This document shows, piece after piece, positions 1-64,000 of a stretch of DNA of 64,000 nt; within the stretch, counting starts at the first letter, position 1, and every line of letters begins with the position of its first letter. The stretch is from the NCBI RefSeq assembly GCF_015864665.1, contig NZ_JADYWU010000002.1, positions 1 through 64,000 of the forward strand, written 5' to 3'. This stretch comes from Salinibacterium sp. SWN167. GTDB lineage: Bacteria > Actinomycetota > Actinomycetes > Actinomycetales > Microbacteriaceae. The notes below the pieces were generated by a model that saw only the letters and a list, made by a program, of their open reading frames with translations, did no database searches and was not told the DNA's origin. Both the position numbers and the translations under genes were made by a program.

Positions 1-66
1 AAGACTCTCTGCGCCGATGGTACTGCAAGGGGGACCTTGTGGGAGAGTAGGACACCGCCGGACTTC
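1..66 (+). rRNA. rrf: 5S rRNA, 3' end (partial)
   Basis: The first 66 bases read like the 3' half of an actinobacterial 5S rRNA, including the GGGAGAGTAGGACACCGCCG segment at 41-60. The 5' part lies outside the window. A strong intrinsic terminator follows at once, so this is the end of an rRNA operon on the + strand. The exact 3' terminus (about 64-68) is estimated. Confidence 0.9.
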
Positions 67-72
67 AATTGT

Positions 73-106
73 AAAATAGCCACACCCTTCGGGGTGTGGC
101 TATTTT
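73..106 (+). terminator. rRNA operon intrinsic terminator
   Basis: A perfect 15-bp inverted repeat (73-87 and 92-106) encloses a TTCG tetraloop. The outer stem is A-rich on the left and ends in TATTTT on the right, a classical rho-independent terminator. It directly follows the 5S rRNA. Confidence 0.93.
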
Positions 107-241
107 GCGTTAACCACCCACCTGCACTGGCAGCAGACAGACTCGCGGCGTAGCGTGAAGAGTAGATGTACCACTGGCCCTCCCGCGAACTCCTCGCCTC
201 AGGGCAACCCCGCGGTACACCTCAGGTGCCAGGAGGCAACC

Positions 242-592
242 ATGCAGGTCATCGTCAATACCGATAACAACATCTCTCTCAGCGAAGACACGATCGCCGC
301 AATCACTGCGGAGCTCGAGAGTAAGCTCGCGCACTTCAGTGCCCACCTCACTCGACTCGAAGTCCACTTGAGCGACGAGAGTGCCGGTCGCAGCACCGGT
401 GATGACATCCGCTGCCAGCTTGAAGCGCGCCCCGAGAACCGCACCCCGGAACTTGCCACCGACAACGCGTCAACAGTGGATGCTGCGCTCAACGGCGCCA
501 CTCGAAAGATGCAGCACGTGCTCGAGACAACCTTCGGTCGTGCTGACCACCACAAGGGCGCCAGCTCAATGGGCGGTGTCGAACCCCGCTAA
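242..592 (+). CDS. HPF/RaiA-family ribosome-associated protein, short form
   Basis: This 116-residue protein resembles the N-terminal domain of hibernation-promoting factors, which bind the 30S decoding region and silence or dimerise ribosomes. A long helix (about residues 17-35) is followed by a strand pattern with alternating charged residues (RLEVHLSDES) and a second long helix near residues 78-98, as in the beta-alpha-beta-beta-beta-alpha fold. It lacks the C-terminal dimerisation domain of long HPF, so it is a short form. The start is set by AGGAGG at about 231-236 just before ATG 242; the upstream in-frame start at 155 has no ribosome site. It lies right behind the rRNA operon. Family assignment is by fold pattern and is fairly but not fully certain. 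Confidence 0.7.
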   Translation: MQVIVNTDNNISLSEDTIAAITAELESKLAHFSAHLTRLEVHLSDESAGRSTGDDIRCQLEARPENRTPELATDNASTVDAALNGATRKMQHVLETTFGRADHHKGASSMGGVEPR

Positions 593-622
593 CGCGCGAG
601 CAGCCGCTGCGCCGCGTTAGCG
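587..622. terminator. Bidirectional hairpin holding both stop codons
   Basis: A perfect 10-bp inverted repeat, CGCTAACGCG at 587-596 and CGCGTTAGCG at 613-622, lies between the convergent HPF-like and LysR genes. The left arm contains the TAA stop of the first gene and the right arm contains the TAA stop of the second. It has no clear U-tract, so terminator function is inferred. Confidence 0.55.
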
Positions 623-1543
623 TGCTTCGAGGCGGCCGGCCGCGATTTCGCGATCGGCCATCGCCTCGAGGGCCTCGGCGAAGGCCGTGGCAGCGGGCGA
701 TAGGCGGCGGGTGTTGGCCCAGCGTAATCCGATCTTGCGGGAAGCATTCTCCGCGTTCACGGGAACGACAACCAGGCTGTTGTCGCGCACGATTCTGGTA
801 CCCAACGCACCCATGATTCCGATCCCCAATCCGGCACGGACGAAGGAGAAAACGGTCGTCGGCTGGGTTACCGCGAGGCTGCGTTCGTAGTCGAATGCGA
901 CATGCTCCAGGAGTTCCCGGAACTCGAGTCCCACGTGCGGGTCAAGGCCAGCCTCCCCGGTCGTGATGATCGGTTTGCCCGCGAGCTCCTCCAGCTCAAG
1001 AAAGCCTGCTGAGGCCGCCGGATGATCGAAGGGCACGACGGCGCGGAACGGGTCAGTCAAGAGGGCCCGCTGCGCGATACCGAGGCGCGGCGTGATCTCC
1101 ATCGGGCTGATTCCCAGTTCGATCGTGCGGTGGGCGAGCGCCTCATCCAACCAATTGTTGGCGCCTTCGTGCACTTCAAAGCGGACTTCGGGGTGGGTCT
1201 CGGAGAATTCAGCGATCAGCGGAGCGATGAGCATAGCGCTCACGCTCGGCACACTTCCCACTGCGACATTGCCCCGCACCTGGCCCTGACCGGCCGCCAC
1301 CGCGGCTAGCGCCGACTGCCACTCCGTGACGGTCGCGCGAGCATGGGGCAGAAACGCGGTGCCGGCAGCGGTCAGCGTTGGCGGGTGCACATCTCGGTGG
1401 AAGAGTTGAGCGCCAAGCTCCGTTTCGAGGGCTGCCACATGGGCGCTGATCCGAGACTGCGAGCGATGGAGGGTGCGGGAGGCCGCAGTGAAGCCGCCCT
1501 GCTCGTGCACGGCGAGAAACGATCTGCACCAGACGAGTTCCAT
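617..1543 (-). CDS. LysR-family transcriptional regulator
   Basis: A 308-residue LysR-type regulator. The N-terminal winged helix-turn-helix spans about residues 3-62 (FLAVHEQGGFTAASRTLHRS, then QSRISAHVAALE). A periplasmic-binding-like effector domain follows from about residue 88, beginning VRGNVAVGSVPS. Length is typical of the family. It lies 9 bp downstream of the sulfatase gene on the same strand, at the end of the sulfatase/ABC run, and could be a local regulator of sulfated-sugar use; LysR genes usually sit divergent from their targets, so this is weak. The effector is unknown. Confidence 0.88.
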   Translation of the reverse strand: MELVWCRSFLAVHEQGGFTAASRTLHRSQSRISAHVAALETELGAQLFHRDVHPPTLTAAGTAFLPHARATVTEWQSALAAVAAGQGQVRGNVAVGSVPSVSAMLIAPLIAEFSETHPEVRFEVHEGANNWLDEALAHRTIELGISPMEITPRLGIAQRALLTDPFRAVVPFDHPAASAGFLELEELAGKPIITTGEAGLDPHVGLEFRELLEHVAFDYERSLAVTQPTTVFSFVRAGLGIGIMGALGTRIVRDNSLVVVPVNAENASRKIGLRWANTRRLSPAATAFAEALEAMADREIAAGRLEAR

Positions 1544-1552
1544 GCTGCAACC

Positions 1553-2857
1553 TTAGCGACCGAGCGTCATCCGCTCATCTGTCGGACGTTGCGGCGCGGC
1601 CGGCTCGGGAATGGGCCCGGCGAGAAGCGGGTCGTGGGTATCCCGCATCAGCTGCTCCAGGCGAGCGACGAGGTCGGCTCGCAACTCGGCATACTGCGGA
1701 TCGTCGATGAGGTTGGTGAGCTCCGAGGGATCCGCGGCGAGGTCATACAGCTCTTCGGCGGGACGCGGATCATTGGGCCAGTCACCCATACCGGCACGCG
1801 TCGAGCTCTCTTCTAGGTCGAGGGGAAGCGGCACTCGGACGCCCCGCTCGAAGTTGCGAATGTACTTAGCGTTCGGGGTGCGGATGGCGCGAATCGGGTC
1901 ATAGCGATCGTGGAAGCTCTTTTCGAGCAGGAGTTCTCGGGTATCTGGCGCTGCATCATCCGTTGTCTGCAGGCGAGTAAGGATGCTCTCGCCCTCGAGC
2001 TCGTCGGAAGGGGTTCCGCCGGCAATGGTCACGAGCGTCGGCACGATGTCCAGGTGGCTGACGATGTGGTCGCGGCGGCCAGGCTCAACACCGAACGACT
2101 CCGGCGGGCGAACGATGAAAGCGACTTTGACTCCCGAGTCGTAGAGGGTGCTCTTGGCGCGCGGGAAGGCAACCCCGTGGTCGGTGGTGAAAATGATGAG
2201 GGTGTCGCGGCCCTTGGGCGATGCGGTGATGCGGTCGATGATCTGGCCGACCGCGGCATCCATCTGGCGAATAGCACCGTGAAAGGCGGCGATGTCGTTG
2301 CGCGTGTCTGCGTTATCGGGCAGGTACGGCGGCACGTCGACGGCTGCCGGATCCGCGTACTCGTAGTCTTCAGCAGGCCAGGGGCGGTGGACTTCCCAGA
2401 TGCCGATCGTCAGCAGCGTGGGGGTGTCGTCGCGCGGTTGCTCGTACCACCAGTCAACGCGGCGGGCCACCTCCATCGCGCGGGGCAAGAATCCGAGTCC
2501 GTGCACTTCGTCGTAGCCGAGCACGCGGGCGTCAAAGTCCTCATGCTGCAGCCCAATGAGGGCGCTGCGGTAACCCTCGCGGCGCAACAACTCCGGCAGC
2601 GTCGTGACGCCCGGCTTGTAATGCCAACCAGCATGGGTGAGACCCATGAGCCCGTTTTGGTGCGGCAGGCGGCCGGTGAAGATGGAGGAGCGTGCAGGAG
2701 TGCACAGTGGCGCGGTCGCGAAAGCTGCATCGAAGATGACGCCGGAGTCAGCAAAAGCCTCAAGGCGGGGGCTGGGCACCGACGGCATGTCGTAGCAAGA
2801 GAGCCAATCGCCGAGGTCGTGGCAGTGGATGAGGACGATATCTGGCTGGGAGACCAT
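1553..2857 (-). CDS. Sulfatase, heparan N-sulfatase (SGSH)-like
   Basis: A 434-residue formylglycine sulfatase. The signature CTPAR at residues 52-56 gives Cys52 as the residue converted to formylglycine and Arg56 as its partner; HQNG at about 67-70 follows. Further conserved pieces include a metal-site DHG in the middle (FTTDHGVAFPR) and a C-terminal ELYDLAADPSE segment. Together with HQNG after the signature and the late THDPLLAGP tail, the pattern resembles N-sulfoglucosamine sulfohydrolase more than choline sulfatase. No signal peptide is visible, so it is probably cytoplasmic and acts on sugars brought in by the adjacent ABC importer. The specific substrate is inferred. An anaerobic- or oxygen-dependent maturase is not in the window. 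Confidence 0.88.
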   Translation of the reverse strand: MVSQPDIVLIHCHDLGDWLSCYDMPSVPSPRLEAFADSGVIFDAAFATAPLCTPARSSIFTGRLPHQNGLMGLTHAGWHYKPGVTTLPELLRREGYRSALIGLQHEDFDARVLGYDEVHGLGFLPRAMEVARRVDWWYEQPRDDTPTLLTIGIWEVHRPWPAEDYEYADPAAVDVPPYLPDNADTRNDIAAFHGAIRQMDAAVGQIIDRITASPKGRDTLIIFTTDHGVAFPRAKSTLYDSGVKVAFIVRPPESFGVEPGRRDHIVSHLDIVPTLVTIAGGTPSDELEGESILTRLQTTDDAAPDTRELLLEKSFHDRYDPIRAIRTPNAKYIRNFERGVRVPLPLDLEESSTRAGMGDWPNDPRPAEELYDLAADPSELTNLIDDPQYAELRADLVARLEQLMRDTHDPLLAGPIPEPAAPQRPTDERMTLGR

Positions 2858-2896
2858 CGGGGCAACTTTCGTGTGAGAAGGGATGAAGAAGGAACG

Positions 2897-2941
2897 CTCA
2901 GCGCGGGGGAGCGGTGGTGAGGTCGACGCCCCCGCGCTGAG
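2897..2941 (-). terminator. Strong intercistronic hairpin after the binding-protein gene
   Basis: A perfect 13-bp GC-rich inverted repeat (2897-2909 and 2929-2941, 19-nt loop) sits in the 93-bp gap between the binding-protein stop and the sulfatase start. There is no U-tract. Such hairpins often stabilise the upstream binding-protein mRNA and reduce read-through into the next gene; that role is inferred. Confidence 0.6.
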
Positions 2942-2950
2942 AAGGAGCGA

Positions 2951-4264
2951 CTAACCCATGGGGTAGCCGGCATCCTCGACTACTTGAGTGACCTGCTCCT
3001 GCAGTTGAGCCATTCCGTCTTCGGGGCTTACGTCACCAGCAGCGATCGCGGCGATGATGGGCTCCGAGACGGTGAGGAACTCGGTAATGAAGGTGAAACG
3101 GAACGGACCGACGGCGGTCGGGGCTGATTCGCGAACGACATCCAAGTAAGCACTTGTTTCGGCGCTGAGCCCGTCGGCATCGTAAGCATCGTCGCGGGTG
3201 GGGATTCCGCCGGCTTCAGCGAAGATCTCCATGCCGTGCTCGGACGTGACCCAGTCGATGAAGTCGACGGCAAGTTCGCGACGGTCTTCGGGAAGGTCAG
3301 CGGGAAGAGCCAAGTTCCAGAGTCCGGTAGCGGATGCTGCTCCGGGCAGTACCGCGTAGCCGACCTTGCCGACGACATTGGAACTGGATTCGTCATTCAT
3401 GCTGCTCGCTGCTGCGGCTACGACATCCAGCTGTCCGGCGTCGCCACCCTGCATAGCGGCGATGGCTTCTGCCTGACCGACAGCCTTGGGGTCGGCGGGG
3501 CCGAGCTTGGCAAGTTCGCGGAAGTCGCGAGCGGCTTCGAGAGCCTCGGGGGTGTTGAAGGCAGGGGTCCAGTCGGAGCCTTCGTCGACGAAGAAGCTGC
3601 CGCCGACTCCGTGAAGCAGACCAGCGAAGTCGTAGGTGACGCCGGGAGCGCCGGGGATTCCCTGATATCGCTGCACGTAGCCGTAGCGGGCGGCATCCGC
3701 ATCAATCATTGCTTGGCCGTTGGCAATGGTCTCGTCCCAGGTCGTGGGAACCGAAAGGCCGAGGTCGTCGTAGATGTCGGTGCGGTACATCAGAACCTGC
3801 AGGTTGCCCATGAGGGGCAGGCTCGTCACGTCGCCGTCGGCAGAGAAGCTGCGCGTCTCTGAGTTCCAATTGGTGACGTTGTTGTACGTGAAGATCTCAG
3901 GGTCGAGGGTATAGCCCGCTTTCGCCTCGGTGAAGGGCATCAGAATGCCGGAATCGTTGAGCTGAGCGAGATCCACTTCGTTGACCTGATAAACGTCGAA
4001 GGTGTGGTTGCCGGTCTGGGCGTCGTTGAGGACCTGGGTTTTGACGTCGGGGTTGGGGAAGGGGCGAAGGTCAACGTCGACCCCGGTCTCTTCCTCATAG
4101 GCCTTGACGACGGCGTCGTAGGCCGGGTTCCATGGAGCCTGACTGGTGATGACGACGAGGCTGTCGCCGGAGCCGAGAGCTCCGCCGGTAGTGCTGCCTG
4201 AGCATCCGGTGAGGGCAATGCTCATCGCGGCGACACTGCCGATTGCGATGAATGCTTTCTTCAT
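2951..4264 (-). CDS. ABC sugar importer, extracellular solute-binding lipoprotein
   Basis: A 437-residue family-1 solute-binding protein for carbohydrates. The N-terminus is a lipoprotein signal (MKKAFIAIGS... IALTGC), with Cys21 as the lipidated residue. The mature part has the two-lobed sugar-binder features, such as the YGYVQRYQG segment and a C-terminal helix-rich region. ATG 4264 is preferred to ATG 4270 because an AGGAG motif stands 9 nt before the first and only 3 nt before the second. The gene is third in a minus-strand run of two permeases, binding protein and sulfatase. It probably captures a sulfated or amino-sugar oligosaccharide, which is inferred from the sulfatase. Confidence 0.9.
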   Translation of the reverse strand: MKKAFIAIGSVAAMSIALTGCSGSTTGGALGSGDSLVVITSQAPWNPAYDAVVKAYEEETGVDVDLRPFPNPDVKTQVLNDAQTGNHTFDVYQVNEVDLAQLNDSGILMPFTEAKAGYTLDPEIFTYNNVTNWNSETRSFSADGDVTSLPLMGNLQVLMYRTDIYDDLGLSVPTTWDETIANGQAMIDADAARYGYVQRYQGIPGAPGVTYDFAGLLHGVGGSFFVDEGSDWTPAFNTPEALEAARDFRELAKLGPADPKAVGQAEAIAAMQGGDAGQLDVVAAAASSMNDESSSNVVGKVGYAVLPGAASATGLWNLALPADLPEDRRELAVDFIDWVTSEHGMEIFAEAGGIPTRDDAYDADGLSAETSAYLDVVRESAPTAVGPFRFTFITEFLTVSEPIIAAIAAGDVSPEDGMAQLQEQVTQVVEDAGYPMG

Positions 4265-4312
4265 GAACATGTACTCCTAGCTGTGAGCGGAAACCAAACA
4301 GGACGGGCCTGT

Positions 4313-5152
4313 TTAGCCTTTGATAGCGCCGGCAGTGAGCCCGGCGACGATTTGGCGGTTGGCGAAAATGGACATGACGATGATCGGGATGGCGGCGAGC
4401 GTTCCGGCCGCAGCGAGTTCGCCCCACGTGACCGCGAACGGTTGCAGTAGGCCGGCGATGCCGACGGTGACGGGCGCGGTAGCGCCGCCCGAGGTGAGGG
4501 TGAGGCCCATTTGGAACTCGTTCCACGCCATGATCGCGGTGAAGACTCCGACGGCAGCGATGCCGGGGCGAACAACGGGAAGCATGATCCGCAGCAGCAC
4601 AGTCAGCTCGCTGGCACCATCCATGATTCCGGCTTCGCGGAGTTCTTCAGGAATGGTCGAAAAGTACGACGACATGAGCAGGACTGCGAAGGGAAGGTTG
4701 AGGAAGGCGTTGACCAACACGAGCCCCCCGACTCCGCCGATCAAGCCGAGATCAGACAGCAAGACGTAGAGGCCGGGCAGCAGCGTCATGGGTGGAATCA
4801 ACGGAATGAAGCCGGCGATCACGAGCGCCGGGATAGTGATCCAGCGTGGCGGGTGCAGTCGGCTAAGCGAATAGCCGGAGAGCGTGCCGATGACGAGGCA
4901 GATGGCGACCGTGCCGAGCACGATCAGGAGGCTGTTGCCGATCTGGGCAATGAAAATGCCATCTTTGAAGACACGTTCAAAGTTGCCGAGCCAGAACGGG
5001 AAGTCCCAGCTCGAGGAGACGATCGCGCGGTTGGGGAGGAACGCGAGCAGCGTCGTGAAGGCAATCGGGATGATGCTGAGAACCAGTACAACCCCGAGAG
5101 CGATCTCTACGCCAAGGTTGCGCTTAGTGCCGGCGGTCTGGGCGTCGCTCAT
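4313..5152 (-). CDS. ABC sugar importer permease, MalG-type (CUT1)
   Basis: A 279-residue inner-membrane permease with six predicted membrane segments. The cytoplasmic EAA loop is present in the second half (REAGIMDGASE followed by LPVVRPG), the docking site for the ATPase. The start at 5152 overlaps the stop of the preceding permease by ATGA, indicating translational coupling. It pairs with the MalF-type protein upstream. No ATPase gene accompanies the set, as is common in actinobacteria, where a shared MsiK-type ATPase serves several CUT1 importers. Confidence 0.92.
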   Translation of the reverse strand: MSDAQTAGTKRNLGVEIALGVVLVLSIIPIAFTTLLAFLPNRAIVSSSWDFPFWLGNFERVFKDGIFIAQIGNSLLIVLGTVAICLVIGTLSGYSLSRLHPPRWITIPALVIAGFIPLIPPMTLLPGLYVLLSDLGLIGGVGGLVLVNAFLNLPFAVLLMSSYFSTIPEELREAGIMDGASELTVLLRIMLPVVRPGIAAVGVFTAIMAWNEFQMGLTLTSGGATAPVTVGIAGLLQPFAVTWGELAAAGTLAAIPIIVMSIFANRQIVAGLTAGAIKG

Positions 5153-6078
5153 TTTTCGACCTTCGATCGGGTGAATAGCACGGCGCCAAGAACCAGCGCG
5201 GTAAGGATGACAACCACGAGCGAGAACGCTGACGCCTCGCCGAATTGGAGGCTGTCGAAGAAGAGAGTCTTGATGTGTTGAGTCACGAGCGTTGTCGCGA
5301 AGTTGGGCCCACCCGAGGTCAGGAGGTACATCTCGTCGAAGGCCTTGACGCCCATGATCACTCGCACGACAACGACCGCAGCGATGGCGGGGCGCAGAGC
5401 GGGAAGCACGACGTGCTGGATGATGCGCCACTCGTTAGCGCCATCAACCCGAGCCGCCTCGAGGGTTGCTCCGTCGATGCTCTTGAGGGCCGTATAGAGG
5501 AAGAGGAAGACGACCGGAGTCCAGTGCCAGACATCCACCACAATCACCGCGGCCATGGCGGTTGATTCTTGGCCGATCCACCCTTGGAGAGGCAGGCCGA
5601 GGGAGTAGAGCGCCTTGTTGAGTCCGCCGGCGGTGGGGCTGAGCAAGAGCAGCCACATCAGACTGACGACTACCGGCGCGATCACGGCAGGCCAGATGAG
5701 CACGTTGCGCGCCAGGGGGAGGAGCGTGATGGCGCGATCAACGAGCAACGCGAGGGCGAGGCCGACGATCAACGACAGAACAACGGTTGCCGCGACGAAG
5801 ATGACGGTGTTGCCGAGCGAACGAAGACCATTGGCATCGGTGAGCACGGCGCCGAAATTCGCAAACCCGATCCAGGTCCACTCAAAAATACCGCCCCGGA
5901 TCTGAACATCGGAGAGAGCCATGCGGACGACCTGGCCGAGCGGGTACGCGGCGAAGATAGCCCCAAAGACAATGAACGGCGCGAGGGCTACGATCGCGAA
6001 GACGGGCTTAGGGCGAGAACGCTTGCGGGCGGTCGGGCGCGGAGAGGCCGATCTCGTGGCGTTGGCGGTTGCGACCAT
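5149..6078 (-). CDS. ABC sugar importer permease, MalF-type (CUT1)
   Basis: A 309-residue permease. A basic, cytoplasmic N-terminus of about 25 residues precedes the first membrane segment (VFAIVALAPFIVFGAIFAAY), and the EAA loop reads LEAARVDGANE followed by LPALRPA. It is the first gene of the run permease-permease-binding protein-sulfatase, so the promoter should lie in 6079-6247. That gap contains an imperfect palindrome CTATC-N9-GATAG near 6177-6195 that could be an operator. The order and spacing support one transcript for sulfated-sugar import. Confidence 0.92.
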   Translation of the reverse strand: MVATANATRSASPRPTARKRSRPKPVFAIVALAPFIVFGAIFAAYPLGQVVRMALSDVQIRGGIFEWTWIGFANFGAVLTDANGLRSLGNTVIFVAATVVLSLIVGLALALLVDRAITLLPLARNVLIWPAVIAPVVVSLMWLLLLSPTAGGLNKALYSLGLPLQGWIGQESTAMAAVIVVDVWHWTPVVFLFLYTALKSIDGATLEAARVDGANEWRIIQHVVLPALRPAIAAVVVVRVIMGVKAFDEMYLLTSGGPNFATTLVTQHIKTLFFDSLQFGEASAFSLVVVILTALVLGAVLFTRSKVEK

Positions 6079-6209
6079 TCTCGATACTCCATCGTGTCGG
6101 GCGGCCTGCGAAGCACCGCGAATCCCACGGTAGGGCGCTCGCCAACTATCTGTCCAACACGTAGTTCAGAAGGTCGCTATCTGCTTAACGGATAGGGCGT
6201 GCCGGCACT

Positions 6210-6227
6210 GCCGTCGCCGTCGCCGTC
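6210..6227. repeat. Hexanucleotide tandem repeat (GCCGTC x3)
   Basis: Three exact copies of GCCGTC in the gap between the kinase stop (6248, minus strand) and the permease start. Such short GC repeats are common in high-GC genomes; no function is claimed. Confidence 0.7.
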
Positions 6228-6247
6228 GCGCCAGCGTGGGCCGAGGC

Positions 6248-7672
6248 TCAGACGCGGGCGGACGGCTCTCCGGCGCGGGGGAGGTGCAGCTCAAAGGTTG
6301 CACCGCCTCCGGGGGTTGGCCGCAGCTGCACAGAGCCGTGATGCTGGATCGCGATTTCCAGCGTGACGGCGAGGCCGAGACCGGCGCCGTCGTGACTGCT
6401 CCGTACGCGAGAAGGATCTGAGCGGTAGAAGGGCTGGAAGATTTTGTCCCGCTCGTCTTCGGGGATGCCGGGGCCGTGATCCACGACGCTGATCACGGCT
6501 TCGCGCTCGGTGATGCTGGCCAGGAAAGAGACGGCGATGTCATCGGGGGTATGCCGGCAGGCGTTCGCTCCGAGGTTGAGCAACGCTTGATGGAGCTGTG
6601 CCGGATTGCCTACTAAGGGGACGTCGGTGATGGCGCTGAGGTCGGCGGCAATGTCGCGGGAGGGGAAGGCGACCCGCAGATCGTCGATGACGTTGCGGGC
6701 GACTGTGACAAGGTCCACCTGCTCGTGGGCAACTTCAATGGGCTTGCCGTCGCGTACGACTTGCAGCATTGAACTGACGAGAACATTGAGACGGATGCTC
6801 TCATCGCCGACCCGCGCCATCGCACGGTCAAGCGCTTCGGGGGTGGTGAGCATGTTTTGCGCGTAGAGGTCGCTGTAACCCTTCACAGCGGTTAGCGGCG
6901 TGCGGATTTCGTGCGCTACGTCGGCGAGGAGGCGACGCATGTCATCGCGGGCGCGGGTGGCATCAGTGGCGGACTGCTCACGTTCGGCCAAAGCGTCGCG
7001 CAGACGATTCACCATGCGGTCGATGTCTGTCGTGAGCTCGGCGATCTCCTGGGATCCGCCAGCGGGCTCGATCGGGGTTTCGAGCTCGCCGTCGGCAATG
7101 CGTGTCACACTTCGAGCGACACCGGCGATAGGGCGAGCGATCTGACGGGCGAGGAACCAGGCCATTGCCGCTTCAAGCAAGGCAATCGTGACGCCGCCGG
7201 CAACGAGGGTGCCGCGCAGGCTGGCGAGGGCGGCGTTGTACGTGTCGAGTGAGAGTGCGGTGATCTGTACGACACCATCCGGGGTCGGTGAGATGAGCAC
7301 GCGATAGTTGTCGACCGTAACGGTGGCGGTTGAGGTTGCGGCTCCGAAGCCCGCGAGGTCTTCTGCGGTGAAGGGGTGCGCAACTCCCTGATTCTCGAGC
7401 AGGGTGTCGTCGGGGGCGAGGGTGAACTGAACCGGGAGGCCGGAACCGTCGCCGCTCGAGGAAGTGCTCGGTCGCGGCGCGGGCAGCTCGGGCGCATCGG
7501 TCGCGGGCGGCGGAACGGTGGTCACTTCGGCGCGGGCGAGTTCGGCATCCAATTCGGCTAGGCGTAGCGAGCGTTCGCTCACATCGACGGCGAAGGCGAA
7601 GGCAAGGAAACCGACAATGATGGTTACGAGTACGGGGAGCAGCAGCATCCAGCGCAGCGAAAGGCGCCTCAT
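6248..7672 (-). CDS. Two-component sensor histidine kinase
   Basis: A 474-residue membrane kinase. One membrane segment lies at about residues 9-29 and a second at 157-176. The extracytoplasmic domain between them (about 30-155) has a Pro/Ser-rich stretch and no family I recognise. A HAMP linker (about 176-230) leads to the HisKA motif AHEIRTPL with phospho-acceptor His254, then the ATPase boxes NLGANACRHTPD and DHGPGIPEDE and FYRSDPSRVR. The start overlaps the response-regulator stop by four bases. The pair is divergent from the YHYH/HupE genes and is the obvious candidate regulator for them. The signal is unknown; metal is a guess from the neighbours. Confidence 0.93.
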   Translation of the reverse strand: MRRLSLRWMLLLPVLVTIIVGFLAFAFAVDVSERSLRLAELDAELARAEVTTVPPPATDAPELPAPRPSTSSSGDGSGLPVQFTLAPDDTLLENQGVAHPFTAEDLAGFGAATSTATVTVDNYRVLISPTPDGVVQITALSLDTYNAALASLRGTLVAGGVTIALLEAAMAWFLARQIARPIAGVARSVTRIADGELETPIEPAGGSQEIAELTTDIDRMVNRLRDALAEREQSATDATRARDDMRRLLADVAHEIRTPLTAVKGYSDLYAQNMLTTPEALDRAMARVGDESIRLNVLVSSMLQVVRDGKPIEVAHEQVDLVTVARNVIDDLRVAFPSRDIAADLSAITDVPLVGNPAQLHQALLNLGANACRHTPDDIAVSFLASITEREAVISVVDHGPGIPEDERDKIFQPFYRSDPSRVRSSHDGAGLGLAVTLEIAIQHHGSVQLRPTPGGGATFELHLPRAGEPSARV

Positions 7673-8373
7673 TCAGACGCCTCGCGCAGAACGTAACCTA
7701 TGCCGCGACGGGTATGAATGAGGGGCGGATGACCGGCGTCAAGCTTGCGGCGCAAGTAACCGATGTACAGCTCGACCACGTTCTCGCTACCGGTGAAATC
7801 GTCTTGCCACACCTCGACCAGAATCTGGGCTTTCGAGAGCACAACCCCGCGGTTAGCCAACAGATAGTGAATGAGGCGGTACTCGGTCGCCGAGAGGTCG
7901 ATGAGGGTGCCAGCGCGGCGCACCTCGTGGCCAGCCGGGTCGAGGGTGAGGGAACCGAGTTGCAGCAAGGCCGGACCTGCCGGCGGGGCGGTTCTGCGCA
8001 AGATGGCGGCAACCCGAAACACGAGCTCGTCCACGGTAAAAGGCTTGGTGAGGTAGTCGTCACCTCCGGTAGCGAAGCCCCGGATGCGGTCTTCGGGTTC
8101 CGCGAGAGCGGTCAAGAAGAGGATGGGCGTTGTCGAGCCGGCAGCGCGCAAACGCCGACATACTTCGAGACCATCGATGCCGGGCAACATGACATCGAGC
8201 ACGATGAGATCTGCCGGCTGCGCGAGCGCAGACGAGAGCGCTTCGTGGCCGTTGGCGACGTGGGAAACCATGTGGCCCTGAAAAGAAAGGGCCGTCGTGA
8301 CGACATCGCTAATGGCCTCGCTATCTTCAGCAACAAGGATGCGGTGGGTGGGGGCCTGAGCAGGGTTCGACAC
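7669..8373 (-). CDS. OmpR/PhoB-family response regulator
   Basis: A 234-residue regulator with a receiver domain (about 10-125; acidic pair E16-D17, phospho-acceptor Asp60 in IVLDVMLPG, conserved Lys in YLTKPF) and a C-terminal winged helix (about 138-232) ending in TRRGIGYVLRE. Start is GTG at 8373. It is the first gene of the two-gene operon with the kinase. A CCACAG-N5-CCACAG direct repeat (8419-8435) lies in the 84-bp divergent promoter region, fitting how OmpR-type dimers bind tandem half-sites. Confidence 0.94.
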   Translation of the reverse strand: MSNPAQAPTHRILVAEDSEAISDVVTTALSFQGHMVSHVANGHEALSSALAQPADLIVLDVMLPGIDGLEVCRRLRAAGSTTPILFLTALAEPEDRIRGFATGGDDYLTKPFTVDELVFRVAAILRRTAPPAGPALLQLGSLTLDPAGHEVRRAGTLIDLSATEYRLIHYLLANRGVVLSKAQILVEVWQDDFTGSENVVELYIGYLRRKLDAGHPPLIHTRRGIGYVLREASE

Positions 8374-8418
8374 GGCCCGAATCTAGCAACAAAAACTGTT
8401 TCAATGTTGTGCCGATTT

Positions 8419-8435
8419 CCACAGCGTCACCACAG
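8419..8435. promoter_or_regulatory. CCACAG direct repeat, candidate response-regulator site
   Basis: Two exact CCACAG half-sites begin 11 bp apart, about one helical turn, in the divergent promoter between the response regulator and the first YHYH gene. OmpR-family regulators bind such tandem repeats. An additional short inverted repeat CAACA/TGTTG (8387-8391, 8405-8409) lies beside it. Binding is inferred. Confidence 0.45.
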
Positions 8436-8457
8436 TAAAGCCGCTGACCCTGTAACT

Positions 8458-9534
8458 ATGAACAACATCCTTGGGCGTGCACTCCGCCACAAACGATCCA
8501 CGCTTCTCGTGGGCGCAGTGGTCATGGCAGTTCTTGCCACCGCTGCCTGTAGCGCCGTTGATGCTACCGACTCTGCGTCAACCGAAACCGCCGCTGTCAC
8601 AACCGGTATTGACCTCGCCCTGTTCGCGGACGATGCCATCGTCGGTGACCCCGAGACCGTCGACTGCACCCTCAGCGGTGGAACGGAAACCACGTGCTAC
8701 GAGATCACCATCTCGGGCTACCCCTCGACCTACGAAGTAGGGCCTTTCTGCCCCGCTACAACCGAGACCTCCGCCGATGACGCGGGAATTTGGTTCGATG
8801 GTGACGCTGTCTACGACCTCGACGGAGAGTTCATCGCAAACCTCGCTGAAACCTATGGCGACGACGGCTGGAAAATGTATGACGAAGACGGCAACGTCTA
8901 CGTCACCGACACCGTCGAAGCATTCGAAGCTGCCGCTCGGCCCGACGTTGATCCCGAATATCAGAACTACTGCATCGAAGGCAGCCTTGACTTCCTCGAT
9001 GGTGGCGACCCGATCGAGTCGACCGTGCTGATCCCGACCACTCCTGTTGTCGCAGACTCGGCGTCAGCGACATCCGGAAATTCAGGCATCACACTCGACG
9101 GCATCGTTATCGCCGAGCCAGCTCCCGTTGATGCCATTCTCGGCGCCTACACGATTGCCTCGTTCGACGACTGCGGTGGACACTTCAACCCCTTCGAGGG
9201 CTACCACCTGCACGGCTCACTCGGCTGTGGAGAAAACGGCGACGCTTCCGACGATGAAACTGCGATCTTCGGTTACGCCATGGACGGGTTCGCCGTGCAC
9301 AGCGCGTACACCGAAGAACAACTGGCCAACGTAGAACTCGACGAGTGCAACGGCCACACCACCGAAGAAGACGGATACCATTACCACGCCAACTCGGCCG
9401 AGAAGAATCAAGTTCTCGAGTGCTTCATTGGCGAAACCGTTGCGGGCGATGAGGCCGCTGGCGGACCACCTGCCGATGCGCCGGCTGGAGGGCCTCCGGC
9501 TGGAGAGGTTCCCGGTGAAGAACCAAACGAATAG
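8458..9534 (+). CDS. YHYH-domain secreted protein (copy 1)
   Basis: A 358-residue exported protein. The N-terminus has basic residues, a hydrophobic core and a Cys at 31 (VLATAAC), so it is probably a lipoprotein. The C-terminal half carries the YHYH signature: CGGH, then YHLHG, a GYAMDGF strand, LDECNGH, and GYHYH. These His/Cys residues could bind metal. The N-terminal half has paired cysteines (VDCTLSGGTETTCYE and FCPATT). It ends in a Gly/Pro-rich tail (GGPPADAPAGGPPAGE). ATG 8458 is chosen because the signal peptide begins there. It is 7 bp from the second YHYH gene, with which it is clearly paralogous along the whole length. The family's biochemical role is unknown. Confidence 0.85.
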   Translation: MNNILGRALRHKRSTLLVGAVVMAVLATAACSAVDATDSASTETAAVTTGIDLALFADDAIVGDPETVDCTLSGGTETTCYEITISGYPSTYEVGPFCPATTETSADDAGIWFDGDAVYDLDGEFIANLAETYGDDGWKMYDEDGNVYVTDTVEAFEAAARPDVDPEYQNYCIEGSLDFLDGGDPIESTVLIPTTPVVADSASATSGNSGITLDGIVIAEPAPVDAILGAYTIASFDDCGGHFNPFEGYHLHGSLGCGENGDASDDETAIFGYAMDGFAVHSAYTEEQLANVELDECNGHTTEEDGYHYHANSAEKNQVLECFIGETVAGDEAAGGPPADAPAGGPPAGEVPGEEPNE

Positions 9535-9541
9535 GACGATC

Positions 9542-10603
9542 ATGAAGACATCCCTACGGACCGCGCTGATTCCCCTCACGTGCCTCGTGCTCTTGGCGAG
9601 CGCCTGCGCGACTGGTGAGACAACGACGGAGAGTTCGAGTTCTGCCTCGGACGACACAAGCCTGAGCACCGTCGCGGCATTGTTTGCCGACGGTGCACTG
9701 ACCGAAGAAGCGGTCATCGTGGACTGCACCCTCGAAAACGGTAGCGAGACCACCTGCTACCAGTTTGAGGTCGACAGCCTCTCGACGACCGTTAACACGG
9801 AAGGGCCCTTCTGTCCGGCGACCACGACCGACACTGGCGGCATCTGGGTCTGGGACGGCGATGAGCCGGGGCTTTATGCCCTCGATGAGGACTTCTGGGC
9901 GCTCATGGAGGCCCAGGGCTTCGAGTTCGCGAATGAAGACGGCGACATCACTATCGTTGACCCCGCTGGCGGGCAACCTGACTCATCCGGCACCGAGAAC
10001 TCGTGCCTCGAGGCAACGCCCGACGGTGACTACCACCTGCAGGTATTGATTCCCACGAGCCCCGAGATGCTTGACGAAGTGACGGATCTTTCCACGATCT
10101 CTCAGGTCGGGCTCGCGCTCGACGGCGTCACGATCTTCGGCGACGCGCCCTCTGTTCTCGACACCGGTGGACTGCCCGCACTTGACGCCTGCGGTGGACA
10201 CATCGACCCCTCGGGGTACTACCACTGGCACTTCGGTGCCGAATCGATCCAGTCGAACCTTGACGCTGCAGGAGCTGGCGTCACGTGCGACATCGAGCAA
10301 GACAACGAGGCAGTGATTGCGTTTGCCTACGACGGTTACCTCATCTATGGACCGGAAGAAAACGGAACGGTGCCGACCGACCTCGACGAGTGCGGCGGCC
10401 ACGTTTCTGACACTGAAGAGTTCGGTGAGGTTTACCACTACCACTACAGCACCGAGTCGCCGAACTTGCCGGAGTGCCGCGTAGGCGCATCAGCGGTGGG
10501 AAACCTGACGAGCCCGGATGGTGAGAGCGTCAACCTCCCTAACGGTTCTGGCGGCGGCGACGGTGGGCCACCCGCTGGCGACGCACCAGCTCCCGGCAAC
10601 TAA
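9542..10603 (+). CDS. YHYH-domain secreted protein (copy 2)
   Basis: A 353-residue paralogue of the preceding gene, starting at ATG 9542 with a lipoprotein-like signal (LVLLASAC, Cys22). It shares the FADxA opening, VDCTL...ETTCYQ, GPFCPATT, and the C-terminal series CGGH, YHWH, FAYDGYLIYGP, LDECGGH, YHYHYS. Spacing between the two His motifs differs from copy 1: an insertion near residues 220-240 adds a Cys (VTCDI). It also ends in a Gly/Pro tail. Tandem arrangement and colinear homology indicate a duplication. The gene is followed after 3 bases by the HupE-like gene, so all three form one operon. Confidence 0.85.
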   Translation: MKTSLRTALIPLTCLVLLASACATGETTTESSSSASDDTSLSTVAALFADGALTEEAVIVDCTLENGSETTCYQFEVDSLSTTVNTEGPFCPATTTDTGGIWVWDGDEPGLYALDEDFWALMEAQGFEFANEDGDITIVDPAGGQPDSSGTENSCLEATPDGDYHLQVLIPTSPEMLDEVTDLSTISQVGLALDGVTIFGDAPSVLDTGGLPALDACGGHIDPSGYYHWHFGAESIQSNLDAAGAGVTCDIEQDNEAVIAFAYDGYLIYGPEENGTVPTDLDECGGHVSDTEEFGEVYHYHYSTESPNLPECRVGASAVGNLTSPDGESVNLPNGSGGGDGGPPAGDAPAPGN

Positions 10604-10606
10604 TTA

Positions 10607-11794
10607 GTGCACGCCTCTCGCACCACTAGTGCTGCGCACCGCGGTGGACTGTCGCCCCTGGCGAAGTTCACCGCGGTGGCGGGCATCGTTCTCGCCACAC
10701 TCAGCCTCGCCGTGCCCACCGCAGCATGGGCCCACGACGGAACGAGTGAGGCACTGATCTTCTCGATCGACGAAGGCCGTGTTGTCGGCACCGGATTGGT
10801 CGAGTTCTCAGCGCTCGGGCTCGAAGACACCTCCGGTGACGGCCTCATTGACGCCACCGAAGTCAGCGAGCAAGAAGCAACCGTGGCGACGACTCTCGTT
10901 GACACTATCCGCGACAACGTAACGATCGCGGTCAACGGCGAGGAGCTGTCGATCATCGGGGCGGGGCTCTCATTCCAGAGCACCAGCGCGACGACAGACA
11001 CCACCGCGGAGACCGAAACGGACGCGAATGCCGCGGTCGACGCATCCGAATATGTCGGCGTTGCATTCGCGACGTCTGCATTCGAAGGCGAGACCAACGA
11101 GATCGCAATTTCGTGGTCCTTTAGCTCGCCGAGCAACGCCATCCTGCTGTCGGATTCTGACAGCGCCGTACTCGGGCACCTCAACGATGACGGCGAGGTC
11201 CTGTTCTCTCTCGGAACCTGGGCAACCGCAACCAGCTTTCTCGTGCAGGGGTTCGAGCATATTCAGCTCGGGCCCGACCACATTCTCTTTCTCGTCGCCC
11301 TCGGGCTCGGCGTGCTTGGCGTGAAAACGGGGCGCGCAGCGATCTGGCCCGCCGTGAAACTCGTAACCGCCTTTACGGTGGGGCACGCCATTAGCTTCAG
11401 CCTGGCGTACTTCAACCTGGTCTCGGTGCCCGCTGCGATCGTTGAACCGCTGATCGCGCTTTCTATCGTCGCGGCCGCTGGGCTTGCGTTGAGACGCAAG
11501 GGCGGCGACTTCCGCTGGTGGATCGCGGGCCTCGTGGGGCTCGTGCACGGTCTTGGTTTCGCCTCGAGTCTCTCCAGCCTGGGACTCGTGACGTCGGAGC
11601 ACGCTGTCGCGCTCATCGCCTTCAACCTAGGTATCGACCTCGCGCAGACCGCCGTTGTGCTACTGGTGCTCGCGGTCGCCGCTCTGCTGACACGACTGCT
11701 GCCCAAGGGATTCGAAATCATCCGCATCATCATCTGCGTCGCGATCGGCGCGATGGGGCTGTTCTGGACAGTGACGCGGGTCTTCGGGCTGTAG
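10607..11794 (+). CDS. HupE/UreJ-family membrane protein
   Basis: A 395-residue membrane protein of the HupE/UreJ_2 type. A signal peptide (ending about AAWAHDG) leads to an extracytoplasmic domain of about 180 residues. The C-terminal half has the family hallmark EHIQLGPDHILFLVALGLGV, followed by five to six further membrane segments with FTVGHAISF and GLVHGLGFASSL, whose His and Asp residues suggest metal passage. The start is GTG 10607, three bases after the YHYH stop. HupE/UreJ proteins are linked to nickel or cobalt delivery to hydrogenase and urease, but neither enzyme is here. Metal (perhaps copper, iron or manganese) handling with the YHYH lipoproteins is inferred. Confidence 0.85.
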   Translation: MHASRTTSAAHRGGLSPLAKFTAVAGIVLATLSLAVPTAAWAHDGTSEALIFSIDEGRVVGTGLVEFSALGLEDTSGDGLIDATEVSEQEATVATTLVDTIRDNVTIAVNGEELSIIGAGLSFQSTSATTDTTAETETDANAAVDASEYVGVAFATSAFEGETNEIAISWSFSSPSNAILLSDSDSAVLGHLNDDGEVLFSLGTWATATSFLVQGFEHIQLGPDHILFLVALGLGVLGVKTGRAAIWPAVKLVTAFTVGHAISFSLAYFNLVSVPAAIVEPLIALSIVAAAGLALRRKGGDFRWWIAGLVGLVHGLGFASSLSSLGLVTSEHAVALIAFNLGIDLAQTAVVLLVLAVAALLTRLLPKGFEIIRIIICVAIGAMGLFWTVTRVFGL

Positions 11795-11798
11795 CTCG

Positions 11799-11818
11799 CG
11801 GTTGGGGTTGGGGTTGGC
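11799..11818 (+). repeat. Telomere-like GGTT/GGGGTT repeat
   Basis: The segment reads GGTTGGGGTTGGGGTTGG just after the HupE-like stop. It has four runs of at least two G spaced by TT and could fold as a G-quadruplex in RNA or DNA. It lies in the 87-bp gap between two convergent genes. Confidence 0.55.
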
Positions 11819-11871
11819 GGTGTGAGCGCTGGTCGCGCCGGCCGTAAGGTGGCGCGTGGGCCGGCTGGCCG

Positions 11872-11893
11872 GCTACGAAATTTACTTCGTAGC
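11872..11893 (-). terminator. Hairpin around the ApbE stop codon
   Basis: GCTACGAA (11872-11879) and TTCGTAGC (11886-11893) form an 8-bp perfect stem. The stop codon of the minus-strand ApbE gene lies in the loop. It could protect the 3' end or act with the following GC-rich sequence as a weak terminator. Confidence 0.35.
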
Positions 11894-12661
11894 TAGTGAG
11901 TGCAGCAGCCCCGGCGTCGCACTCATTGCGCCTGCGCGGTCGACCGTGATGACATCCACATCCCACCGGTCAGTTACATCGTCGAGGGCGGTCTGGCCGC
12001 CCGCCACGATCGCCGTTGCCAACACATCGGCGGTCACGATGTCATTCGCGACGACGCTCACTTGAACGAACGAGATCGGCTCGGTGCTGCCTGCGCGCCA
12101 GATATGGTCACCGCGTTGTGCGCTGCCCGACGTCGCAATCGCGCGCCGCGGATGTCGCAACTCCAGCGAACACAGGAGCTCCGTAGGCGAGAGCGGCTCG
12201 GCGATCCCGGCGCGCATGACCCGCGGCCCGAGCGGCGAAGCCGACGCGGTGGCAGGAGTGGCTGCGCCGGTGGGGGAGACGAGGATGTCGCCACCGACGT
12301 TGATGCTCCACTCCGGGCATCCGACCGCGATCAGGTGCTCGCCGGCGTGCTCGATAGCTTCGGCCTTGACGATGCCGTTGAGATCGATGGTGCCATCGGG
12401 GCGATGGGGGCTGAAGTTGCCGCCGGTAGCGGAGCGCCACTCGAGGGCGCGAGCGTAACTGGCGAGTAAGGGTGGGCTAGCGTGGGAGAGCGAAGTGTGA
12501 CCGGCGGCGATCAGACTCAGCTCGGAGTCGGGCGAATAGAGGCTGTAGCGGTCATCAATCATGCGAAAGATGCGCTGCACCTCGCTGACTTCGGAAGCCC
12601 ACGCGGCAGGCAGTTCGATCGACGCCATCGTGCCCATGGTCGCAAACGCGCGCCGCATCAC
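11882..12661 (-). CDS. apbE: FAD:protein FMN transferase (ApbE family)
   Basis: A 259-residue ApbE-type flavin transferase, which attaches FMN from FAD to a Thr/Ser of extracytosolic target proteins. Motifs: the N-terminal FATMGTMASIEL strand, DLNGIVKAEAIE, SINVGGDILVS, the Mg/FAD region ATSGSAQRGDHIW and TADVLATAIVAGG. The usual ApbE length is 300-340, so this is a short member. No signal peptide is visible. The start overlaps the FMN-binding target gene by ATGA. The immediate neighbours are its likely substrate and an electron-donating reductase. Confidence 0.9.
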   Translation of the reverse strand: MMRRAFATMGTMASIELPAAWASEVSEVQRIFRMIDDRYSLYSPDSELSLIAAGHTSLSHASPPLLASYARALEWRSATGGNFSPHRPDGTIDLNGIVKAEAIEHAGEHLIAVGCPEWSINVGGDILVSPTGAATPATASASPLGPRVMRAGIAEPLSPTELLCSLELRHPRRAIATSGSAQRGDHIWRAGSTEPISFVQVSVVANDIVTADVLATAIVAGGQTALDDVTDRWDVDVITVDRAGAMSATPGLLHSLATK

Positions 12662-13188
12662 GCGCCGGCTTGATCGAGCGCCGATTGAAGCGAACTCAAA
12701 TACGCATCGGTGGTGTACGTTGCCCCACTCACGTTCGAGACTTGGGCGGACTGCGATGACAACACCTCACTGCGCAAAATGGGGGCGGCACGGTTGCTGA
12801 TCTGCACCGAGCGCCCATCCTCGTCGGTCAACTGCAGGGCGGTGACATCGGTGATGCTGCCGGACGCGATCGTGACCGCCACCTGCACGTTACCGAACCG
12901 GGTGCTTACGCTCGACCCGGTGTAGGTGCCGTCGGCAGGGCCCGCTGTCGTGGGGGCAGCGGCAGCGGTGTCCGAACCCGGCGTGCTTGAGCTGGTGCTT
13001 CCGGTGCTGCTGTCAGTAGTCGCATCGGTGCCGGCGTTCGTGCCGCCCGCGGTGCCGTTCGTCGCAGCATCCACCGGTAACGACAGCGAAGTGCCGTCGC
13101 TCGTCGTGACGCTCACGCCTGCCTGATAGCCGACGATCAGTACGCTCGTCGAGGCGAGAATGCTGCCTAAGATCGCTCGTGTTCTCAC
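12658..13188 (-). CDS. FMN-binding domain protein, ApbE target
   Basis: A 176-residue protein with an N-terminal membrane anchor (residues about 5-25), a Thr/Ser/Gly-rich flexible linker (about 38-85) and an FMN_bind domain (about 88-172). The flavinylation motif is visible near the end as VSGATYTTDAYLSSL, in which the Thr of SGAT is the expected covalent FMN site. It should face the outside of the membrane and pass electrons from the ferric-reductase-like partner onward. It overlaps both neighbours by ATGA, so the three genes are translationally coupled. Confidence 0.9.
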   Translation of the reverse strand: MRTRAILGSILASTSVLIVGYQAGVSVTTSDGTSLSLPVDAATNGTAGGTNAGTDATTDSSTGSTSSSTPGSDTAAAAPTTAGPADGTYTGSSVSTRFGNVQVAVTIASGSITDVTALQLTDEDGRSVQISNRAAPILRSEVLSSQSAQVSNVSGATYTTDAYLSSLQSALDQAGA

Positions 13189-14618
13189 CAGTCGAACCTT
13201 TCTGCGTGAATCTGCTGGGGGCGGATGCCGGAAGAGTGAACGTCAGCCTCAATAAGATCGAGCCACGCGGTAGGGCCGCAGAGGAAAACGTCCGAGTCAG
13301 CCAGGTCGGGGAAGGCGCTCTGCAGGGTGACACCGCGCTCATAGTCCGCAGCGGTCATCCAACTGTCGACTCCGCGGGGGCGGTGGCCGATCATCGAATA
13401 ACAGGTTGCACCTTTCGCTGCAGCAATGGCCCGGATTTCGTCCCAGTGGTAGGTCTCTTCGGCGGTGCTCGCGCGCAACAGGATGGTCGCTTCGCCGGGC
13501 GCGAACGACGCTTGTTCGAGGAGCGCGCGCACCGGGGTGACACCGATCCCGGCGGCGATGATGGCGAGTTTGGGGGAGGTGCGGGCAGCATCCGAAAACA
13601 AACCGTAGGGCCCCTCGATGCTCACCCGGGTGCCGACGGGGATGGTGGTGAGTTGGGCGCTGCCCTTTCCCAGATTGCGCACGGTGATGCGTGCCGAGCT
13701 GGCCGTCGGCATGGCCGACAGCGAGATGGGGTGCGAGTGCCACCAGGTGCGCGGTGTCCAGAAACGCCAGATGAAGAACTGGCCGCCGGATGCTTCGAGC
13801 CCCCGTAGATCGTTGCCCGCAAGTTGAATCGTGCTGACGCCCGGCGCGATCTCGGTGACCGCGGCCACGCGCATCCGGTGGCGGAGGCTCGAGACGAGTG
13901 GCTCGGCGAAACGGAACGTTACGATGCTACCGAGGGCGACGACGTAGAGCGCGATCCAGTACACGCGCTGAAGGGTGCCGTCGGCGAGCACGCCACCGAC
14001 GCTCAGCTGATGGGGAAGCGCGAACGCGACCGACACGTAGCTGAGCAAGTGGACCAGGTGCCAGCCTTCGTAGCTGAATCGGCGACGAACCGCGATCAGC
14101 GACGATACGACTACGGCGATCATCAGGCCGAGCGCAATAAACGCGAGGGGCATGTCGGGCAGCGACAGCATCGGGCCGATTTCGGCGATCGGGTTGATGC
14201 CCGAACTGAGCCCGTAGCCGGTAAGCAACAGGGCGCCGTGGGCGAGAAGAAGGTAGAGCGCCGGCTTGCCGAGAGAACGGTGAACGGCGATGGCGCGGTC
14301 GTGGCCGATGGTGCGATCGATGAGCGGGATACGGGCGGCGAGCACCAGCATCACCAGAATGAAGTCGGTGCCGACCAGGCCGGAGACGATGCCGATGCTC
14401 GTGACAGTCTCAGCAACCGAGGTAAATTGGTCGACCCCGCCGGAGGCCAGAAAGAGGGCGGCCGCTGCTGCGCCTGAAGCCCAGAGCGCGACGACGAGCA
14501 AATCAGAGAGGCGTGCCCGCCGCGCAAAATTGCGGCGGTAATCGGGCGCGGTAGCGACGGCTGCTAGGGCAGTGCGAGGCCGGGCCGTAGCGGCGCGAGG
14601 GCGAACCTGAGTGGACAT
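13185..14618 (-). CDS. Ferric-reductase-like transmembrane flavoprotein
   Basis: A 477-residue fusion of a six-helix ferric-reductase-like membrane domain (about 40-230) and a ferredoxin-NADP-reductase-type domain. The FAD part is indicated by HPISLSAMP and the beta-barrel before it; the NAD(P) part by AIIAAGIGVTPVRALLE and the terminal VFLCGPTAW. Haem-ligand histidines appear in the membrane part (for example HRSLGKPALYLLLAHGALLL and HLVHLLSYVSVAFALPHQL). It would take electrons from cytosolic NAD(P)H to the flavinylated lipid-side protein encoded next. The basic N-terminal 30 residues are cytoplasmic. It is the first gene of the three-gene flavin module. Confidence 0.9.
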   Translation of the reverse strand: MSTQVRPRAATARPRTALAAVATAPDYRRNFARRARLSDLLVVALWASGAAAAALFLASGGVDQFTSVAETVTSIGIVSGLVGTDFILVMLVLAARIPLIDRTIGHDRAIAVHRSLGKPALYLLLAHGALLLTGYGLSSGINPIAEIGPMLSLPDMPLAFIALGLMIAVVVSSLIAVRRRFSYEGWHLVHLLSYVSVAFALPHQLSVGGVLADGTLQRVYWIALYVVALGSIVTFRFAEPLVSSLRHRMRVAAVTEIAPGVSTIQLAGNDLRGLEASGGQFFIWRFWTPRTWWHSHPISLSAMPTASSARITVRNLGKGSAQLTTIPVGTRVSIEGPYGLFSDAARTSPKLAIIAAGIGVTPVRALLEQASFAPGEATILLRASTAEETYHWDEIRAIAAAKGATCYSMIGHRPRGVDSWMTAADYERGVTLQSAFPDLADSDVFLCGPTAWLDLIEADVHSSGIRPQQIHAERFDW

Positions 14619-14683
14619 GTCCCTACTGTGCTGGCTTCAGCTATGGGATCGCTAAGAAAAACCGCCCATTTGCGTGAGCGAAT

Positions 14684-16072
14684 TCACATGTTGGGGATCA
14701 GCACCGTTGCACGCAAGCCATCGCCGGTGTTGTCGACCGTGGCCGACCCTCCCGCCGCAGTCGCGATGGCCTGAACGAGAGCAAGCCCGAGTCCGCTGCC
14801 CCCAGTCGCGCCCGTGCGTGAGACGTCGGGGCGCGAGAAGCGATCGAACGCGATCGGGATGAACTGCTCAGGCATGCCGGGACCATCGTCGGTGACCTCG
14901 AGATGGAGACCATCCACTTCGATACTCAGGGCCGCAAGAATGCCACCGCCGGTCGAGATCGCGGCAATCGCGTTGGAGAGCAGATTGTCGACGAGGCGAC
15001 CGAACGACTGCGCCCCGATTCGAAAGCGCGCCTCCTCATCGACGGTGGAACACGTGAAATCGACTCTCGCCGCCTTCGCCATACCGAGAAGACGAGCGCG
15101 GTCAATGCTGCCCGTGAACTCATCAACAAGTTGTCCGGCGCTCGCCGTCGCCGTGCTCGCCTCCGTCTCGATGCGACTCAGCTCGAGAAGGTTGGTAGCC
15201 AATGACGTCAGGCGATCCACGGATGCTTCCGCCGCGGTGACCTGGGCGGCGAGAGCCTCCGCATTGCCAAAGTCGGCGTGTGCGAGCTCAAGCTGGGTGG
15301 TGAGCGCCGCCAGCGGCGTGCGCAACTCGTGGGCGGCATCCGACACCATTTGTTTTTCGCGATCGGTGGAGGCTCGCAGGCGGGCGAGGAAGGCATTGAG
15401 GGTTGTGGCGAGGGCCGCGAGCTCGTCATCCGCACCACCTACGGGGAGGGCGGTGTCAGTATCGCCGCTGAGCTGTTCCGCTTTGCGGCGCATTGCGTTA
15501 ACCGGGCGCAGCGCAGCGCTGGCGAGCCCCCACGAGGCGAGGCCGAAGCCGAGCAGCAACACGACCCCCGCAACGATGAGGATGCGATCGAGGCCGTGAA
15601 GCGCGAGTTGGCTCGCGGCGGTACTGCGTGCCGCCCACAGCTGCCAGCTGCCCGCGTCCGTGGTGAGGGTGCGCCCGGCAACGACAAACGATAGGGCATC
15701 GTCGTCGTCGGTGGCTTTACCGTCGTGGTCGCTGCCGTCATCCTGCACGACAATCGTGGTGTCGCCGGGGTCGGTGCGCGTGACTTCCTTGGTAATGCCC
15801 CGGGGAAGAGTATTCACTTGCACATCCCCGTTGGGGTCCGTGATGTAGACGAGAACCCCGGTGCCCGGGTCATCCACAGATTCGTCGGGGTGCGCCGTGA
15901 TGTCCGCCACAAACGGTGTGAGGTCACTGGTGGCGAGCGAGCGATCAGCTTCGGTAAGAATGTCTTGCACCGCAATGCGCACCACGACGAGCGCGATGAG
16001 CAGCAGGATCATTGCGGCCGCAACACTGCCGAGAGTGATGCGGGCGCGAATCGACAGCGTCGAGAACATCAC
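14684..16072 (-). CDS. Two-component sensor histidine kinase
   Basis: A 462-residue membrane kinase. Membrane segments lie at about 13-33 and 163-186, flanking an extracytoplasmic domain rich in Asp (DDGSDHDGKATDDDD near 111-125), which could bind a cation. HAMP follows (about 187-240), then HisKA AHELRTPL with His248, the N-box LLSNAIAAIS, the G1 box DDGPGMPEQ and the G2 box GGSGLGLALVQA. It overlaps the response-regulator stop by ATGA. It lies 65 bp from the flavin module on the same strand and is a plausible regulator of it. Confidence 0.93.
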   Translation of the reverse strand: MMFSTLSIRARITLGSVAAAMILLLIALVVVRIAVQDILTEADRSLATSDLTPFVADITAHPDESVDDPGTGVLVYITDPNGDVQVNTLPRGITKEVTRTDPGDTTIVVQDDGSDHDGKATDDDDALSFVVAGRTLTTDAGSWQLWAARSTAASQLALHGLDRILIVAGVVLLLGFGLASWGLASAALRPVNAMRRKAEQLSGDTDTALPVGGADDELAALATTLNAFLARLRASTDREKQMVSDAAHELRTPLAALTTQLELAHADFGNAEALAAQVTAAEASVDRLTSLATNLLELSRIETEASTATASAGQLVDEFTGSIDRARLLGMAKAARVDFTCSTVDEEARFRIGAQSFGRLVDNLLSNAIAAISTGGGILAALSIEVDGLHLEVTDDGPGMPEQFIPIAFDRFSRPDVSRTGATGGSGLGLALVQAIATAAGGSATVDNTGDGLRATVLIPNM

Positions 16073-16746
16073 TCCACCTCTGCCAACGAGTAGCCGACAC
16101 CGCGAACCGTGCTGATGGTGACGCCCGACACTATCGGGTCGAGTTTGCGCCGCAAGTAGCTGACGTACTGGTCGACAACCGTGGCATCAATGTGGGCGCT
16201 CGTGCCCCACACCTCCTCCAAGATTTCGGCGCGGCTGAGCGTCTCGCCAGTGCGAGAGCTGAGCATCCAGAGCAGAGCGAATTCTTTAGAACTCATCGGC
16301 AATGCTGTGCCGCCGGATGTAGCCCGCACGGTGGCAGCATCGAGCACGAGGTTGCCAATTTTGCGGCTTGCTTTCGCGGCAGTCGTATCGCGGCGAACAA
16401 GCGCCCGGATGCGGGCCGCGAACTCCGCAAATGCAAACGGTTTGGTGAGGTAGTCGTCGGCACCGGAGTCGAGGCCGAGTACCCGATCTTCCACGGCGTC
16501 GCGCGCTGTGAGAAGCAGCACGGGAAGGTGGTTGCCTTGTTCGCGCAGGTGCCGACAGATTTCGAACCCCGACATTTCGGGGAGCATGACATCGATGGCG
16601 GCCGCCGAGAAGTCGTCGCTGGCTACCGCAATGAGCGCATCCATGCCGTTAGCGACCAGAGTGACCGTGTAGCCCTCAGCTTCGAGGCCGTGCTGAACGA
16701 GCGCGCCCATGGTCGCGTCGTCCTCCACGACCAAGATGTTTGTCAT
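16069..16746 (-). CDS. OmpR-family response regulator
   Basis: A 225-residue regulator: receiver domain about 1-115 with E8-D9-D10, phospho-acceptor Asp52 (AAIDVMLPE) and Lys in YLTKPF; winged helix about 125-222 ending STVRGVGYSLAE. It is the first gene of the operon with the kinase 14684-16072, whose start overlaps its stop. The second such pair within 10 kb, it differs clearly in sequence from the first. Confidence 0.94.
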   Translation of the reverse strand: MTNILVVEDDATMGALVQHGLEAEGYTVTLVANGMDALIAVASDDFSAAAIDVMLPEMSGFEICRHLREQGNHLPVLLLTARDAVEDRVLGLDSGADDYLTKPFAFAEFAARIRALVRRDTTAAKASRKIGNLVLDAATVRATSGGTALPMSSKEFALLWMLSSRTGETLSRAEILEEVWGTSAHIDATVVDQYVSYLRRKLDPIVSGVTISTVRGVGYSLAEVE

Positions 16747-16845
16747 GATGGCCAGACTACGCCCGTGAACGGGGAACTCGACGAGGTTGCGCGGGCGGAC
16801 GCCGCGATACCATTGGCGCTGCAGGTGTTGAGAGAAGGGGCATCA

Positions 16846-17874
16846 ATGTCCGAGCAGAATTCGCCGATCGAGCCCCGCCCGGAAACCCCTATTTCGAGCA
16901 GCGTAACGGCGCCCGCCTACCTCGACGACGCGGCCGTACGGGCAGCGATTAGCCCCGGCGCGGCCGTTGCTGCCGTTCAGGATGCGCTGAAGGCAGGCTT
17001 CGAACCCGGCACAGACCATGCGCGCGTTTTTGAGAAACTGACGCGCGGCGACTTTCTGCTGATGCCCTCAGAAGTTGGCCCGTATGCGGGAATCAAGGTG
17101 CTCACCGCTGCTCCGGATAATCCGGGCGTCGGGTTGCCCCGCATCCAAGGTCTCTACATTCTGTTCGACTCCGACACTCTTACGCCGCGACTGTTGCTCG
17201 ATGGTGCTGCGTTGACGAGCATCCGTACCCCAGCGGTGTCGCTGGCCGCTACGGCGGGGGCACTGCTGCGCTCGTCGGAGCCGCTCGACGTTGTCATCTT
17301 TGGGGCGGGGCCTCAAGCGGTCGACCACCTCGCGACCCTGCGTGCTGTTCTTGGAGATCGTCGGCCCCTCGCCTCGGTCACCGTGGTGGTGCGCACGCTG
17401 CGTTCGGTGGAGCTGCCCGGTGCGCGGGTCGTGCAGACCGGAAGCGCCGAGGCCGAGGCTGCCGTCGCTGCGGCCGGGGTCATCATGTGCGCCACGACCG
17501 CGCGAACTCCCTTATTCGACTCCGCTGTCGTGCGCTCGGACGCCGTGATCATTGCGGTGGGTTCTCATGAACCGGATGCTCGTGAACTCGATAGTGCGCT
17601 GATGGGACGATCTCAGGTCGTCGTCGAAGATGTTCCGACAGCGTTGCGCGAATCCGGAGACGTGATCATGGCGATTGCGGAGGGCTCTCTCACGGCGAAG
17701 GACCTCATTCCGCTGGCGGACGTTACCCGGGGCGGGAGGGTGCTCGATGACGCTCGCCCGGTGCTCTTTAAGAGTTCGGGAATGAGTTGGGAAGACTTGG
17801 CCATCGCGGCTGCCATCGCGCACAGTATCGCGCACAGTACCGAGCACAGTATCGACGCGCCGCAGTCGCCCTAG
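16846..17874 (+). CDS. Ornithine cyclodeaminase / mu-crystallin family protein
   Basis: A 342-residue NAD(P)-dependent protein of the OCD/mu-crystallin family, which includes ornithine cyclodeaminase, alanine dehydrogenase and ketimine reductases. The nucleotide-binding core reads DVVIFGAGPQAVDHLATL (about 152-170) and the N-terminal substrate loop includes GIKVLTAAPDNPG and LLLDGAALTSIRTPAVS. The start at ATG 16846 has a GAGAAGGGG ribosome site just upstream. The C-terminus carries a 12-bp tandem repeat that adds IAHSIAHSTEHS. It lies 66 bp before aminopeptidase P on the same strand. The precise substrate cannot be read; Pro/amino-acid metabolism is suggested by the neighbour. Confidence 0.87.
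   Translation: MSEQNSPIEPRPETPISSSVTAPAYLDDAAVRAAISPGAAVAAVQDALKAGFEPGTDHARVFEKLTRGDFLLMPSEVGPYAGIKVLTAAPDNPGVGLPRIQGLYILFDSDTLTPRLLLDGAALTSIRTPAVSLAATAGALLRSSEPLDVVIFGAGPQAVDHLATLRAVLGDRRPLASVTVVVRTLRSVELPGARVVQTGSAEAEAAVAAAGVIMCATTARTPLFDSAVVRSDAVIIAVGSHEPDARELDSALMGRSQVVVEDVPTALRESGDVIMAIAEGSLTAKDLIPLADVTRGGRVLDDARPVLFKSSGMSWEDLAIAAAIAHSIAHSTEHSIDAPQSP
17818..17853 (+). repeat. 12-bp tandem repeat in a coding tail (3 copies)
   Basis: Three near-identical copies of GCGCACAGTATC (17818-17829, 17830-17841, 17842-17853) encode successive AHSI/AHST/EHSI tetrapeptides at the C-terminus of the OCD-family gene. The unit keeps the frame, so copy number could change without disrupting the gene. Confidence 0.9.
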
Positions 17875-17940
17875 CTGGCCCCGCGACTCCCGCGGTCCCT
17901 TCACATTTCACCTCCGCACGCCACAACGAAAGACAGCACC

Positions 17941-19422
17941 ATGCACTCGACTTCTGATTCTCACCAGCACACCGCGCCGGCGGCTTCGACGACACCCTCA
18001 GTTTCATCAGTTCCGCATCCCGATCGCGGCGACCCGCGCCTGCCGCACTTGCGCAATGCCACCGGCTTCGTCGAGTACATGAAGTCGGGGTGGGCGACTC
18101 CTGATCGCACGCCCGACACGGTTCCCGGCATCGCGGCGGCGACGGCAGCACATCGTGCACGCCTGAGCCCGGCGTTTCCTGGCCGCACGATTGTGGTGGC
18201 CGGCGGTGTCGCTCCGGTGCGCGTGAACGACAACTACTACGGCTTTCGCCCCGACAGCAGCTTCTTCTGGTTGAGCGGATGCTCGGCCGAAGACGCCGTA
18301 CTCGTGATGAGCCCCACGGCCGGCGGCCACGAGGCCACGCTCTTCATTCCCGCACCGGCATATCCCGGCGAAGCGGACTTCTTTGCGAATGCCGCGCACG
18401 GCGAACTCTGGGTTGGCTCCGCACCGGGCATGCCCGAGTGGACGGCCGCGCTGCAGATTGAGACGCGTCCACTCTCGGAACTCGAAACAGCGTTGAACCG
18501 CGCGAGTGACATTCTGCTCACCGGCTCACTGCACGGAGCCCACCGGCTGCTGCGCGACATCCCGGTCTCGCACGATCTTGGCCGGGTGCTCTCGGAGATC
18601 CGCATGATCAAAGACGAGTGGGAGATCGCCGAACTGCGCGGTGCCGTGAACCACACGATTGAGGGCTTCAAGGCCGTCGCTCGCGAGATCCCGCAGGCCA
18701 TCCAGTTCGGCGGTGAGCGCTGGTTGCAGGGCACCTTCGACCGCTACGCGCGCACTGTCGGCAATGGCACCGGCTACACGACGATCGTCGGAAGCGGCAA
18801 GAACGCCCCCGTGCTGCACTGGGTGCGCTGCGACGGCCCCGTGGATCCCGACGCCGCCGTGCTACTCGACATGGGAGTGGAAGCCCGCTCGCTCTATACA
18901 GCGGATGTCACCCGCACGTTGCCGGCATCCGGAACCTTCTCTGCCGCCCAGCGTCAAGCGCACGACCTGGTTGAGAAAGCGCACCGGGCGGGACTCGCGG
19001 CGGTCGGCCCCGGCAAGATCTTCAGCGACTTTCACCTCGCCGCGCTCGAAGTAATTGCGACCGGTCTGCACGACTGGGGCATGCTGCCCGTCTCGGTCGA
19101 TGAGGCGCTGAGTGCCCAAGGTCAGCACCACCGTCGCTACATCGTGTGTGGCATCGGGCATCACCTTGGCCTCGACGTTCACGACTGCGCGCAGTCGAGC
19201 TATTCCGCCTATCAGAGCGGCGAACTCATGCCCGGAATGGTCATGGCAGTCGAGCCCGGACTCTACTTTCACGAGTGGGACCTGACCGTGCCTCCTGAGC
19301 TGCGCGGCCTTGGCGTGCGCATTGAAGACAACGTACTCGTGACCCCGACGGGCCACGAAGTGCTCTCGGATGCCCTGCCAATTACAGCGGATGGCATCGA
19401 AGGGTGGATGCGCGCGCTGTAA
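17941..19422 (+). CDS. pepP: Aminopeptidase P (Xaa-Pro aminopeptidase, M24B)
   Basis: A 493-residue metallopeptidase that removes N-terminal residues before proline. An N-terminal AMP_N domain covers about 60-200 (VRVNDNYYGFRPDSSFFWLSG is in it). The pita-bread catalytic domain supplies the two-metal site: Asp pair in LDMGVEARSLYTADVTRTLP, His in GIGHHLGLDVHD, and two Glu in MAVEPGLYF and GVRIEDNVLV. The first 45 residues are His/Ser/Thr/Pro-rich and likely disordered. Length fits actinobacterial members. Cytoplasmic. Confidence 0.95.
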   Translation: MHSTSDSHQHTAPAASTTPSVSSVPHPDRGDPRLPHLRNATGFVEYMKSGWATPDRTPDTVPGIAAATAAHRARLSPAFPGRTIVVAGGVAPVRVNDNYYGFRPDSSFFWLSGCSAEDAVLVMSPTAGGHEATLFIPAPAYPGEADFFANAAHGELWVGSAPGMPEWTAALQIETRPLSELETALNRASDILLTGSLHGAHRLLRDIPVSHDLGRVLSEIRMIKDEWEIAELRGAVNHTIEGFKAVAREIPQAIQFGGERWLQGTFDRYARTVGNGTGYTTIVGSGKNAPVLHWVRCDGPVDPDAAVLLDMGVEARSLYTADVTRTLPASGTFSAAQRQAHDLVEKAHRAGLAAVGPGKIFSDFHLAALEVIATGLHDWGMLPVSVDEALSAQGQHHRRYIVCGIGHHLGLDVHDCAQSSYSAYQSGELMPGMVMAVEPGLYFHEWDLTVPPELRGLGVRIEDNVLVTPTGHEVLSDALPITADGIEGWMRAL

Positions 19423-19468
19423 CCAAGGACAATGGGTGGTGATCGCTCATTTTCTGAAAGGTGCATAC

Positions 19469-20926
19469 ATGGAATTCTTCGCCACTGGCGGACTCGTCCT
19501 CCTCATCGGGATCGGGGTGGTCGTTCTTGTTGTACTTTTCTTGGTCATGCTGTTGATCGCCCGCGCCTGGTTCAAGGTCGCTCGCGCCGACGAGGCCCTG
19601 GTTGTCTCGGGTCGTTCGCAGAAGGATGGCGCGGGTAATGACTCCGCTGTCACCGTTATCGTCAACGGCAAGGCTTTGGTCAACCCGATCACGCAGCGCC
19701 ACGAAACGATTTCGCTGCGTTCGCGCCAAGTCTCGATGACCGCAGAGGCGCAGTCGGCTGACAACGTGACGCTTCAGGTCGAAGCCGTGGCGATCGTGAA
19801 GATCGGTTCTGACGCGAACCTCGTGCGCCGCGCCGCCGAGCGCTTCGCTTCGCAAGACAGCGCCATCGAGCAGTTCACGACCGAGCAGCTTGAGGGTGCC
19901 CTTCGTGGTGTCGTGGCAACACTGTCGGTCGTTGAACTCATGCGTGAGCGCAAGAAGTTCTCCGACCAGATCGCTACCGATGTTTCTACCGAGCTGTCGG
20001 AGCAGGGTCTGATTCTTGACTCGTTCCAGATCAAGGGCATCGGCGACAAGGTTGGCTACATCCAGTCGCTCGGAACCCCGCAGATCGAGTCGAAGCGTCG
20101 CGAAGCAGAACTCGCTACGGCCGACGCGAACCGTGAAATCTCCAAGCGAAACATCACCGTTGCTGAGGCGAACCTGATCGAGCAGACCGCGCTCGACAAG
20201 AACACCGCAGACTCCAAGGCCGAGGTCGGTAAGGCTAACGCTGAAGCCGAGCAAGCCGAAGCTCTCGCCCGCGCCCGCGCCGAGCAGGGCGTTCTGCAGC
20301 AGCGTGCTGAGAACCGTCAGGCAGAGCTCGACGCCGACGTGAAGCGTCTCGCTGACGCCAACCTGTACAAGGCTCAGAAGGATGCCGACTCCGACGCCTA
20401 CCGTCTCGTCAAGGGTGCCGAAGCTCAAGCTCAGATCGCCGCCGTTGAAGCCGAAGCAGTGCGCGTTCGCGCCGCTGCTGACGCGGATGCCACCCGCCTT
20501 GCCGGTGAAGCAAAGGCTGCCAGCATCGAAGCAGAAGCTGGCGCGCTCGCCAAGCACCAAGACGCGCTCCTCGCGCAACGTGCCCTCGAAACTCTGCCGC
20601 AGGTTATGGAGCAGTGGGCCAAGGGTTACGGCCAGATCGGTTCTGTCACCGTTATCGGCGGCAGCGGAGCCAGCGGTGGAGATACCGTCGGCACCGAAAG
20701 TGCTGTCGCATTGCGCGGCACGTTCGAGTCGATCAAGGCTGCAACCGGTCTCGACCTGGCGTCGATCATCCAGGGCCGCACCGTCGGTCAAGCGGTCGGC
20801 GAAGGCGCTCGTGGCCAGTCAGGTGACAGCACCCTCGCTGCCACCCTCGCCCACGCCGCTAACACCGTGGCGGATGCCGCACCCCAGTCGGCTCCGGTCG
20901 CCAGCGAGGGCGACACCGCCGAGTAG
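19469..20926 (+). CDS. Flotillin-like SPFH-domain membrane protein
   Basis: A 485-residue flotillin. A single N-terminal membrane segment (about 5-32) is followed by the SPFH/band-7 domain (about 33-200) and a long Ala/Glu/Lys-rich coiled coil (about 205-400) with many A-E-A-E repeats, typical of flotillin oligomerisation. A Gly/Ser-rich stretch and a C-terminal domain follow. Such proteins form membrane microdomain scaffolds. ATG 19469 has GAAAGG just upstream. No NfeD-type partner is adjacent. The gene ends before a strong bidirectional terminator. Confidence 0.92.
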   Translation: MEFFATGGLVLLIGIGVVVLVVLFLVMLLIARAWFKVARADEALVVSGRSQKDGAGNDSAVTVIVNGKALVNPITQRHETISLRSRQVSMTAEAQSADNVTLQVEAVAIVKIGSDANLVRRAAERFASQDSAIEQFTTEQLEGALRGVVATLSVVELMRERKKFSDQIATDVSTELSEQGLILDSFQIKGIGDKVGYIQSLGTPQIESKRREAELATADANREISKRNITVAEANLIEQTALDKNTADSKAEVGKANAEAEQAEALARARAEQGVLQQRAENRQAELDADVKRLADANLYKAQKDADSDAYRLVKGAEAQAQIAAVEAEAVRVRAAADADATRLAGEAKAASIEAEAGALAKHQDALLAQRALETLPQVMEQWAKGYGQIGSVTVIGGSGASGGDTVGTESAVALRGTFESIKAATGLDLASIIQGRTVGQAVGEGARGQSGDSTLAATLAHAANTVADAAPQSAPVASEGDTAE

Positions 20927-20972
20927 CACAGCGCCACACGGCAGTCGCGCTGAGCGATAGTCGGAACGCGCG

Positions 20973-21005
20973 AAGGGCGGGCATCCTGTGGGGATGCCCG
21001 CCCTT
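20973..21005. terminator. Bidirectional terminator between flotillin and carboxyltransferase genes
   Basis: A perfect 14-bp GC-rich stem (20973-20986, 20992-21005) with a 5-base loop is flanked by AA on one side and TTT on the other. It separates two convergent genes and can serve both strands. Confidence 0.88.
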
Positions 21006-21026
21006 TCGTGTGTCGTGGAGCGAACG

Positions 21027-22568
21027 TTAGTCGTGCGGGCGTGCGCCGGACTCAGGCGTGTGAGCCGCATCCCCCGCACCGCTCGGATCGATGCCGAGGC
21101 CCAGATAATTGACCGTGCGAGCGGCGCGGCGCTGCCCGTCATCCTGACGCTCCAGCTCGGCCAGTTGGCGCACGATAGCGTGACCAACTCTGCGGCAAAA
21201 ATCAGCGGGTTCGACGTCGGCAGTGGGCCATTCTTCGACGATTTCGTGGACGATCCCGTCGTCGAGCAGATCCTGAGAACGCACGCGCTGCTCGACCGTC
21301 ATGCTCGCCGCATGGGTGGTGTCGCCGAACATGATCACGCTCGCGCCCTCGGGCGGTAGCGGTGCGAGCCACCCGTTTCTGGCCGCGATCACCCGGTCGG
21401 CGGGCATGAGTGCGAGGGCGCCGCCACCCGTTCCTTCGCCGAGAATGACGGCAATGGTCGGCACCGGCAGGTCGAGCATTTCCGCCAGACAGCGTGCAAT
21501 TTCTCCGCCGAGACCGCCCTCCTCAGCCTCGCGAGAAAGGGCTGCTCCGGGCGTATCAACGACGGTGATGAGCGGCAGCCCGAGCTCAGCGGCGAGAGCC
21601 ATTCCGCGACGGGCTTGGCGCAGAGCATCCGGACCCAGCTCGGCTTCGCCCTGTGCTCGCCGATCAAGCCCGACGACAACAGTTCCTCGTCCGCCAATGG
21701 TGGCCAAGGACACCACGGCTGACTTGTTCGACTCGCCTTGACCCGTTCCGCTCAGGGGAACGATGGAGGTCGCGGCGTGGCGCAGAAGCGAACGCAGGCC
21801 GGGGCGCCCACTGCGGCGCGAAATCTGAATCGACTCCCACGACGATGGAATTTGCGTCGTAGGTTCCTCCGCCGGCGGGGGAACGTAATCCCCGGAAGCA
21901 GCAATGATCGCGAGTGCCTCGCCCGCCATAGTGCGCAAGTGTTTGGCATCGAGCACGGCGTCGACGATGCCGTGGGTGAAGAGGTTTTCAGCAGTTTGAA
22001 CACCCTCGGGAAAGTCGGTACCGTACAGCGCCCTGTAGACCTTCGGGCCGAGAAAGCCAACGAGAGCTCCCGTTTGGGCAACCGTGATGTGGCCGAGCGA
22101 ACCCCATGACGCGAACACTCCACCGGTCGTGGGATGCCGAAGATACACAAGGTACGGCAGTTTTGCCGCCTTGTGTGCCACGACTGCTTCGGTGATCTTG
22201 ACCATCTGCAAGAACGCTCGGGTGCCCTCTTGCATGCGCGTTCCCCCCGAGATCGGGGCCGCAAGCACGGGCAAACCTTCTGCCGTTGCCCGCCGAACTG
22301 TTTCCACCATCCGGGTCGCGGCGTTGACGCCGATCGAGCCTCCGAGAAAACGAAACTCGCCAACGATGACTGCCACGCGTGAACCGTTAAGCAGGCCTTC
22401 ACCGGCCACGAGCGACTCGTCTTCGCCGGTCTTGGTTCGCGCGGCCTCAAGCTCTTTACGGTAGCTGTCCTCGATGGGCAAGGCAGGTAGCGGTGAATTC
22501 CAGCTGACGAATGTGTCGTCATCGAGCGTCATCGCGATGAGTTCGCGGGCACTGGGGCGGGCGGTCAT
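21027..22568 (-). CDS. Fused acyl-CoA carboxylase carboxyltransferase (beta-alpha)
   Basis: A 513-residue carboxyltransferase with both halves on one chain. The N-terminal half is AccD-like (about 60-230; GGSIGVNAATRMVE, PISGGTRMQEG, HPTTGGVFASWGSLGH) but lacks the four-cysteine zinc ribbon of classical AccD. The C-terminal half is AccA-like (VDTPGAALSREAEEGG, GEGTGGGALALMPADR). ATG 22568 overlaps the CoA-transferase stop as ATGA and is preferred to ATG 22580. No biotin carboxylase or BCCP is adjacent. It may be the housekeeping acetyl-CoA carboxylase subunit of this lineage or a dedicated acyl-CoA carboxylase; context with CaiB and a hydroxylase leans to the second, but this is uncertain. 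Confidence 0.88.
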   Translation of the reverse strand: MTARPSARELIAMTLDDDTFVSWNSPLPALPIEDSYRKELEAARTKTGEDESLVAGEGLLNGSRVAVIVGEFRFLGGSIGVNAATRMVETVRRATAEGLPVLAAPISGGTRMQEGTRAFLQMVKITEAVVAHKAAKLPYLVYLRHPTTGGVFASWGSLGHITVAQTGALVGFLGPKVYRALYGTDFPEGVQTAENLFTHGIVDAVLDAKHLRTMAGEALAIIAASGDYVPPPAEEPTTQIPSSWESIQISRRSGRPGLRSLLRHAATSIVPLSGTGQGESNKSAVVSLATIGGRGTVVVGLDRRAQGEAELGPDALRQARRGMALAAELGLPLITVVDTPGAALSREAEEGGLGGEIARCLAEMLDLPVPTIAVILGEGTGGGALALMPADRVIAARNGWLAPLPPEGASVIMFGDTTHAASMTVEQRVRSQDLLDDGIVHEIVEEWPTADVEPADFCRRVGHAIVRQLAELERQDDGQRRAARTVNYLGLGIDPSGAGDAAHTPESGARPHD

Positions 22569-23737
22569 TCGCTTAGCCATTCGCGCACAGAGTCATTGTG
22601 TTGCCCCAGCGTGGGCGGCGCACCGTGCGCTGTGCGGGTTCGTTCTTCGCCGTCCGCGTTGAAGAATCGCAGTGGTGGCCCGGGCAGGCTAATCGATCCG
22701 AGAGTGGCGTGGTCAACATCCACGATGAGTCCCTGCGATTGTGTTTGGTCCCATTCGTACACCTGCTGAAGGTTGCGCACTCGCCCGGCCGGGATCCCTG
22801 CTTCTTCGAGAGCGAGGAGAAGATCATCCGCATTCCACGAGGAGAATATTTCTTCCAAGGCGGTGATCAGCGAATCACGGTTGTCAACGCGCAGGCCGTT
22901 GGATGCCCACCGCTCGTCATCGACGGCGATCCCCGTCATGGTGCACAAACGGGCCCATAGTCCCTCTGAGCCCACTGCAATTTGCACCGCACCGGAACCC
23001 GTGTGAAAGAGCCCGTAGGGAGCGATGGACGGATGATGGTTGCCATTCGCGAGGCCGACTTCGCCGGCGACAGTCCATCGGGTTCCTTGGAAAGCGTGCA
23101 CCCCGACAACGGAAGCGAGAAGCGACGTGCGAACAACCTGACCTTTGCCTGTGCGCTCGCGTTCGAGTAGCGCCGCGAGCACGCCGTAGGCGCCGTACAT
23201 TCCGGCAAGCAAGTCACCGATGGGAACGCCGACGCGCTGAGGGTCATCGGGCTTGCTGCCCGTAATCGACATGAGGCCGGCTTCGCCCTGCGCAATCTGG
23301 TCGTAGCCCGCCCGACCGCCCTCCGGACCGTCGTGCCCAAATCCACTAATCGACAACAGCACGAGGCGCGGGTTGAGTTGCTCTAGTCGTTCGGGAGGGA
23401 ATCCCAAGCGGTCGAGGGTGCCGGGGCGAAAGTTCTCCATAAGGACATCAGCGCGCGTGATGAGGTCTGCCAGCAGTGCCGAGTCAGACGGATCCTTCAG
23501 GTTGAGGGTGATCGACTCTTTATTGCGATTCGCGGAGAGAAAGTAGGTCGACTCGCGTGCTCCCTCATCGCCGACAAACGGTGGGCCCCAGCCGCGGGTG
23601 TCGTCGCCGGTGCCCGGGGTCTCCACTTTGATGACTCGCGCACCTAAGTCGCCCAGCATCATCCCAGCATGAGGGCCGGCCAAGGCTCGAGTGAGGTCGA
23701 GTACGAGATAGCCGCTGAGCGAACCGGTGTCGTTCAT
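22565..23737 (-). CDS. CoA-transferase, class III (CaiB/BaiF family)
   Basis: A 390-residue CaiB/BaiF-type CoA-transferase. The opening LVLDLTRALAGPHAGMMLGDLGARVIKVE is followed by GDDTRGWGPPF and by the catalytic-Asp region ENFRPGTLDRLGF. It moves CoA between carboxylic acids. It overlaps the hydroxylase upstream (ATGA) and the carboxyltransferase downstream (ATGA), so three enzymes are produced together. The substrate is unknown; activation of an aromatic or branched acid fits the context. Confidence 0.92.
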   Translation of the reverse strand: MNDTGSLSGYLVLDLTRALAGPHAGMMLGDLGARVIKVETPGTGDDTRGWGPPFVGDEGARESTYFLSANRNKESITLNLKDPSDSALLADLITRADVLMENFRPGTLDRLGFPPERLEQLNPRLVLLSISGFGHDGPEGGRAGYDQIAQGEAGLMSITGSKPDDPQRVGVPIGDLLAGMYGAYGVLAALLERERTGKGQVVRTSLLASVVGVHAFQGTRWTVAGEVGLANGNHHPSIAPYGLFHTGSGAVQIAVGSEGLWARLCTMTGIAVDDERWASNGLRVDNRDSLITALEEIFSSWNADDLLLALEEAGIPAGRVRNLQQVYEWDQTQSQGLIVDVDHATLGSISLPGPPLRFFNADGEERTRTAHGAPPTLGQHNDSVREWLSE

Positions 23738-25320
23738 GCTCGTGCTTCCAGGCTGGCGACGCCGAGTTGGTTACTGAAGGCGAGAATCATGGCGCTCGTC
23801 TCGGTCCCGGCAGAGGCACCAAAGGTATAAAAATCAGGGCGGATGAGCACGCTCTCGGCATTGAGCTGGTCGAGCCATGCCGCGTACGTGCCGTCGACTT
23901 CGCCAATCGTGATGACGGCGGGATGCTCACCGGAGAGCGCTACGACGGTGACGCCGCGATCGCGGAGTGCATCAGTTGCCTCCGCGGTGACGAGCTCGAA
24001 CAACTCCGCTTGCGCCAGCATCAGTATCGACCCTGAGTACAGATCGTCGAAGCGGGCAGTGGAACCGTCGAAACGGATAGCGGCTTGGGGAGAGAGCTGT
24101 CCGCCGTCGGGCAGGTGAAGCCCTGGCCCCAGAAGCGGAGCCGGAGGTGCAGGGGGAGCGTGTCCCTTGGCGAGTTCGGCGATCATCCGCTCATCGCGTT
24201 CTGCTGCTTCTGCAGGGTCGGTGATGCAGATCACCCGCCCCAATGAAATGGAGAAGTCGATGAACTCGCGAATGTGGGTGAGGCGTTCGGTCTCGTAGGT
24301 ATCGAGAATGCTCTCCGCTGCGTGGCCGTCGAGCACTGCCCCGAGCTTCCAGAATAGGTTCATGACATCGCGCAGACCAGCGCCCAAACCCTGGCCGGCG
24401 AACGGAGGCATGAGGTGGGCGGCATCTCCCGCTAACAAGACGTGACGCTTGCGCCAACTGGTGGCCCAGCCAGCTTGGAAGGTATAGACCGAGTGGCGTT
24501 CGAGCTCCGAGTTTTCGGGGCGGATGCCAAACGGTTCGAGCAACTCCCACGCCCGTTCGGTCTTGTTGAGCGACTCGATCGTCTCGTGCGGCAAGCGCAT
24601 GAACTCCCAGCGCCGCCGCCCGGGACCACCGGGAACCATCGTGGCGGGGCGAGCGATGTCGCAGGTCTGAATCGCGACATGAGGAAACTCAAGCGAGGGA
24701 TCGGGGATGACGTCGACAACGAGCCAGTCATAGAAGAATCCCATGTCGTGCCAGTCGATGCCGGCCCACCGGCGAACGGTGCTGTTCGCTCCATCTGCGC
24801 CCACTAAATAGCGGGACGTCACGAGGAGTTCCTCTGCCGTGGCGAGGTTGCTGAGCGTGGTCGAGACTACGTCGTCATCGGCGATGACCTCTGCCGACCA
24901 TCCGCGAAGCACCGTCACAGTGGGCAATGCCAGGAGCACCGCCTCCATGCGGTCTTCGAGCGCAGGCTGGCTAAAGAAATAGGTGTTGTACCAACCGGAG
25001 GATCCGATTCCGCTCCAGTCGACTTCGACGAGGCTTTCACGGTCGGCATTACGCCAGACATACATATCGTCATACGGCTCGGTGATCTCGGGGATCGTAT
25101 CCGGCGCAAGACCGATCGACTGCAAAATCCGTGCGAACTCAAAATCATGAGTCACTGCCCGGGGCAGGGGATAGCCCTCAGTCTTGCGATCAGCGATGAG
25201 AACGCGGTGGCCAGCACGGCCAAGTTGGATGGCCAGTAGCTTTCCCACTGGGCCAAGCCCCACGATCATTACGTCATAGTTGTCGGTTGCCGCTGTTGGC
25301 GGCGTAGCTTCATTGCTCAC
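23734..25320 (-). CDS. FAD-dependent aromatic hydroxylase (class A monooxygenase)
   Basis: A 528-residue flavoprotein monooxygenase. It has the dinucleotide fold GLGPVGKLLAIQLGRAGHR (about 20-38), the DG motif in GADGANSTVRRWAG, and the GD motif GDAAHLMPPFAGQGLGAGL. The size and a C-terminal thioredoxin-like extension (about 400-528) match the MhpA/phenol-hydroxylase group that acts on 3-hydroxyphenylpropionate-like phenols. GTG 25320 is chosen because the ATG at 25464 would run into the divergent binding-protein gene. It heads the minus-strand operon with CoA-transferase and carboxyltransferase. Substrate is inferred only to the level of aromatic acid. Confidence 0.88.
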   Translation of the reverse strand: MSNEATPPTAATDNYDVMIVGLGPVGKLLAIQLGRAGHRVLIADRKTEGYPLPRAVTHDFEFARILQSIGLAPDTIPEITEPYDDMYVWRNADRESLVEVDWSGIGSSGWYNTYFFSQPALEDRMEAVLLALPTVTVLRGWSAEVIADDDVVSTTLSNLATAEELLVTSRYLVGADGANSTVRRWAGIDWHDMGFFYDWLVVDVIPDPSLEFPHVAIQTCDIARPATMVPGGPGRRRWEFMRLPHETIESLNKTERAWELLEPFGIRPENSELERHSVYTFQAGWATSWRKRHVLLAGDAAHLMPPFAGQGLGAGLRDVMNLFWKLGAVLDGHAAESILDTYETERLTHIREFIDFSISLGRVICITDPAEAAERDERMIAELAKGHAPPAPPAPLLGPGLHLPDGGQLSPQAAIRFDGSTARFDDLYSGSILMLAQAELFELVTAEATDALRDRGVTVVALSGEHPAVITIGEVDGTYAAWLDQLNAESVLIRPDFYTFGASAGTETSAMILAFSNQLGVASLEARA

Positions 25321-25363
25321 GTCGCCGAGCCTAGAAGTAGCGAAAGCGGGCGCCGAAGTTCTG

Positions 25364-25378
25364 TCCCGAAATACGGGA
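25364..25378. promoter_or_regulatory. Palindrome TCCCG-N5-CGGGA, candidate IclR operator
   Basis: A perfect 5-bp inverted repeat with a 5-base spacer lies midway between the divergent hydroxylase and binding-protein genes. A related element, CCCGT-N5-ACGGG, follows at 25422-25436. IclR proteins bind short palindromes in such divergent promoters, and an IclR gene lies 5 kb away. Binding is inferred. Confidence 0.4.
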
Positions 25379-25421
25379 TGGAAAGTTGTTTGCTCGCCAA
25401 CAGGGTTTGAGTATGGGGTAT

Positions 25422-25436
25422 CCCGTGCACCACGGG
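25422..25436. promoter_or_regulatory. Palindrome CCCGT-N5-ACGGG near the binding-protein start
   Basis: A 5-bp perfect inverted repeat 22 bp upstream of the ATG at 25459, close to the ribosome site AAAGGAGA. It shares CCCG/CGGG arms with the palindrome at 25364-25378 but has a different core, so it may be a second operator or coincidental. Confidence 0.3.
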
Positions 25437-25458
25437 CCGCAATCAAAGGAGATTCGCG

Positions 25459-26688
25459 ATGCACCTCAGTACCCGACGTAGGCGCTTGGCTGGCGGCCTC
25501 GCGTTCATTACGGCAACAGCACTTGCCCTCACCGGCTGCAGCCCCATAGGGGCGGATGGCGAAACGTCTGATTCCTCAGAACCCATCCGAATTGGAGCAA
25601 CAATTCCGCTCAGCGGAACCCTCGCCGGCTTCGGTAGCTTCCTTCAATGGGGCTACCAGCATGCCGTCGATGAGGTGAATGCCGCTGGCGGCATCATGAT
25701 CGATGGAACAGCCCGCGAGGTCGAACTCACTCTCGTTGATGACAAGTCCGACCCCAATGAGGTCACCTCGTCGATCAAAACCCTCATCTCTTCCACCAAC
25801 GTGGATGCGTTGCTCGGTTCCTGCACGCCCGACCTCGTCAACCCAGGGGCTGTCGTTGCCGACGCGCAAGGCGTTCCCTTTGTGGCAGAGTGCACTCCCA
25901 TCGAGGTATTCAAGTCGGTGAAGGAATGGACCTACGCCTGGGACATCTTCTTCTCGGTTGCCGACCAAGCTGTCGCTCCGTTCGAAGCGCTTGAGGCCAA
26001 TGGGATTGAAACCAACAAGCAGGTTTTCATCCTTCACGACAACGGTCCTGATGGTCAGGCAATCGGAAACGAGATCTGGCCGGTCGTTGCTGAGGAACAG
26101 GGTTACACGGTCGCAGGAAACATTGAGTTCCCCGCCGATAACACCGACTTCTCGGCTGCTATTCAGAAGGCGAAAGAGTCGGGAGCTGACATCGTTCTCA
26201 TCTCGTCGATCACTCCAGCGGCGATCTCGATCCGCAAGCAGATGGCAGCCATCGGGTGGACCCCGAAGGTCATCGTCGCCGAAAAGGGCGCCGAGCCAGT
26301 GCAGTTTGCTGAAGCACTCGGAGACCTCGCCGATGGCATCATCGTCGGAGCGTACTGGGACCCGTCCTTCGGCTACCCTGGCGCAGAAGAACTGAAAGAC
26401 GCTTTCGAATCCGAGACCGGCCTGACCTCAAGCCAGCACATTGCCGACAGCTACACGGCAGCAATGGTGCTGATGGATGCCATCGCAGCAGCAGGGTCGC
26501 TCGACAAGGACGAAATCAACGACGCCATCGGAGAAACTGACGGCATCTATGCGGTCGGCCCGGTGAAGTTTGACGACGAACACGCCGCCAAGATTCCCGT
26601 TGTGTCGTCGCAGTGGCAAGACGGCGTGCCGATCATCGTGTGGCCCACCGACCAGGCAACAGGGGACTTCCTCTTTCCCGTTCCCTAA
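25459..26688 (+). CDS. ABC importer substrate-binding lipoprotein, LivJ-type
   Basis: A 409-residue type-I periplasmic-binding protein. The N-terminus has a lipoprotein signal with Cys27 (LALTGCSP). The mature part starts PIRIGATIPLSGTLAGFG, typical of branched-chain amino acid and amide/urea/aromatic-acid binders. AAAGGAGA precedes ATG 25459 at good spacing. It is the first gene of the plus-strand importer (binding protein, LivH, LivM, fused LivG-LivF). With the divergent hydroxylase/CoA-transferase operon, the cargo is more likely an aromatic acid than leucine; this is inferred. Confidence 0.93.
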   Translation: MHLSTRRRRLAGGLAFITATALALTGCSPIGADGETSDSSEPIRIGATIPLSGTLAGFGSFLQWGYQHAVDEVNAAGGIMIDGTAREVELTLVDDKSDPNEVTSSIKTLISSTNVDALLGSCTPDLVNPGAVVADAQGVPFVAECTPIEVFKSVKEWTYAWDIFFSVADQAVAPFEALEANGIETNKQVFILHDNGPDGQAIGNEIWPVVAEEQGYTVAGNIEFPADNTDFSAAIQKAKESGADIVLISSITPAAISIRKQMAAIGWTPKVIVAEKGAEPVQFAEALGDLADGIIVGAYWDPSFGYPGAEELKDAFESETGLTSSQHIADSYTAAMVLMDAIAAAGSLDKDEINDAIGETDGIYAVGPVKFDDEHAAKIPVVSSQWQDGVPIIVWPTDQATGDFLFPVP

Positions 26689-26766
26689 TCCGGTGTCTTA
26701 GGGGGTCGGCGTTGAAGTGCCGGCCCCTCACCTCACCGCCCCTACAACGATGTGGATGACCCTCGA

Positions 26767-27651
26767 ATGAATTCGATCGACCCTGTAGGACTGGCTAATA
26801 CAGTCCTCGGCGGAGCCCTTCTTGGTGGGCTCATCGCCCTCAGCGCGGTAGGGCTCTCCCTCGTGTTGGGCGTGATGAAGCTCGTCAACCTCATGCACGG
26901 CCAGATCGTCGTGCTCGGCGCCTACGCCGCCTTCTATCTTGCAGCGTTCTGGGGCATCAGCCCTCTTCTCGCGTTGCCCATCGTCTTTGTGCTCGGGTTC
27001 GCCTTCACGGCACCTGTTGAGAAATTCATTCTTGCGCCGGTAGCCAAACACGGCGAAGAAGCTGGCCTGCTGACCACGTTCGCCCTCGCGATCATTCTTG
27101 AGAACCTGTTCATTCGGTTCTTCTCTGGCGACAGCCGATCGCTCGACACCGCGTTCAGCCGCGAGACGATCGCCATCGGCCCCATCAACCTCCCCACGAT
27201 TTACCTCATCGGGTTCGCCATCTCACTGACTGTCTGTCTCGCTGTGTGGATGCTCGTCACTCGCACCTCGTTCGGCCGATCGCTGCGGGCCAGTTCAGAA
27301 GACCCGATCTCGGCGGCCATCGTGGGTATTCACGTGAGCCGGGTGCGCTGGGGCACTTTCGCCCTCAACGGCGGGTTGGCATCGATGGGTGGAGTGCTCA
27401 TCGCACTGTGCTTCTCGTTCACCCCGTCATCCGGCTCCGAGTACCTCCTCACGGCGTTCGCGATCATCGTGCTCGGCGGTCTCGGCAACATCATGGGCAC
27501 CTTCGTGGGCGGAATAGCCCTGGGGGTTATCCAGTCGCTCGGCGCCTACTTCTTCGGCGACGGCTACCGCACCTTCGTCGGCCTTGTCATGCTCATTATT
27601 CTTCTGGCCATCGCGCCTAACGGAATCCTAAAACGGAGGCGCTCACTGTGA
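26767..27651 (+). CDS. ABC importer permease, LivH-type
   Basis: A 294-residue permease with eight predicted membrane segments. The first reads LGGALLGGLIALSAVGLSLVLG followed by MKLVNLMHG, the LivH hallmark. The conserved GGLGNIMGTFVGGIALG segment in the last third is also present. ATG 26767 is chosen; an in-frame GTG at 26752 would add five residues, and neither has a clear ribosome site. The stop overlaps the LivM start by GTGA. Confidence 0.92.
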   Translation: MNSIDPVGLANTVLGGALLGGLIALSAVGLSLVLGVMKLVNLMHGQIVVLGAYAAFYLAAFWGISPLLALPIVFVLGFAFTAPVEKFILAPVAKHGEEAGLLTTFALAIILENLFIRFFSGDSRSLDTAFSRETIAIGPINLPTIYLIGFAISLTVCLAVWMLVTRTSFGRSLRASSEDPISAAIVGIHVSRVRWGTFALNGGLASMGGVLIALCFSFTPSSGSEYLLTAFAIIVLGGLGNIMGTFVGGIALGVIQSLGAYFFGDGYRTFVGLVMLIILLAIAPNGILKRRRSL

Positions 27652-28616
27652 AGAATGGCATCTCAATCCTGCTCAGTCGCATCGCGACCCCCACCCGTGT
27701 GGGTCCACGAGACTTCATCATCGTCGCCGTGCTGGCCGCGATCGCGTTCGCGGTGCCCTACTTCGCCGGCACTTACCAACAAGAAGTTGGCTTTCGCATC
27801 CTGCAGCTGGGCGCGCTCGCTGCAGCATGGAACATTGCTGCCGGCTATACCGGCCTCGTCTCACTTGGCTCGGCAGCATTCTTCGGAATCGGCGTGTACA
27901 CGATGGCAATGGCAAGCAATGCCGGTCTCCCGCTCGTTCTCTGCGTTGTACTCGCTGCGGTAGTGGCGGGGCTGTTCGCACTCATTGTGAGCCCCGCGTT
28001 GTTCCGTCTTCGCGGCCTGTATTTCACGGTGGGAACCCTCGCGCTCGCTGAAGCGATGCGCATCTTCGTCGTGAACAGCCCGTGGTTTGGTGGCCAAGCA
28101 GGTATCTTCCTGACGGCCAAAGCGCCGAAGGCCTACGACCTGTACTGGATCGCGCTTCTTGTGGCGGTGATTGTTGTGGTCGGGGTTCTGCTGTTGCTCC
28201 GAAGCCGATGGTCGTACCGGATGCAGGCCGTGCGTGACGATGAGGATGTCGCTAGTCAGCTGGGGGTGCGCACCTATCGCACGAAGCTCTGGGCGTTCGG
28301 CCTGTCGGGCGCCTTTATCGCCATCATCGGATCGATCCAAGCGCTCAATCAGGGCATCGTCCAGCCCAACGGCGGGTTCGGAATGAGTTGGACGATCGAC
28401 ATCGTTTCTGTTGCCATCATCGGCGGCATGGGTACCAAAGTTGGCCCGTGGGTCGGTGCCGTGTTTATCGTTCTGCTCGGTGAGTTCCTCATCCAGTTCC
28501 CGGAGATTCACTTGGCCGTCGTTGGCGTGGTTCTCGTGCTGGTCATCCGCTTTATGCCCAATGGAATCTGGGGCACGCTGACGCTCGCTCTGCAGAAGAA
28601 GAGGAACTTCTCATGA
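27648..28616 (+). CDS. ABC importer permease, LivM-type
   Basis: A 322-residue permease with about nine membrane segments. It has LivM features GYTGLVSLGSAAFFGIGVY in the first third and GGMGTKVGPWVGAVFI near the end. GTG 27648 overlaps the previous stop (GTGA), and its own stop overlaps the ATPase start (ATGA), so the set is translationally coupled. It forms the heterodimeric channel with the LivH-type protein. Confidence 0.93.
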   Translation: MKNGISILLSRIATPTRVGPRDFIIVAVLAAIAFAVPYFAGTYQQEVGFRILQLGALAAAWNIAAGYTGLVSLGSAAFFGIGVYTMAMASNAGLPLVLCVVLAAVVAGLFALIVSPALFRLRGLYFTVGTLALAEAMRIFVVNSPWFGGQAGIFLTAKAPKAYDLYWIALLVAVIVVVGVLLLLRSRWSYRMQAVRDDEDVASQLGVRTYRTKLWAFGLSGAFIAIIGSIQALNQGIVQPNGGFGMSWTIDIVSVAIIGGMGTKVGPWVGAVFIVLLGEFLIQFPEIHLAVVGVVLVLVIRFMPNGIWGTLTLALQKKRNFS

Positions 28617-30136
28617 CCGCTGTTTTGCAACTCGAGTCGATTACCAAGTCGTATGGCGGGGTTCGTGCGCTCGACAGTCTGTCGTTGCACGTCGCTCCCG
28701 GCGAAGTTCTGGGCGTGATTGGTCCGAACGGCGCCGGCAAGAGCACTCTCATCGGAGTAATCGGCGGTGCACTCACCCCGAACTCCGGAACGGTCACCTT
28801 CGATGGCCGCGATATCAGCACACTGAGCTCTGCCGATCGGGCCCGCCTCGGCATCGGTCGCACCTACCAGATCCCCCGACCATTCACTCGGATGACCGTG
28901 GCTGACAATGTGCGTCTGGCCGCAACAAACTCGGGTCACCACCTTTCGCACCGCGAGCTCGAGCCCTTCGTGGCTGGCATCCTAGAACGCTTGGGGCTCA
29001 CCCCGTTTGCGGAGGAGGTAGCGGGCAAGCTGCCCCTGCTGCGCCGCAAGCGCCTCGAGCTGGCACGAGCGCTGGCGTTGAAGCCGCGGGTGCTGTTGCT
29101 CGACGAAATCGGCGCTGGACTGGTTCGTTCCGAGACTGAAGAGCTGATTTCGATCATCCAGAGCCTGCGCACCGAGGTCGAGTCGATGGTGCTCATCGAG
29201 CATGTGATGGATGTCATTTCGCAATGCTGCGATCGCACCGCGGTTCTTGACTTCGGCAAGATGGTCACGGTTGACGAGACGCCCAAGGTGCTCGCTGATC
29301 CCGTGGTCGCCTCCCTGTACCTCGGCTCGGTCGCAGAGAGTGCCGACACTATTGTGGTTGATGAGAGTAAGCGGGCAGCGATCCGTGCCTCGCTGACGTC
29401 ACTCGTGAGCGCACCGAACATGGCGTCCGGCACGCCACTCCTCACCGTCGACGACGTGTGGGTGCGCTACGGCGGACTGAACGCCCTCAAAGGTGTCTCG
29501 CTCTCGGTGAACCCCGGCGAATGCATCGCCCTGTTGGGTGCGAATGGTGCGGGCAAGACCACAATGGCGCGCTCACTGGCGGGCGCTGTTCCACTGACCT
29601 CGGGAACGATCTCGTTCGCAGGCAAATCCATTGCGGGCCTCCGCCCCGATGAGGTCACCGCGCTGGGAATCGCTCAGTGTATGGAGGGTCGCAAGATCTT
29701 CGGCACCCTCTCGATCGAGGAGAACCTCATCGCGGGCGGGCTCGATGCACGCAAGCACGTCAAGGCAGAACGACTCGAGGCGGTTTACTCGATCTTTCCC
29801 ATCCTCAAGCAGCGCCGCAAAAACTCAGGAACCGCCCTGTCTGGCGGGCAGCAGCAAATGCTTGCCATCGGCCGCGCGCTCATGTCTGCGCCAACGCTCC
29901 TGGTCTTCGACGAGATCTCCCTCGGGCTCTCGCCCATCGCGGTCGACGAAGTGTACGAAGCGCTCGGAGCGATCCGAGACTCGGGCGTCTCCATGATCGT
30001 CGTCGAGCAGAGCGTCGACCGCGCATTGGGCCTTGCCGACCGTGCGATGGTGCTCGGCCAGGGTGAGATCACGCTCGAGGGCAAGCCTGCAGAGCTGCTC
30101 GCAGATGCCCGCCTGCTGGCGAGCTACCTCGGCTGA
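28613..30136 (+). CDS. ABC importer ATPase, LivG-LivF fusion
   Basis: A 507-residue protein with two complete nucleotide-binding domains. The first (about 1-250) has Walker A GPNGAGKST, and its middle contains TVADNVRLAA and LLLDEIGAGL; its signature region LPLLRRKRLELARALALKP departs from the canonical LSGGQ. The second (about 270-507) has Walker A GANGAGKTT, signature ALSGGQQQMLAIGRAL and Walker B LLVFDEISLGL. LivG and LivF are normally separate genes, so this is a fusion. The first half lacking LSGGQ suggests asymmetric ATP sites. Stop at 30136 is followed by the convergent IclR gene. Confidence 0.92.
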   Translation: MTAVLQLESITKSYGGVRALDSLSLHVAPGEVLGVIGPNGAGKSTLIGVIGGALTPNSGTVTFDGRDISTLSSADRARLGIGRTYQIPRPFTRMTVADNVRLAATNSGHHLSHRELEPFVAGILERLGLTPFAEEVAGKLPLLRRKRLELARALALKPRVLLLDEIGAGLVRSETEELISIIQSLRTEVESMVLIEHVMDVISQCCDRTAVLDFGKMVTVDETPKVLADPVVASLYLGSVAESADTIVVDESKRAAIRASLTSLVSAPNMASGTPLLTVDDVWVRYGGLNALKGVSLSVNPGECIALLGANGAGKTTMARSLAGAVPLTSGTISFAGKSIAGLRPDEVTALGIAQCMEGRKIFGTLSIEENLIAGGLDARKHVKAERLEAVYSIFPILKQRRKNSGTALSGGQQQMLAIGRALMSAPTLLVFDEISLGLSPIAVDEVYEALGAIRDSGVSMIVVEQSVDRALGLADRAMVLGQGEITLEGKPAELLADARLLASYLG

Positions 30137-30168
30137 CCGGCGGGCGGCTGGGCGGGGTGCCTAGCTAG

Positions 30169-30927
30169 CTAGCTGGCCGATGGAATGTTGCGAGGATCGA
30201 ACAGAAGGTTTCGGGTGTCGACACTGCCTTGCAGCTTCGTGAGCCGTTCAACGAAGAGTGCCTGCAGCACGTTAAACCGTTCGGTGGGGGCCACAATCGC
30301 CACAGCTTGATTGACGCCCGCAGAGTTCTGGATGCAGGTAGCAACGGCCGAGATACCGACGTCGCGTTCTTCGTGGTCGAACGCCAGATTGTTGGCGCGT
30401 ACCTCGTCGAGCTCGGCGATGAACTTGTCGACGTCGGTGATCGTTTTGTTAGTGTGTCCGACGAGCACGGTCGGCAGAACTTCTCGCACTTTCTCGTTGG
30501 GCAGCTGCGCCAAGAGCACTTTGCCGATGCAGCTTCCGTGCAGAGAAAAGCTCTTACCAACTTGGGTCACAGCGTGGAGCCGGGCGGTCGAGGCGACCTG
30601 GTCAACGACAACGACCTCGCGACCGCTAAAGATGGCGAGCTCAACGTTCTCGTTGACGGCGCGGGCGAGAGAGGTGAGCACGGGGCGCATGCCAGCAACG
30701 AGTTGCAAGTGGCTGTTCATCCCGAACTTCAATACGCCGGGACCGAGGGCGTAACCGCCGGCCGAGGATGCACGAATGACGAAGCACTCACGTTCGAGTT
30801 CTTGGATGATGCGGTGCACGCTCGAGCGGGGCAGGCCGCTGCGTTGGGAAAGGTCGGTCAGGGAGAGCTGCCCGCGGCCCTCGGCAACAATATTGAGGAT
30901 CGTTGTGGCGCGGCCGAAGATGGACAT
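30169..30927 (-). CDS. IclR-family transcriptional regulator
   Basis: A 252-residue IclR regulator: winged helix-turn-helix at about 5-65 (LSLTDLSQRSGLPRSSVHRI) and an IclR effector domain from about 75 on. ATG 30927 shares one base with the NTF2-like stop (TGATG), which fixes the start; the longer reading from 31050 would overlap that gene. It is the last gene of DUF3500-NTF2-IclR. IclR proteins usually control aromatic or acid catabolism, matching the cluster. Effector unknown. Confidence 0.92.
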   Translation of the reverse strand: MSIFGRATTILNIVAEGRGQLSLTDLSQRSGLPRSSVHRIIQELERECFVIRASSAGGYALGPGVLKFGMNSHLQLVAGMRPVLTSLARAVNENVELAIFSGREVVVVDQVASTARLHAVTQVGKSFSLHGSCIGKVLLAQLPNEKVREVLPTVLVGHTNKTITDVDKFIAELDEVRANNLAFDHEERDVGISAVATCIQNSAGVNQAVAIVAPTERFNVLQALFVERLTKLQGSVDTRNLLFDPRNIPSAS

Positions 30928-31313
30928 CAGCTCACCGGCCACGTTCGAGTGACGATGAGGGAATCGATACCCCAGGTGTGCCCGTCGCGCGAGAATGACA
31001 TCTGGTACTCTCCCATCGTCGTCAAGAGTGGGGCAGGAGTGAACTCCCACCGGTTATATAAAGCTACGGCTGAGTATCCCAGTTCTGACTCAACAAGGCG
31101 AACATTGGTGATGACGTGGCGGTGGCTGTTGGGTTTGCCCCACAGCTCGGAGTAGAGCTCGGTGAGCTGAGCATCACCGGTCACCGAGCGCTGCGGAAAC
31201 GTCACTGTTGCCCGGCGAAAGAGCTCCAGCGCTGCCGGAATGTCTTTCGCGTCGGCGATCGCCCCATAGCTATAGAGAAGCTGTTGGGCTGCGGCCAGCG
31301 CATCCTCAGTCAT
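30927..31313 (-). CDS. SnoaL/NTF2-like protein
   Basis: A 128-residue protein with an NTF2-like alpha+beta-barrel pattern: two N-terminal helices (EDALAAAQQLLYSYGAIADAKD), a beta-rich middle and the HRHVITNVRLV strand. Many such proteins are the small subunit of ring-hydroxylating dioxygenases, SnoaL-type cyclases or dehydratases. Catalytic function is not readable. The ATG at 31313 overlaps the DUF3500 stop by 8 bases; the stop meets the IclR start. It is likely an enzyme or accessory protein of the adjacent pathway. Confidence 0.75.
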   Translation of the reverse strand: MTEDALAAAQQLLYSYGAIADAKDIPAALELFRRATVTFPQRSVTGDAQLTELYSELWGKPNSHRHVITNVRLVESELGYSAVALYNRWEFTPAPLLTTMGEYQMSFSRDGHTWGIDSLIVTRTWPVS

Positions 31314-32535
31314 GCGTGGCCTCGTACTGGCGAAGCAAGGCTCGGCCGTAATCGTTGCCGTTGGGAGTGCGCACGATGGTGTGGATGTGGAATCCCGCAG
31401 GCTCAGTGTTGCTGAGGAAGACACCGCAGTGGTGGTCGAGTTCGAGAATCACGACGGGGCTCTGCACGCGGATGTAGAACACATCCTCGGGGCCAGTACC
31501 GCCGATCCAGGAGATCCAGGTCTCATCGAAGTGCGCCTCGATTTCGAGCTGTCGAGCTCGTGCGGGGCCTTCGGGTAAGTAGTCGATGAACTCGCGCACG
31601 AACTCACGGAGTCGATCGCGCGCATCCGAGCCGAGCTCTGAAACACACACGCCCTCATAAGGGATGACGCGGTTGTCTTGAAACGCGCCAGCAAGGTGGC
31701 GTTCATCGCCGGGATGGATGCGGCCCGCCGGCATAGCGGGATCAACCATCGAATCAAAGAGCACGGCTGTGTTCTTCTGGGCCGGAGTCAGGGCAGCCAG
31801 GAGCGCGCGAGCTTTCGTCACGCGCGGGGTCAGCGCGGGGTCGTCGCCATCGTGAAGCTTGTCCGGTTCGGCGCCAAAGAAAATCGGTGAAATCACGAGT
31901 TGGTCGGCCACGACCGCGCAATTCAGAGCGAGGTGGTGTCCGAAAATCTGCCACCCCCACGGCTCGGTGAGCGAAGGAGTTCCGTAGAAGGAGACGTTGT
32001 AGCTGAGGTCATTCATGATCGGCTCAAGGCCGGTGAGCCCGCCCAGGTAGCCATTGATGTGCATGAGCTTGCGAGCGAGCGTGGCGCCCTGGGGGCTCAG
32101 CGTTGCATCGAGCAGCCCCAGCAGTGCTTCGCGAGCGTCGGCGTTGAGAAACTCCAGCCGCAGGCCGGTGTCGTGTTGCATGAATTCGGGGTTCGCCCAC
32201 GATTGCCACTGCACGGCATCCACGGGGTACTGCAGCGTTTCGCGCTCGGCGGGGGTGAGCGCCGCGAGTGCTGCTGTTGCTGCGCTCACCATCGCTGCGA
32301 CGGGCGCACCGTTGGGGGCCGCTTTGAAGAGATCGGGGATGATCGTGCCATCAGAGGTGACGCCGACAAACTCTGAGGGATAGAGAGGTTGCCACCCCCG
32401 AATCAGGTCTCCCGTGAAGGCGTCGTGCTTCGCAGCCTCCCGATAGGAGTACGCATCGAGGCCCCGAAGGCCCACGATTCGTTCATCGTCCGATGGGTAT
32501 AGGAATTGCCGGAAACCAGCGTCGTCGCTCATCAC
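31306..32535 (-). CDS. DUF3500-domain protein
   Basis: A 409-residue protein of unknown function. The C-terminal part carries the recognisable signature HHCGVFLSNTEP, followed by GFHIHTIVRTPNGNDYG, and the middle includes SFYGTPSLTEPWGWQIFGHH. Conserved His residues suggest a metal-dependent enzyme, but no activity is known to me. No signal peptide is visible. It is first in a three-gene minus-strand operon ahead of the NTF2-like and IclR genes, next to the aromatic-import cluster, and probably takes part in that pathway. Confidence 0.85.
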   Translation of the reverse strand: MMSDDAGFRQFLYPSDDERIVGLRGLDAYSYREAAKHDAFTGDLIRGWQPLYPSEFVGVTSDGTIIPDLFKAAPNGAPVAAMVSAATAALAALTPAERETLQYPVDAVQWQSWANPEFMQHDTGLRLEFLNADAREALLGLLDATLSPQGATLARKLMHINGYLGGLTGLEPIMNDLSYNVSFYGTPSLTEPWGWQIFGHHLALNCAVVADQLVISPIFFGAEPDKLHDGDDPALTPRVTKARALLAALTPAQKNTAVLFDSMVDPAMPAGRIHPGDERHLAGAFQDNRVIPYEGVCVSELGSDARDRLREFVREFIDYLPEGPARARQLEIEAHFDETWISWIGGTGPEDVFYIRVQSPVVILELDHHCGVFLSNTEPAGFHIHTIVRTPNGNDYGRALLRQYEATHD

Positions 32536-32646
32536 CTCGCTATTGAAGCACAGCAGCTGTTTGCTCCCGTAGGAGGTGTCCCGTGAAGTGAGACAGGCAG
32601 TTGACCGAGGTCGTCGGTGGGCTCAGGATCGATCTCAAGCAGGGTC

Positions 32647-32660
32647 GCTTAGCGCTAAGC
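32647..32660. promoter_or_regulatory. 14-bp perfect palindrome upstream of the FAH gene
   Basis: GCTTAGCGCTAAGC is self-complementary over 14 bp and lies 28 bp before the ATG of the FAH-family gene. A partial second copy (CGCTTAG) follows at 32671-32677. It looks like an operator in the divergent promoter between DUF3500 and FAH. Confidence 0.5.
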
Positions 32661-32688
32661 CTGCATCCATCGCTTAGAAAGGCGCGGC

Positions 32689-33555
32689 ATGAGGCTTGTC
32701 GGAGCACGACTCTCCCCGGGGAGCGATACGTTCATCGCAGAATTGACGATGAAGGATGGCGTGGAGGCCGCCCGCATCCTCACGGACCTAGAAACTTTTT
32801 GGGCTTCACCGGCCGCTGCCTTGGCTAGCTACTCGTCCGAGGGCGGAACGGTAGTTCCTCTTGACCAACTGCAGCTTGTGCCTCCCGTCTTGCCGAGCGC
32901 CCGAGTCATTTGCATCGGGCTCAACTATCTCGATCACGTGCTCGAAGGAAGCTATGCCGATGCAGGCCTTCCTGAGTACCCAACACTTTTTGCCCGCTGG
33001 ACTTCGTCTCTCACCGTGAGTGGCGCGCCGATTCCCGTGCCGTCTAATGAGGACGGAATTGACTGGGAGGGCGAGATCGCTGCCTATATCGGTGTGCCCC
33101 TGACCGATGCGGATGCCGATAAAGCGCGTGCCGCCGTGATGGGATATTCGGCGTTCAACGACGTCACTTCGCGACGAGCCCAGAAGCTCACTTCGCAGTG
33201 GATCCTGGGCAAGAACGGCGATAACAGCGGCCCGTTGGGTGCGCTCGTGACGGTCGACGAAGTCGGAGACCTGCGCGACGGCTTGCGGGTGCAGACTCGC
33301 GTGAACGGCGAACAGGTGCAAGACGGCAACACCAAGAACATGATTTACGAACTGGGCGAGGTTCTCTCGCTCGTGTCGCACAGTTTCACGCTGAAGCCCG
33401 GCGACATCATCTGCACCGGTACTCCCTCGGGCGTCGGTTACTCTCGCACGCCCGCGTGGTTGCTGCAGCCTGGCGACGTGGTCGAGGTGGAAATCGAACG
33501 CATCGGAACCATCAGCAACCCGATCGTGTCGAACTCGCTGCGCCTCGAGGGCTAG
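32689..33555 (+). CDS. Fumarylacetoacetate hydrolase (FAH) family protein
   Basis: A 288-residue FAH-fold enzyme. Metal-binding Glu/Asp residues and core motifs are visible: GLNYLDHVLE, IDWEGEIAAYIG, GYSAFNDVTSRRAQ and PGDIICTGTPSGVGYSR. The family includes fumarylpyruvate hydrolase, 2-hydroxyhepta-2,4-diene-1,7-dioate isomerase and acylpyruvases, many acting on ring-cleavage products. Start ATG 32689 lies just after AAAGGCG. Its stop overlaps the convergent MetS stop by CTAG. Ring-cleavage enzymes are not in the window. Confidence 0.9.
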   Translation: MRLVGARLSPGSDTFIAELTMKDGVEAARILTDLETFWASPAAALASYSSEGGTVVPLDQLQLVPPVLPSARVICIGLNYLDHVLEGSYADAGLPEYPTLFARWTSSLTVSGAPIPVPSNEDGIDWEGEIAAYIGVPLTDADADKARAAVMGYSAFNDVTSRRAQKLTSQWILGKNGDNSGPLGALVTVDEVGDLRDGLRVQTRVNGEQVQDGNTKNMIYELGEVLSLVSHSFTLKPGDIICTGTPSGVGYSRTPAWLLQPGDVVEVEIERIGTISNPIVSNSLRLEG

Positions 33556-33695
33556 TCGTCGTCGCTCACGAGTTCTGAGCCTTCGGGATACACGTCGAGC
33601 TGCGGCTTGCGGGCGAGAAAGATGATGCTGGCGATGAGGCCGCCCCAGACGAGCACTGCGGCGATGATGAAGAACGTGATGGCGATGCCGCTCAT
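33552..33695 (-). CDS. metS: MetS-type small subunit of an NSS transporter
   Basis: A 47-residue single-span membrane protein beginning MSGIAITFFIIAAVLVWGG and ending in a charged tail (YPEGSELVSDDD). Size, span and position match the small subunit of the Corynebacterium-type methionine/alanine importer MetPS. ATG 33695 overlaps the NSS stop by ATGA, so it is coupled to the transporter. Its stop codon overlaps the convergent FAH stop by four bases (CTAG). It is shorter than usual ORF cut-offs. Confidence 0.88.
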   Translation of the reverse strand: MSGIAITFFIIAAVLVWGGLIASIIFLARKPQLDVYPEGSELVSDDD

Positions 33696-35275
33696 TTCTT
33701 GAGCTCCTTCAGTGCTTGGGTGCTGGGCCACGGGGCGAAGTCATCCGGATCGTGCTTCCAGCGCAGAGCCGTCATCGTGATTGCGCCAATCAAGATCACT
33801 GCGATGGTGCCCCAGCCCGCTACCGCGAGGTACCAGAGCGGGTATCCCTCGTAGCCTTCCGTGACGAGCACGATGATGCGTTGGATGAGCATGTAGAGCA
33901 GCACCGCCGGGGCGAGAACGCCGACGAGGAGCTGCCAGATTCGCCCGACCTTAAAGGTGGAGACAGCGTTGAGATGGCCGGCCAGTTCGGGGCCCTTGCG
34001 GAACACCCAGATCACGAGAATCGTGGACGCGATCGCCGCGACGACGATGCCGATATTGTTCGCCCACTGGTCGACGGTATCGAGAGTGATCAGGCCGGTA
34101 GTGGTCGAGAACAGCAGCACGGAGACGATCGCGAGAGCGGAACCCACTCGAATCGAAGCCTGGCGGGCGCTGATCCCGAACTTGTCTTGGAAGGCGGAGG
34201 ACACGACCTGAAGCACGGACAGCAGGGACGTGAATCCGGCCATGACGAGCGAGCCAAAGAACAGTGCGCCGAAGAGGGGACCGCCCGGCATTTGCGACAC
34301 GATCGCGGGGAACGTGATGAACGAGAGCCCGACACCGGTGATGCCTTCGAGCTCATCAATGCCGACACCTTGTTGGAAGGCGAAGAAGCCGAGAGTCGCA
34401 AAGACTCCGATACCGGCGATGATCTCGAACGACGAGTTGGCGAAGGCCACGACCAAAGCAGGCGCCGTGACGTTGGCCTTGCGGTTGCGGTACGACGAAT
34501 ACGTGATCATGATGCCGAAGGCGATCGACAGCGAGAAGAAGATCTGACTGTACGCGGCGATCCACACGCTGGGGTCGCCGAGCGCCGAGAAGTCTGGAGT
34601 GAACAGCGCGTCGAGGCCGGTCATTGCACCGTCTAAGAACAGCGCCCGCACGACAAGGATCAGGAAGGCGACGACGAGCAGCGGCAAGAAGATCAGATTG
34701 GCGCGCTGCACACCCTTGGCGATGCCAGAACCGAGCACAGCCAACACGGCAACCCAGACGAGCACCAGCGGGATGAGAACCGCGGGTACGAACTGCGCGC
34801 TGAAACCGGGAGCTGACGTTTGGAGGAATTCGTTTTGGAAGAAACCAGCGGTGTCATCACCCCAGCGCAGATCGAAACTGAACGTGAAGTAGCTGGCCGC
34901 CCACGCGACGACCGCCGCGTAGTACACGGCGATGACGATGCAGATCCACACTTGGAACCAGCCAAGCGACTCGAGCCACTTGCCTGCCTTGCCGCCGAGA
35001 CGACGGAACGCGGTCGGTGCTGACCCGCGAAAGCGGTGACCGATCGCATAGTCCAGAAAGAGAATCGGGATGCCGGCCGTGACCAACGCGATCAGGTACG
35101 GAATCAGGAATGCCCCGCCACCGTTCTCGTAGGCGACACCGGGGAAGCGCCAAATGTTGCCGAGCCCCACGGCGGAGCCGATGGCTGACAGGATGAAACC
35201 AAGCTGGCCCGACCACTGTTCACGCGGTCGTGACGCGACCGTTCCGTGTTCTCCCGAATGCTGTTTCGTTGCCAC
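33692..35275 (-). CDS. NSS-family Na+-dependent amino-acid transporter
   Basis: A 527-residue neurotransmitter:sodium symporter. The first membrane helix region carries the family signature, with LGFILSAIGSAVGLGNIWRF and GGGAFLIPYLIAL, which holds Na+ and substrate. About eleven to twelve membrane spans are expected. With the overlapping MetS gene it matches the MetPS methionine/alanine importer; the substrate is inferred from this pairing. GTG 35275 is preceded by GAGGAGCA. A repeat-rich upstream segment (35355-35395) contains TGTCGC-ATT-GCGACA, possibly an operator. Confidence 0.92.
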   Translation of the reverse strand: MATKQHSGEHGTVASRPREQWSGQLGFILSAIGSAVGLGNIWRFPGVAYENGGGAFLIPYLIALVTAGIPILFLDYAIGHRFRGSAPTAFRRLGGKAGKWLESLGWFQVWICIVIAVYYAAVVAWAASYFTFSFDLRWGDDTAGFFQNEFLQTSAPGFSAQFVPAVLIPLVLVWVAVLAVLGSGIAKGVQRANLIFLPLLVVAFLILVVRALFLDGAMTGLDALFTPDFSALGDPSVWIAAYSQIFFSLSIAFGIMITYSSYRNRKANVTAPALVVAFANSSFEIIAGIGVFATLGFFAFQQGVGIDELEGITGVGLSFITFPAIVSQMPGGPLFGALFFGSLVMAGFTSLLSVLQVVSSAFQDKFGISARQASIRVGSALAIVSVLLFSTTTGLITLDTVDQWANNIGIVVAAIASTILVIWVFRKGPELAGHLNAVSTFKVGRIWQLLVGVLAPAVLLYMLIQRIIVLVTEGYEGYPLWYLAVAGWGTIAVILIGAITMTALRWKHDPDDFAPWPSTQALKELKK

Positions 35276-35380
35276 AGTTGCTCCTCTGTGTGATGGTCAC
35301 CCGAATGACCGTCGCTGGGGCCGCCCCGAAATAGTGGCCCGCTACCCCCGAGGGAGTGTTCTCACGTTAACACTCGAGGG

Positions 35381-35395
35381 TGTCGCATTGCGACA
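35381..35395. promoter_or_regulatory. Inverted repeat TGTCGC-N3-GCGACA
   Basis: A perfect 6-bp inverted repeat with a 3-base spacer lies about 105 bp upstream of the NSS start in the 180-bp gap behind the C45 gene. It is next to a second short inverted repeat (ACACTC/GGGTGT, 35370-35383). A repressor site is possible; the regulator is unknown. Confidence 0.3.
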
Positions 35396-35455
35396 TGTGA
35401 CCGCACGAGAGACGCGAACGTCGGTGCGAATAGTGGCGGGCCAGCAGTCTGAAAC

Positions 35456-36532
35456 CTAAGCGCTCACCGCCATCAATTGAACGGTCGCCGCGGTGCCGAC
35501 ATCCTGCGGCGAACCGGCAGAGACGGTCATGGTGCGGGCAACGGCATCCAGCGTCACAGTGGCGAGTGTGGCCCACCGGTCGCCAAAGACTGAGCCGGGC
35601 GCGGGCACGCAGCACAGTTGAGCGGCATCGCCGGGCTCCGACAACATATAAGGAATGAGGTCGCGCGCTACCGAAGGCAAGGGCTTCGCGGCGACCCGTT
35701 CAACGAGCACGTCGTAGCGCGCTTGCGTGTCGGGGTCATAGAGGCCGAGCTTTTCGCCGGTGCTGAGCACGGGATCCACGAAGTGGTTGGTATGCACCAG
35801 CACGCCGTCAACCGGCTGCAGCACCGCGGCGCCTTCGGGGTTCAGCTCGACAATCACCGCTCCCTCGGGGCTCACCACCGTGATCGCGCTCGAGGTGCTG
35901 ACCGGGGCGGTGCTGAGAATCTCCACGGCCTCGGCGAGCGTGGTGGCTTCGGCAAGCACGCGTGCGCCGACGAGGTGAACGGGCACGCCATCCGGCCGGT
36001 CGGCGGTATGACCGAGGATATTGAGCATGATCCCGACGCCGGCATCGTTGATGCCGATTTTGCTGAGGATGCCATGCTCCGTGAGCCCCACAAAATTGCG
36101 TGGAGTTCCCGAGACTTCCTGTAGGTGCCAGAAGGCAGAGAGCTCTTCGTGCCAGTCCCAGGTCTGGGCGCTCACCGGGTTACCGGCGGCATTCACGATC
36201 GTGGAACATTCGCCCGGCTTTGCGCCGACCGAGCGAGACAAGATCTCGGTGCGGGCGTTGAGAGCCCCAATCTTCCACAGCGGAATCTTGCTCCCTGAGG
36301 CAACGCCGCGCATCTCATCAGCGAGATCGGCGCTCCACGCTTCGGTGACCACGACGGCTTGCTCACCGTGCTTCTGCACCTCGGCGCGCGGGATGCCCGA
36401 GGTCTCGAACAGGTCGAGGTAGATCTCGACTCCCTGACGCAGCGCCTCGGCGGTGTCGAGCCCGCGAGAGAGCCCGCGCTGAAACGCATCCACTGAATCG
36501 ATGCGGATGATGGTGGGTGTCGTGCCGGTCAT
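35456..36532 (-). CDS. C45-family peptidase / acyltransferase-like enzyme
   Basis: A 358-residue Ntn-hydrolase related to acyl-CoA:6-aminopenicillanate acyltransferase. The precursor is cut before the nucleophile Cys109 (GEC-STIV), and the QTWDWHEEL segment after it is typical. Members hydrolyse or transfer N-acyl groups of amino acids and beta-lactams. The start overlaps the DppF-like ATPase stop by ATGA, so it is the last gene of a peptide importer operon. It probably deacylates the imported N-acyl peptide or amide; this is inferred. Confidence 0.88.
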   Translation of the reverse strand: MTGTTPTIIRIDSVDAFQRGLSRGLDTAEALRQGVEIYLDLFETSGIPRAEVQKHGEQAVVVTEAWSADLADEMRGVASGSKIPLWKIGALNARTEILSRSVGAKPGECSTIVNAAGNPVSAQTWDWHEELSAFWHLQEVSGTPRNFVGLTEHGILSKIGINDAGVGIMLNILGHTADRPDGVPVHLVGARVLAEATTLAEAVEILSTAPVSTSSAITVVSPEGAVIVELNPEGAAVLQPVDGVLVHTNHFVDPVLSTGEKLGLYDPDTQARYDVLVERVAAKPLPSVARDLIPYMLSEPGDAAQLCCVPAPGSVFGDRWATLATVTLDAVARTMTVSAGSPQDVGTAATVQLMAVSA

Positions 36533-37356
36533 GAAGCGATCTCTTCTCGAAGCTTGGCGATCATTCCGCGTTGGGGTTTCCAGCCCGGGCGCGGAGCGCA
36601 GGCAAGCAACAGGCGGGTGTACGGATGCTGGGGTGCGGTGAGCACCTCGGTGGTCGTTCCGCGTTCAACGATGCTTCCCTTGCGCATCACGACCACCTGA
36701 TCGGCGATCATTTGAACGACAGAGAGGTCGTGAGTGATGAAGAGGTACGTGAGCCCTTGCGAGACACGCAGTTCAGCCAAGAGCTCCAAGATTTGCGCCT
36801 GCACTGTCACGTCGAGGGCGGCGACCGACTCATCGAGCACGATGACCGAGGGGTTGGCAGCTAGCGCGCGAGCGATAGCCACGCGCTGTTTCTGGCCGCC
36901 GGAAAGTTCGCTCGGCAGGGCATCCATGAATCGTGTTTCGAGCCCGACGAGCGTGAACAGTTCGGCGCAGCGTTCGCGCCGAGCAGGCCCACTCAGGTCA
37001 GCGTGGGCACGCAGAACCTCGTCAACGGCAACCCGCACGGGCAGCCGGCGGTTCAACGAACTTTGCGGATCCTGAAACACCATTTGGATGTCGCGGGCTC
37101 GGCGCCGCAGTTCCTTGCGGTTCGCGCGCGGGGCGACGGGTTCGCCGTTGACAGCCACCTCACCGGAGTCAGGAGTTTCGAGCCCCACGATGATGCGCGC
37201 AAGGGTCGTTTTTCCCGAGCCGGATTCGCCCACGACGGCCAGGCACGAGCCTTTGTCGATCGTGAGCGAGACGGCATCGAGCGCCGTCATGCGCTTCTTG
37301 GGGCCGGTGGGAAACGTCTTGGTCAAGTTGGTCACGATGATTGCTGGCGTGGTCAT
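36529..37356 (-). CDS. ABC peptide importer ATPase, DppF/OppF-type
   Basis: A 275-residue ATPase. Walker A is GESGSGKTT, the signature LSGGQKQRVAIARALA, and Walker B VIVLDESVAALD; the Q-loop region reads QMVFQDPQSSLN. A C-terminal oligopeptide-type extension follows (HPYTRLLLACAPRP). It pairs with the DppD-like protein whose stop it overlaps by ATGA. Cytoplasmic face of the importer. Confidence 0.94.
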   Translation of the reverse strand: MTTPAIIVTNLTKTFPTGPKKRMTALDAVSLTIDKGSCLAVVGESGSGKTTLARIIVGLETPDSGEVAVNGEPVAPRANRKELRRRARDIQMVFQDPQSSLNRRLPVRVAVDEVLRAHADLSGPARRERCAELFTLVGLETRFMDALPSELSGGQKQRVAIARALAANPSVIVLDESVAALDVTVQAQILELLAELRVSQGLTYLFITHDLSVVQMIADQVVVMRKGSIVERGTTTEVLTAPQHPYTRLLLACAPRPGWKPQRGMIAKLREEIAS

Positions 37357-38150
37357 GGTGTCGTGTCGCCTTCCAGAGTCCAGGTGATTCCCGCGGGGCG
37401 CGATTCCATCAGGGAGCGCGTATACGGATGCTGGGGGTTGTCGCGAAGCTGTTCCGGCAATCCGATTTCCACGATTTCACCATCCTTCATGACGGCGATG
37501 CGGTCGCACACGGCGGCGGCAAGGTCGAGGTCGTGGGTGACGAAGAGCATGGCCATGCCGAGGTCGTGACGGCATTCGTCGAGAATGGCCATCACTTCGG
37601 CCTGGGTGGTCACGTCAAGCGCGGTGGTGGGTTCGTCGGCGAGCATGAGCCGCGGCTTGCCCGCAATCGCTCCGGCAATGACGACGCGCTGCAGCATGCC
37701 GCCCGACAACTGGTGCGGGTAGGAACGCAGTACGCGCTCTACGGCATCGATGCCGACTTGCTCGAGCAGTTCGCCGGCCCGCAGCCGAGCGGTGCGAGTC
37801 GGCTGGCCTTGAGCGTCATGCATTCCCTCGATGAGGTAGCGCTCGACGGGCAGTACGGGATTGAGAACCGCGTGTGGGTTCTGGGCGATCATCGAAACAT
37901 CGTTGGCCCGCATCCGTCGGAGCTCTTCGCCACGGAGGGCGCGAACGTCGACGTCGTCGAGGGTGATGGAACCGGTGACTTCGGAGCCGGTTGGCTCAAT
38001 CTGCAGAATTGAGCGCAGGGTCATCGACTTGCCGCTGCCCGATTCGCCGACGAGTCCGACGGCTTCTCCGGTGGCGACAGCAAGGGAGACATCGCGCAGA
38101 ATCTGGCGATCGGCGCCGATCGTGAGTGAGAGGCTGGTGATATCGAGCAT
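37353..38150 (-). CDS. ABC peptide importer ATPase, DppD/OppD-type
   Basis: A 265-residue ATPase. Walker A is GESGSGKSM, in which a Met replaces the usual Thr/Ser-Thr at the end of the loop; the signature is [16 protein letters not shown] and Walker [13 protein letters not shown]. The Met in GKSM is common in OppD-like proteins. The ending [14 protein letters not shown] is the usual peptide-transporter tail. Start overlaps the DppC stop by one base. Confidence 0.94.
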
Positions 38151-38977
38151 CAGGCTTTCCTCCCTGCAGCGGCACGGCCGCCGAGTCGTTCGCCGACATA
38201 GCCGACTGCTGCCACGGTGATCACGATACTGAGGCCCGCGAGCACGCTCTCGGCGGGGTAGCCGTTGAGCAGCGATTGTTGACCGTTCGACACCATGAGC
38301 CCCCAGTCAGCTTCGGGCGGTTGAACGCCCAAGCCGAGGAACGACAGTGCGGCGAGCTCGATCATGGCGAACCCAAAGTTGATCGTGGCGCCCGTGACGA
38401 TGAGCGGGGCAACGTTGGGCAAGAGATGGCGCACGGTAATGACAGCGCCGGAGATTCCCTGCAGTTCAGGGGAGCGGATGTACGGCAGGTTACGTTCGCG
38501 CATTGCCATGCTGCGCACCACACGTGCCGAATACGGAATATAAGCAACCGCCAGTGCGAGTGCCGCCGTGGTGAGGCTCGGGCCGAAGACCGCAATCGCG
38601 AGCATCGCGAGAAGCAGGTTCGGGAAGGCGAAGAGCAGGTCGAGAAGGCGGCTGAGCGCCGAGTCGACGAAGCCGCCAAACCAGACCGCGGTGAGCGCGA
38701 TGCCGGTACCGAAGATAGCGGTGATCACGACGACGATGAGCGGCCCGGTCAAGCTGGAGCGAGCTCCCCACACCAGTCGCGAGAAGATGTCGCGGCCGGC
38801 CTGGTCGGTGCCGAACCAGTGCTCGGCAGACATGCCTTGGTAGCGCTGGGTGACGGATCCGATGGTCGGATCGTAGGGGGCAATGATCGGGGCGAGGAGC
38901 GCGCCGAGAACCACGACGAGGATGATGCCGCAGGCAATGAGGCCCAGCGTTCCCATTCGTTCAGCGAATTGTTTCAT
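38150..38977 (-). CDS. ABC peptide importer permease, DppC-type
   Basis: A 275-residue permease with about six spans. N-terminal GTLGLIACGIILVVVLGALLAP is followed by GTDQAGRDIFSRLVWGARSSL, a DppC hallmark, and the EAA-like loop before HLLPNVAPLIV. It overlaps the DppB stop by ATGA. Forms the pore with the DppB-type protein. Confidence 0.93.
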   Translation of the reverse strand: MKQFAERMGTLGLIACGIILVVVLGALLAPIIAPYDPTIGSVTQRYQGMSAEHWFGTDQAGRDIFSRLVWGARSSLTGPLIVVVITAIFGTGIALTAVWFGGFVDSALSRLLDLLFAFPNLLLAMLAIAVFGPSLTTAALALAVAYIPYSARVVRSMAMRERNLPYIRSPELQGISGAVITVRHLLPNVAPLIVTGATINFGFAMIELAALSFLGLGVQPPEADWGLMVSNGQQSLLNGYPAESVLAGLSIVITVAAVGYVGERLGGRAAAGRKA

Positions 38978-39915
38978 CGGGTCTGCTGCACTTTCACTCG
39001 CGGATCGATGGAGGCATAGAGGAGGTCAACGAGAAGGTTGATCACACCGAAAGCAGCGACGAGCACAATCGCGATGGCTTGAACGACCGCGAAGTCTTTG
39101 CGCTGCACGGCGTCGACGAGCAGGGTGCCGATTCCGTCGAGCGTGAAGGCGTACTCCACGACGAACGAACCAGCGATGAGGCCCGCAATGTGAACGCCGA
39201 CGATCGTGCTGACCGGCAGCATCGAGTTACGGATGACGTGGCGGCGCATGACGAGGCCCTCGGCAACGCCGCGAGCCCGAGCCATCACCGAGTGTTCGGA
39301 GTCGCGCTCTTCGCGAATGGAGGTGCGCGTGATGCGCGCCACGACGGCAGACGAGGGGAGTGCGAGAGCAAGCGCGGGCAAAGTGAGATGCCAGACGCGG
39401 TCGATGAAGCCGTCGCCCGAACCAAACACCGGGAACCAGCCGAGGCCGACGCTGAAGATGCTCATCAGGATGAGGGCGGCGAAGAAGGTGGGGATGGCGA
39501 AGCCGAGGTTGGAGCCGAGCAGCACTACCTTGTCGACGATTCCACCCTTGGTGCCCGCGAGGATACCGAGACCGACACCCAACACGATGATGATGATGGC
39601 GGCAAGGGAGACCAGCATGAGGGTGGTCGGCAGGCGCCCGGCGAGGAGGTCTCCGACATCCTGCTGGTTAGCGAGCGAGCGGCCGAAGTCACCTTGAAGA
39701 ACGTTGATGAACCAGTTCCAGAAACGAACGAGGAAGGGATCGTCGAGGGAGTACTGGGCGCGAATCGCGGCAAGCACCTCGGGACTGACGGTTCGACCCT
39801 GAACCAGAAAGTTTTCGGGGCTGCCCGGAGCCGCATACATGGCGGCAAAAACAAGAAAGCTGGAGGCGATGAGGACCCCGATGAGGGCCGCAAGTCGTCG
39901 AAGGATGAAAGTCAC
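38974..39915 (-). CDS. ABC peptide importer permease, DppB-type
   Basis: A 313-residue permease. It begins FILRRLAALIGVLIASSFLV, followed by the periplasmic loop with QYSLDDPFLVRFWNW and QGDFGRSL, both DppB hallmarks. The EAA region appears as ARGVAEGLVMRRHVIRNSMLP. It lies 69 bp downstream of the binding-protein gene, with overlapping downstream genes. Confidence 0.93.
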   Translation of the reverse strand: MTFILRRLAALIGVLIASSFLVFAAMYAAPGSPENFLVQGRTVSPEVLAAIRAQYSLDDPFLVRFWNWFINVLQGDFGRSLANQQDVGDLLAGRLPTTLMLVSLAAIIIIVLGVGLGILAGTKGGIVDKVVLLGSNLGFAIPTFFAALILMSIFSVGLGWFPVFGSGDGFIDRVWHLTLPALALALPSSAVVARITRTSIREERDSEHSVMARARGVAEGLVMRRHVIRNSMLPVSTIVGVHIAGLIAGSFVVEYAFTLDGIGTLLVDAVQRKDFAVVQAIAIVLVAAFGVINLLVDLLYASIDPRVKVQQTR

Positions 39916-39984
39916 TGCGGTGTCTACTTCCGTGGGGATGAAACCCGGGGGCTGCCAGCCGAAGCGGCAGCCCCCGAGAATGAA

Positions 39985-41619
39985 CTATTCGCCCGAAGCG
40001 CCGAGGTCGGCAGCCCAGGGGTAGTACAGGTAGACGAAGGATGCCGGAGCGCCCGTGATGCCATCCTTCATGAAGAGTCGTACAGCGGGGTCAACGATCG
40101 GGATCCACGGAAGGTCTTCCATGGCAGCTTCCTGAACCTCGTTGACGAGCAGGGCGCGCTCGCCTTCGTCGGTGGCTGCTGCGGCTTCGCTCAGGAGCGA
40201 GTCGATCTCGGGGTTGCTGTATTCGCTGTAGTTCTGCGAACCGTCGCTTCCCACGATCGCACGGAGGAACGAGAGCGGGTCCGGCACATCCATGTAGTTG
40301 TAGGTGACGAAAGCATCGTGACCTTCACGTGCGGCGGGGTCGGAGAAGAACGCGCCGAACTGCGCGCTGGGAACACCTTCGGGTTCAACCGTAAGCCCGA
40401 TTTCGCGAGCACCATTGGCGATTTCCGAAATGATGTCGGCGTAGTAGGTGCGCTCCGAGGGGTAAACGATCGAGATTGGCTGAGTGATGTCAACCGTGGC
40501 GCTCTCGAGAACCTTCTTGGCTCCTTCGATGTCGATCGCGGTTTCGGCGAGGTCATCGCGACCTGCCGTGAACTCGCTGTCGCCGTAGGCCCAACCATTG
40601 TTGGGGACGAGTGAGCGGGAGGCGGTAGCCGTGCCCTCGAAGACCGTCGCGGCGATGGCATCCCGGTCGGTGGCCATCATGAGAGCCTGGCGAACAGCGG
40701 GGTCAGCAAAGGCGCCGTTTCCGGTGCCGATGATGGCAACGAGCTGAAGCGAATTGCCGAGGTAGAGCGTTCCGGCTTCGGATTTCTCCAGTGTCGGCAG
40801 TGCTCCGAGCGGCACATCGTACGAACCGTCGATGGCGCCGGTGTCGAGCGCGGTGGCGATCGAGGCGGAATCAACGATGAAGTTGATGTCGACCTGAGTG
40901 GTCTTGGCCTGCTTGGCGGTGTTCCAGTAGTTCTCGTTCTTGATGAGCGAGATCGACTGACCCTGATCCCATTCGCCTACCGAGTAGGGGCCGGTGCACA
41001 TGACCTGCCCGGTGGGGTTTCCGTAGCTATCGCCGGCAGCTTCGCGGTGTGCTTGCTGCACGATGGTTCCCGCGGGAGTGACCATGTAGGAGTTGAAAGT
41101 GGCGTCAGGTTCGGTGAGGGTGACGGTGACTTCCCAGTCATCCGTCTTCTCGATCGAAGCGATGTTGCTGATCAGGCCGCCGGCCCAGTAGCTGCCTTCG
41201 TTGGCATCCGCGTGGCGACCGAGGCTGAACACTACGTCGTCGGCGGTCATTTCGGCGCCGTCCCAGAACTCAACGCCCTGGCGGATTGTGTAGATGTAGG
41301 TGAGGTCGTCGGGGGTCTCGACCTTTTCAGCAAGCCCGGGCTCAATCGAGAAGTCGGGCTGCAACTGCATGAGACCTTCACACAGGTTCGCGACGACGGT
41401 GTTCTCGGGATAGTTGAACGACTTGATGGGGTCAATCGACGCTGGCTCTCCGAACGGGAGGTTCCAGGTCACCAGATCGAGCTCGCCGGTAGCGGCGGGA
41501 GTCGTAGTGAGAAGGCTGTCGGTATCGATGCTGGATGAGGTGTCGCCGCTGCTGCCTGCGGCACAGCCGGTCAGTGCAATGGCAAGAATGCTGCCGATCG
41601 CGATTGCTTGTTTCTTCAT
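39985..41619 (-). CDS. ABC peptide importer binding lipoprotein, DppA-type
   Basis: A 544-residue family-5 substrate-binding protein. The N-terminus is a lipoprotein signal with Cys19 (IAIALTGCAAG). The mature region has TWNLPFGEPASIDPIKSFNY and the family stretch WDGAEMTADDVVFSLGR. ATG 41619 has AGGAG six bases upstream, so the longer reading from 41784 is rejected. It is the first gene of the operon binding protein-DppB-DppC-DppD-DppF-C45 and faces two LacI operators in its promoter. The cargo may be an N-acylated peptide or amide, given the C45 gene. Confidence 0.94.
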   Translation of the reverse strand: MKKQAIAIGSILAIALTGCAAGSSGDTSSSIDTDSLLTTTPAATGELDLVTWNLPFGEPASIDPIKSFNYPENTVVANLCEGLMQLQPDFSIEPGLAEKVETPDDLTYIYTIRQGVEFWDGAEMTADDVVFSLGRHADANEGSYWAGGLISNIASIEKTDDWEVTVTLTEPDATFNSYMVTPAGTIVQQAHREAAGDSYGNPTGQVMCTGPYSVGEWDQGQSISLIKNENYWNTAKQAKTTQVDINFIVDSASIATALDTGAIDGSYDVPLGALPTLEKSEAGTLYLGNSLQLVAIIGTGNGAFADPAVRQALMMATDRDAIAATVFEGTATASRSLVPNNGWAYGDSEFTAGRDDLAETAIDIEGAKKVLESATVDITQPISIVYPSERTYYADIISEIANGAREIGLTVEPEGVPSAQFGAFFSDPAAREGHDAFVTYNYMDVPDPLSFLRAIVGSDGSQNYSEYSNPEIDSLLSEAAAATDEGERALLVNEVQEAAMEDLPWIPIVDPAVRLFMKDGITGAPASFVYLYYPWAADLGASGE

Positions 41620-41685
41620 TGAATTGCTCCTAGGTAGATAGAACCTGAACGCTAAGACGCTTGATGTGTGTGAAAACCTAGCTGA

Positions 41686-41699
41686 CCAAAACGTTTTGG
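41686..41699. promoter_or_regulatory. LacI-family operator 1
   Basis: CCAAAACGTTTTGG is a perfect 14-bp palindrome with the central CG typical of LacI/GalR operators. It lies in the 134-bp divergent promoter of the Dpp-type operon and the lacI-type gene, 67 bp upstream of the binding-protein start. Confidence 0.85.
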
Positions 41700-41710
41700 G
41701 GGAGATATTG

Positions 41711-41724
41711 CCAAAACGTTTTAC
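41711..41724. promoter_or_regulatory. LacI-family operator 2
   Basis: CCAAAACGTTTTAC repeats the core AAAACGTTTT (41713-41722) exactly. Its centre is 25 bp from that of operator 1, so two repressor dimers could sit on adjacent, roughly opposite-to-oblique faces of the helix. It lies 30 bp upstream of the regulator's GTG. Confidence 0.85.
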
Positions 41725-41753
41725 ATTCCGGAAATGAGCGCTAACCTGCCAGA

Positions 41754-42791
41754 GTGAGTACTGCGCGAGGGCGACGACGATCAACCATCCACGATGTGGC
41801 GAGGCACGCCGGGGTCTCCATCACCACGGTTTCGCACTCCCTCAACGGCAAAGGCGTGGTCGCGAAAGCCACGCGCCAACGCGTCATCGAGGTCGCCGCC
41901 GAGCTGGGCTATAGCGCGGATGCCATCGCTCGCGGATTGCGCAGCAACCGGCTCGGATTGCTGGGCCTCGTCATCCGCCCCCTCGATACTCTCGGCTCGT
42001 ATCAGCCCGAAGGTGTCGACTACTTTCTGCGCTTCGCCGGGGCTGCCGCGGTCGAAGCGCTGGACTGCGGCTACGGGCTTGTGCTGATGCGCGACCCCAC
42101 CGCCGGTAACGCACCAGGCATCGCGCTCGCGGCCGACGGTTTCATCATTTCGGATCCGCTCGCGGGCGACCCGGTGATCGATTTGCTCACGCGAAACGCG
42201 ATCCCGCTCGTTGCTGTCGGGCGCGATGTTGAGCGGCCAGACTTCACCGCCTGGCTCGGTGGTGGCACGCTGCGCAACGTCGACAGCGTCATCGCGCACC
42301 TCAGTGAACGTGGGGCTCAGCGCATCGCGCTGGTCACGGGAACCGACGAGAACTCGTGGAACGCCGACAGCGAGAACTCGTACCGCGAGTGGGCTGCCGA
42401 AAACAACCAAACGCCGATCGTCTACAACCAGGACGAACGATTGGGTGAAGAGGGCGGGCGTGAGATTGCCGAGGAGCTGCTGGCTTCGGATGCGTCACTA
42501 CCGGATGCGATTTACTGCCTCACGGGGCGGCATGCGGCCGGTATTCAGGCCGGGCTGCAGGCCGCGGGCTATCGCATCCCGGAGGACGTAATGATCGTCG
42601 CCGGCTCCGATTCGGAGCAGACCCGCAACAGCGCCCCGCCGATCACGTCGGTGGATCTTGCGCCCGAGGCGACCGCGAAAGCCGCCGTCGCTTACCTCGT
42701 GGCGTTGCTCGAGGCCGACGAAGACAACCAGCCGTTGCCGCCCGAAATCGCGTATGAGCTTCGCGAGCGGGCGTCGACGCAGCGCGGCTAG
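41754..42791 (+). CDS. LacI-family transcriptional regulator
   Basis: A 345-residue LacI regulator. The N-terminal helix-turn-helix and hinge read TIHDVARHAGVSITTVSHSLNG (about 11-32) and ARGLRSNRLGLLGLVIRP; a periplasmic-binding-like effector domain follows. GTG 41754 starts right at the first codon of this domain; no strong ribosome site is seen, so a leaderless or near-leaderless mRNA is possible. It is divergent from the Dpp/C45 operon and should bind the twin AAAACGTTTT operators, also controlling itself. LacI proteins usually sense sugars, so an importer of peptides here is unusual. Its stop overlaps the convergent oxidase stop by CTAG. Confidence 0.94.
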   Translation: MSTARGRRRSTIHDVARHAGVSITTVSHSLNGKGVVAKATRQRVIEVAAELGYSADAIARGLRSNRLGLLGLVIRPLDTLGSYQPEGVDYFLRFAGAAAVEALDCGYGLVLMRDPTAGNAPGIALAADGFIISDPLAGDPVIDLLTRNAIPLVAVGRDVERPDFTAWLGGGTLRNVDSVIAHLSERGAQRIALVTGTDENSWNADSENSYREWAAENNQTPIVYNQDERLGEEGGREIAEELLASDASLPDAIYCLTGRHAAGIQAGLQAAGYRIPEDVMIVAGSDSEQTRNSAPPITSVDLAPEATAKAAVAYLVALLEADEDNQPLPPEIAYELRERASTQRG

Positions 42792-44155
42792 AGCGGCGCA
42801 ACCAATCCGTCGAACGAGAGCTCAGTTCCGAGAATGTTCTCGGCCGCGCGGTGACCCGAGCGCAGCGCCGCGGTGACGGTGGCGGGGTCATCCGTCCACG
42901 TTGCTTCGCCGGCAAAGTGCAGCACGTTCTCGACCGGTGTGGCCATCAGGTCGTGGTCGTCGGGCGTGGATCCCGGGCTCATGTAGGCGTATGACCCGTA
43001 CGAGTAGGGGTCGTCCTGCCAGCGCGTCACGAGCACGTCGTCTGGTTGTTCGACGCGCTCGCCGTAGAGCCCGCGCAGCGCATCGAGCACAGAGGAGCTG
43101 ATCTTCTCATCGCTCCAGTCGCGCGCTTCGATCGCGCTGGGGCCGGCCGCGAACGTGAGCAGGGTGGGAACGCCGTGCAGGTCAGTGAGGTCGTACCAGG
43201 AGTGCCACCACTTTCCGGCCTCGCCCTGCTGGCGAATCGCGTAGACATTCTCATCCCAGAAGCGAGTCGGAAAGCGCAGAAACACCTTCTCGAAATTGTT
43301 CATCTCAAAGCCATCGATGGCGTGGGTGAGCCACTCGGGCAGTGCTGGCTCGAATGTGAGATCGCCGCTCTTGAGCACCCCGATCGGCACCGTCACGACC
43401 ACGCGGTTCGCAGTGAACTCGCCCTGCGCGGTGGCAACCGTGGCGCCCTGTTTCGACCAGTGGATGTCGGTGACCACGTGCTCGAGACGCACATCGAGCC
43501 CCTTGGTGAGATTGGTGGCCAGCTCGTCATAGCCGTGGGGGAACACAACCTCGTCGCCCTCGACCGTGTCATCGTCGAGACCGTGCGCATCGAGCGACCC
43601 GGCGTGCACGCCGTACTGCTCCTCGGAGCGGTGCAGCACGAACTCGCGCACGCGCTCCGCCCGATCGGGGTTCCAGCCGAGGGCGGAAAGCGCGGCGTCG
43701 GCCGCCTGCTCATAGTTTGAGCCGAGAGTGGAAGCCTGCACCGCCGTCGCGAGATGGGCGTCGAAGGTGCGTACGTCATCCGCGAACTGGGCGACAGCGT
43801 CGTCGCTGAGGCGCTCGCCGATGGGGCTGTAATAGGCGATGGGGCGGCCGGTGGGTTGGTAGCTGCCGACCGTGAACTCGACCGTGCGCATGCCGAAGGA
43901 GTTGACGATGTCGGTGAGGGGGTTGTCGTCGACGCCGTGAATCCAGGATGCTCCGCGGTCGGTAGCAACGTCGCCCGAACGTTCAGTGTGGGTGCGGCCA
44001 CCCGTGCGATCGCGGGCTTCGAGCACGAGCACACGCTGCCCGGCCTGCGCCAGAAAGCGTGCCGCGGTGAGGCCGGAGACTCCGGCGCCGACGACGATCG
44101 TGTCGAAGGGTGTCGCGGCAGGGTCGACGGTGGGCGCGATAGCGAAGTCGGTCAT
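42788..44155 (-). CDS. Flavin monoamine oxidase family protein
   Basis: A 455-residue FAD amine oxidase. The dinucleotide motif is VVGAGVSGLTAARFLAQAGQ (about 22-41), followed by the LEARDRTGGRTHT motif. The C-terminal FAD region reads VLHFAGEATWTDDPATVTAAL. Substrate could be a polyamine or monoamine; Glu/Trp residues around the pocket are not diagnostic by eye. No signal peptide, so cytoplasmic. It is convergent with the LacI gene, overlapping it by four bases. Confidence 0.93.
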   Translation of the reverse strand: MTDFAIAPTVDPAATPFDTIVVGAGVSGLTAARFLAQAGQRVLVLEARDRTGGRTHTERSGDVATDRGASWIHGVDDNPLTDIVNSFGMRTVEFTVGSYQPTGRPIAYYSPIGERLSDDAVAQFADDVRTFDAHLATAVQASTLGSNYEQAADAALSALGWNPDRAERVREFVLHRSEEQYGVHAGSLDAHGLDDDTVEGDEVVFPHGYDELATNLTKGLDVRLEHVVTDIHWSKQGATVATAQGEFTANRVVVTVPIGVLKSGDLTFEPALPEWLTHAIDGFEMNNFEKVFLRFPTRFWDENVYAIRQQGEAGKWWHSWYDLTDLHGVPTLLTFAAGPSAIEARDWSDEKISSSVLDALRGLYGERVEQPDDVLVTRWQDDPYSYGSYAYMSPGSTPDDHDLMATPVENVLHFAGEATWTDDPATVTAALRSGHRAAENILGTELSFDGLVAPL

Positions 44156-44711
44156 GAGGTCACAGTAGCAATGCTGTGCCGGGTTCGGCTGACCTTGAGG
44201 AAAACCGTGTTCGGCTGACCACGCTGATCCTCACATAGCCCGCTTCAGAGTCGAGATTCGGCGGCCCCACAGGATCAAATGGACCCAAGGACCTCGTTAG
44301 TGGTCTGTCGAGAAAGAGCGCTAGAGGCCTCAAGTTGAAGCGTAGTTGCGGCCGGGGTGACGGCTCGCCTTGAGAACTTTCAAGGCCACATCTCGGGTAG
44401 TCAGCACTTCAATATTTCAAAACCAACCTGCGCAGAATTCCTGATTGCAAGCGGTAGGTCCTCAAGGACATGGTGTGCAGTCGCATGTCGATGTCAGGCC
44501 AGTAGATGCAACGAAGCCTTGGAGTCCGCCATCAGCCAATCAAAGTTGCAGCAGACCTGACCCACCAACGAAGATCTGAGGTCACCCACATGATCGCAGC
44601 AACTGTGAAGTCGAGCTGCCGACGCTCGGTTCTGCAGAGTCGTCAGCGTAGGCTGATGCGGCGCGAGGGCTTTAGCTGGGCAGGAGGCGTTCGGGCGGTA
44701 GGGTTTTACCC
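44156..44711. other. Intergenic stretch upstream of the OLD-like ATPase
   Basis: This 556-bp stretch has no convincing gene on either strand. It must hold the promoter of the amine oxidase (minus strand) and probably the ATPase promoter. A 12-bp direct repeat GTTCGGCTGACC occurs at 44183-44194 and 44209-44220. Base composition is lower in GC than the flanks, as in the adjacent ATPase gene. A small open reading frame (44357-44560) shows no recognisable features. Confidence 0.5.
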
Positions 44712-47000
44712 ATGGAGCATGCAATCGTGGGTTTCGAGCCGCTCGGGGACCCGGTTCTTGGCGGTGAGTTCGTCCCATTCGAGGGCGGCCTAAATGTGAT
44801 CTACGGCCTTAACGGCGCGGGTAAGAGTCGGCTCCTAACGGGCATCAGGAATTCGCTGCTCGGGGTTTCGTCAGATGTGCGAGTTGGTCTCATTGCACGA
44901 GTTCACCGGCCCTCCGCTTTAGATGTGGAGTCCGACGCCGCGCTTCCCTCCTATCCCGGACGAGATCAACGCTGTTCGGGCGCGGGGCTGCTGCTCGCTC
45001 TCGCAGACAGTATTGGTGGTCCATATGAAAAGGAACGCCACCCTCGTGGCTCGAACGAACTGAAGTATCCACTCTCAGGGGCGTTCGAATTGGTGCAGGA
45101 GCATCTTCGCGCAAAGTTGGAGCCATTCTTCCCTGAAGGTCCCGTCGAAATTCAGACAGAAGAACTCGAAAATCAGCTCCTCGATGATCGCCTCTTCCTC
45201 CTTTTCCCCGACGGAACAAGGGATGCCCCGCGTTGGCAGGCTTGGCCGGTCGCCGATCGTCGACACCCAGCAGTCAGAAACTGGGAAAAGCGCTGGGCGA
45301 ACGTCCTTGAGTTGGACTGGGATGAAGATGAAGAAGGGAGTCAGGAGCTAGTCGATCGCCTTTCGAACGTTGGGCTAAGTGAGCGTGGTGCGGTCGGCAA
45401 CGATGTAGATTCGCCAGAGGAATTTGAAGGCTACGGAATGTCTACCCGCGAGGGAGGAGAGATCCGCTCGAACTCGTTTGTGTTCTTCTCGAACGATGTC
45501 TCGGCAGGGGAGGTGCCATCGATCAATCTTCAAGGCTCGATCGACTTCGGCATCGACGTAGTCGCCACTGACTTGGACCCCAACATTACGACTCTTGCCC
45601 TCCTAGATAAGGCGATGGTTTATTCCACAGGTAAGGCCCTAGGGCGATTCCCCGAACTCATCGATCTCGAAACAGTCGACCAAAATACCAAGGAGATCCT
45701 TTTCGGGTCTGGGTCTTCTGCTCATCTGGAGGCGGACCAGGTGGCGGCGGCTCTCCTTGCGGGCTCGAATTCAGCGGAGAAACTCGCGGTCCAACTTGCA
45801 GAGCAAGTGAACGACCTGATGATGAGTGTGCTTTTGGATCCGCCATCTGCTGCTATTCAATTTCAGCCACCAATGCTCCGTTTTTCGAGCCCCGCGGCGC
45901 GGTGGACGTTTCACGTTAGCGAGAGGTGGGGCGTCAGCTTGTCTCAGCTGTCGAGCGCGGAGCAGAGATGGGCAACACTTGCGATTAGTATCGCCACTGC
46001 AGAATCGCAGCGGGCAGGCCGATTCCAAGGAGGCAGCCCGTTCCGCCCCATCCTCCTTGTGATCGACGAGCCTGAGGCAGCTCTTCACCGAGCGGCAGAA
46101 GCTCGAGTGGCCGATTTCCTCGTTTCTTGGACCCGTGATCCAAGGCATGTGGCTTTTGTGGCGACCCATTCTCCCGAGCTCCTTGACGTCCCAGAAGCCT
46201 CACTAACTGAGGTATCAAGGCAGATCAATGGCATCTCAAAATCAAACGTCCGGCGACTCGACCTCGCTGACCGGGATGCGCTAGAGAGACTAGGTCTTCG
46301 CCCCAGCGACCTTCTGCGCTGGCCGCGCGTCTTCCTGCTCGTGGAGGGAGAGCACGATAAGCAGATGATCGAGAGCTATTTCGGCTCCCGCCTTCGAAAG
46401 GCACGAGTCGAGTTGCTGCCAATGCGCGGAGCCAAGCAGCTGGCGAGCACAATCGACAGCCGCGTGCTTTTTGAATACACCAACGCCACTGTGGTTGCTC
46501 TTCTGGACAACATGGTCGCCGAGTCTGTGAGGGACTCTTGGCAGCAGGCACAACTTGCCAGAATGACCGACGGAGTCACAGCAGCGAAACAGATCGTTGT
46601 CGACTGGTTCGCAGGGGACAAATCCGAAGAGTCCAGGTACATGAGCGGATGGTTGACCAGCGCTCTCGACGCGGGGCTTGAAAGTCGTCTGCTCCCCTAT
46701 GGACTTTCGGCAAGAGATGTTATCGAGTATTTGCCCGTTTCAGAAATAGTGCCTGGTGCCGTGACTTGGGAGGCACTCCATCACGAACACCAAACAGACA
46801 GAGCGCTAAAAAAGGGTCACCCGAATGAATTCAAGCCCTGGTTGAAAACACGAAAAGGGGTCGCAGTAACCGAGAAACTCATTCAGTCAGCATTGGATGC
46901 CGCGCCGGAACCGCCGGCGGATCTTGAGCAAATGATGAAAACGCTGGAATCCGTGAGCGCCGAACCCAGGGCGGCAGGGGCAGCTGCGCCTCCACGGTGA
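44712..47000 (+). CDS. OLD-like AAA ATPase with Toprim-like C-terminus
   Basis: A 762-residue SMC/ABC-type ATPase related to OLD-family nucleases. Walker A is GLNGAGKS (32-39), a signature-like LSSAEQRWATLAISIA lies near 412-427, Walker B is ILLVIDEPEAALH near 447-459, and the switch motif THSPELLD near 484-491. The C-terminal part has a Toprim-like start LLVEGEHD (about 541-548) with the expected Glu, but the later acidic motif reads LLDNM rather than DxD. A stretch of about 160-260 is rich in acidic residues (DEDEEGSQE). GC is visibly lower than its neighbours (one 60-base line is about 48%). It has no partner such as GajB; it may be a stand-alone phage-defence protein or a degenerate one. 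Confidence 0.82.
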   Translation: MEHAIVGFEPLGDPVLGGEFVPFEGGLNVIYGLNGAGKSRLLTGIRNSLLGVSSDVRVGLIARVHRPSALDVESDAALPSYPGRDQRCSGAGLLLALADSIGGPYEKERHPRGSNELKYPLSGAFELVQEHLRAKLEPFFPEGPVEIQTEELENQLLDDRLFLLFPDGTRDAPRWQAWPVADRRHPAVRNWEKRWANVLELDWDEDEEGSQELVDRLSNVGLSERGAVGNDVDSPEEFEGYGMSTREGGEIRSNSFVFFSNDVSAGEVPSINLQGSIDFGIDVVATDLDPNITTLALLDKAMVYSTGKALGRFPELIDLETVDQNTKEILFGSGSSAHLEADQVAAALLAGSNSAEKLAVQLAEQVNDLMMSVLLDPPSAAIQFQPPMLRFSSPAARWTFHVSERWGVSLSQLSSAEQRWATLAISIATAESQRAGRFQGGSPFRPILLVIDEPEAALHRAAEARVADFLVSWTRDPRHVAFVATHSPELLDVPEASLTEVSRQINGISKSNVRRLDLADRDALERLGLRPSDLLRWPRVFLLVEGEHDKQMIESYFGSRLRKARVELLPMRGAKQLASTIDSRVLFEYTNATVVALLDNMVAESVRDSWQQAQLARMTDGVTAAKQIVVDWFAGDKSEESRYMSGWLTSALDAGLESRLLPYGLSARDVIEYLPVSEIVPGAVTWEALHHEHQTDRALKKGHPNEFKPWLKTRKGVAVTEKLIQSALDAAPEPPADLEQMMKTLESVSAEPRAAGAAAPPR

Positions 47001-47371
47001 GTCGCGTAATCTCTGACGTCAACGGACCGAAGCTGTCGCGTACTCAATCTCGAGCGCTGGAAAACTAACCTTCGAGAGGTAGTTCGGCCGTGTTGACCCT
47101 GCGTGTGTTGTTTCCGACGACTCTAGACCGGACGGCGGTCTCTGACTCGACGGCAGGGTCGCGGATAGCGCATCCGTGGAAAACCGTCACAGAGGTAGGT
47201 GTGATGCAAACTCTTTCCCTCGGCAACATGTCTGTCCGTAGGGCAACCGTCGCCAGCATCCTCGGAATCGGGGTCAGGTCGTATGAGCGCGGATGATTAA
47301 GTGATCGTGGAAAGACCGCCCAGCGGGGATGCCGCTTTCGACTGACGCGCTCGGGATAAAGTGGCGATCAC
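47001..47371. other. Intergenic stretch after the OLD-like ATPase
   Basis: This 371-bp gap holds no gene I can support. The reading frame 47090-47296 (68 residues) has no ribosome site or recognisable domain. The last 70 bases carry a possible promoter for the HEAT-repeat gene (GGGATAAAGTGG near 47352) and an inverted pair GTGATCG (47301-47307) / CGATCAC (47365-47371) directly before its ATG. Confidence 0.45.
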
Positions 47372-48130
47372 ATGAAGAGCTCAGTGAGTCAGTTGCGCGG
47401 TCGTGGATTTTTGCGCGACGAGGACATCGATGCGTCCCGTCATTTGTCGGCGGCTGAGCTGACGCGACAGTTGGATTCCACTGACGCTGTCGAGCGATCA
47501 GCCGCAGTGCGGTTACTTTCGCGTGCTGCGCGTCCGGATGTTTCGCTGAATCGGCTTTTCGTGGAGCGACTCATGCGAGAGACCAAGCTCTATACCAAGC
47601 TCGAACTGTGCGAAGCGCTCCAAACGGGCGGCCAAGAAACCGCCCAGCTGCTCATCCCGCTGCTCGGTGCTATCGGGCAGAATCAGCACACCCAGCCCGC
47701 TGTCGAAGCGTTCAAGAAGACTAGTTACCCGCTTCCGCGAGACATCGTGGCGCGGATTCTCGCGCGTATGGACCCTGTGGTGTTGCCAGCCTTGATCACG
47801 GCCGTTGTCGACGGATCACGGACGCAGGCAGTTGAGGCGATCGATGCCGTCGGCTTCCTGTGTTTCTATTCGGCGGCGACAGTGACGGATCGGCTGGCAG
47901 CGCTGAACGCGCTCACCGAGAAGCTTCGGGGCAACCCTGATGACGAGCTCATGCAGTGGAAGATCGTGCGTGCGCTCGAGAGTTTCAATCATCCGGATGC
48001 CACGCTCGTCCTCGAACAAATTGTCGCGAGAAATGCCAATCCGGTGATAGTTCGGGAAGCCCAGCGGTCACTCGTGGTGGTTGCCGAACAGCCAGCGCTG
48101 CGGGCTTCGTTCGACACCGAGATGCGCTGA
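47372..48130 (+). CDS. HEAT-repeat-like helical protein
   Basis: A 252-residue protein that seems entirely made of paired helices, with repeats such as LTRQLDSTDAVERSAAVRLLSR, LCEALQTGGQETAQLLIPLLG and RALESFNHPDATLVLEQIV. This resembles HEAT or PBS-lyase-type repeats used in protein binding. No catalytic residues, signal or membrane segment are seen. The start ATG 47372 has no clear ribosome site. It stands alone between the OLD-like gene and the metal importer. Function unknown. Confidence 0.7.
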   Translation: MKSSVSQLRGRGFLRDEDIDASRHLSAAELTRQLDSTDAVERSAAVRLLSRAARPDVSLNRLFVERLMRETKLYTKLELCEALQTGGQETAQLLIPLLGAIGQNQHTQPAVEAFKKTSYPLPRDIVARILARMDPVVLPALITAVVDGSRTQAVEAIDAVGFLCFYSAATVTDRLAALNALTEKLRGNPDDELMQWKIVRALESFNHPDATLVLEQIVARNANPVIVREAQRSLVVVAEQPALRASFDTEMR

Positions 48131-48219
48131 ACGCGACGTCGAATGGCGAGGTTGACAGTGCGCCGATTCTGCGGCCCGGAAAGATCCGCGACTTTTACCG
48201 ATCAATGAGATTTCAGGCA

Positions 48220-48239
48220 AACTACGTCTCAACGTAGTT
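48220..48239. promoter_or_regulatory. MntR-type operator upstream of the metal importer
   Basis: AACTACG-N6-CGTAGTT is a perfect inverted repeat (extending to AAACTACGT/ACGTAGTTT at 48219-48240) 35 bp upstream of the importer start. A near copy with the same 7-6-7 spacing lies before the MntR-type gene at 51716-51735. Shared sequence and DtxR-family neighbour point to metal-dependent repression. Confidence 0.75.
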
Positions 48240-48273
48240 TCTTAAAGAGGCTCTCCCAACATAGGATCAAAAC

Positions 48274-49236
48274 ATGGGAATGAGAGCTGCAACAGGGCGC
48301 CGGCACACCACGCGCGCGACGACGATTGCCGCTGCGGCATCCGCCCTTCTTCTCGGTCTCGCTGGCTGCACTGCGGTGTCGGATGCGGGCGCCACGACCG
48401 ACCCGGATGACGACCGTCCTGTCGTTCTCACGACCTTTACGGTGCTCGCCGATATCGCCGAGAATGTGGCCGGCGACAACCTGCGGGTGGAATCCATCAC
48501 CAAGGTGGGTGCCGAGATCCACGGCTACGAGCCCACTCCGGGCGACATTGCCAAGGCGGCCGAAGCTGACCTGATTCTCGATAACGGGCTCAACCTTGAG
48601 GTGTGGTTCGCGCAGTTCGTCGATGGTCTCGACGTTCCCCACGTTGTGGTTTCTGACGGGGTGGAGCCGATCGATATCACCGAGGATGCCTACGCTGGTT
48701 TGCCCAACCCGCACGCCTGGATGAGCCCCCTCAACGCACAGATTTACGTCGATAATATGGAGGCCGCGTTCGCCGAACTCGACCCCGAGAATGCCGCCGA
48801 CTACGCCGCGAATGCCGAAGCCTACAAAGCCGAACTGCAGCTCGTGAACGATGAACTCACGGCCGAGCTCGCTGAGTTGCCGGCGTCACAGCGCGCTCTC
48901 GTCTCGTGCGAAGGAGCGTTCTCGTATCTGGCTCGCGACGCTGGGCTGAGCGAGCATTACCTCTGGGCGGTCAATGCTGAGCAGCAGTCGACCCCGCGCC
49001 AGATTGCGTCGGTGATCGAATTCGTGAGAGTCAGCGATGTGCCCGCCGTCTTCTGCGAATCGACCGTCTCGGACCGCGCCATGCAGCAAGTGGTCGAAGC
49101 AACCGACGCCAGCTTCGGCGGAACCCTCTACGTCGATTCGCTGTCGGAGGAAGGTGGCCCCGTGCCGACCTACCTCGAGCTGCTGCGCCACGACGCCGAG
49201 ACCATCATCGCCGGATTGACCGGGGCGCCCCAATGA
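48274..49236 (+). CDS. Metal ABC importer binding lipoprotein (Mn/Fe type)
   Basis: A 320-residue family-9 metal-binding protein. The signal is lipoprotein-type with Cys32 (LLLGLAGC). The four expected ligands are His in EIHGYEPTP, His in NPHAWMSP, Glu in SCEGAFSYLA and Asp in YVDSLSEEGG; the His-His-Glu-Asp set is typical of Mn2+/Fe2+ rather than zinc proteins. A His-rich zinc loop is absent. AGGA at 48263-48266 precedes ATG 48274. It is the first gene of the three-gene importer and lies just behind an MntR-type operator. Its stop overlaps the ATPase start by ATGA. Confidence 0.92.
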   Translation: MGMRAATGRRHTTRATTIAAAASALLLGLAGCTAVSDAGATTDPDDDRPVVLTTFTVLADIAENVAGDNLRVESITKVGAEIHGYEPTPGDIAKAAEADLILDNGLNLEVWFAQFVDGLDVPHVVVSDGVEPIDITEDAYAGLPNPHAWMSPLNAQIYVDNMEAAFAELDPENAADYAANAEAYKAELQLVNDELTAELAELPASQRALVSCEGAFSYLARDAGLSEHYLWAVNAEQQSTPRQIASVIEFVRVSDVPAVFCESTVSDRAMQQVVEATDASFGGTLYVDSLSEEGGPVPTYLELLRHDAETIIAGLTGAPQ

Positions 49237-50051
49237 GCGGCGAGCGCGCCGGCGCTGCACGAGACGGCGGGGGAGCCGCGTCATCCACCCCGCTCGGTTC
49301 AGTGCGAGCGACTGACGTGCCCGCCATCGATGTGCGCAACGTCACCGTTCATTACGGCGATGTGCTCGCGCTCGACAACGTGAGCCTCAGCCTCGCGCCT
49401 GGCCGCATCTATGGCCTCATCGGTATGAATGGCTCGGGCAAATCCACGCTCTTCAAGACGATTACCGGGATGCTGCGCCCCGACCGCGGAACGGTCGCGC
49501 TGGCCGGTCAGCAGCCTGCACTCGCGCGCAAGGCCGGAGCGGTCGGCTACGTTCCGCAGAGCGAAGACGTCGACTGGGCGTTCCCGCTCTCGGTGCGCGA
49601 TGTGGTGATGATGGGCCGCTACGGGCACATGGGCATCTCCCGCCGCCCGAAGGCCGCCGACAAATCTGCCGTTGCTGAGGCCCTTGCCCGGGTTGAACTG
49701 ACCGACCTCGCCGACCGCCAAATTGGCCAGCTCTCGGGCGGGCAAAAGAAGCGGGCATTCGTGGCGCGCGGCATTGCCCAGGGCGCGACGATTCTGTTGC
49801 TTGATGAGCCCTTCGCCGGCGTGGACAAACGCTCCGAGGGAACGATCACGAAACTCTTGCGCGAGCTCGCCGCCGAGGGAGCCACCGTGCTCGTCTCCAC
49901 CCACGACCTCAACGCGCTGCCGAAGCTCGCCGACGAAGCGATCTTGCTCATGCGCACCGTGCTGCTGCAATCCACTCCCGCCGAGGTGCTGAAGCCCGAA
50001 AACCTTGCGCGGGCCTTCGGCCTCGATGTCACAGCGGGAGACGTCGCGTGA
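49233..50051 (+). CDS. Metal ABC importer ATPase
   Basis: A 272-residue ATPase. Walker A GMNGSGKST, the Q-loop region YVPQSEDVDWAFPLSVRDVVMMGRYG, signature LSGGQKKRAFVARGIA and Walker B ILLLDEPFAGVD are all present; DWxFP-type Q-loop text is typical of Mn/Zn importers. The first 30 residues form a Gly/Ala-rich N-terminal extension. The gene overlaps both neighbours, ATGA on the 5' and GTGA on the 3' side, and belongs to the MntR-controlled operon. Confidence 0.94.
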   Translation: MSGERAGAARDGGGAASSTPLGSVRATDVPAIDVRNVTVHYGDVLALDNVSLSLAPGRIYGLIGMNGSGKSTLFKTITGMLRPDRGTVALAGQQPALARKAGAVGYVPQSEDVDWAFPLSVRDVVMMGRYGHMGISRRPKAADKSAVAEALARVELTDLADRQIGQLSGGQKKRAFVARGIAQGATILLLDEPFAGVDKRSEGTITKLLRELAAEGATVLVSTHDLNALPKLADEAILLMRTVLLQSTPAEVLKPENLARAFGLDVTAGDVA

Positions 50052-50920
50052 ATCCTCTCGACTTTCTGCTCGAACCCCTCAGTTACGACTTCATGGTGCG
50101 GGCTCTCGCCACGAGCGTGACCGCCGCGATTGTGTGCGCGGTGCTGTCGTGCTGGCTTGTGCTCGTGGGCTGGTCGCTCATGGGCGACGCCGTTTCGCAC
50201 GCCGTGCTGCCCGGCGTCGTGCTCGCCTACGTTGTCGGTGCCCCGTTTGCTGTGGGCGCGGTTATCTTCGGCTTCCTTGCCGTCGCCCTCATTGGCATCG
50301 TGCGAAACACGAGCCGCATCAAAGAGGATGCCGCGATTGGCATCGTCTTCACCACCCTGTTCGCCCTCGGAATCGTGCTCATCTCGGTGACGCCTTCGCA
50401 GACCGACCTGAACCACATCATCTTCGGCAACCTTCTCGGAGTCTCATGGGCCGACCTCGCCCAAGTGCTCATCCTCGGCGCAATCACGCTCACGATCCTT
50501 CTCGTGAAGCGCCGCGACTTCACCCTCTATGCCTTCGACGCCACCCACGCCCACGCGATTGGCCTCAACCCCAAAGTGCTCGGCGCCGCCCTCCTCGGGC
50601 TTCTCGCCCTCACCGCGGTCGTTGCCCTTCAGGCCGTCGGCGTCGTTCTCGTCGTGGCACTGCTCATCATCCCCGGCGCCACCGCCTACCTACTCACCGA
50701 TCGCTTCTCGCACATGCTCGTGATCGCTCCGGCGATGTCGGCGCTCGCGGCCGTCACCGGGCTCTACCTCAGCTACTACCTCGACACGGCATCCGGCGGC
50801 ATGATCGTGCTCGTCGAAGGCTGCATCTTCGCGCTCGTTTACCTGTTCAGCCCCACGCAGGGCGTGATCGGCAAGCGACTCGGCGCAATGAAGCGGCAGC
50901 GGATGCTCGCCGCCCAGTAA
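50048..50920 (+). CDS. Metal ABC importer permease (ABC-3 type)
   Basis: A 290-residue permease with about eight spans of the ZnuB/MntB family. It starts at GTG 50048 overlapping the ATPase stop. Typical motifs: WSLMGDAVSHAVLPGVVLAY, the family hallmark with a conserved Asp/His pair, and GVVLVVALLIIPGATAYLLTD. It is the last gene of the Mn/Fe importer and converges on the MntR-type gene. Confidence 0.94.
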   Translation: MNPLDFLLEPLSYDFMVRALATSVTAAIVCAVLSCWLVLVGWSLMGDAVSHAVLPGVVLAYVVGAPFAVGAVIFGFLAVALIGIVRNTSRIKEDAAIGIVFTTLFALGIVLISVTPSQTDLNHIIFGNLLGVSWADLAQVLILGAITLTILLVKRRDFTLYAFDATHAHAIGLNPKVLGAALLGLLALTAVVALQAVGVVLVVALLIIPGATAYLLTDRFSHMLVIAPAMSALAAVTGLYLSYYLDTASGGMIVLVEGCIFALVYLFSPTQGVIGKRLGAMKRQRMLAAQ

Positions 50921-50967
50921 AGGCAAAGACACCGCCTGCGCGCAGAACCCGCGCGGTGCGCCTCAGG

Positions 50968-51690
50968 TCATTCGGTGAGGGTGCCGCCCGATACGTAGAG
51001 TGCGTCGGTCGCGCTCCGGCCCAGGCTGATCGGCACAGCGGATTGGCGCCCGCCCTTGTTGCTCGCCTCGCCGGCGTCGCCGACCACCACCACTTCAAGC
51101 GCATCCGAATACGGTGCCCCGGCGTTCACGCTGAGGGTCGCTTCGAACACGATGCCGCGCTCTTCGAAGAACTTGAGCAGTTCGGGGTCGTCGTCAGAGA
51201 TACGTTCCACGACGACGGTGCTGCCGGGGGCCACGCGGCTGAGCTGCACAGCATCCGGAATCGTGATGACGCCGTCGGCGCTGGGGATCGGGTCGCCGTG
51301 CGGGTCGCGGGTGGGGTGCTCGAGAAACTCGTCGATGCGTTCGACCATGAAGTCAGAGACGGCGTGCTCAAGGTTCTCGGCTTCGTCGTGCACCTGGTCC
51401 CAGCCGTAGCCGAGCACGCTCACGAGGAACGATTCGATGAGGCGGTGGCGGCGAACCATCGCTACGGCGTGAGCGCGACCCACATCCGTGAGGGCGATGG
51501 AACCGTAGCGGGCATGATCAAGGAAGCCTTGATCGGTGAGGCGACGCACGGCATCCGACACACTCGAAAGCGTGTAGCCGGTGCGTTCAGCGATCACGGT
51601 GGCGGTGACGGGGGCATCTGACCATTCGGAAAGACTCCACACGGTCTTCAGATAGTTCTGGGTGCTGACCGAGAGCTCTGTAACCGACAT
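50968..51690 (-). CDS. mntR: DtxR/MntR-family metal-dependent repressor
   Basis: A 240-residue regulator with the DtxR fold: winged helix at about 5-65 (YLKTVWSLSEWSDAPVTATV), a metal-binding dimerisation domain (about 70-145, with HRLIESFLVSVLGY and DEAENLEHAVSD) and a C-terminal SH3-like domain. Placed convergent to the Mn/Fe importer. The operator AASTACG-N6-CGTAGTT occurs 26-45 bp before its start and before the importer, so it probably represses both it and the importer when manganese (or iron) is sufficient. The name is by context and metal ligands. Confidence 0.9.
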   Translation of the reverse strand: MSVTELSVSTQNYLKTVWSLSEWSDAPVTATVIAERTGYTLSSVSDAVRRLTDQGFLDHARYGSIALTDVGRAHAVAMVRRHRLIESFLVSVLGYGWDQVHDEAENLEHAVSDFMVERIDEFLEHPTRDPHGDPIPSADGVITIPDAVQLSRVAPGSTVVVERISDDDPELLKFFEERGIVFEATLSVNAGAPYSDALEVVVVGDAGEASNKGGRQSAVPISLGRSATDALYVSGGTLTE

Positions 51691-51715
51691 GCGCCCAGTC
51701 TAGAGCCGAAGATTG

Positions 51716-51735
51716 AAGTACGGCCCGACGTAGTT
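51716..51735. promoter_or_regulatory. MntR-type operator upstream of its own gene
   Basis: AAGTACG-N6-CGTAGTT matches the importer operator at 48220-48239 in 13 of 14 arm positions with the same spacing. It lies 26-45 bp upstream of the regulator start, consistent with autoregulation. Confidence 0.72.
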
Positions 51736-51740
51736 AAAGA

Positions 51741-51780
51741 CGCTTGCCCCCGCCCGGAGAACATCAGGCGAGGGCAAGCG
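51741..51780 (-). terminator. Terminator of the secreted repeat-protein gene
   Basis: Arms 51741-51754 and 51767-51780 pair over 14 positions with one mismatch around a 12-base loop. On the minus strand the stem follows the gene stop at 51792 and is followed by TCTTT. It also isolates the MntR operator 5 bp away. Confidence 0.75.
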
Positions 51781-51791
51781 GGTGAAGAAAG

Positions 51792-52334
51792 TTAGTTGAA
51801 GATGCCGTTCAAGCCGAGGTCACCGGTGATGTCACCGATGAGGTCGTCTGCGTCGACAACGTCGTTGAGGATGTCGTCAACATCAACGATGTTGGTTACG
51901 TCGGTCACGACGTCAGTCGCGTTGTCGACAACGTCGGTCACCTGAGTGGCGTTGTCCACGACGTCAGAGACGTTGGCGTCGTTCGCTACGTCAGAAACGT
52001 TCGCGGAGTCGCTCACATTTCCGACGGCGGTGTCGTTGCCCGAAGCTACAGGAGCGTTGACCTCGTTGCCGGACGCAACAGCGTTGCCGTTGAGGAGATC
52101 ACCGTTGAGAATGCCGCCACCGAGAAGGTCGCCACCCAGGAGGTCAACGTCGCCAACCTCGGGTGCTACGACGACGGGGATGTCGGTCTGCTTGGGGGAA
52201 GAGTAGGAGTATGACTTCGTCGAGGTGTAGCTGTCACCGGTTGCTGCCATGGCGGGAGCTGCTGCTCCGACTGCGATGAGGGCTACTGCGGTAGCGGTTG
52301 CGCCGATCGTGGTCTTCTTCGTGAATGCGTTCAT
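51792..52334 (-). CDS. Secreted Val/Asp/Asn-rich repetitive protein
   Basis: A 180-residue exported protein. A signal peptide (about 1-31, TAVALIAVGAAAPAMAATG) precedes a YTSTKSYSYSS segment, a Gly/Leu/Asp part with GDLLGG/NGDLLNG repeats, and a long C-terminal run of short repeats such as NVSDSANVSDVANDANVSD and VVDNAT twice (about 118-160). No cysteine or sortase motif is seen in the mature chain. Low-complexity Val/Asp/Asn/Gly repeats suggest a surface fibre, amyloid-like layer or calcium-binding extracellular protein; a distant echo of chaplins is possible, but length and lack of Cys differ. ATG 52334 has AAGGAG upstream; the upstream reading from 52403 lacks support. Function unknown. 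Confidence 0.75.
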   Translation of the reverse strand: MNAFTKKTTIGATATAVALIAVGAAAPAMAATGDSYTSTKSYSYSSPKQTDIPVVVAPEVGDVDLLGGDLLGGGILNGDLLNGNAVASGNEVNAPVASGNDTAVGNVSDSANVSDVANDANVSDVVDNATQVTDVVDNATDVVTDVTNIVDVDDILNDVVDADDLIGDITGDLGLNGIFN

Positions 52335-52590
52335 TACTGAACTCCTTCTTACGTCGTCAGCCTCCGTAGAGGCCCTGCGTCTCGAGGCTTTCCCGAGCCG
52401 CAATGAGTACTCCGGAGTGAGGCCGTGACCGGTTTGGGGGTCAGTTCAAAAAATGCGAAATTCGAGCAATCTGGGGTGCGGATGCGGGCGCTCGGGAGCG
52501 TACAGATCCGCATGTTTCCGGGGCTGTTAGAGCAAGCTGGCAGTCAACTGAGTGGAGTCTGGCGAAGTGCCGGGCGGTGCATCCAGTGGC

Positions 52591-54042
52591 CTATTCCGCC
52601 GCCGCAGCCTTCACTGCCTTGTACGCCTCGAGGGCTTCGCGGCGGGTTTCGGCGAGATCCACGATCGGTTCGGGATACGCGTCGGTGCCGAGTTCGGGAA
52701 TCCAGTACGAGACATAGGCGCCGGTGGGGTCGAACTTTTTCTGTTGCAAGACCGGGTTGAATACGCGGAAGTAGGGGGCGGCATCCGCCCCGGATCCGGC
52801 AACCCACTGCCAGTTGGCCGGGTTGCTGGCCTCGTCGGCGTCAACGAGGGTGTCCCAGAACCACTGCTCGCCAGCGCGCCAATCGATGAGCAGGTTCTTG
52901 ATCAGAAAGCTTGCGACGACCATGCGCACGCGGTTGTGCATGGTGCCGGTGTGCCACAGTTCGCGCATCCCGGCGTCGACGAGGGGGATGCCGGTGCGGC
53001 CACGACGCCACGCCTCGACTTCGCTGACTCCCGCGGGTTCGTCCACGGCGCCGAGTTCGTCGACCGTGTATCCCCAGGGGAAGGCGTTGTAGGCGGGGCG
53101 GTAGCTGTCGGTCGCAAGGCGAGGGTTTTCGAAGAGCAGGGCGGTGGAGAATTCACGCCACCCGATTTCGCTGAGAAACTTGGCGACGTTCTTGCGGGCT
53201 GCGGTGGGGATGCCGGCCGAGCCCGATTCGGGGCCGGAGCCAGAGCTCGAGCCGCGCAGCCGGTGCCAGATCTGCGCAGAGCTGATCTCGCCAAACCGCA
53301 GGTGCGGGCTGAGGCCACTCGTGGCATCCACGGAGGGTGCGTCGCGGCGGTGGTAGTCGGCCAGGCGGTCGGCGACGAAGCTCTCGAGGCGATCGAGCGC
53401 GCCGGTCTCGCCGGGAGTCCACGTCTCGCGCAGCCCCTCGGCCCAGTCCGGACGCGTCGGCAACAGCGACCACTCGGCGAGGTCGTCGCTCACGGGGGAG
53501 TCGGCAGGCCAACTCAGCGCACTCGCTTCGGGCGTAGGCAACAACTCGCGCACCGGGCGCTCCTGCGCCGCGCGCCAATACGGGGTAAAAACTTTGTACG
53601 GCTCGCCCTGCCCGTTGCGAATCTGCCACGGCTCGTTCAACAGATTGCCCTGATGGCTTTCGACCGTGAGCCCCTGCTCGCGCAGACTCGTTTTGAGGCC
53701 GGCGTCGATATCGCGGGCCGCCGTGTAGCGACGGTTCCAGTGCACCGAGGCGGCGCCGAGCTCGTCCACGAGCGCCGGCAGCACCTGCGCGGCGGGGCCG
53801 TGACGCAGGGTCAGTTGCCCGCCTAGATTCTGCAGGGCGGCATCCAGAGCAGTGAGGCTGTGATGCAGCCACCACTTGCTTGCCGCACCCAGCGGGCGGA
53901 TGCCGTCGCCGGTTTCGTCGTGAATGTACACAACCACGAGTGGTCGGCCTTCACTCGCGGCCGCCGTCAGGGCTGGGTTGTCGGCTAGTCGCAGGTCGTT
54001 TCGCAACCATACGACGGAGGGCTGATTCTGGTTTCCGCTCAC
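52591..54042 (-). CDS. phr: Deoxyribodipyrimidine photolyase
   Basis: A 483-residue CPD photolyase of class I size. The N-terminal Rossmann domain starts PSVVWLRNDLRLADNPAL. The FAD-binding C-terminal half has WREFSTALLFENPRLATD, PLVDAGMRELWHTGTMHNR and NPANWQWVAGSGADAAPYFR, which include the flavin-contact and Trp electron-path region. It repairs UV-induced cyclobutane dimers with light. It stands alone, divergent from the MscS gene. Confidence 0.95.
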   Translation of the reverse strand: MSGNQNQPSVVWLRNDLRLADNPALTAAASEGRPLVVVYIHDETGDGIRPLGAASKWWLHHSLTALDAALQNLGGQLTLRHGPAAQVLPALVDELGAASVHWNRRYTAARDIDAGLKTSLREQGLTVESHQGNLLNEPWQIRNGQGEPYKVFTPYWRAAQERPVRELLPTPEASALSWPADSPVSDDLAEWSLLPTRPDWAEGLRETWTPGETGALDRLESFVADRLADYHRRDAPSVDATSGLSPHLRFGEISSAQIWHRLRGSSSGSGPESGSAGIPTAARKNVAKFLSEIGWREFSTALLFENPRLATDSYRPAYNAFPWGYTVDELGAVDEPAGVSEVEAWRRGRTGIPLVDAGMRELWHTGTMHNRVRMVVASFLIKNLLIDWRAGEQWFWDTLVDADEASNPANWQWVAGSGADAAPYFRVFNPVLQQKKFDPTGAYVSYWIPELGTDAYPEPIVDLAETRREALEAYKAVKAAAAE

Positions 54043-54142
54043 CCCGCCACTCTACGTTTCGCGCCTGAAAAGAGCAGGCGTAAAATCGCACCTCACAGGT
54101 CGCGTTGCCGATGGTGGCGATGCGCGAGAGGGGTGACCGGGT

Positions 54143-55039
54143 ATGGCTGCTTTCACAGTTCAGCTCGAAACGGCTGACTTCGGCGATGTGCTTGACCGGG
54201 TGCAGGGCATTTTCACCAGCCTTTTCTTGGCGTTGCCCAACGTCATCCTTGGCGTGCTGGCCTTCGTGGTCTTCTGGGCAATTTCGTGGCTGGTCGCGAA
54301 GCTCGTGCGCTCGGCGGCGCGGCGAGCAGGGCAGCCGCGCGGCTTGCAGGTCGTGCTGAGCCGATTGGTCGCGTGGTCGATTCTCGCGTTCGGGCTGCTG
54401 GTGGCGCTGACGATCATCTTTCCGACGATCACGCCGGCGTCCCTCTTCGGCACCCTTGGGGTGAGCGGTGTGGTGATTGGGTTCGCGTTCCGGGATATTT
54501 TTCAGAATCTGCTGTCGGGCATCCTGATTCTGTTCACACGCCCGTTCCGGATCGGTGATCAGATTGTGTCGAGCGATCACGAGGGTGAAGTTATTGACAT
54601 TCAGGTGCGGGCCACGAGGGTGCGAACCTACGACAATCGGGTAGTGGTGATCCCGAATAGCCAGCTCTATACCGAGCGCGTTGTCGTCAACACGGCCTTC
54701 GACAAGCGGCGACTGAGTGTGGCCGTCGGCATCGGTTATGACGACAGCATTGCGGATGCTCGTGCCGCGATCGTCGACGCCATCACCGCCTTGCCCGGCA
54801 TCATCGACGACCCTGCCCCGACCGTTTTGGTGACGTCGCTCGGTGACTTCAGCGTGAACCTTGAGGTGCGGTTCTGGATCAACCCGCCGAATCGCCGGGA
54901 GGCTCTCGAAGCTCAGGATCAGGTGCTTGAGGCGATCAAGAAGGCGCTCGGCGACGCGCAGATTGAGATTCCCTTCCCCATTCAGCAGCTCAAGATCGAA
55001 GACGGCTCTGCACGCACTCGCGAGAGCGACGCGGGGTAG
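54143..55039 (+). CDS. Small-conductance mechanosensitive channel (MscS family)
   Basis: A 298-residue MscS-like channel. Three membrane segments occur in the first 120 residues (ILGVLAFVVFWAISWLVA; LVAWSILAFGLLVALTIIF; the pore region LFGTLGVSGVVIGFAFRDIFQNLLSGILIL). The beta domain follows with FRIGDQIVSSDHEGEVIDI, then a C-terminal domain. Releases solutes on osmotic down-shock. Start ATG 54143 has a GGTGACCGGGT sequence upstream but no strong ribosome site. Confidence 0.93.
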   Translation: MAAFTVQLETADFGDVLDRVQGIFTSLFLALPNVILGVLAFVVFWAISWLVAKLVRSAARRAGQPRGLQVVLSRLVAWSILAFGLLVALTIIFPTITPASLFGTLGVSGVVIGFAFRDIFQNLLSGILILFTRPFRIGDQIVSSDHEGEVIDIQVRATRVRTYDNRVVVIPNSQLYTERVVVNTAFDKRRLSVAVGIGYDDSIADARAAIVDAITALPGIIDDPAPTVLVTSLGDFSVNLEVRFWINPPNRREALEAQDQVLEAIKKALGDAQIEIPFPIQQLKIEDGSARTRESDAG

Positions 55040-55101
55040 ATCGCGGGGCGGCTAGCGGGGCTGGTTCACTGCAATCGGCGCGGTCGTCGCATCCGGAATT
55101 T

Positions 55102-55569
55102 TCAGAGTCGGTTGAGCGGGTAAAAGTGCTCGCACTGCCAGCGCTGGGTGCTCTGCGCTTGACGGTTGCGGGTGTCGGCCCAGGGCGGGTACACGCGAAA
55201 GCCGCGTTTGCCGCCGTGGCCGTCGACCGAAACGATGCCGCGCGCGAGCAGCACGCTCAGCGGAAAGACGAAGGCACCGAAGCCGTTGTCGTCGCGGGCC
55301 ACAACGACGAGCCGCTGAGTGCCGTCGTCGCTGCGGAGCGGTTGCGTCGTGCCGTCAGCGTCTCGCCGCCAGACGGTGACGAAGAAGCCGGGTTTGGTGG
55401 GGGTGAGTTTCGCGACCCGAAACCGCGTTGCAGCGGGGTGAGTGGTCACGGCGCCGTATTCGGCGTTGTCGGGCTCAGCAATGAGCTGATCGTGCTCGGG
55501 TAGCGCGTCGCCGAGGCTGTGGATGGCGTGGGCGACATCCGGATGCAGAGGGGCGGCGGTCACGGTCAT
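55102..55569 (-). CDS. MepB-family protein
   Basis: A 155-residue protein matching the MepB pattern: RFRVAKLTPTKPGFFVTVWRR, FGAFVFPLSVLLARGIVS, KRGFRVYPPWADT and RQAQSTQRWQCEHFYPL. MepB was named from the staphylococcal mepRAB operon and has no known biochemical function. A 4-copy 15-bp repeat sits just upstream at 55586-55645. Convergent with the MscS gene. Function unknown. Confidence 0.82.
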   Translation of the reverse strand: MTVTAAPLHPDVAHAIHSLGDALPEHDQLIAEPDNAEYGAVTTHPAATRFRVAKLTPTKPGFFVTVWRRDADGTTQPLRSDDGTQRLVVVARDDNGFGAFVFPLSVLLARGIVSVDGHGGKRGFRVYPPWADTRNRQAQSTQRWQCEHFYPLNRL

Positions 55570-55585
55570 CCGTTCGATTCGGTGG

Positions 55586-55645
55586 TCGTGCCAGCCTAGA
55601 TCGTGCCCACCGGAGTCGTGCCCGCTTCAGTCGTGCCCGCTTGAA
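55586..55645. repeat. 15-bp tandem repeat, four copies, upstream of the MepB gene
   Basis: The unit TCGTGCC + 8 bases recurs at 55586, 55601, 55616 and 55631 with exact 15-bp period; the last two are nearly identical (TCGTGCCCGCTTCAG/GAA). It lies 17-76 bp upstream of the MepB start, in its promoter region. Confidence 0.85.
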
Positions 55646-55704
55646 TATTCGGGCACCCGTTAAATAGTTCGAGGGCCGGTTTCAGAGGCATGAAACCGAC
55701 CCTC
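55633..55704. other. Two adjacent hairpins in the MepB-SDR intergenic region
   Basis: Hairpin one: GTGCCCG (55633-55639) and CGGGCAC (55650-55656). Hairpin two: 14-bp arms 55671-55684 and 55691-55704 with one internal mismatch and a 6-base loop. They lie between divergent genes, so they do not end either one; a small RNA, transcription attenuator or orphan terminator is possible. Confidence 0.55.
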
Positions 55705-56173
55705 TCCCTTTGCACCAAGAGTGTCCTGCAATCACATTCCGCAGTAGCTGCCACAGCAAACAACTTCTGCTCTATGAATGTATAACGGAAACATAACGCT
55801 GTCTAGTTATCGTTCTGTTATTTTTAGAGATTTCACAGAAAAGGTTGTCTACCCCCTGCATTTCTGGGCGAAACAGGCTTAAAACGGATGCTTTCTGCGC
55901 AGATGAGCGGCGGGGGTGCGAGCCGCGCTACTCGCATGGCGGTGGAGCACGCGCAAGGCTGCGAATGCTCCCCGAGGCGGTTGATGTTCCCCGTCGCGGG
56001 CGGCACCGAATTCGCCCCAAGTTATTTGATTGAATAGATATAACAACAGCACCGTTGCTAGGGGTTCCATCGTAGGAACAGCGTTCTGTGGCATCGCCGC
56101 TGATTGCATAATGGTTGCCTCGTCAACCGATTGTTCGCTAGCTAGTCCCGTCACCGGGCGCAAGGAGAATGAA
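55705..56173. other. Long AT-richer leader region of the SDR gene
   Basis: This region has a low-GC core (about 55765-55860) with several ATAAC/GTTAT elements (for example ATAAC...GTTAT at 55793-55810), which could be operators or promoter boxes. A reading frame of 44 codons (55903-56037) has no clear ribosome site or domain. The SDR start at 56174 has AAGGAG (56162-56167). No stable gene is supported. Confidence 0.45.
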
Positions 56174-56926
56174 ATGACGAAAGAATTCGAAGGAAAAACC
56201 GCAGTCGTTACCGGCGGCGGGTCAGGCATCGGAAGAGCTGTTGCTCTCGGGCTCGGGTCACGGGGTGCAAATGTCATCGTGAACGACCTCAAGCACGAGG
56301 TCGCCCAGGTTGTCGTGGATGAGATCGTCGCTGTCGGCGGAACCGCTACAGCGATCGCAGGGGATGTCGGCAACCCGGATGACGTCAAAGCCGCGGTCGA
56401 CCTCGCGGTTTCCAGCTATGGCGCACTCCACTTAGCGTTCAACAATGCCGGCGTCGGCGGTCCTCAGGGTCTCGCCGAAGACATTGACATCGAGGGTTAC
56501 CTGAAGCTCATGGACGTAAACCTTCACTCCGTCTTTTACGGAATGCACTTCCAGGCACCTGCAATTGTCGCGGCCGGCGGTGGCGCGATCGTTAACACCT
56601 CGTCGATTCTCGGGGTTGTGGGCGACGCGAACGCGCTACCGTACGTCACGGCTAAGCACGGTGTCTCTGGAATGACTAAAGCGGCCGCACTTGGGTATGC
56701 CTCCAAGGGAGTTCGAATCAACTCGGTTCACCCGGGCTACATCGACACTGCCCTCCTTGCCGGAATCCCGACGGAAATCTACGACATGCTCGTAGCAAAG
56801 CACCCGGCCGGCCGCCTCGGCACCTCAGAGGAAGTTGCTGAGCTCGTGCTATTTCTTCTGAGCGACAAGGCGAGCTTCATCACCGGTTCGCAGCACCTCG
56901 TCGACGGTGGCTATACCGCGCAGTAG
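56174..56926 (+). CDS. Short-chain dehydrogenase/reductase (SDR)
   Basis: A 250-residue classical SDR. Cofactor motif TGGGSGIGRAVALG (about 13-26), NNAG in the AFNNAGVG segment, catalytic Ser in TSSILG, YVTAKHG with Tyr and Lys, and PGYIDT after it. The C-terminus SFITGSQHLVDGGYTAQ is typical of the family. AAGGAG precedes ATG 56174. It oxidises or reduces an alcohol or ketone; substrate unknown. Unusually long upstream leader (about 600 bp). Confidence 0.93.
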   Translation: MTKEFEGKTAVVTGGGSGIGRAVALGLGSRGANVIVNDLKHEVAQVVVDEIVAVGGTATAIAGDVGNPDDVKAAVDLAVSSYGALHLAFNNAGVGGPQGLAEDIDIEGYLKLMDVNLHSVFYGMHFQAPAIVAAGGGAIVNTSSILGVVGDANALPYVTAKHGVSGMTKAAALGYASKGVRINSVHPGYIDTALLAGIPTEIYDMLVAKHPAGRLGTSEEVAELVLFLLSDKASFITGSQHLVDGGYTAQ

Positions 56927-56946
56927 CGAGGTAGCGCAGCTTTGCG

Positions 56947-56980
56947 CGAAAGGAGGTCGCCTTCGCGCGTCCTCCTTTCG
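56947..56980. terminator. Bidirectional terminator between SDR and SMR genes
   Basis: CGAAAGGAGG (56947-56956) and CCTCCTTTCG (56971-56980) form a perfect 10-bp stem with a 14-base loop between the convergent SDR and SMR genes. The outer bases are A- and T-containing, so it can serve both. Confidence 0.75.
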
Positions 56981-57006
56981 TGTCTCGGTAAGAGCGTCTG
57001 TGGACC

Positions 57007-57330
57007 CTAGTGCGAAGACTCGACCAACTTCAGCCCGACAACGCACCCCACAAGCCCCATGAGTAGCAGGATCTTGATCCAGGAGACGGGCTCGCCGCCG
57101 AAGATCATGGCGTAGGCCACGGTCAGCGCTGCGCCGATGCCGACCCAGATGGCGTAGGCGGTGCCGATGGGGATCTCGCGCATGGCGTAGCCGAGGCCAC
57201 CCATGCTGGCGAGAATCGCGACGCCGAACACAACGGTCGGCCAGAGCTTCGTGAAGCCCTCCGACTTGCCGAGGGCAGTGGCCCAGACAGCTTCGAGCAC
57301 ACCAGAAAGAATCAAAACAAGCCAGTACAC
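57007..57330 (-). CDS. gdx: SMR-family guanidinium exporter (Gdx/SugE-type)
   Basis: A 107-residue four-span membrane protein. The motifs SGVLEAVWATALGKSEGFTK (with the essential Glu) and GTAYAIWVGIGAAL are those of the Gdx/SugE branch, which exports guanidinium, rather than EmrE-type multidrug pumps. GTG 57330 has AAGAAG upstream. A predicted guanidine-III riboswitch (57343-57383) sits directly upstream, strongly supporting guanidinium as the cargo. Single-gene, likely a dual-topology homodimer. Confidence 0.9.
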   Translation of the reverse strand: MYWLVLILSGVLEAVWATALGKSEGFTKLWPTVVFGVAILASMGGLGYAMREIPIGTAYAIWVGIGAALTVAYAMIFGGEPVSWIKILLLMGLVGCVVGLKLVESSH

Positions 57331-57342
57331 AACAGTCTTCTT

Positions 57343-57383
57343 GGCCAGTCTTGTCGCGTACCCGGTACTGATCCGTCGTCGGG
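57343..57383 (-). promoter_or_regulatory. Probable guanidine-III (ykkC-III) riboswitch
   Basis: On the minus strand a 41-nt segment ends 12 nt before the exporter GTG. It has the expected short pseudoknot: CCCG (57380-57383) pairs with CGGG (57361-57364), and CAGT (57367-57370) with ACTG (57346-57349). The conserved pieces ACGA, GTACC and ACAAGAC of the known guanidine-III aptamer (from memory) occur in order, with the same total length. The 3' strand ends just before the AAGAAG ribosome site, so ligand binding would expose or hide it. Found by eye; not computed. Confidence 0.78.
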
Positions 57384-57517
57384 AGCCGACTATTGCGGCT
57401 ACTCCGCCACACTATCAAATCCCCCACGTCAGGCCGGAACCGCAACGGGGCATCGGCCGTCTCGCGCGGCCCGTTAGTGGGGTAGCGCCGCCGTGATTAC
57501 TCAGCAATGCTCAGTTA

Positions 57518-58207
57518 GTGAGAATCAATTCGTTTGTTGATGCGAGGCCAGTCCAGATCGGCTACGTGATCGGTTCGGGGGGCTTCGCCGCGTTCGCCGT
57601 CTACTTTGTCGATTTCCGCACCAGCTTCTGGATGCTCGGAGCCCTGGTTCTTCTCTATCTGGGGCCTGTGGGGCTCGCGACGGTGCTCACTCTAGGGGTC
57701 GCGCTGTACGCCACCGCTCTTTTTCTCGGGGACGCTGGACCACTCGTTGTGGTTGTCGTCGCGGTCGCGGTTGCGGCCGTGAATGTGTTGATCGTGCGGC
57801 GCTTTCGGTCGGAGGCAGCACGTTACTCCACCGTTGTCGCCCTGCTCGACACCAAGGAAGTGAGGGAGCGAGCGCTGGGTTTCATAGTGTTTGCGTATGC
57901 GGGTTGCGCCTTCATCGTCCTCTGCTACGTTGCGGGGCTCACCGCACTGGACGGCCTTGCTTCCGGCTCGCACAACTGGTGGATCACCGGAATCGACCGC
58001 CAGACGCTGAGCTCCGACTACCTTTCGTTCTCCTCGATCGTGATCTGGCTAAGCGCGCTTGGCGTGGCACTTGCTGGCCTCGCAGCGTGGGTGTTTCTAG
58101 GGGTGCAGCGCAAACCGCTGCTGCGATGGGCGATCGCCGATCTCGCTGTCATGCTCGCCTCCATCGCGAGCGTCTCTCTAGCTAGTGCGCTGTGGAGCAT
58201 TAACTAG
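57518..58207 (+). CDS. Integral membrane protein of unknown function
   Basis: A 229-residue membrane protein with about seven hydrophobic segments (for example FWMLGALVLLYLGPVGLATVLTLG, LVVVVVAVAVAAVNVLIV, ALGFIVFAYAGCAFIVLCYVAGL). No family is recognised. Start GTG 57518 has no clear ribosome site. Located divergent from the guanidinium exporter across about 187 bp, which contains the riboswitch leader of that gene. Confidence 0.7.
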   Translation: MRINSFVDARPVQIGYVIGSGGFAAFAVYFVDFRTSFWMLGALVLLYLGPVGLATVLTLGVALYATALFLGDAGPLVVVVVAVAVAAVNVLIVRRFRSEAARYSTVVALLDTKEVRERALGFIVFAYAGCAFIVLCYVAGLTALDGLASGSHNWWITGIDRQTLSSDYLSFSSIVIWLSALGVALAGLAAWVFLGVQRKPLLRWAIADLAVMLASIASVSLASALWSIN

Positions 58208-58286
58208 CTTCGCCGCTCAGCGTCTTCTTTGGTGCCCCGGCTAGGTTTCCGCGCCCGGATCCGTCTGGGAGAACCGACGACGAGGC

Positions 58287-58913
58287 CTACTCGAACGCCT
58301 GAACAGACCTAGGCACGCGGATGCCGGAGCGCAGGTCGGGCGTGGCAACAACCTCAACGGCTCGAGCTCCCCACCGCACCTGCCCGCCCCACGCGTCGCC
58401 CGCGATATCGGCGTCGGTGTCATCGGGCCAGTCGTCGGAGGTGCGCAACGACCATTCCGCGATCGGCAACGCAAGCACGAGGGTTGCGGCAAGTTCTTTC
58501 TTGCTATTCGGGCGCACTTCGGTCAAGCGACCGGGGATCAGCTTCTCGGTGATGGCATTGACCGCGGCAGCTTTCTCCTCGCCCTCCAGCACGCGGAACG
58601 AACCGAACAGTACGGCGCTGCTGTAGATCAACGAGGACTCAAAGGCGGAGCGCGCGACGACAATGCCGCCGACTGCCGTGACCGAGATCGCGACGGGCGC
58701 ACCAGAAACGAGTCGCATCCAGCGTGAACCGCTCGAGCCGTGCACGATCAGCTCATCGCCGAGGCGTGCGACCCCGGTCGGCAGAACACCGGGCGTTCCG
58801 TCTTCTTGGACATAAGCGACGTTGCCGACAATCTCCGAGTCGAGAAGAGCGTCAAGGGCCGCCCGATCCCGTGACATCTTCTCGGGCATCCGGGTGGCAT
58901 CAGTCGTTGTCAT
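58287..58913 (-). CDS. Pyridoxamine 5'-phosphate oxidase-like flavoprotein
   Basis: A 208-residue PPOX-fold protein, related to F420 or FMN-binding nitroreductase-like proteins. The split-barrel core includes NVAYVQEDGTPGVLPTGVARLGDELIVHGSSGSRWMRL. Substrate and cofactor (FMN or F420) cannot be told apart by eye. Stands alone. Confidence 0.85.
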   Translation of the reverse strand: MTTTDATRMPEKMSRDRAALDALLDSEIVGNVAYVQEDGTPGVLPTGVARLGDELIVHGSSGSRWMRLVSGAPVAISVTAVGGIVVARSAFESSLIYSSAVLFGSFRVLEGEEKAAAVNAITEKLIPGRLTEVRPNSKKELAATLVLALPIAEWSLRTSDDWPDDTDADIAGDAWGGQVRWGARAVEVVATPDLRSGIRVPRSVQAFE

Positions 58914-58999
58914 CCGGTCAGTGTGACACGCGCCAGCGCTGAACCTCTACGCCGAGCGAGAGTGGTTCTGCGCGCACGCGAGGGCCGTGTGAGCTGCCG

Positions 59000-59800
59000 T
59001 TAGATGAAGTCGGGGCTGGGGGTTGAGGCGAAGCGCACCGAAACATCAGGATGACGGTCGTAGCGGTAGCCGATGCCGCGAACTGTACGAACTACATCTT
59101 CGTACGCGCCGAGCTTGGAGCGCAGGCGTCGGATGTGCACGTCGATGGTGCGCTCGTTGGGGGCTTCGTCGTCTTCGGCGGACCAGAGAGTCGCGATGAG
59201 CTGCGCGCGGTCAATGGTCTGCGATTCGCGCAGAATCAAGAACTGCAGCAACTCGAACTCTTTGTACGTGAGGGCAGCGGGCTCGTCATCAATGAGCACG
59301 CGCTTGCGGGAGAGGTCAACGACCACGCCGCTCGCGGGCTTCTCTTCGGGCTCCTCGGCCTGGCGGTGCTTGGCGAGAGCCGAAGGGTCCTGCAGGGCGA
59401 GGCGCACGACGTCAACGTCTCGTCCACCAGCGCCGACGGGGGCGAGCGCCACGGCGGCGTGAGTTTCGGAGTTCGGCACGAGCTGCTGCGTGAGCTGCTT
59501 GAGCTGTTCCACAATCGCGCTCAGATCGGTGCCAGCGGCGGCGGCCTTCAGCTCGTCGATGCCGACGTAAAGCACGAAGCCGCGGGCTTCGGTTCCCTGA
59601 GGAACAGCGCGCAAGTGCGGCGCGTCAGCAGCGGGGGCTGCGGGAGCAGCGACCGGAGTGGCCGGGCGTGTGTCTCGCGCCGGCTGCACGGCGAGCGAAA
59701 GCTCGCGAGCAGTGTGGGGTGCGGCGTGCGGTGCCCGGCGTGCGGGAGCCGCTGCGGCGAAAGAGGTGCGAGTGGTGCGTTCGATTGTTGCAAGTGACAT
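59000..59800 (-). CDS. Winged-helix transcriptional regulator without receiver
   Basis: A 266-residue protein. The first 70 residues are Ala/Pro/Arg-rich and disordered; about 72-160 form an unassigned domain (FVLYVGIDELKAAAAGTDLS; VVRLALQDPSALAKHR). The C-terminal part (about 160-255) is an OmpR-type winged helix with LTYKEFELLQFLILRES, RTIDVHIRRLRSKLG and RTVRGIGYRYD. No receiver domain or phospho-acceptor is present. ATG 59800 is the first codon of the conserved part; an upstream start at 59872 is less likely. It is transcribed with a leader containing a Cys-rich small ORF, suggesting control by cysteine or redox. Confidence 0.85.
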   Translation of the reverse strand: MSLATIERTTRTSFAAAAPARRAPHAAPHTARELSLAVQPARDTRPATPVAAPAAPAADAPHLRAVPQGTEARGFVLYVGIDELKAAAAGTDLSAIVEQLKQLTQQLVPNSETHAAVALAPVGAGGRDVDVVRLALQDPSALAKHRQAEEPEEKPASGVVVDLSRKRVLIDDEPAALTYKEFELLQFLILRESQTIDRAQLIATLWSAEDDEAPNERTIDVHIRRLRSKLGAYEDVVRTVRGIGYRYDRHPDVSVRFASTPSPDFI

Positions 59801-59916
59801 GGGTCCAGAAATCCTTGGAGAAGGGGTGAAGGGCCTCTGATGATGAGGGTGTGATCCTTCGGAATAAAACAAGTGTGACGAGCTAGATAGACGCCGTTAT
59901 GAGGACGAAGATCTGG

Positions 59917-59942
59917 GGACATTCATTCTGGTGAGAATGTCC
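59917..59942 (-). promoter_or_regulatory. Leader hairpin after the poly-Cys sORF
   Basis: GGACATTC (59917-59924) and GAATGTCC (59935-59942) form an 8-bp perfect stem in the 5' leader of the winged-helix gene, 18 nt after the sORF stop. Its position fits an attenuator or a ribosome-dependent RNA switch; mechanism is inferred. Confidence 0.5.
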
Positions 59943-59959
59943 GGCGCAAGGTTGGCCGA

Positions 59960-60073
59960 CTAGGCACACATTCGACAACACGAAACGTCGCTAGCCACCG
60001 CAGTGCTCGTAAGCATCGCGTTAGCGGTCCTGGAAGCCACGAGGGCGGTCAGGTCGCGAGTTTGTACAGTCAT
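59960..60073 (-). CDS. Leaderless poly-cysteine leader peptide
   Basis: A 37-codon ORF (MTVQTRDLTALVASRTANAM then LTSTAVASDVSCCRMCA and stop). The last seven codons before the stop include three cysteines (CCRMC). A sigma70-type promoter (TTGACA 60110-60105 and CATCAT 60086-60081, 18-bp spacer) would start transcription at or next to its ATG, giving a leaderless mRNA. This fits the pattern of polycysteine sORF attenuators known from mycobacteria, where translation speed over the Cys codons regulates the genes behind. The downstream gene here is the winged-helix regulator at 59800. Product is likely not functional as a peptide. Read from sequence; not tested. Confidence 0.7.
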   Translation of the reverse strand: MTVQTRDLTALVASRTANAMLTSTAVASDVSCCRMCA

Positions 60074-60080
60074 GGTTGCA

Positions 60081-60110
60081 ATGATGTTTCATGCAGCGCG
60101 CCCCTGTCAA
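60081..60110 (-). promoter_or_regulatory. Promoter of the leader-peptide/winged-helix transcript
   Basis: On the minus strand TTGACA (60110-60105) is a perfect -35 box and CATCAT (60086-60081) a four-of-six -10 box with 18-bp spacing. The predicted start of transcription (60075-60073) coincides with the leader ATG at 60073. Confidence 0.6.
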
Positions 60111-60132
60111 GTTGCGCGCGAAAATTGTGCTG

Positions 60133-60765
60133 CTAGACGAGACCGTACAGGCGGTCGCCAGCATCGCCGAGGCCGGGCACGATGTAGCCGTTCTCGTTGA
60201 GGCGTTCGTCGAGTGCGCCGAGCACGATCGTGACGTCTTTGTCGCCCATGGCCTTCTCGAGGGCAGCAAGGCCTTCAGGGGCGCCGAGGATGCAGACCGC
60301 GGTGACGTCAGTGGCACCACGGTCGAGCAGGTACTGAATCGCTGCGATGAGCGAGCCTCCGGTTGCCAGCATGGGGTCGAGCACGAAGCACTGGCGGTTC
60401 GACAGATCGTCGGGCAGGCGCTCGGCGTAGGTGTCTGGCTGCAGCGTCTCTTCGTTGCGCACCATGCCCAAGAAGCCGACTTCGGCGGTGGGTACGAGCT
60501 TGACCATTCCCTCGAGCATTCCGAGCCCGGCCCGAAGAATCGGCACCACGAGAGGCTTGGGTGAGCTGATTGCCACACCCTTCGTCGCGGTGACGGGGGT
60601 CTCAATGTCGACCTCTTCAACGCGCACCGAACGGGTCGCTTCGTACGCCAAAAGCGTGACTAGCTCCTCCGTCAGCGCCCGAAAAGTGGGGGCGGCGGTG
60701 TTCTTGTCGCGCAGCACGGTGAGCTTGTGCGTGATGAGCGGGTGGTCGGCAACGTGAACTCGCAT
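60133..60765 (-). CDS. upp: Uracil phosphoribosyltransferase
   Basis: A 210-residue uracil salvage enzyme converting uracil and PRPP to UMP. The PRPP loop reads [18 protein letters not shown], and the N-terminus [21 protein letters not shown] and central [17 protein letters not shown] are family hallmarks. Length matches. Divergent from tadA across 43 bp. Confidence 0.96.
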
Positions 60766-60808
60766 AGGCTAAATCTACTTGAGGTACGGACCACTTGGAG
60801 AACCGATC

Positions 60809-61261
60809 GTGACAAAGTTCGATCAATGGATGACGCGGGCCATCGCCGAGGCGAAGCTCACGGCCGATTCTGCCGACGTTCCAGTCGCCGCTCTCGTCTT
60901 CGATCAGAACGACAATCTCGTCTCCGTTGGGCGCAATGAGCGGGAGCTCACGGGCGACCCCACGGCGCACGCCGAGGTAGTGGCAATCCGGGCCGCGGCC
61001 GCGGCCACCGGTTCGTGGCGCCTCGACGAGATGACTCTCGTGGTCACCCTTGAGCCGTGCACGATGTGTGCTGGCGCGATTCTGCAGGCCCGCATCCCGC
61101 GCGTGGTGTTTGGGGCGTGGGACGAAAAAGCCGGCGCATCAGGCAGCGTGAATGATCTACTGCGTGACCGCCGGCTTCCGCACAAGGTCGAGGTGGTGGC
61201 GGGCATCCAAGAGGCTGAATGCGCTGCGCTGCTGACGGACTTCTTCGAAGCCCGTCGCTAG
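60809..61261 (+). CDS. tadA: tRNA adenosine(34) deaminase
   Basis: A 150-residue zinc deaminase converting A34 to inosine in tRNA-Arg. Zinc and proton-shuttle residues are His54 and Glu56 in PTAHAEVVAIR and Cys84/Cys87 in EPCTMCAGA. GTG 60809 has GGAG eight bases upstream and is preferred to the TTG at 60779. C-terminal VNDLLRDRRLPHKVEV is normal for the family. Confidence 0.93.
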   Translation: MTKFDQWMTRAIAEAKLTADSADVPVAALVFDQNDNLVSVGRNERELTGDPTAHAEVVAIRAAAAATGSWRLDEMTLVVTLEPCTMCAGAILQARIPRVVFGAWDEKAGASGSVNDLLRDRRLPHKVEVVAGIQEAECAALLTDFFEARR

Positions 61262-61276
61262 CCCGCTAGGCCCGGC

Positions 61277-61660
61277 TTAGTGCCAGAGCACCGCAACGAA
61301 CACGTTGATGAGCGCGCCCATGCCTGCAAGGTGCAGGAACGGCAGGGTGGCTTTCTTTTCGCTGGTGCCCGCGCTGAGGGCCTTGGCCTGGCGTGAGCGC
61401 GCGATCATGACGGCGACGAGCACGACGATCGCGAAGATCAGCTTCACGGCGATCTTGGCGTTGTTGACGTCTTCGTCGTTCATCTGCACGAGGCCAACAA
61501 GGATGAGTCCGGTGACGAGCTGCGTGATGGCACCGATCAGCATCGTGCCCAGTTCAAAGCCTTCTTTGCGGCGCAGCTGAAGAGCGAATGATCCGATGAT
61601 GAGCGCAAGCCCCAGAATGTGCAGCGCGAGCACGGTGTGAATGATTGGTTCGAAGTTCAT
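61277..61660 (-). CDS. Small membrane protein of unknown function
   Basis: A 127-residue protein with four likely membrane helices (ALHILGLALIIGSFALQL; GTMLIGAITQLVTGLILVGLV; AVKLIFAIVVLVAVMIA; MGALINVFVAVLW). No family is recognised. It lies 17 bp downstream of the CDF gene on the same strand and could be cotranscribed. Confidence 0.75.
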   Translation of the reverse strand: MNFEPIIHTVLALHILGLALIIGSFALQLRRKEGFELGTMLIGAITQLVTGLILVGLVQMNDEDVNNAKIAVKLIFAIVVLVAVMIARSRQAKALSAGTSEKKATLPFLHLAGMGALINVFVAVLWH

Positions 61661-61677
61661 GGTTTCGGGATCCTTCT

Positions 61678-62640
61678 TTAGTCGTTGCCCACGATGACAA
61701 TGGCATCGGTGGGTGGTGCCGCTTCGGCTGGGCGGCGGTAAACGTCGGGTTCGATGTAGATCACGCGCGCCATCGGTTCAGCTGTACGAATGTCTTGTTC
61801 GACACTATCGATACTCGCCGCCACATCGCTCAAGCGAGTTTGCGCTCCGAAGTCGACCTTGGCAGCGACCAGGAGCTCTTCCGGGCCGAGGTAGAGCGTC
61901 TTCATGTGGATGAGCGAGCGAACGTCAGGGTGGGCGTTGATGGTGTCGCGAATGAGGTTGCGCTGCTTGGTGGTTGCACCCTCGCCGACGAGCAGGCTCT
62001 TGGTCTCGATGCCCAGAATGATCGCGACGATGATCAGCAGAATACCGATGGCAATCGTGCCGATGGCATCCCAGGTCGAGTCGCCCGTAATGACGGTGAG
62101 ACCGACGCCGAACAGAGCGAGCACGAGACCGAGTTCAGCGGCAACGTCTTCGAGTAGCACTACGGGAAGCTCGGGAGCTTTCGCGTGACGAATAAACGCG
62201 ATCCAGCCCTGCTTGCCGCGCACGAGATTCGACTCTTTCACGGCGGTGCGCAGCGAGAAGCCTTCGAGCACGATCGCGATGAGCAGAACGGTAATGGGCA
62301 GCCACGCTTGCTCAAGCTTGTGCGGATCTTGCAGCTTATGAATGCCCTCGTAGAGCGAGAACACGCCACCGACCGAGAACAGGATGATCGAAACGACGAA
62401 GGCGTACACGTAGCGCTCGCGGCCATAACCGAACGGATGCTCGGCATCCGCGTTCTTCTTGGCTTGCTTGCCACCGAGCAACAGCAGCGCCTGGTTGCTC
62501 GTGTCTGCCACGGAGTGCACGCTCTCCGCGAGCATCGAACTGGACCCCGAAATCAGAAACGCAATGAATTTGGTGACAGCGATTCCGCCGTTCGCCACCA
62601 TTGCAGCGATGATTGCCTTAGTTCCGCCTGACGCGCTCAT
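61678..62640 (-). CDS. Cation diffusion facilitator (CDF) family transporter
   Basis: A 320-residue CDF protein with about six membrane spans and a C-terminal cytoplasmic domain. The TM2 metal site is H42-x3-D46 (ESVHSVADTSNQ). In TM5 the usual HxxxD is replaced by LLEDVAAELGL, with Glu-Asp and a later Glu, as in the SLC30A9-like branch, so metal specificity may differ from zinc. Exports or handles divalent metal with proton exchange. Divergent from proC over 23 bp. Confidence 0.9.
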   Translation of the reverse strand: MSASGGTKAIIAAMVANGGIAVTKFIAFLISGSSSMLAESVHSVADTSNQALLLLGGKQAKKNADAEHPFGYGRERYVYAFVVSIILFSVGGVFSLYEGIHKLQDPHKLEQAWLPITVLLIAIVLEGFSLRTAVKESNLVRGKQGWIAFIRHAKAPELPVVLLEDVAAELGLVLALFGVGLTVITGDSTWDAIGTIAIGILLIIVAIILGIETKSLLVGEGATTKQRNLIRDTINAHPDVRSLIHMKTLYLGPEELLVAAKVDFGAQTRLSDVAASIDSVEQDIRTAEPMARVIYIEPDVYRRPAEAAPPTDAIVIVGND

Positions 62641-62663
62641 ACGATCGATTCTAGGATGTTCAC

Positions 62664-63491
62664 GTGACTACTTCTCTTCCTAGCATTGCAATTGTCGGCG
62701 CCGGATCAATGGGAGGTGCCATCCTGTCGGGTTTGCTTGACCCCTCGGTGACTGTAAGCGGGGGAATCCGCGTCACAAATCGCACCGAAGCTAAGGCTGC
62801 TGTGGTGCGTTCTGAGGGCGTGGAGTCCTTTGCGCTGGAGAATACTCCTGATGGCAATGCGCGCGCTGTGAAGGGGGCGAAGGTCGTGATGCTGGGGGTA
62901 AAGCCCGCCATGATCCCCGACACCCTTACCGCCCTTGCCCCATTCTTAGAACCCGATGCGATCATCATCAGCGTTGCTGCGGGTGTAACAACCGCACGGA
63001 TGGAAGGCATCGTCGACAACGTTGTGTTGCGTGCCATGCCCAACACTCCCGCTATCGTCGGCAAGGCCGTGACGGGACTCAGCGCTGGGTCGCGCGCCAC
63101 CGCGGATGACCTCGCCCTCGGCCGCGCCGTGTTTGAGACGGTCGGCACCGTCGTCGAAACGCCGGAATCGCAGATTGATGCGCTCAGCACCATCTCGGGT
63201 TCCGGCCCGGCCTACGTGTTCTTGATTCTCGAAGAGTTTGCTCGCACCGCCGTCGACATGGGCTTCACGCCCGAGCAGGCACTGACCCTGGTTGCCGGAA
63301 CGTTTGAAGGATCGCTCGCACTGCTGGCGTCATCCGATAGTTCACCGGCGCAACTGCGTAAGCAGGTTACGAGCCCTAAGGGCACGACCGAGCGTGCGGT
63401 TGAACAGCTGCAGGCTGCCGATCTGAAGGCAATTTTTGACAAGGCGACCGCTGCGGCGCTCGCTCGGGCCACGGAGCTCGCTGCCGGCTAA
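62664..63491 (+). CDS. proC: Pyrroline-5-carboxylate reductase
   Basis: A 275-residue enzyme for the last step of proline synthesis. Cofactor motif IVGAGSMGGAILSGLL (about 9-24), RAMPNTPAIVGKAVTGLSAG in the middle, and the signature SGSGPAYVFLILEEFARTAVD. GTG 62664 is the start. Length matches the family. Confidence 0.95.
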   Translation: MTTSLPSIAIVGAGSMGGAILSGLLDPSVTVSGGIRVTNRTEAKAAVVRSEGVESFALENTPDGNARAVKGAKVVMLGVKPAMIPDTLTALAPFLEPDAIIISVAAGVTTARMEGIVDNVVLRAMPNTPAIVGKAVTGLSAGSRATADDLALGRAVFETVGTVVETPESQIDALSTISGSGPAYVFLILEEFARTAVDMGFTPEQALTLVAGTFEGSLALLASSDSSPAQLRKQVTSPKGTTERAVEQLQAADLKAIFDKATAAALARATELAAG

Positions 63492-63555
63492 TCGCTCTTA
63501 CCCGTTCGTGCGGCCCCATTCGTGCCGCCTCGCGCATGCGGCTGCGCGACCGCTT

Positions 63556-64000
63556 TTAGAAGCGGCCGTGCAGCGCGCGCGAACGACGAGACATCGAGTC
63601 GATGATCACGGCGAGCAGTAGCACCGCTCCCGTGACCATGTAGCGCACCGAGGAGTCGAGGCTCAGCAGCGTGAGGCCGCTCGAGATCGACTGAATGACG
63701 ACAATGCCCAGCAGGGCAGACCAGGCGCTTCCGCGACCGCCGAAGAGGCTTGCACCGCCGATCACGGCTGCTGCGATGGCAGTGAGGTTGGTGTCGCCCC
63801 CGCCGCTGCTCTGGTTGGCGGCGGCCAGTCGTGATGCCGCCAGAATGCCACCGAGCGCTGCAAGTGTCGCACTCACTACGAACACCGAAATGTAGACCCG
63901 ATCAACCCGGATGCCTGCCCGCCGGGCTGCTTCGACGTTGCCGCCGACCGCATAGATGGAGCGCCCCCAGCGCGTGCGCTTGAGCGCAAAGTTGACGGCC
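63556..64000 (-). CDS. ABC sugar permease, RbsC/XylH-type (5' part outside window)
   Basis: The visible 147 codons are the C-terminal part of a ribose/xylose-type permease; the coding frame stays open to base 64000, beyond which it continues. The segment has WGRSIYAVGGNVEAARRAGIRV, the typical RbsC loop, and IAAAVIGGASLFGGRGSAWSALLG, then a terminal VLLLAVIIDSMSRR. The transporter's other genes lie upstream of this strand, outside the window. Convergent with proC. Confidence 0.9.
   Translation of the reverse strand, partial: AVNFALKRTRWGRSIYAVGGNVEAARRAGIRVDRVYISVFVVSATLAALGGILAASRLAAANQSSGGGDTNLTAIAAAVIGGASLFGGRGSAWSALLGIVVIQSISSGLTLLSLDSSVRYMVTGAVLLLAVIIDSMSRRSRALHGRF

Follow-up and report, generated by a model that had tools for sequence, protein, structure and literature searches.

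In this study, we analysed a leader region on the minus strand of a 64,000-nucleotide stretch of Salinibacterium sp. SWN167 DNA, the whole of which is referred to here as the window. The region leads into a gene (59003..59800, ATG at 59800) for a winged-helix regulator, which has an OmpR/PhoB-type DNA-binding domain according to Pfam and is preceded by the Shine-Dalgarno (SD) sequence AAGGA (59812..59816). An earlier note on this DNA had described a TTGACA/CATCAT promoter next to the ATG of a 37-codon ORF ending in SCCRMCA, followed by an 8-bp hairpin 18 nt past the stop and then by the winged-helix gene, and our analysis confirmed this arrangement and its coordinates. The -35 hexamer TTGACA (60105..60110), which is also found in 36 of the 55 leaders compared below, and the -10 hexamer CATCAT (60081..60086) are separated by an 18 nt spacer and form the sole sigma70-type match in 59700-60250 (shuffle mean 0.1). 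The -10 hexamer lies 7 nt before the ATG of the small ORF (sORF) at 60073, which is a leaderless geometry. The sORF (59960..60073) encodes the peptide MTVQTRDLTALVASRTANAMLTSTAVASDVSCCRMCA and ends in the conserved tail TGT TGT CGA ATG TGT GCC (59963..59980; C C R M C A), the codons of which were counted in the 55 leaders. The 159 nt between the sORF stop and the regulator ATG hold the post-stop hairpin GGACATTC...GAATGTCC (59917..59942; 8 bp, first base at stop +18) and, just upstream of the regulator SD, the pre-SD stem GAAGG-CCUC...GAGG-C-CCUUC (59828..59860).

No terminator-like site, by which a classical transcription attenuator would be recognized, was found in 59700-60250, and an Rfam search at gathering score gave no match for the leader; a sub-threshold match to Ms_AS-5 on the other strand (21.6 bits against the required 46) was dropped. 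Short ORFs are frequent in this DNA, with 77 of at least 30 aa overlapping 57000-64000, and the sORF might for this reason be thought a functionless chance frame. This idea is contradicted by all of the conservation evidence presented below and, being refuted by comparison, has practically no chance of being correct.

The regulator had been described as receiver-less, and indeed Pfam finds Trans_reg_C alone (5.9e-21, residues 173-246) with no match to a receiver domain. The 25 NCBIfam matches listed, of 38, are all below cut-offs and start no earlier than residue 132. Among solved structures, those nearest to it are of the GlnR and PhoB DNA-binding domains, the former being 38% identical to the winged helix of the regulator in the Foldseek alignment; unlike these two proteins, the regulator is without a receiver-domain match. 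The N-terminal domain of the AF2 model is weak (residues 72-145 of low confidence, mean pLDDT 63.9). PF01507 and PF01077 gave no match in the genome itself, where sulfate assimilation genes were thereby rejected as carriers of sister leaders, and PF01507 (PAPS-reductase-type) was found in only one of 27 Salinibacterium genomes. It therefore seems unlikely, on the basis of gene content, that sulfate assimilation genes are targets of the regulator in Salinibacterium.

Conservation of the leader in Microbacteriaceae

The regulator is accompanied by an upstream sORF in all 27 Salinibacterium genomes. In a second collection 41 loci were fetched, of which 37 are orthologous (L034-L070), and the sORF was found in 34 of these; the removal of six same-species repeats (L034-L038 and L041) left 55 leaders for comparison. 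The loci without the sORF are L057, where the contig ends 43 nt upstream, L060, where the gene is truncated and the upstream DNA unrelated, and L069 (Microbacteriaceae bacterium MWH-Ta3), in which no Cys-tail sORF was found upstream of the regulator. In L069 the regulator comes after upp and a -10-like box is seen near its own ATG.

With gaps of 3-11 nt allowed, the best-scoring -10 hexamer lies 7 nt before the start codon in 47 of the 55 leaders and 6 nt before it in eight, a geometry that would suit a transcription start at the sORF start codon in 55/55. The promoter score was at least 9/12 in 41 of 55 leaders, compared with none of 1100 control positions. The leaders have 11 distinct lengths between 25 and 53 codons; the 53 codons of L047 include an in-frame tandem MMPVL expansion, in keeping with a body that changes freely. 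In all 55 leaders, located by an amino-acid pattern, the last seven codons hold two to four Cys, and in 50 there is no Cys elsewhere. No codon position is exempt from drift in the sORF body: among eight Salinibacterium leaders the amino acid is changed at 16 of 36 codons and only synonymous changes are seen at three, and among ten other leaders the corresponding counts are 15 of 25 and three. This drift favours regulation in cis over a working protein. It has to be weighed against the idea of a peptide that acts in trans, such as a small Cys- and Met-rich protein with a metal- or redox-binding role; this idea would be in keeping with the Cys-rich tail and with the GMMMP Met run of many Microbacteriaceae leaders. 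However, the body is without amino-acid constraint while the wobble bases of the tail are constrained, and the Met run is absent from many Salinibacterium leaders and from the 30 Micrococcaceae leaders described below, which makes a peptide acting in trans very improbable.

The sORF stop and the regulator ATG are 146-309 nt apart in 54 leaders (L070 excluded). This is a long distance for coupling, and a mere loader would have no need of Cys-Arg-Met; both points speak against an sORF that responds to no signal and only loads ribosomes constitutively or couples translation. Even though leaderless sORFs ahead of genes are common in mycobacteria according to the accessible parts of PMC4633059, we give this explanation very little credence.

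Across 299 Microbacteriaceae genomes, at least one match to the tail pattern was found in 202, representing 64 of 85 genera, with some of the matches being strays; a reversed-pattern control gave one match that was noticed, in G472. Many of the 97 genomes without the exact pattern are smaller than 2 Mb, and at least three of them (G132, G174 and G213) carry an sORF with a different last codon. A conserved position before the same gene is a trait of polycysteine sORF attenuators, and the regulator is directly downstream at 56 of 60 tail sites in the fetched loci of both families; three exceptions (L133, L134 and L160) resemble stray matches and the fourth (L139) is near a contig end. A profile of the regulator was run against 198 genomes from the order, of which 42 had a match with an E value of at most 1e-30; orthologues were found in 14 Microbacteriaceae, none of those listed being without a match. 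The Cys version of the tail was also sought outside the family and rejected there: 27 of 246 class genomes matched, and the matches were sORF tails only in 12 Microbacteriaceae and not in the other 15.

Outside Microbacterium, the fetched Microbacteriaceae loci have the order tadA-upp-sORF-regulator with few gaps (upp undetected in L041, nothing upstream in L057 and no sORF in L069). In the Microbacterium-group loci (L058, L059, L061-L067) the sORF is kept with the regulator, and upp and tadA are undetected in the fetched flank. Judged by this relocation, the leader belongs to the regulator, which it accompanies despite the different neighbours in Microbacterium. The L046 contig, titled Acidobacteria bacterium, has a typical Microbacteriaceae tadA-upp-sORF-regulator block and is probably a mis-binned metagenome contig.

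The core UGU-UGY-CGA-AUG is nearly fixed including its wobble bases, while the sORF body drifts. CGA and ATG are present in 55/55 leaders; the tail begins with TGT in 51 and with CTG in four, and its second codon is TGT in 41 and TGC in 14, against a rough codon background of 18% TGT and 16% CGA, computed over the regulator plus the longest frame upstream. Consecutive Cys codons near the stop, another trait of polycysteine sORF attenuators, are seen as CC in 51 of 55 leaders, and the remaining four have a single Cys right before CGA. The third Cys is replaced by His or Gln in two of three Frondihabitans leaders and in the Micrococcaceae set, and a single tail Cys is kept in some leaders (L123, L132 and L175). 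The description as a poly-Cys leader is borne out in that the Cys codons are conserved, but from these codon counts the most conserved element is Cys-Arg(CGA)-Met with fixed bases rather than poly-Cys as such.

The leader in Micrococcaceae

By profile search, regulator orthologues are also present in 14 genomes of a second family, the Micrococcaceae, an assignment based on one member, whose DNA matches two Arthrobacter replicons with 84 and 80% identity; both replicons carry the leader, with the tails CCRMQA and CSCRMPA. In many Micrococcaceae a GTG-started sORF (VN...CCCRM[HQ]A) precedes the regulator orthologue. An sORF with terminal Cys and Arg-Met was found at nine of the 14 orthologues (L117, L118 and L122-L128), L123 having the variant tail CGRRMPR; no leader was seen in L116, L120, L121 and L129, and the frame in L119 is ambiguous. 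The leader was likewise not found in L130/L131. The exact tail pattern occurs in 40 of 149 Micrococcaceae genomes and is absent from 109. By eye, the GTG sits like a leaderless start relative to the promoter. CC or CCC followed by RM[HQ]A ends 29 of 30 fetched Micrococcaceae sORFs, found with a pattern that demanded one Cys. The codons of the tail are TGY TGY CGA ATG CAN GCN; since CGA was required by the search pattern, its presence in 30/30 is no evidence, and in loci found without requiring it CGA is present in seven of seven. Among the 30 leaders the Cys at -2 is encoded by TGC in 15/17, and the next two Cys positions by TGT in 27/29 and 27/30.

In L162-L190, the promoters upstream of the GTG share, by eye, TTGTTAC/ATTACTTGC-like repeats, with an imperfect TCTCAnnATGnGGAC repeat further upstream. 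On their sequence these promoter repeats are candidate transcription-factor binding sites.

According to the earlier note, its proposal of a cysteine attenuator should fall if the Cys codons or the ATG were not conserved among relatives, and both were found to be conserved (55 leaders, two families). What the comparison strengthens in this proposal is the link to the winged-helix gene, the Cys codons at the sORF end and the geometry of a leaderless start, all of which recur in the two families.

RNA features between the sORF and the regulator

For the fold, pairing, hairpin, C/G and complement counts L070 was left out because its start is misassigned, leaving 54 leaders. The post-stop hairpin covaries in Salinibacterium, with 102 of 114 cells paired among 19 distinct hairpins compared with a maximum of 93 in 1000 shuffles; arms were anchored and a shift of +/-1 was allowed, in the shuffles likewise. 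In group B (14 distinct hairpins) 72 of 84 cells are paired and no shuffle was equally good, and in group A alone (5 distinct) the signal is weak, 34 of 1000 shuffles being equally good. A first covariation count had been biased, as right arms were chosen for best pairing; anchors are present in 47 of the 54 leaders. The pre-SD stem pattern is found in all 27 Salinibacterium leaders and in two of three Glaciihabitans-group leaders and in none of the other groups, and its inner pair is changed from U-A to C-G in 5/27 Salinibacterium. The folding stability of the whole leader is ordinary (z -0.49). Between sORF and regulator C exceeds G in 54/54 leaders, which is as expected for Rho loading sites but also for the coding region here.

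The fixed wobble bases might suggest that the 12-nt core UGUUGUCGAAUG acts mainly at the RNA level, by pairing with an anti-tail further downstream or as the binding site of a factor, and that the Cys codons are largely a by-product. This would be consistent with the invariant CGA, with TGT in 51/51 leaders that have a first-position Cys, with the wobble bias of the Micrococcaceae tails and with the complement of CGAAUGC, which is found downstream in 28 of 30 Micrococcaceae leaders against 4.2 expected. The stretch searched was the 226 nt after the sORF stop, which extends into the regulator gene, and 21 positions in six groups were tried. In 25 of 29 Micrococcaceae the complement, GCAUUCG, lies 41-49 nt before the regulator ATG (the L185 start was not found and the L188 start is doubtful). 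However, the complement is nearly invariant and hence without covariation, shared ancestry inflates the count, and L172, L173 and L190 have no full complement near the regulator start. Furthermore, most Microbacteriaceae pairing energies are no better than those of shuffles, and the number of Cys is kept while their positions move (CC-C, CCC, LC-C). We therefore regard a primary RNA element as unlikely, with a small but appreciable chance of being correct.

In the Micrococcaceae loci L162-L191, a conserved block GCAUUCG-GCCG..GAUGA..CGGC-CAUUCAC is seen before the SD, 41-49 nt before the regulator ATG. Tail-to-downstream pairing as a switch was rejected: when each leader was compared with 100 dinucleotide shuffles, gapped duplexes reached z < -2 in only one of 54 leaders (L043, -3.76). 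For ungapped helices, the advantage over shuffles is clear in Frondihabitans alone (3 leaders, mean z -2.27) and slight in Microbacterium (9 leaders, -0.76). In minimum-energy folds, the Salinibacterium tail often pairs with regulator codons at about +9 to +26, which is within chance. Complements of GUGUUGY were found in 8/9 Microbacterium leaders against 3.2 expected and in 20/27 Salinibacterium leaders against 10.6, both below the preset threshold; 7-mer complements at -27/-26 exceed the preset threshold also in group B and Microbacterium.

Proposed mechanism and relation to known cysteine leaders

Comparison among the loci shows a conserved reading frame, leaderless geometry, a fixed tail, a covarying hairpin and a link to the regulator. 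From these features, we consider it fairly probable that the leader is a cis-acting, leaderless, cysteine-responsive attenuator of the orphan winged-helix regulator, in which the tiny cysteine-ended sORF probably serves as a built-in cysteine gauge setting the amount of regulator. In this model transcription would start at or next to the ATG, so that the ribosome would load directly on the 5' end and translate the sORF. When Cys-tRNA is plentiful, the ribosome would read UGU-UGY-CGA-AUG and reach the stop. The leader RNA beyond it could then either fold into the post-stop hairpin and pre-SD stem or remain an exposed C-rich stretch for Rho, and the yield of regulator would be low. When Cys-tRNA is short, the ribosome would stall at the Cys codons shortly before the stop codon and occupy the tail, the downstream RNA would be refolded or shielded, and the winged-helix gene would be expressed. 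Cysteine as the signal, the direction of the response and the choice between translational block and Rho are what we infer here, and we lean slightly towards the translational block.

It is also conceivable that the unvarying CGA codon behind the Cys pair acts as a second sensor, so that Cys-tRNA supply and Arg-tRNA modification would be integrated. CGA is decoded by an Arg-tRNA with inosine-34, a product of TadA, and this suggestion follows from TadA making the CGA-reading tRNA together with the location of tadA just beyond upp in the fetched Microbacteriaceae loci outside Microbacterium. We assign it a low probability; if true, a single switch would place a GlnR-like regulator under the joint influence of sulfur amino acids and decoding capacity.

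In 2005 Seliverstov put forward terminator-less leader peptides with Cys runs in Mycobacterium, P. acnes and B. longum, where they precede cys operons or cbs, with Rho as the suggested factor (PMC1262725, accessible sections). These share with the present leader a run of Cys codons near the stop and the lack of a conserved terminator; in contrast, the present leader stands ahead of an orphan regulator. As far as its accessible text goes, a later study reports leaderless Cys-rich sORFs ahead of cysA2, Rv0485/Msmeg_0932 and nirA in mycobacteria, and counts the Rv0485/Msmeg_0932 target among 'putative hypothetical' genes (Shell 2015, PMC4633059). Cysteine-dependent attenuation by leaderless sORFs of M. 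smegmatis is summarized in PMC9031893 and PMC13236596 and used in PMC9094748, in the portions of these papers available. As far as these portions describe them, the mycobacterial polycysteine sORFs have in common with the present leader the leaderless start, the Cys codons at the 3' end and the cis position before a gene. In one case, Rv0485, which we take to be a regulator, the kind of target would be shared as well. The earlier note had regarded a regulator as an unusual target, as such sORFs usually precede sulfur genes, and with Rv0485 as a precedent this contrast is weakened. The present leader differs from the mycobacterial ones in its families, its Cys-Arg(CGA)-Met core with constrained wobble bases, its OmpR/GlnR-type orphan regulator as target and its covarying hairpin. 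By this analogy, the best reading is that it may follow the same working principle, with a core and target of its own. No such leader in Microbacteriaceae or Micrococcaceae is named among the literature matches listed, the scope of which takes in few subscription papers, or in the accessible sections of PMC1262725.

With an attenuator of this kind, control by cysteine leaders would be extended from mycobacteria to two large bacterial families from soil and marine habitats. It would also offer a physiological entry point to a widely conserved regulator, namely the signal that is probably read at the regulator's own leader. As Salinibacterium is mostly without PAPS-reductase-type genes, the leader may also hint at the way in which cysteine is gauged by bacteria that live on reduced sulfur. 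Since the wobble bases are fixed, amino-acid sensing and an RNA element should be cleanly distinguishable.

Elsewhere in the window, a Guanidine-III riboswitch (57404-57340, minus strand; 47.6 bits against 36) is immediately followed by a small ORF (57330-57007), for which inspection by eye suggests a small multidrug-resistance-type transporter. A guanidine riboswitch with a transporter of this type is a known kind of pairing.
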